From Tychonema litorale BBK16 (GTDB lineage Bacteria > Cyanobacteriota > Cyanobacteriia > Cyanobacteriales > Microcoleaceae), in NCBI RefSeq assembly GCF_021648855.1, contig NZ_JAKJHX010000131.1:1-14375 (forward strand): 14,375 nt of DNA, given 5' to 3'. Of this stretch, positions 1 to 14,375 are shown piece after piece (the first letter of the stretch is position 1; each line of letters begins with the position of its first letter). The notes under the pieces were generated by a model. It searched no databases. It saw nothing but the letters and a program-made list of their open reading frames with translations, and was not told where the DNA came from. The position numbers and the translations under genes are program-made.

Positions 1-56
1 GGGCATGGGGCATGGGGCATGGGGCATGGGGCATGGGGCATGGGGCATGGGGCATT
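1..56. repeat. Heptamer tandem repeat GGGCATG x8
   Basis: Seven exact copies of GGGCATG are followed by an eighth ending in T (GGGCATT). The array begins at the window edge, so its full length is unknown. Seven-base short tandem repeats (STRRs) are a known feature of filamentous cyanobacterial intergenic DNA. It lies just beyond the 3' end of the desaturase gene. No coding role is apparent. Confidence 0.95.
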
Positions 57-99
57 GGGAGTATCAAACTCGTCTGCTGTTTGGATACGATACATACCT

Positions 100-1215
100 T
101 TATGTGGGCTGACCGAGGCTAATGGGCTGGGGTGCTTGACGGAATGATGCGATCGACACCAGGCTATTCGAGTCAGAATCCCATAGAATAAATTTGGAAC
201 AGTGGAGCATATCGGCTATCCGCAGGGTTTTCACGTTCGAGAGAAGGTGAATATTTTCTTTGTGACAAGCTTCGAGATTGTAGTTAGGGATTCTTTCGGA
301 AAGATGATGAATGTTGTGGTAGCCGATATCTGCGGTAAACCACTTGAGAATTGTTGGTAACTCCAGATAACTACTCCCCTCAATAGCTCCAAGTAGATAG
401 TCCCAATCTTCTGTATTGTGAGCATAAGAGCCTTCAAAAATATGCTGTACAAAGAAGACCCAGATGAAGATTACAGCAGAAAAAGTCAAGAGGATGGAGT
501 AAAAGCTTAAGAAGAAACCTGCTCCGAGAAAATGGCTGAGGATAATCCAGGAGCTAACTACGCAAATATTGTTGAATAGCAAATCCCAAAATTCCGTCGT
601 TGTCTGCCAATGTTTAGACTTATGAGCAGAAATGATTTGGGATAAACTCATGGGAGTATCATTCTTCAAACAAGTAAATAAATGACCAATAAAATCATAG
701 ATTCCCAAAATGAGGGCAAGTCTTGGCTGGATTGCGAGGTAGAAAAAACCTCCAGGAAAAGCCATTAATGGATGCCGTAGTAATTCATAAAGCTTTTGGT
801 CAGATGAATTGAGTTTGGAAAACTGCTCGGTGGAAAGGAAGTCTGCAACACCACGATACCGCTCCCAATCACCATTTGTTTTGTGGTGGTAAGCATGATC
901 TCTTGACCAGGGATATTGGGGGATAGCGTTGATGACACCTAGCATAAAACCGACAATTCGATTGACTTTTTTGGAACTAAAGAGTGAATAGTGTCCGCAA
1001 TCGTGCATCAAAGAAAAACAACGTATTGAAAACAGTGTCATCAAAGCTATAATGGGTGGAAGTAACCACAAGGAAATAGCAGCAGCTTTGACTGCCAAAA
1101 ACCATAAAAGAAGATAAGGAATAACGGTGTTGAGGATTTGATAAGTTCCTCGCAAGTCGTTACTTTTCATGTAGGGAGTCAGCACAAAGTCTGACTTTTT
1201 AACTGCGATTTTCAT
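100..1215 (-). CDS. Membrane fatty acid desaturase (acyl-lipid, delta-12/omega-3-like)
   Basis: Encodes 371 residues from the ATG at 1213-1215. A TTG-started extension to 1239 is possible, but AGAGAG lies 9 bases before this ATG, which decides the start. All three histidine boxes of di-iron membrane desaturases are present: HDCGH (residues 71-75), HAYHH (107-111) and HNIHH (300-304, in the context FTADIGYHNIHHL). Hydrophobic stretches near residues 30-65, 150-180 and 210-260 would form the membrane spans. The spacing of boxes and the box-3 context resemble the DesA/DesB group, which introduces double bonds into glycerolipid acyl chains using ferredoxin as electron donor. That substrate and regiochemistry are inferred; the sequence alone does not separate delta-12, omega-3 or another position. 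It is the most 3' gene of a minus-strand set with the disrupted small gene and the ABC exporter. Confidence 0.88.
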   Translation of the reverse strand: MKIAVKKSDFVLTPYMKSNDLRGTYQILNTVIPYLLLWFLAVKAAAISLWLLPPIIALMTLFSIRCFSLMHDCGHYSLFSSKKVNRIVGFMLGVINAIPQYPWSRDHAYHHKTNGDWERYRGVADFLSTEQFSKLNSSDQKLYELLRHPLMAFPGGFFYLAIQPRLALILGIYDFIGHLFTCLKNDTPMSLSQIISAHKSKHWQTTTEFWDLLFNNICVVSSWIILSHFLGAGFFLSFYSILLTFSAVIFIWVFFVQHIFEGSYAHNTEDWDYLLGAIEGSSYLELPTILKWFTADIGYHNIHHLSERIPNYNLEACHKENIHLLSNVKTLRIADMLHCSKFILWDSDSNSLVSIASFRQAPQPISLGQPT

Positions 1216-1506
1216 TTGATAAAGCTCTCTTGTGAACAACGTCGCAGCAAATAGATAATGTCAGCAGTAATTTGGAGGTTAGCGTTGGGTTTGCCGCAGT
1301 CGCTGCTGATTGAAGAAGACGGTGTGTAGACTAAATAGACCGATCGCCCAAACGAGATCGCGATAGAAGATCCGCAGCAGCACGTCTACCGTCAAACCGT
1401 GCATTTCCACCCACCCACTCACCAGCAGGCTGCTACTTTGGTACAGAATAAATCCTAGCACCAGAGCAATTCCAGTCCATGCTCCTTGCTTGATCAAACT
1501 CTCTTG

Positions 1507-1895
1507 GTTGAAATACTCCCCGGCGTAAACGCACGGGGATTCTTTACGCTTCATCGACTGACGCTACCTTTGATAGTCTTACTCTGTCTCTGCGTACATT
1601 TAGAGTCGTGGCGATTCCCCATCCCGACTTTCTCTATATTCCTAGCAGCATTTTCATCTCTATCTTGCTCAGTACCGCAACTTAGGCAAAGCACCGAACG
1701 AATAGATAAATCAATTTTGCCCCACTTAAATCCACAGTCTGAACAAAGTTGACTGGTAGGCTCCCACCGACTAATCACCTTCAACTCTCTATCATACCAT
1801 ATATTGGCGATTCAATTGACAACATCAAAGAGAATTAAAGCCGTCCTAAAAGGACGGGGCTTCAGACCCAATTTTTTGGTGAATCCCAAAAATTG
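1507..1895 (-). mobile_element. Miniature IS200/IS605-type element (IS1341-like remnant)
   Basis: A 389-bp element without a transposase TnpA gene. Reading the minus strand, the left end has a palindrome at 1896-1868 (CCAATTTTTGG, a short loop, then CCAAAAAATTGG) and a second hairpin at 1857-1841 (CCGTCCT/AGGACGG). The right end has a G+C-rich hairpin at 1538-1518 (CCCCG and GCG arms, loop TTTA, one bulged T), then AGTATTTCAAC. Subterminal hairpins and a TCAA-like right cleavage site fit this single-strand transposon family. The only coding content is the last ~77 codons of tnpB, so the body has been deleted internally, with the junction near 1785-1805. The borders are bracketed by AACCAA, which leaves the exact cut ambiguous by up to six bases. 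Confidence 0.75.
1551..1784 (-). pseudogene. tnpB: TnpB C-terminal fragment (zinc ribbon and RuvC-III)
   Basis: A 77-residue remnant of the TnpB RNA-guided nuclease family, whose full members are roughly 400 residues. It opens with ELKVISRW, then a four-Cys zinc ribbon (CSDCG and CLSCG, Cys 14, 17, 33, 36 counted from the TTG at 1784), then DRDENAARNI, the RuvC-III acidic motif. The tail (HDSKCTQRQSKTIKG) looks like the native TnpB C-terminus. Homology may extend a little upstream as WYDREL, to about 1803, before an in-frame TGA. The RuvC-I and II motifs and the N-terminal domain are missing, so nuclease activity is not expected. In this family the 3' end of tnpB plus the right end encodes the guide RNA, and that part is retained. 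Confidence 0.88.
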
Positions 1896-1960
1896 GTTAA
1901 CAAACCAGATCAACAGCACCGAAACAACAGCAGGACAATCATTTGCCTCGTGCGACAATC

Positions 1961-3820
1961 CTAATCCACCAACTCGCCGGTTTCTTGGAGGGAGTGCAGC
2001 CTGCGGTAAATGCCTTGTTGCTTCAAAAGTTCGTTGTGGCTACCTACTTCGACGATTTTACCGCCGTCGAGTACGACGATCGCATCTGCTTCCCGAATGG
2101 TACTTAGTCGGTGGGCGATAATGATTGTGGTGCGGGTACCGAGGATATTCCGCATGGCTATTTGGATCGATCGCTCGCTTTCATAATCTAAACTCGACGT
2201 AGCCTCATCAAAAATTAACACATCCGGCTCCACCAACAGGGCCCTGGCAATGCCTAACCGTTGTCGCTGACCGCCAGACAAACGCATTCCTCGCTCTCCC
2301 ACAACGGTATAGTAACCTTGGGGCAGAAGCTTGACAAAATCATCTACTTTGGCGATGCGACAAGCATCCTCAACTTGCTCAAAACTGGCGCTTGTGTTTC
2401 CGTAAGTCAGATTTTCCAGCAAAGTACCGTTAAACACATCTACTTCCTGGTGCACAATGGCTAAACGCTGGCGGTAGCGAGTCACGTCTAAGCTGCGAAT
2501 GTCTTCCCCGTCGATCAGAATGTGGCCGGAGTTGGGTTCAAAATACCGGAAGAGAAGTTTCACTAAAGTCGATTTCCCGGAACCCGATCGCCCAACTAAT
2601 GCTATGGTTTGACGTGGATGAATCAATAAGTTGACATCCTGCAACACAGGTTTTTGACTGTCGTACCCGAATGTCAGCCCGCTAATCTCAACCTTGCCAG
2701 TAAACTTATAAGGTGGCTGTGCCGATCGAGCATTTTCTGCTAAATTGACTGCATCAACACCGTCTGGCATTTGCATAAACTCATGAAACCGGATCATGGA
2801 AGAATAGCGGCGGGCAAATACTTCGGCGATCATGCTAATCGGACGTAGTTGGGAATATGCCATGCTTGCCAAAGTGTAGACGGTAACAAAATATCCGAGG
2901 GAAATTTTGCCTCCCACCGTGGCTGCTAGGCTAAAACCGAGAACAGAAAACAGACACAACTGGACAATTGCCTGCTGGTATGTTCCCAGAACGACGTATC
3001 CTTTGTGAATGCGATTGACAACCACCTTTAATTCGCGATCGAGTCTGGTTGTTTGCCTTTTGAGTTCGTCTGTTTCTGTAGCAAAGGCTTTGACTGTTTT
3101 GATGTTGGTGATAATTTCGGAGTTGCGGCTTTCGGTATCTTCGATGTATTCATCCAGAATTTCTTCCCGCTTGGTAACCCGTTGCAAACCTTTGAGGGTG
3201 AAACTGAGGATAAATATGAATGAAACCAAAATTAATAAGCCAATCCGCCACTCTATTAGCCAGATAACTGCAAAAATGCCGATTAAGCGGACGACTTCGG
3301 GGATGAATTCGCCGGCAATTTCGGGGTATGTCCAAGTATAATTAGCGATGCCTTTGGCGATGCGGCTGGCAATCCGTCCGGCGTTGTTTTCGTCGTAGAA
3401 TTCTAGGGGTAAGGTGAGGATTTTGCCGATCGCACCTCTCATTTGATCACGCCTCGCCCTCAATGGTACTACCCAGTGGAACCAATTTCCGACCCAAGGT
3501 TCGATCGGTGCTTTGGCGACTGTCACCAGAAAAATCAAGCCCAGTAAGACGGATAGTGATAAAGTTTGATTGGCTGGTTGCTGGCTAAGCGATGCGATCG
3601 CTGCTATGAGTTTTTGCGTTACTGTATCTGTAGGTTGACCCGACAATACGTTTAATATTTGACCGATCGCGTAGGGTACAAGCAAATCGGCTAGTGCAAA
3701 AATGCTAGATGCCCCTATACTCAAAACTGAAGTTTTCCAGTAGCGACTGTAGTATTTTAAGATGTCCTGAAAGCTTGCCATAAATTTTTTTTGAGATACA
3801 ACCCTTGTAAACACTTGCAT
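1961..3820 (-). CDS. ABC half-exporter (membrane domain fused to ATPase)
   Basis: A 619-residue type-I ABC exporter half-transporter that would work as a dimer, coupling ATP hydrolysis to export of an unknown substrate. The membrane domain spans about residues 15-335 with hydrophobic helices near 30-55, 88-105, 175-210 and 280-320. The ATPase domain starts near 375. Visible motifs are Walker A GRSGSGKST (410-418), Q-loop HQE (457-459), signature LSGGQ (514-518), Walker B VLIFDEATS (534-542) and H-loop His570. All catalytic elements are intact. ATG at 3820 opens the frame; a second ATG at 3781 (MASFQDILKYYSRY, residue 14) is an equally credible start, and neither has a clear Shine-Dalgarno sequence. 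The family is MsbA/MdlB-like; substrate (lipid, drug or peptide) cannot be told. It is followed after 2 bases by the possible TTG start of the disrupted small gene. Confidence 0.93.
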   Translation of the reverse strand: MQVFTRVVSQKKFMASFQDILKYYSRYWKTSVLSIGASSIFALADLLVPYAIGQILNVLSGQPTDTVTQKLIAAIASLSQQPANQTLSLSVLLGLIFLVTVAKAPIEPWVGNWFHWVVPLRARRDQMRGAIGKILTLPLEFYDENNAGRIASRIAKGIANYTWTYPEIAGEFIPEVVRLIGIFAVIWLIEWRIGLLILVSFIFILSFTLKGLQRVTKREEILDEYIEDTESRNSEIITNIKTVKAFATETDELKRQTTRLDRELKVVVNRIHKGYVVLGTYQQAIVQLCLFSVLGFSLAATVGGKISLGYFVTVYTLASMAYSQLRPISMIAEVFARRYSSMIRFHEFMQMPDGVDAVNLAENARSAQPPYKFTGKVEISGLTFGYDSQKPVLQDVNLLIHPRQTIALVGRSGSGKSTLVKLLFRYFEPNSGHILIDGEDIRSLDVTRYRQRLAIVHQEVDVFNGTLLENLTYGNTSASFEQVEDACRIAKVDDFVKLLPQGYYTVVGERGMRLSGGQRQRLGIARALLVEPDVLIFDEATSSLDYESERSIQIAMRNILGTRTTIIIAHRLSTIREADAIVVLDGGKIVEVGSHNELLKQQGIYRRLHSLQETGELVD

Positions 3821-3977
3821 TTAAAACTGCGCTGAACCGCGCAACACTTACAAGTATACTACAAAAGTAGTCGATCGGGGTCATCTTTGCTCATTCCAGT
3901 GACTCGCCCGATCGGGTGATTTATGCCAATTTTCGGCTATAAGTCAGATTAAGTCATCTGTCATTGGTTAGTGAAAG

Positions 3978-4118
3978 TTAGCTAAATGTGTAGGCTGATT
4001 GCAGTGCCCACCAGATTAAGAACCCGATTCCGCCAGCAATGACGATCGCCGAAATAGCGATCACTATTGGGCTATCAGCTCCTTTGAACTTCATGATTCC
4101 GCGATTTAAGTCTGACAT
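3978..4118 (-). CDS. 46-residue single-span membrane protein
   Basis: A short reading frame with ATG at 4118-4116 and TAA at 3980-3978. A GGGAG Shine-Dalgarno lies about 9 bases upstream of the ATG, which is strong for this window. The protein starts MSDLNRGIMKFKGADSP, a polar N-terminus of about 17 residues, followed by one transmembrane span (about 18-40, IVIAISAIVIAGG then IGFLIWWAL) and a short tail QSAYTFS. The size and layout resemble the many small thylakoid or photosystem-associated proteins of cyanobacteria, but I cannot name a family; it lacks the ExxNxR chlorophyll-binding motif of Hli/SCP proteins. It stands alone between the ABC exporter promoter region and tRNA-Gly. The start codon, ribosome site and hydrophobic profile together argue for a real gene. 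Confidence 0.72.
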   Translation of the reverse strand: MSDLNRGIMKFKGADSPIVIAISAIVIAGGIGFLIWWALQSAYTFS

Positions 4119-4270
4119 ATCGATGTTCTCCCAAATTCCAGCTTGATTCTAGCTTTGCTACCGGCTGCTGGCTGTCAAAACGATGGCAATTACTGATTTA
4201 ATTAATGATTCAGATTTGTGGGGCGATCGCCCGCGATCGCAGTTTCTGAAAAAAAACTTATAAAAAAGAC

Positions 4271-4299
4271 TTGACAAACTCAGAAAATTAAGGCATTGT
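4271..4299 (+). promoter_or_regulatory. Probable promoter of tRNA-Gly
   Basis: A perfect -35 hexamer TTGACA at 4271-4276 is followed after 17 bases by CATTGT (4294-4299), a poor match to TATAAT. Initiation would fall a few bases past 4305, shortly before the tRNA 5' end at 4319. The position directly upstream of a stable RNA gene supports it; the weak -10 limits confidence. Confidence 0.5.
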
Positions 4300-4318
4300 A
4301 GTTAAGACCGCAGGAAAT

Positions 4319-4390
4319 GCGGGTGTGGCTCAGTGGTAGAGCGTCACCTTGCCAAGGTGAATGTCGCGCGTTCGAATCGCGTCACCCGCT
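4319..4390 (+). tRNA. trnG: tRNA-Gly (anticodon GCC)
   Basis: A 72-base cloverleaf. The acceptor arms GCGGGTG (4319-4325) and CACCCGC (4383-4389) pair over seven bases, with discriminator T at 4390. The anticodon stem TCACC/GGTGA encloses the loop TTGCCAA, placing GCC at 4351-4353, which reads glycine codons GGC and GGU. The D arm contains GGCTCAGTGGTAGAGC and the T arm contains the GTTCGAATC box. CCA is not encoded. There is a TTGACA promoter element upstream and a hairpin downstream, so it is probably monocistronic. Confidence 0.97.
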
Positions 4391-4418
4391 TTGAAAATAA
4401 AATAACAAATATTCTGTT

Positions 4419-4450
4419 AAGCCGAAGTTCTAATCATAAAACTTCGGCTT
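4419..4450 (+). terminator. Hairpin terminator after tRNA-Gly
   Basis: AAGCCGAAGTT (4419-4429) and AACTTCGGCTT (4440-4450) form a perfect 11-bp stem with a 10-base loop. The tail GATATTTTG is only modestly T-rich, so it is an imperfect intrinsic terminator. It lies 28 bases after the tRNA. Confidence 0.65.
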
Positions 4451-4673
4451 GATATTTTGTAAAGGCACGAAAGTTATACAAAGCCTGAAATACGTGGTAA
4501 AAATATCTAAGTCAGTGGTAAGATTAGACTAGGAACTTTTAACTCAAAATTGCTCAACAAACTAGAGTTAGCAACAAGCCGTTGAAAGCCTAGATGTACC
4601 AAACTCAAAAGTTTGATCGAATTGAGATTTTAATGATTATTTTTGCACAAACGCTTTTATTATTCGATCGCCC

Positions 4674-5078
4674 GTGGCATCTCAAAAAGCTCCAAAGATT
4701 GACTTAAATGGTGATTATCCCTGCCCTTGTCGGCGTCGGGGTCGTCTGGTTCCAATAATACTGACAGAGGCTTTTGGGTGCAACCGCTGTCAGCAAATAT
4801 TTGTATTGGACGAAAGTGGTTATGTGATTGAGCAACTATCAACAAACCATCCTTACAAACAAACTTGGCGGTGGACTGGTCAACAATGGAACAGAGCTCA
4901 TGGGGGTTTGAGGAACCATTACTTGCCACTAGCCCTGGGCATAATTTTGGTGTCTCTAATGATTTGGTTGCCACTGGCGCTGCACTCGCCGGGCGCGAAT
5001 GTGATTCTGTGGGCAATTATCGCCGTGCTACTAGCCATGCTGCCGGCGCTGATGGTTTGGCTGGCTTACAGGCGTTAG
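4674..5078 (+). CDS. Cys-rich, two-span conserved membrane protein
   Basis: A 134-residue protein of unassigned function. The cytoplasmic N-terminal half has a CPC (residues 17-19) and a CNRC (36-39), four cysteines arranged like a small zinc ribbon. Next comes a sequence with WRWTGQQWNRAHGG, then two transmembrane segments (about 83-103 and 108-131) and a short basic end YRR. The start is GTG at 4674; no ATG lies upstream in the open part of the frame and no Shine-Dalgarno is visible, so the start is the weak point. The stop is only 4 bases before the ProA-like gene, indicating co-transcription and possibly translational coupling. A membrane-tethered metal-binding or redox partner for the downstream protein is possible but purely inferred. 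Confidence 0.72.
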   Translation: MASQKAPKIDLNGDYPCPCRRRGRLVPIILTEAFGCNRCQQIFVLDESGYVIEQLSTNHPYKQTWRWTGQQWNRAHGGLRNHYLPLALGIILVSLMIWLPLALHSPGANVILWAIIAVLLAMLPALMVWLAYRR

Positions 5079-5082
5079 CTAG

Positions 5083-6348
5083 ATGATAATTGACGATTCT
5101 AAACCCTTACCGGATGCGGCAAATGTTGCCCGCTATGCTTACCAAGCTTCTTTGGAATTAGCGGGGACAAAAAGTACAGATCGCGCTGCTGCTTTGCAGG
5201 TGATGGCGAGTGCGCTGAAACGCCGACAAAATGACATTTTAGAAGCAAATACTCTGGATCTAGAAGCGAGTCGGGACATGGCGATTCCCGAATTGATTGT
5301 CGATTGGCTAAAGCTGACGCCCGATCGCATCAAGACAACTGTGCAAATTCTTCAGCGATTGGGAGAAATGCCAGATCCGATCGGGCGAGTGATCAATGCT
5401 TCTTATCAGGTCGATCGATGTCAAGTGTACTGTCAATCGCTGCCACTAGGGGCGATCGCGCTAATTTACGAGGCGTTTCCAGAGTTAGGGGCGATCGCGG
5501 CTGGTTTGAGCCTTAAAAGTGCCAACAGCTTGATTCTCAAAGGCGGTAGCGAAAGTTGGCAAACCAATGCAGTCATCGGGGAAGCTTTGCAGTCGGCAAT
5601 CGATGAGGTAGGTTTGCCGTCAGGATGTTTGCAGGTATTGCCACCCGATGGAGGCGTTTCGATCCGGGATTTAGTTACTCAAGACCAATATCTCAACTTA
5701 ATTATTCCCTACGGCAGACCTAGTTTGGTGCAGCAGGTGGTGCGACAATGTACAGCGCCTGTGTTGCGATCGGCTATGGGCAATTGTTACCTGTATTGGT
5801 CGCCGACTGGTAGTTTGGAGATGGCGAGGTGGATGATTTTGGACAGTCATCAAAGTGTGCCAGATCCGGTAAATGCGATCGAGAAAGTGCTCATTGATCG
5901 CAACCAAAAGCCTTCTTCCCTAGTCAGACTATGGAACAGTTTAAAAGAAAAAGGCTTTCAGATTAGGGGAGACGCAGAGCTCGTTGCAGATTTCCCAGAA
6001 TTGAAGTTAGCCGAAGCATCTGAATGGACTCAACCGTATTTGAACAAAACCATAGCGTTTAAAGTTGTCGATAGTTTAGAAAGTGCGATCGGCTGGATCA
6101 ACCGCTACAGTAGCGGGCACGCTGACAGCATCGCCACAGAATCTTACCTAGAAAGTCGCCAATTTGCTCTAGATGTCAACAGTGCATCTACTTTTATCAA
6201 TGCTTCGCCTCGGTTTTGGCGCTATCAAAATCGAGGAGATGCGATATTTTTGGGAATGTCAAATCAGAAAGGTTATCGTCGGGGATTGATTGGTTTGGAT
6301 ACGCTGACTACAATTAAACAAATAGTTCAGGGTAACGGACAATTTTAA
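5083..6348 (+). CDS. ProA-like protein lacking the catalytic cysteine
   Basis: A 421-residue protein, the usual length of glutamate-5-semialdehyde dehydrogenase (gamma-glutamyl phosphate reductase, ProA), the NADPH enzyme of proline synthesis in the aldehyde-dehydrogenase superfamily. Recognisable landmarks are LKSANSLILKGGSE (144-157), LNLIIP (204-209), MGNCYLY (232-238), INRYSSGHADSIATE (339-353), NASPRF (373-378) and the C-terminal IKQIVQGNGQ. Key deviations: canonical RPGVCNAxE, which holds the nucleophilic Cys, reads VPDPVNAIE here, putting Val263 in the Cys position; canonical IPRG reads IPYG (208-211); the late GAEIGIST block reads AIFLGMSN. The fold is clearly ProA-like, but proline-synthetic activity is doubtful. 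A separate canonical ProA would be expected elsewhere in the genome. ATG at 5083 follows the previous stop by 4 bases. Confidence 0.85.
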   Translation: MIIDDSKPLPDAANVARYAYQASLELAGTKSTDRAAALQVMASALKRRQNDILEANTLDLEASRDMAIPELIVDWLKLTPDRIKTTVQILQRLGEMPDPIGRVINASYQVDRCQVYCQSLPLGAIALIYEAFPELGAIAAGLSLKSANSLILKGGSESWQTNAVIGEALQSAIDEVGLPSGCLQVLPPDGGVSIRDLVTQDQYLNLIIPYGRPSLVQQVVRQCTAPVLRSAMGNCYLYWSPTGSLEMARWMILDSHQSVPDPVNAIEKVLIDRNQKPSSLVRLWNSLKEKGFQIRGDAELVADFPELKLAEASEWTQPYLNKTIAFKVVDSLESAIGWINRYSSGHADSIATESYLESRQFALDVNSASTFINASPRFWRYQNRGDAIFLGMSNQKGYRRGLIGLDTLTTIKQIVQGNGQF

Positions 6349-6350
6349 TA

Positions 6351-6378
6351 TTATTGGTTATTGGTTATTGGTTATTTG
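6351..6378. repeat. Heptamer tandem repeat TTATTGG
   Basis: Three exact TTATTGG units followed by TTATTTG, starting two bases after the stop codon of the ProA-like gene. This is a second STRR type, distinct from the array at the left edge. Confidence 0.9.
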
Positions 6379-6381
6379 TCC

Positions 6382-6409
6382 GTCAACAGTCAACGGTCAA
6401 CAGTCAACA
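6382..6409. repeat. Heptamer tandem repeat GTCAACA
   Basis: Four GTCAACA units with one base different in the second (GTCAACG). It lies three bases from the TTATTGG array and immediately upstream of the possible -10 element of the next gene. Confidence 0.9.
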
Positions 6410-6416
6410 TTTCAGA

Positions 6417-6422
6417 TATAAT
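6417..6422 (+). promoter_or_regulatory. Candidate -10 element of the desaturase gene
   Basis: A perfect TATAAT lies 48 bases before the ATG at 6471. No good -35 is found at the normal distance; that position falls in the GTCAACA array. It could be an activator-dependent promoter, but an A+T-rich intergene can give this match by chance. Confidence 0.4.
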
Positions 6423-6470
6423 TAACTATAGAAAGTTATTGAGTGACCCAACAATACTCTTATTGACCAT

Positions 6471-7610
6471 ATGAAATCAGAAAAAACACTCAATACTCTA
6501 GACAAGACTGTAACGCCGACTTTAGGCAAAGAAATCCTAATTCACCACTCGGTATACGTTAAAAAATTGCGTCCACTTCTTCCACCAGAAGCATTTGAAC
6601 CAGATCCCAACAAATTAGCAATACTCTTAATCAACCTAGGAATTGTATTGCTAGGATGGGGAATTGCTAGTCATTTAGACAAATGGCCCGTGTATCTTTT
6701 ATGGCTTTATTTACCTTTAGCCCTAATCATGGGCAATAGTATCATAGTTTTGCTATTTAGCTCCCACGACCTCATGCACGGTAGCGTTCAGAAAAAGTCC
6801 TGGCTGACTTATCCGATCGCCTTTTTGGGATTAAGTATGCTATTCATGCCACCTACCCAGTGGAAAAATCTGCACAACCTCGTCCACCACAATAACACAA
6901 ATTCCCTAGCAGATCCCGATCGCAATTACCTGTACCAGCAGCCCGATACCTGGGGAAAATGGATTCAAAATCTGTTTGTACCCTCAGTGGAAGTCAATCC
7001 GTTGTGGTTCATTGTAGGCATGGCTGGATCGTGGTTTGTACATAATTTCCGCAACGTCTCATCGGTGTTAGTATTCAACGATAAGTCTGTTGATTACGTG
7101 CCTGCTGCCTTTACAGTTAGTCCTAAAGATAGATTGACAATCGCCCTTGAGTGTGTGGGAATCTTAGGAATTCATCTGAGCATCTTATTCTACCTACAAT
7201 TTAATCCGATCAAAATTGCTCTAGCCTACATTTTGCCGATCGCAATTGGTCATGCGGGCGCAATGTTTTACATCTTCACCAATCACATGGGTTGCCGGAT
7301 GACCGAGATTAATGACCCGCTGATCAACAGTATGTCACTGCGGGTTCCTAAAATATTCGATCTGCTGCACTTAAACTTTTCTTACCACACAGAACATCAC
7401 ATTTTCCCCAGCATCAACTCCAACTATTACCCGATGGTTCAAGAATTGTTAGAAATTCATTATCCCGATCGCATGAATTTAATCGATGCTGGGGAAGCTT
7501 GGCATTTGCTGATGGAAACTCCACGACATTACAAAGATGAAGTTACTTTTACTGATTCTTTAGGTAAAATGTCAGTGGATTGCGGTATGTCTCAAGCAGA
7601 GAAAGTTTAA
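6471..7610 (+). CDS. Membrane fatty acid desaturase, second type
   Basis: A 379-residue member of the membrane di-iron desaturase superfamily. Its His boxes are HDLMH (99-103), HNLVHH (135-140) and HTEHH (306-310), with an extra TNHMG at 270-274. Spans are predicted near 47-65, 74-97, 112-125, 176-192 and 222-262. The boxes and surroundings differ from the desaturase at 100-1215, so this is not a recent duplicate. It is closer to soluble-headgroup or atypical desaturase/hydroxylase-like members than to DesA, and the substrate cannot be assigned; fatty acyl chains are the default inference. The ATG at 6471 has no clear Shine-Dalgarno. Its 3' end converges on the methyltransferase at 7818-8951 across a palindromic repeat cluster. 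Confidence 0.85.
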   Translation: MKSEKTLNTLDKTVTPTLGKEILIHHSVYVKKLRPLLPPEAFEPDPNKLAILLINLGIVLLGWGIASHLDKWPVYLLWLYLPLALIMGNSIIVLLFSSHDLMHGSVQKKSWLTYPIAFLGLSMLFMPPTQWKNLHNLVHHNNTNSLADPDRNYLYQQPDTWGKWIQNLFVPSVEVNPLWFIVGMAGSWFVHNFRNVSSVLVFNDKSVDYVPAAFTVSPKDRLTIALECVGILGIHLSILFYLQFNPIKIALAYILPIAIGHAGAMFYIFTNHMGCRMTEINDPLINSMSLRVPKIFDLLHLNFSYHTEHHIFPSINSNYYPMVQELLEIHYPDRMNLIDAGEAWHLLMETPRHYKDEVTFTDSLGKMSVDCGMSQAEKV

Positions 7611-7653
7611 ATATATCAGGAAACGGCAGGCTTAGGGGAGGAAACGGCTGAAA

Positions 7654-7728
7654 GGAGGAGACGGCAGTGCCGTGTCCCTACGACATTATTTTGTTTTGGG
7701 GTAGGGAAACAGCATTGCCGTCTCCTCC
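7654..7728. repeat. Dispersed palindromic repeat, copy 1
   Basis: Inverted arms of 28 bases at 7654-7681 (GGAGGAGACGGCAGTGCCGT, then GTCCCTAC) and 7701-7728 (GTAGGGAAACAGCATTGCCG, then TCTCCTCC), with three mismatches and a 19-base loop. The RNA would fold into a long hairpin. The same unit recurs at 7743-7803 and 14290-14334. No transposase is present, so it is a MITE-like or REP-like repeat. Its position between convergent genes would allow it to act as a transcription stop. Confidence 0.9.
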
Positions 7729-7742
7729 GTTTCTCTATCCCA

Positions 7743-7803
7743 GCCGTGTCCCTACGACATTATTTTGGGGTAGGGACACGGCATTGCCGTCTCCTCCGTT
7801 TCC
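7743..7803. repeat. Dispersed palindromic repeat, copy 2
   Basis: GCCGTGTCCCTAC (7743-7755) and GTAGGGACACGGC (7770-7782) pair perfectly over 13 bases. The loop GACATTATTTTGGG is nearly that of copy 1, and the right flank ATTGCCGTCTCCTCCGTTTC repeats the right arm of copy 1. This is a partial tandem duplication of copy 1 lacking the outer left arm. Confidence 0.88.
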
Positions 7804-7817
7804 CATCCCATAAGCGA

Positions 7818-8951
7818 TTAGGAATGAGTCATTAAATATTGACCATTACCATTGTATTCCCCATCGCAACTCGCAAAATTAGCAACAAACCAAATCAAAT
7901 AAAACCGCCAGATTCGGCGAAATTTGGCATAGTCGATGCCGTAGTCTAAATCTTTGACTGTCGCCTGAGAATCGTCAAAGTTTTTCAGCCAATTAGCAAA
8001 GGTGGTGGAGTAATTGAATCCATTGAGATACCATTTTTCAATGGTTTTTAGGTCTTTGTTGTGGCTGGGAACGGCATCGTATTTCCAGTAACGGCCGTGG
8101 GGGAAAATGTATTTGTGGGTAAAAACGCTGGATATATTGTTGGGAGTTCGGACTGTGATGATGTGAATAAACACTCGGCCGTTATCCTTCAGGAAAGATG
8201 CGAGCTTTTGGAAAGCTTTAGTTAAATTACCTACATGACAAAAAACACCAATGGAGAGAATTTTGTCAAATTTTGTCTCAAATTGGGCATCGTTCAAATC
8301 TCCTTCGTAGAGAGTGAATCGACCTGAACTGAGGTAGCTTTCGGGTTCTTGCATCTTCTGACGCATATACTCGCATTGATGGTGACTCAAGTTAATTCCG
8401 GTCAACTTGACATTGGGGAATTTGGCAAGAATGTAGTTTGGAACGCAGCCCCAACCACATCCAAAGTCTAAAATATGGTCGCCATCTTGAATGTCTAGCT
8501 TCTCAATCACATCATCAATCATTTGTATCTGCGATTGTTCGAGGTTGGTGGCTCCTTTTTCCCACAATCCCATGCTGTATTTGGGATAGATGAGTTTCGA
8601 GTCGCCTAACATCGGATTCAGCATGGCTTGAGGTAAGTCGTACTGAATCTTCATTAAATCGCGCGGCCCTTCGGCGGTATGGTCTGTTTCTGTTAGTACC
8701 CATTCGTAGGGTGCAAGCAGGGACGGAAAATGCTTAAAAAAGACGGGCATACAGGTGTCAAAAAGCGATCGCAAAACAGTGTCTGGGACTTCTAATCCGT
8801 TGATATAAGACTCTGCTACTGCCATTTGTACGGCGTTGACTGTACTGACTGCGAGGCGGGTTGCTCGGTAGGCGATCGGACTTTTGGTATGCACATTTCC
8901 CACGATGGGGATGTGTTTTTCGATGTTTTGTAGGACTGTTGATGAGCTCAT
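7818..8951 (-). CDS. CFA-synthase-like SAM-dependent methyltransferase
   Basis: A 377-residue protein of the cyclopropane-fatty-acyl-phospholipid synthase/coclaurine N-methyltransferase-like superfamily. Visible landmarks are IYPKYSMGLWEKGATNLEQS (121-140, the substrate-entry block), the SAM-binding motif LDFGCGWG (161-168), TGINLSHHQ (184-192), GVFCHVGN (235-242), FIHIITV (261-267) and the C-terminal WRFYLIWFVANFASCDG (348-364). Two residues that normally bind the bicarbonate base in CFA synthase differ: the Cys of YSCxY is Met (YSMGLW) and the Glu of MFEHVG is Cys238 (VFCHVG). His263 and a Tyr in NGFNYS (310-315) are kept. It may therefore methylate rather than cyclopropanate, or act on another substrate. 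The N-terminal ~95 residues match no domain I can name. ATG at 8951; no Shine-Dalgarno seen. Confidence 0.82.
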   Translation of the reverse strand: MSSSTVLQNIEKHIPIVGNVHTKSPIAYRATRLAVSTVNAVQMAVAESYINGLEVPDTVLRSLFDTCMPVFFKHFPSLLAPYEWVLTETDHTAEGPRDLMKIQYDLPQAMLNPMLGDSKLIYPKYSMGLWEKGATNLEQSQIQMIDDVIEKLDIQDGDHILDFGCGWGCVPNYILAKFPNVKLTGINLSHHQCEYMRQKMQEPESYLSSGRFTLYEGDLNDAQFETKFDKILSIGVFCHVGNLTKAFQKLASFLKDNGRVFIHIITVRTPNNISSVFTHKYIFPHGRYWKYDAVPSHNKDLKTIEKWYLNGFNYSTTFANWLKNFDDSQATVKDLDYGIDYAKFRRIWRFYLIWFVANFASCDGEYNGNGQYLMTHS

Positions 8952-9377
8952 GTTTATATTGGTTTTAAAGATGCTGCTATTCTATCTCAAGAAAATCAAC
9001 TGGTTTTTATAAGCACAAAAAGTTAAAACTCTTGTCAATTAAGGTTTACACGGCACAACCTGGCAAAATGATAAAAATATGTGGTTCACCGATTGAATTA
9101 GACAACGCATTTATTAGGCTTTCAGCCAGAGTTGAATCATTAAGAATGATGTCATTTATTCGATCGTAATAATCCTAATAGAACTTATGTTCAAAAACCG
9201 AGTTTATACCAAAATTTTTTGGTCTTGTTAGGAGACATCTACAAATAAACCGGGTTGAGCGGGCAAATGTGCGTAAGTGTTAGAGTTCGAGAAATGGGGT
9301 TTGCGATCGCACTAATTCACTGCAATGACAGAATTCCGCGAGATTTATCGCACTTTTTTAGGTTGGAGACGCTACAT
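8952..9377. other. Intergenic region between methyltransferase and cyclase genes
   Basis: A 426-bp stretch between divergent genes that must hold both promoters. I see no convincing promoter pair. A nested inverted repeat is present at 9196-9256. A 33-codon ATG frame at 9069-9170 has no supporting features. The last ~120 bases are open as an upstream extension of the cyclase gene from TTG at 9255 or ATG at 9294. Confidence 0.6.
9196..9256. repeat. Nested inverted repeat
   Basis: The outer arms AACCGAGTTTAT (9196-9207) and ATAAACCGGGTT (9245-9256) are complementary apart from two mismatches. Just inside the left arm, ACCAAAA (9208-9214) and TTTTGGT (9217-9223) form a perfect palindrome. The AAACCGGGTT-type arm resembles short dispersed palindromes common in cyanobacterial intergenes. 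Regulatory role unknown. Confidence 0.45.
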
Positions 9378-10424
9378 ATGCCGCACATTCACTATCTGCC
9401 GGACGATCGCACGATCGAGGTAGACGATAACGATATAATTCTGGAAGCTTCCTTGCGGGTTGGGATTCCCCACACCCATATCTGCGGCGGTAGTGCCCGG
9501 TGTTCTACTTGTCGCGTATTAATCGTCGAAGGTTTAGAATTTTGCTCTCCTCGCACTTCCCTAGAAGCAGAATTAGCGAAAAAATTACAGTTAGAGCCGG
9601 AAATTCGGCTAGCTTGTCAGACACAGGTGGCTGGCGGGAAGGTGATTTTGCGGAGATTGGCGATCGATTCTGAAGACTGGGAATCATTTAACGACCAAAT
9701 GGCGGGAAATTCAGTTTCTCCCTCGGTGGGAAAAGAGAAAAAAATTGCCATTTTGTTCGCAGATATCCGAGGATTCACAACTTTTGCGGAATCACTACTA
9801 CCATATGACGTGATTTATGTTTTAAACCGCTATTTCCAAAAAATGGGTTATGCGATCAACCGCAACGGTGGAATGATCAATAACTATATGGGTGACGGTT
9901 TTATGGCTTTGTTTGGGTTGGAAGATTCAGACAGGGCTGCGGAAGAGGCGGTGAGAGCGGGGATACAGATGCTGGAGGAGCTAGAAAAACTCAATCCTTA
10001 TTTTGAAAATTTATACCACCATCGCTTGCGAATTGGGATCGGCATCCACTACGGCCTTGTCGTGGTGGGGAATTTGGGTGCGACCAAAAGCCAGACGGTG
10101 ACGGCGATTGGGGATGCGGTTAATTTAGCCAGCCGGATCGAATCTGCGAATAAGCAAGTGGGGACAAATCTCTTGATTTCGGAGGAAACCTATGCGGAGG
10201 TAAAGGAGTTGGCGATCGTAAATCGGTGCGTATTAGTCGAAATTCCAGGGAAAAGCGGGGAATATCCGTTGTATGAAATCGTTGGGATGCCTGCGCTACC
10301 GATGGAAATTGCGATCGAGGAAATTGCCCCTGTCAAACAAGGTTCTATGTTTCAAGCTTTGCTCAAGAGATTGATGGGTTTGTTTGCTGGGGCGCGAAAT
10401 TGGATGAGAAAAATATTTTTGTAA
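9378..10424 (+). CDS. [2Fe-2S] ferredoxin domain fused to class III nucleotide cyclase
   Basis: Encodes 348 residues from ATG at 9378, chosen because GGAG lies 9 bases upstream and the ferredoxin fold begins at once; TTG 9255 and ATG 9294 are in-frame alternatives. Residues 1-95 are a plant-type ferredoxin domain with ligands Cys36, Cys42, Cys45 (CGGSARCSTC) and Cys80 (LACQ). After a linker, residues 121-305 are a class III adenylate/guanylate cyclase domain: FADIRGFT with metal Asp129, MGDGFMALFG with metal Asp173, TAIGDAVNLASRIE with Thr242 and the transition-state pair Asn249 and Arg253. The lysine that usually reads the base four residues before Asp173 is Asn169, so substrate and activity are uncertain. 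The C-terminal 40 residues are amphipathic or hydrophobic and may touch the membrane. Role inferred: production of cAMP (or cGMP) set by the redox state of the cluster. Confidence 0.88.
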   Translation: MPHIHYLPDDRTIEVDDNDIILEASLRVGIPHTHICGGSARCSTCRVLIVEGLEFCSPRTSLEAELAKKLQLEPEIRLACQTQVAGGKVILRRLAIDSEDWESFNDQMAGNSVSPSVGKEKKIAILFADIRGFTTFAESLLPYDVIYVLNRYFQKMGYAINRNGGMINNYMGDGFMALFGLEDSDRAAEEAVRAGIQMLEELEKLNPYFENLYHHRLRIGIGIHYGLVVVGNLGATKSQTVTAIGDAVNLASRIESANKQVGTNLLISEETYAEVKELAIVNRCVLVEIPGKSGEYPLYEIVGMPALPMEIAIEEIAPVKQGSMFQALLKRLMGLFAGARNWMRKIFL

Positions 10425-10563
10425 AATCTCTAATAAAATCCACATAACCTGAGTTGGTATGATAAACTAGGAAACACTTGTTGATGAGTCTTTCACGTTT
10501 AACTTTGTCTAGACTCGATCGAAAATCTCAACCTCCATCCACATCTGATTTAGGAGACATTTC

Positions 10564-10881
10564 ATGTCGATTTACGTAGGTAACCTTTCTTATCAAGTTA
10601 CCCAAGAAGACCTTAATAGCGTATTCGCAGAGTACGGAACCGTTAAGAGAGTTCAATTGCCGACCGACCGCGAAACTGGCAAAATGCGCGGCTTTGCCTT
10701 TGTGGAGATGGGAAGTGAAGCTGAAGAAACAGCCGCAATCGAAGCGCTTGATGGCGCTGAGTGGATGGGTCGTGACCTGAAAGTTAACAAAGCTAAGCCC
10801 CGCGAAGATCGTGGACCTGGCGGCGGTGGCGGTCGCTCCGGCGGCGGTGGCGGTGGCGGCGGCTTCAATCGTCGTTACTAA
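10564..10881 (+). CDS. RRM glycine-rich RNA-binding protein
   Basis: A 105-residue protein with one RNA recognition motif (residues 1-79): RNP2 IYVGNL (3-8) and RNP1 RGFAFVEM (42-49), both with their aromatic RNA-stacking residues. The tail (about 83-100) is glycine-rich, ending FNRRY. This is the cyanobacterial Rbp family, several members of which are induced by cold and bind mRNA. The start is well set by AGGAG seven bases before the ATG. A TATGAT at 10458-10463 could be a -10 box, giving a leader of about 95 bases, consistent with post-transcriptional control known for this family, but no matching -35 is seen. The rpsU gene that follows some rbp genes in other cyanobacteria is absent here. 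Confidence 0.94.
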   Translation: MSIYVGNLSYQVTQEDLNSVFAEYGTVKRVQLPTDRETGKMRGFAFVEMGSEAEETAAIEALDGAEWMGRDLKVNKAKPREDRGPGGGGGRSGGGGGGGGFNRRY

Positions 10882-11036
10882 TCCTAGCCTGAGTCAGAGG
10901 ATACATGGGCGATCGCTCAGAGTAGCCAGACAGACATAAACTTTCCAAACTGAATGAGGTCAAGCAGTCGCGAACTAAGTGATTGCTTGATTTTGTTTTT
11001 GGTGGTCTGAAAGCTTTAATTGAGAAGTTCTTGAGT

Positions 11037-11489
11037 ATGTTGTCAAATCCGAATTCAGAGTACGAATCGTTATTACAAAGAGCGATCGCGATCGCCACAA
11101 AAGCTCATGAGGGGCAGGTTGATAAGGCAGGTAATCCTTATATCGAGCATCCGCTATTTGTGATGGAAAATGTCAATTCTATCGAGCAAAAAATTGTAGC
11201 GGTTCTACACGATGCGGTGGAGGATTCTGAACTGACATTTGACGAACTCAGAAGTGAAGGTTTTTCGGAAGTTATCGTTTTGGCGATCGTAGCGATTACC
11301 AAAATAGAAGGAGAGGCTTATGCAGCTTATTTGGAGCGTGTGATTGCCAACGCGATCGCCTTGCGAGTCAAAATTGCTGATGTCAGTCACAACCTCGATA
11401 TTAGTCGCATTGCCAATCCGACAGAGGCAGATTTTCAACGCATTGCCAAATATAAAAAAGTTCTCAGTCAGTTGCGTGCCGCCTTATAA
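11037..11489 (+). CDS. Single-domain SpoT/MESH1-like HD hydrolase
   Basis: Encodes 150 residues from ATG at 11037; a TTG-started extension to 10983 adds 18 residues without conserved features. The sequence follows the HD domain of RelA/SpoT enzymes: ATKAHEGQVDKAGNPYIEHP (20-39), VAVLHDAVEDS (55-65), ITK (87-89) and VKIADVSHNL (111-120). Probable metal ligands are His38, His58-Asp59 and Asp115. No synthetase or TGS/ACT domain is present, so this is a small stand-alone protein like MESH1-type (p)ppGpp hydrolases, which degrade the stringent-response alarmone. Activity on (p)ppGpp is inferred from the family; other HD phosphohydrolase substrates are possible. There is no strong Shine-Dalgarno. 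It follows the RRM gene by about 155 bases on the same strand. Confidence 0.78.
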   Translation: MLSNPNSEYESLLQRAIAIATKAHEGQVDKAGNPYIEHPLFVMENVNSIEQKIVAVLHDAVEDSELTFDELRSEGFSEVIVLAIVAITKIEGEAYAAYLERVIANAIALRVKIADVSHNLDISRIANPTEADFQRIAKYKKVLSQLRAAL

Positions 11490-11565
11490 TAATCATTTTT
11501 ATCTAATAAAATTAGAATATGATTTAGCGTAATTAATTTATGTTCAAAAAAGTTTACCTAAAATT

Positions 11566-11946
11566 ATGAATGAGGAGCAACTTGATGAGGTTAAGCAGAT
11601 TGCCAGAAGATATAGAAATTTTCAATGTGTTTCCTGTTCTCAAGCTATCCAAAGTTATTTGACTAAACAGGAAATCAACGGTAAGATCATAAAAATCAGC
11701 ACAGTCCCCGACAGGCTGCCATTTTCAATTATTACCAATCCAGTGGGGAGCGATCGCCAAATTTCCACAAATGGTTTTCATCAAGGTGTGGTTGTTGGGA
11801 TGTCTACAGAATTAGGAAAACTTGAAACAGTGTTTGACAACCTATATCCTAATGGAATCGCTAAAGATGATTGGCTCAATAGTTTTGGTGGGCCTCTTGT
11901 AGAAGATTTTAATGGAGAGTTTGTAGTGACAGAAACCGAGTTTTAA
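11566..11946 (+). CDS. Papain-fold toxin-like protein (Tox-PL-2 type)
   Basis: A 126-residue protein resembling the papain-fold toxin domains found at the C-termini of polymorphic toxins, here as a free-standing protein. A Cys-rich helix start FQCVSCSQAIQ (19-29) offers the nucleophile (Cys24, or Cys21), GFHQGVVV (70-77) offers the catalytic His72, and VFDNLYPNGI (89-98) offers an acidic third residue (Asp91). The order Cys-His-Asp fits a papain fold, with protease, deamidase or acyltransferase chemistry all possible. There is no secretion signal and no long delivery domain. A GAGGAG starting 7 bases past the first ATG lies within the coding region, so it does not define this start; no upstream ribosome site is clear. 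The next gene, 44 bases downstream, is a likely immunity partner. The family call is from memory of motif pattern. Confidence 0.68.
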   Translation: MNEEQLDEVKQIARRYRNFQCVSCSQAIQSYLTKQEINGKIIKISTVPDRLPFSIITNPVGSDRQISTNGFHQGVVVGMSTELGKLETVFDNLYPNGIAKDDWLNSFGGPLVEDFNGEFVVTETEF

Positions 11947-11990
11947 TAGACCAATACATTTTTTGATAAATTATTCAATGGATAGTCTAT

Positions 11991-12338
11991 ATGGATAATC
12001 TCTCCGATATTCTCAACAAAATCAAGAATAAACCTTCAGTGTACTTGGGTAAACCGTCAATTAGTTGTCTTCAGGCTTTTTTGTCGGGATATACTGTGGC
12101 ACAGTACCAGCTTGGCTTACCTTTACAACAGGAAAATCCTCTAGATGGATTTCAAGATTGGATACAGAAAAAATTTAATATCGACTCATCTCAATCATGG
12201 GCGAATATAATTCTATTCTTTTCTCAAGATGAGAGAGATGCACTCGATATTTTTTTTCAGCTATTTGAAGAATTTTGTCAAAGTAAGGCGCGTCATGCAC
12301 CTCCTAAAACTGCAACTCACTCTTTCAGTGGCAACTAA
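11991..12338 (+). CDS. Probable immunity partner of the papain-fold protein
   Basis: A 115-residue soluble protein without recognised catalytic residues. It reads MDNLSDILNKIKNKPSVYLG, then SISCLQAFLSGY, then a mid-block with FQDWIQKKFNI and SWANIILFFSQDERDALDIF, and ends in a polar tail. The N-terminal pattern IKNKPSVYLGKPSI and the helix-rich W-containing middle are of a type I associate with small immunity-like proteins next to toxins, but I cannot name the family. The pairing with the upstream gene, 44 bases away on the same strand, and the acidic middle region support an inhibitor role. The polar tail HAPPKTATHSFSGN looks less ordered and might be a degraded end. The ATG at 11991 lacks a clear Shine-Dalgarno. 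Confidence 0.6.
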   Translation: MDNLSDILNKIKNKPSVYLGKPSISCLQAFLSGYTVAQYQLGLPLQQENPLDGFQDWIQKKFNIDSSQSWANIILFFSQDERDALDIFFQLFEEFCQSKARHAPPKTATHSFSGN

Positions 12339-12349
12339 AGAAATTAATT

Positions 12350-12377
12350 ATCGCACAGGCTTTCCTGCCTGTGCGAT
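12350..12377. terminator. Hairpin between convergent genes
   Basis: ATCGCACAGGC (12350-12360) and GCCTGTGCGAT (12367-12377) make a perfect 11-bp stem with a TTTCCT loop. It sits between the 3' ends of the immunity-like gene and fabG, the place for a bidirectional terminator. Neither side has a T-run, so it may instead be a dispersed palindrome. Confidence 0.55.
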
Positions 12378-12403
12378 ATCTGCGGCTAAAAAATCCCCAA
12401 ATC

Positions 12404-13559
<1,156 letters not shown>

Positions 13560-13634
13560 TCAAGGTATTTTACCTTAATGGTTTTACCGCAGCATGGGTC
13601 GAAACTCCTGTGCTGCTCTGCTTCCCCGTTAATA

Positions 13635-14204
13635 ATGAAAACTCCCAGCCACGCGATTATCAATCTGGCAATTCTCGGCAAAGCGCAACTACCACAGGCT
13701 AATTTAGTGATTGTTACGGGTGGGATCTTACCTGATATCCCCATATTTCTATTTTACTTTTGGGCTAAATACATTGCTCGCTTGCCGGAATCTACAATTT
13801 GGTCGGAAGCATATTATGAGCCTTTTGTCCAGAATATTGTGGCTCTATTTCATTCTATTCCTCTGGCTGCGATCGGCTGGCTAATAGCTTACTACTTTGG
13901 CTGGCAAAACGTCCAAATTCTATTTCTGAGCATGATTTTGCACTCTCTAGGAGATTTGCCGGTTCACAACGATGATGCTCACAGGCACTTTTTTCCGTTC
14001 AGCAATTATCGTTTTATCAGTCCGTTTTCTTATTGGGATCAAAATCACTATGGCTCAATTGTTTCTGTAGTTGAAATGCTGTTAGTGGTACTGTCTACCT
14101 TCCGCGTTTTTGATTTTGTTAATTCTTATGTTGGGAAAGGATTGTTGATTTTGGTGAATTGTTTTTACTTCATTGGATCGCTGTTTTTTACGTTCGTTCT
14201 TTAG
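13635..14204 (+). CDS. His/Asp-rich membrane protein (YdjM-like metal-dependent hydrolase?)
   Basis: Encodes 189 residues from ATG at 13635 (MKTPSHAIINLAILGK). An upstream ATG at 13578 would add a Cys-rich 19-residue leader that does not look native. Conserved-type polar residues lie along four or five hydrophobic spans (about 22-45, 65-88, 93-105, 142-160 and 165-188): His6, Asp34 (GILPDIP), His73, His103 with Asp107, then HNDDAHRHFFPF (111-122) and Asp135. This pattern of a short-HS start, an LPD motif and a later HRHFFPFS motif resembles YdjM/DUF457-type inner-membrane proteins predicted to be metal-dependent hydrolases. The family assignment is a motif-level guess and no substrate can be named. 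The gene is 75 bases after the thioredoxin stop on the same strand, with no clear terminator between. Confidence 0.7.
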   Translation: MKTPSHAIINLAILGKAQLPQANLVIVTGGILPDIPIFLFYFWAKYIARLPESTIWSEAYYEPFVQNIVALFHSIPLAAIGWLIAYYFGWQNVQILFLSMILHSLGDLPVHNDDAHRHFFPFSNYRFISPFSYWDQNHYGSIVSVVEMLLVVLSTFRVFDFVNSYVGKGLLILVNCFYFIGSLFFTFVL

Positions 14205-14375
14205 TTTCTCGTTCTTAATTATGCTCCTGCAATTCCTCTGTCATATCAAATCTGTTTGCATCGGAATGATATAAACTGAGGAAAGAAACGGAGGAGACGG
14301 CAGTGCCGTGTCCCTACAATTGAGCGGTAGGGACAAAGTCGGAGGCCAAGCGGTCTTAGGAAGACAACCGCCTCA
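14205..14375. other. Right-edge intergenic sequence
   Basis: Contains the dispersed repeat copy and a GCGGTCTT/AAGAC-type hairpin but no reading frame that I can support. A gene may start beyond the edge. Confidence 0.6.
14290..14334. repeat. Dispersed palindromic repeat, copy 3
   Basis: The 28-base left arm (14290-14317) is identical to the left arm of copy 1 at 7654-7681. The right side is reduced to GTAGGGAC (14327-14334), with a different loop (AATTGAGCG). Beyond it, 14341-14375 contains GCGGTCTT and AAGACAACCGC, which can form a second imperfect hairpin before the window ends. Confidence 0.85.

Follow-up and report, generated by a model that had tools for sequence, protein, structure and literature searches.

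A ferredoxin–cyclase fusion of Tychonema litorale BBK16 from a widespread lineage of putative class III nucleotidyl cyclases without the adenine-reading lysine

According to a 2016 paper (PMC4821796), 30 alpha- and betaproteobacterial cyclases carry a ferredoxin domain between a six-helix anchor, for which two haems are predicted, and the cyclase domain. One cyclase with a haem anchor and a [2Fe-2S] cluster, S. meliloti CyaC, is reported to respond to the redox state of quinones, with oxidation as the activating change (PMC10463352). The residue at the lysine position of class III cyclases matters for base choice, since a single exchange there switches Cya2 from GTP to ATP use (PMC5995499), CyaG and Rv1625c lost their AC activity on a K to E exchange (PMC4215837), and mutating EaPycC R142 jointly with two other residues did away with cCMP (PMC11224242).

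Here we describe a ferredoxin–cyclase fusion, P0001, encoded in the window, a 14,375-nucleotide stretch of the T. litorale BBK16 genome. An earlier note on this DNA had described a four-Cys [2Fe-2S] domain (C36, C42, C45, C80) joined to a class III cyclase with D129, D173, N249 and R253 in place, and translation bears out every one of these residues (Table 1). Relatives start at the ATG at 9378 as well, which makes use of a longer frame from a TTG at 9255 improbable. Pfam Fer2 matches residues 8–84 at 43.7 bits (cut-off 21), which together with the four Cys predicts a [2Fe-2S] ferredoxin; the top NCBIfam match of this domain is the ISC ferredoxin fdx_isc (E 8e-14, 51.7 bits, below the cut-off of 132.1). 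Residues 120–280 match Pfam Guanylate_cyc at 83 bits (cut-off 21.9), and the two metal Asp and the Asn/Arg pair are those of a class III nucleotidyl cyclase. In the AF2 model (mean pLDDT 89.7), residues 116–305 have a predicted class III cyclase fold, with residue 169 within the strand 165–171, and because structure matches span these residues only, the ferredoxin fold rests on sequence and model. A hydropathy scan of P0001 gave no hydrophobic segment above threshold.

Table 1. Coordinates in the window (P0001) and in other loci discussed in the text
Feature	Position	Strand	Basis or remark
P0001 CDS, ferredoxin–cyclase fusion	9378..10424	+	348 aa plus stop (9378-10421 without stop); relatives share start
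[2Fe-2S] ferredoxin domain, residues 1-96	9378..9665	+	Pfam Fer2 8-84
Codons of Cys36, Cys42, Cys45 (C-x5-C-x2-C)	9483..9512	+	Translation, family alignment
Codon of Cys80, fourth ligand	9615..9617	+	Translation, family alignment
Class III cyclase domain, residues 118-304	9729..10289	+	
Codon of metal Asp129	9762..9764	+	Translation, structure and family alignments
Codon of Asn169, adenine-reading lysine position	9882..9884	+	Structure, family and same-genome alignments
Codon of metal Asp173	9894..9896	+	Translation, structure and family alignments
Codon of Thr242, partner base-site residue	10101..10103	+	Structure and family alignments
Codons of Asn249 to Arg253, transition-state pair	10122..10136	+	Translation, family alignment
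Cationic C-terminal helix, residues 324-347, proposed membrane tether	10347..10418	+	AF2 helix, charge, hydrophobic moment (moment without control)
ThsA-like gene, L108	L108:4471-5952		Ferredoxin–cyclase at 6001
ThsA-like gene, L109	L109:4558-5952		Ferredoxin–cyclase at 6001
ThsA-like gene, L113	L113:4471-5952		Ferredoxin–cyclase at 6001
Loci of the metal-less sister clade	L030-L036, L106, L131, L140-L159, L165, L168, L169, L172, L180, L187, L189		Some are mutual copies

Taken as one joint reading, we judge the case a little better than even that P0001 is a functional, membrane-held, redox-gated class III nucleotidyl cyclase that takes another base or is relaxed among NTPs. From its sequence the protein is very probably folded and catalytically competent, and, by analogy, its cluster probably gates the cyclase activity. 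The N-terminal [2Fe-2S] cluster would accept or donate an electron and the change would be passed on to the cyclase homodimer, switching turnover, while the cationic C-terminal helix would keep the protein at the membrane near quinones or photosynthetic electron carriers. In a less certain step, adenine would not be strictly read without the lysine, leaving another base or a relaxed choice among NTPs. The alternatives weighed below overlap single steps of this reading, and the confidence placed in each does not add up to a whole.

Aligned with Cya2, CyaB and OaPAC, the cyclase domain is free of gaps around residue 169, which stands opposite E in Cya2 and opposite K in the engineered Cya2 variant 6fht, in CyaB and in OaPAC. 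In this register Asn169 occupies the lysine position with Thr242 as its partner, as the earlier note had proposed, and we reject a register shift that would hide a lysine. N169 is neither the Lys found at the adenine-reading position in the class III adenylate cyclase residue code nor the Glu of Cya2-type guanylyl cyclases. The BBK16 genome (5.27 Mb, 226 contigs) holds 29 class III domains, and the 27 with both metal Asp carry K in 25 cases, N in P0001 and E in one at the lysine position; the substitution in P0001 is real, and exceptional within its own genome. Three of the genome's class III domains have aberrant residues (C10:25141-25674, C1:38147-38695 and C1:38942-39442): two have lost both metal Asp, and one, which keeps both, carries Glu where the lysine would be and is without the Asn/Arg pair.

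Of 197 relatives in named genomes, the best 80 by similarity to P0001 were taken into the family sample, together with relatives that two genome searches found in the window's phylum and class and stretches cut from the genomes of these. Merging 22 rows identical over residues 31–280 reduced 142 sequences to 120 distinct ones, from which the five same-genus loci L022-L026 are excluded; alignment A2 used 51 of its 58 listed rows. Among the best 80 of 197, the closest records are an Oscillatoriales bin (L070, 90%) and Tychonema bourrellyi (L051, 88%), the closest with a species name, and phage records gave partial matches only, none of nine covering 80%. Homologues that failed to conserve the Cys residues would have told against the earlier note's reading; all four are present in 119 of the 120 sequences, a count that is partly circular in that the ORF was chosen by four-Cys spacing for 61 loci (no locus failed), and the exception, L069, is truncated by a contig end and begins within the domain. 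Of the 120, 91 retain both metal Asp (hereafter catalytic members), and all 91 have the Asn/Arg pair. At residue 169, whose conservation the earlier note had suggested examining, 79 of the 91 lack lysine (N 61, K 12, V 11, D 3, T 2, S 1, I 1), in a sample where lysine-less members may be over-represented because the best 80 of 197 were ranked by similarity to P0001. Position 242 is T in 85, A in 4 and S in 2 of the same members.

Trees were built from the cyclase domain only, leaving out columns 169 and 242 and taking other class III domains of the BBK16 genome as outgroup. The quick tree has 80 rows (28 near-copies among the 91 catalytic rows dropped, 29 rows without both metal Asp excluded, three plasmid-record rows added, 14 of the 28 other genome domains as outgroup) and the careful tree 73 (L191, L190, L111, L107 and three outgroup rows dropped). 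Both contain one change between lysine and non-lysine. In the careful tree, in which one long outgroup branch joins the family, the 52 lysine-less rows form one clade (bootstrap/SH-aLRT 100/98) found in all 200 bootstrap trees; given the best-80-of-197 sampling, a lysine-bearing member may yet prove to lie inside it. Lysine-bearing ferredoxin–cyclases of Spirochaetes and Leptospirales, Zetaproteobacteria and Methylococcaceae branch outside, as does the lysine-bearing L191 of Rhizobium etli in the quick tree alone, on a long branch, and since the outgroup lies outside too, lysine is the older state. Among sampled members on these outgroup-rooted trees, lysine was lost once, at the base of a clade that, going by record titles, takes in about 13 phyla. 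In the quick tree these titles are Cyanobacteria, Chloroflexi, Actinomycetota, Betaproteobacteria (and Rhizobium gallicum), Desulfobacterota/Deltaproteobacteria, KSB1, Dadabacteria, Acidobacteria (Chloracidobacterium), Myxococcota (Polyangium), Planctomycetes (Gemmataceae), Bipolaricaulota, Gemmatimonadetes and Bacteroidota (Hymenobacter); phylum names placed before genus names are those we take to apply, and many records are metagenome bins, so that single phylum labels may be wrong. When 11 lysine rows are set against 55 lysine-less ones at the thresholds used, consistent differences fall only in columns 128, 148, 195 and 213, besides 168–169; little of the cyclase domain changed along with the lysine. 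Judged by these alignments and trees, P0001 is a member of an old, widespread lysine-less lineage in which the core catalytic residues are kept.

A search with one metal-less member as query across 388 genomes of the window's class found 55 ferredoxin–cyclase places in 53 genomes. Both metal Asp are absent in 29 of the 55 and kept in 26, two genomes holding one of each; residue 169 in the 26 metal-keeping places is N 15, V 10, I 1 and K 0. A single branch separates the 29 distinct metal-less sequences from the rest (SH-aLRT 100, from a quick tree without bootstrap), and they carry N 19, S 6, A 2, G 1 and H 1 at position 169, with the four Cys intact and the cationic tail mostly kept. In seven genes of one genus from this cyanobacterial sister clade, median dN/dS is 0.031 for the ferredoxin and 0.068 for the cyclase domain, and a model of one member, of lower confidence than that of P0001 (pLDDT 80.2), whose input alignment also contained catalytic members, has the same strands and helices except for a short helix after the first metal position. 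What seems to be under selection there is a cluster-bearing protein with a cyclase fold that needs no metals; with the metal Asp lost, the cluster may serve a purpose for which no product is required, a point against the redox-gated reading of P0001. The clade suggests a cluster role separable from catalysis.

This sister clade bears on whether P0001 is itself decaying, the lysine loss being a first step towards catalytically dead ferredoxin–cyclases. The clade is lysine-less as well, so that lysine loss there accompanied the loss of catalysis, but all 79 lysine-less catalytic members have intact metal Asp and an intact Asn/Arg pair, the metal-less sequences are confined to their single branch, and in 19 Microcoleus-group genes median dN/dS is 0.075 for the cyclase, 0.089 for the ferredoxin and 0.37 for the tail. 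From these rates the P0001 gene is under strong purifying selection, in a pattern that looks like a working protein. Decay is accordingly a very remote alternative, and the 'partly degenerate' cyclase that the earlier note had allowed for is rejected on residue counts, tree and dN/dS, the lysine-less state of the sister clade notwithstanding. By the same sequence comparisons, the substitution in P0001 is real, conserved and not degenerate.

That P0001 is not a strict ATP enzyme is an evenly balanced judgement, strict and non-strict use of ATP being about equally probable. The variable position 169 (N, V, I, D, T, S), with Thr242 mostly kept, fits relaxed or altered base reading and is compatible with the changed substrate preference that the earlier note had offered as one option, though Asn169 could pair with adenine, guanine or uracil. 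A single strict hydrogen-bonding code is hard to square with the Val or Ile found in 12 catalytic members. Cya2 is the first PDB hit to P0001 by sequence. An ordinary redox-gated adenylate cyclase, in which the Asn169 amide reads the adenine edge and the product is cAMP, would suit the retained Thr242, the few columns that separate lysine from lysine-less rows, and a genome with 13 cNMP_binding matches, in which cyclic-nucleotide receptors are probably present. Rv1900c, an active adenylyl cyclase with Asn at a substrate position, speaks for it as well. The 12 members with Val or Ile, side chains unable to hydrogen-bond, among the 79 catalytic lysine-less ones, and the loss of AC activity of CyaG and Rv1625c on K to E (PMC4215837) weigh against this alternative, which we consider possible but doubtful.

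We regard as very unlikely a pyrimidine cyclase acting like Pycsar PycC. PADLOC PycC profiles match P0001 at E 4.4e-29, but they also match the lysine-bearing relative L117 (E 1.1e-30) and so do not separate substrates. EaPycC R142 lies four residues before the metal D146, as 169 lies before 173 in P0001 (PMC11224242), and three of the 91 catalytic members carry Asp-Ala in place of Asn-Thr, both of which would suit a pyrimidine enzyme. Phe127 of P0001 sits at the place of EaPycC F100 and AnPycC F60 and is not decisive, because ordinary cyclases of the BBK16 genome also have Phe there. No Pycsar effector family of PADLOC was detected in the four next downstream neighbours, none of the upstream neighbours is effector-like by Pfam, and no receptor was seen adjoining P0001; Pycsar membership is rejected for lack of an effector. 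The lysine-less clade and its relatives provide a set of natural variants (K, N, V, D with Ala) in which base choice by class III cyclases could be examined.

The redox part of this reading draws on the domains to which relatives join the ferredoxin–cyclase core. By Pfam, an NAD_binding_1 reductase domain is fused to it in L117, L124, L129 and L130, a Rieske domain in L190 and the Cys-rich DUF2769 in L118, L119, L123 and L127. Stretches with four to six hydrophobic segments are joined to it in L102, L104, L105, L111 and L191; the membrane reading of L102, L104 and L105 rests on the hydropathy scan, which over-calls, as one L191 segment falls inside the cyclase domain, while DUF4079 in L111 scores under the Pfam cut-off (29.8 of 31.4 bits) and L191 gave no match to a Pfam anchor family. 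In L070, L112, L114, L116 and L128 the upstream frames resemble untranslated DNA and were ignored. Most of the best 80 of 197 relatives have no electron-transfer or membrane extension. The Rhizobium gallicum plasmid protein (L190:2899-4380) combines ferredoxin, lysine-less cyclase (Asn) and C-terminal Rieske domain in a single chain, and in a Leptospiraceae bin (L122:5998-7635) a haem peroxidase domain (Pfam, E 8.5e-36) is fused to the ferredoxin–cyclase, possibly giving a peroxide-linked cyclase.

Redox gating is likely because relatives fuse the core to electron modules and the distant relative CyaC is redox-regulated; these two lines lend indirect support to the redox-gated half of the earlier note's proposal, whose degenerate half falls. 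Gating by the cluster alone is an extrapolation, since the CyaC response is attributed to haems, which P0001 lacks. Alternatively, the cluster could be structural or carry electrons for another partner without gating the cyclase, as the sister clade that keeps the cluster Cys without metal Asp might suggest; we hold this improbable, since among catalytic members the core is fused repeatedly to modules of electron transfer. Cyanobacterial members have no multi-helix anchor and finish with a short cationic stretch: net charge of their last 24 residues is at least +3 in 41 of the 48 that are catalytic and in 22 of the 29 that are not, against 7 of 38 others (five longer non-cyanobacterial members left out). 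The simplest reading of the cationic C-terminal helix is perhaps a peripheral membrane tether. If the core works as we infer, it is one transferable module plugged into different electron donors by different bacteria. More tentatively still, the lysine-less lineage of about 13 phyla may comprise redox sensors that make a non-cAMP nucleotide (cGMP, cUMP, cCMP or a mix), in cyanobacteria reading photosynthetic or respiratory electron flow at the membrane, with the sister lineage a cluster-bearing non-catalytic scaffold. For cyanobacteria, no established pathway is known to us that links the redox state of electron transport to a cyclic nucleotide. The word ferredoxin is absent from a 2014 review of cyanobacterial second messengers (PMC4284465) and from PMC1183210, and a literature search whose scope took in few subscription papers found nothing on a lysine-less or cyanobacterial ferredoxin–cyclase.

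The window neighbours of P0001 recur in six of seven Microcoleus-group loci compared, and as immediate neighbours in none of 12 loci compared outside this group. Same-strand neighbours within 250 bases in 80 loci (the best 80 of 197 relatives) formed no cluster larger than five, and the search for a conserved operon partner in these loci found none, which tells against the redox-gated reading. Promoter-like and terminator-like sites were not above chance. Downstream of the cyclase, the window encodes a small HD protein resembling a RelA/SpoT start (10983-11489; TIGR00691 at 48.5 bits, far under its cut-off, and HD_4 just under its own), a papain-fold Tox-PL-2 protein (11566-11946; PF15643, E 6.2e-26) and, after it, a 115-residue protein without Pfam match (11991-12338); the last two recur as a pair behind the cyclase in Microcoleus sp. 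LEGE 07076 (L058). A ThsA-like SIR2-STALD gene precedes the ferredoxin–cyclase in three Polyangium genomes, its end lying about 50 bases upstream (Table 1); the L108 copy matches its PADLOC profile at E 2.5e-135, the L109 and L113 copies are 88-90% identical, and no TIR gene was found among four other scanned L108 neighbours. The protein is possibly an effector fed by the ferredoxin–cyclase.

Compared with known systems, Pycsar PycC shares with P0001 the class III fold and base-reading residues unlike those of adenylyl cyclases, and differs in its partner, a cyclic-pyrimidine receptor such as PycTM or PycTIR, which was not found near P0001. PycC is not known to carry a ferredoxin. OaPAC and Spirulina platensis CyaC (1wc1) also share the class III fold, and OaPAC has Thr as partner residue like P0001 but Lys at the base position. 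Spirulina CyaC carries Lys/Thr, and neither enzyme is known to have a ferredoxin. The Cya2 guanylyl cyclase of Synechocystis (2w01) differs in its Glu/Gly base pair (PMC4215837), against Asn/Thr in P0001, and in a CHASE2 sensor (PMC5995499) where P0001 has a ferredoxin. S. meliloti CyaC resembles P0001 in a [2Fe-2S] ferredoxin directly before a class III cyclase, as do the ferredoxin adenylyl cyclases with a haem anchor (class IIIb cluster 1, PMC4821796). P0001 has this ferredoxin plus cyclase core, begins with the ferredoxin and thus lacks the six-helix di-haem anchor, with a cationic C-terminal helix instead of a multi-helix anchor. The core of a Rhizobium etli protein of the haem-anchored architecture aligns with P0001 residues 4–308 at 37% identity, with K at the base position where P0001 has Asn.
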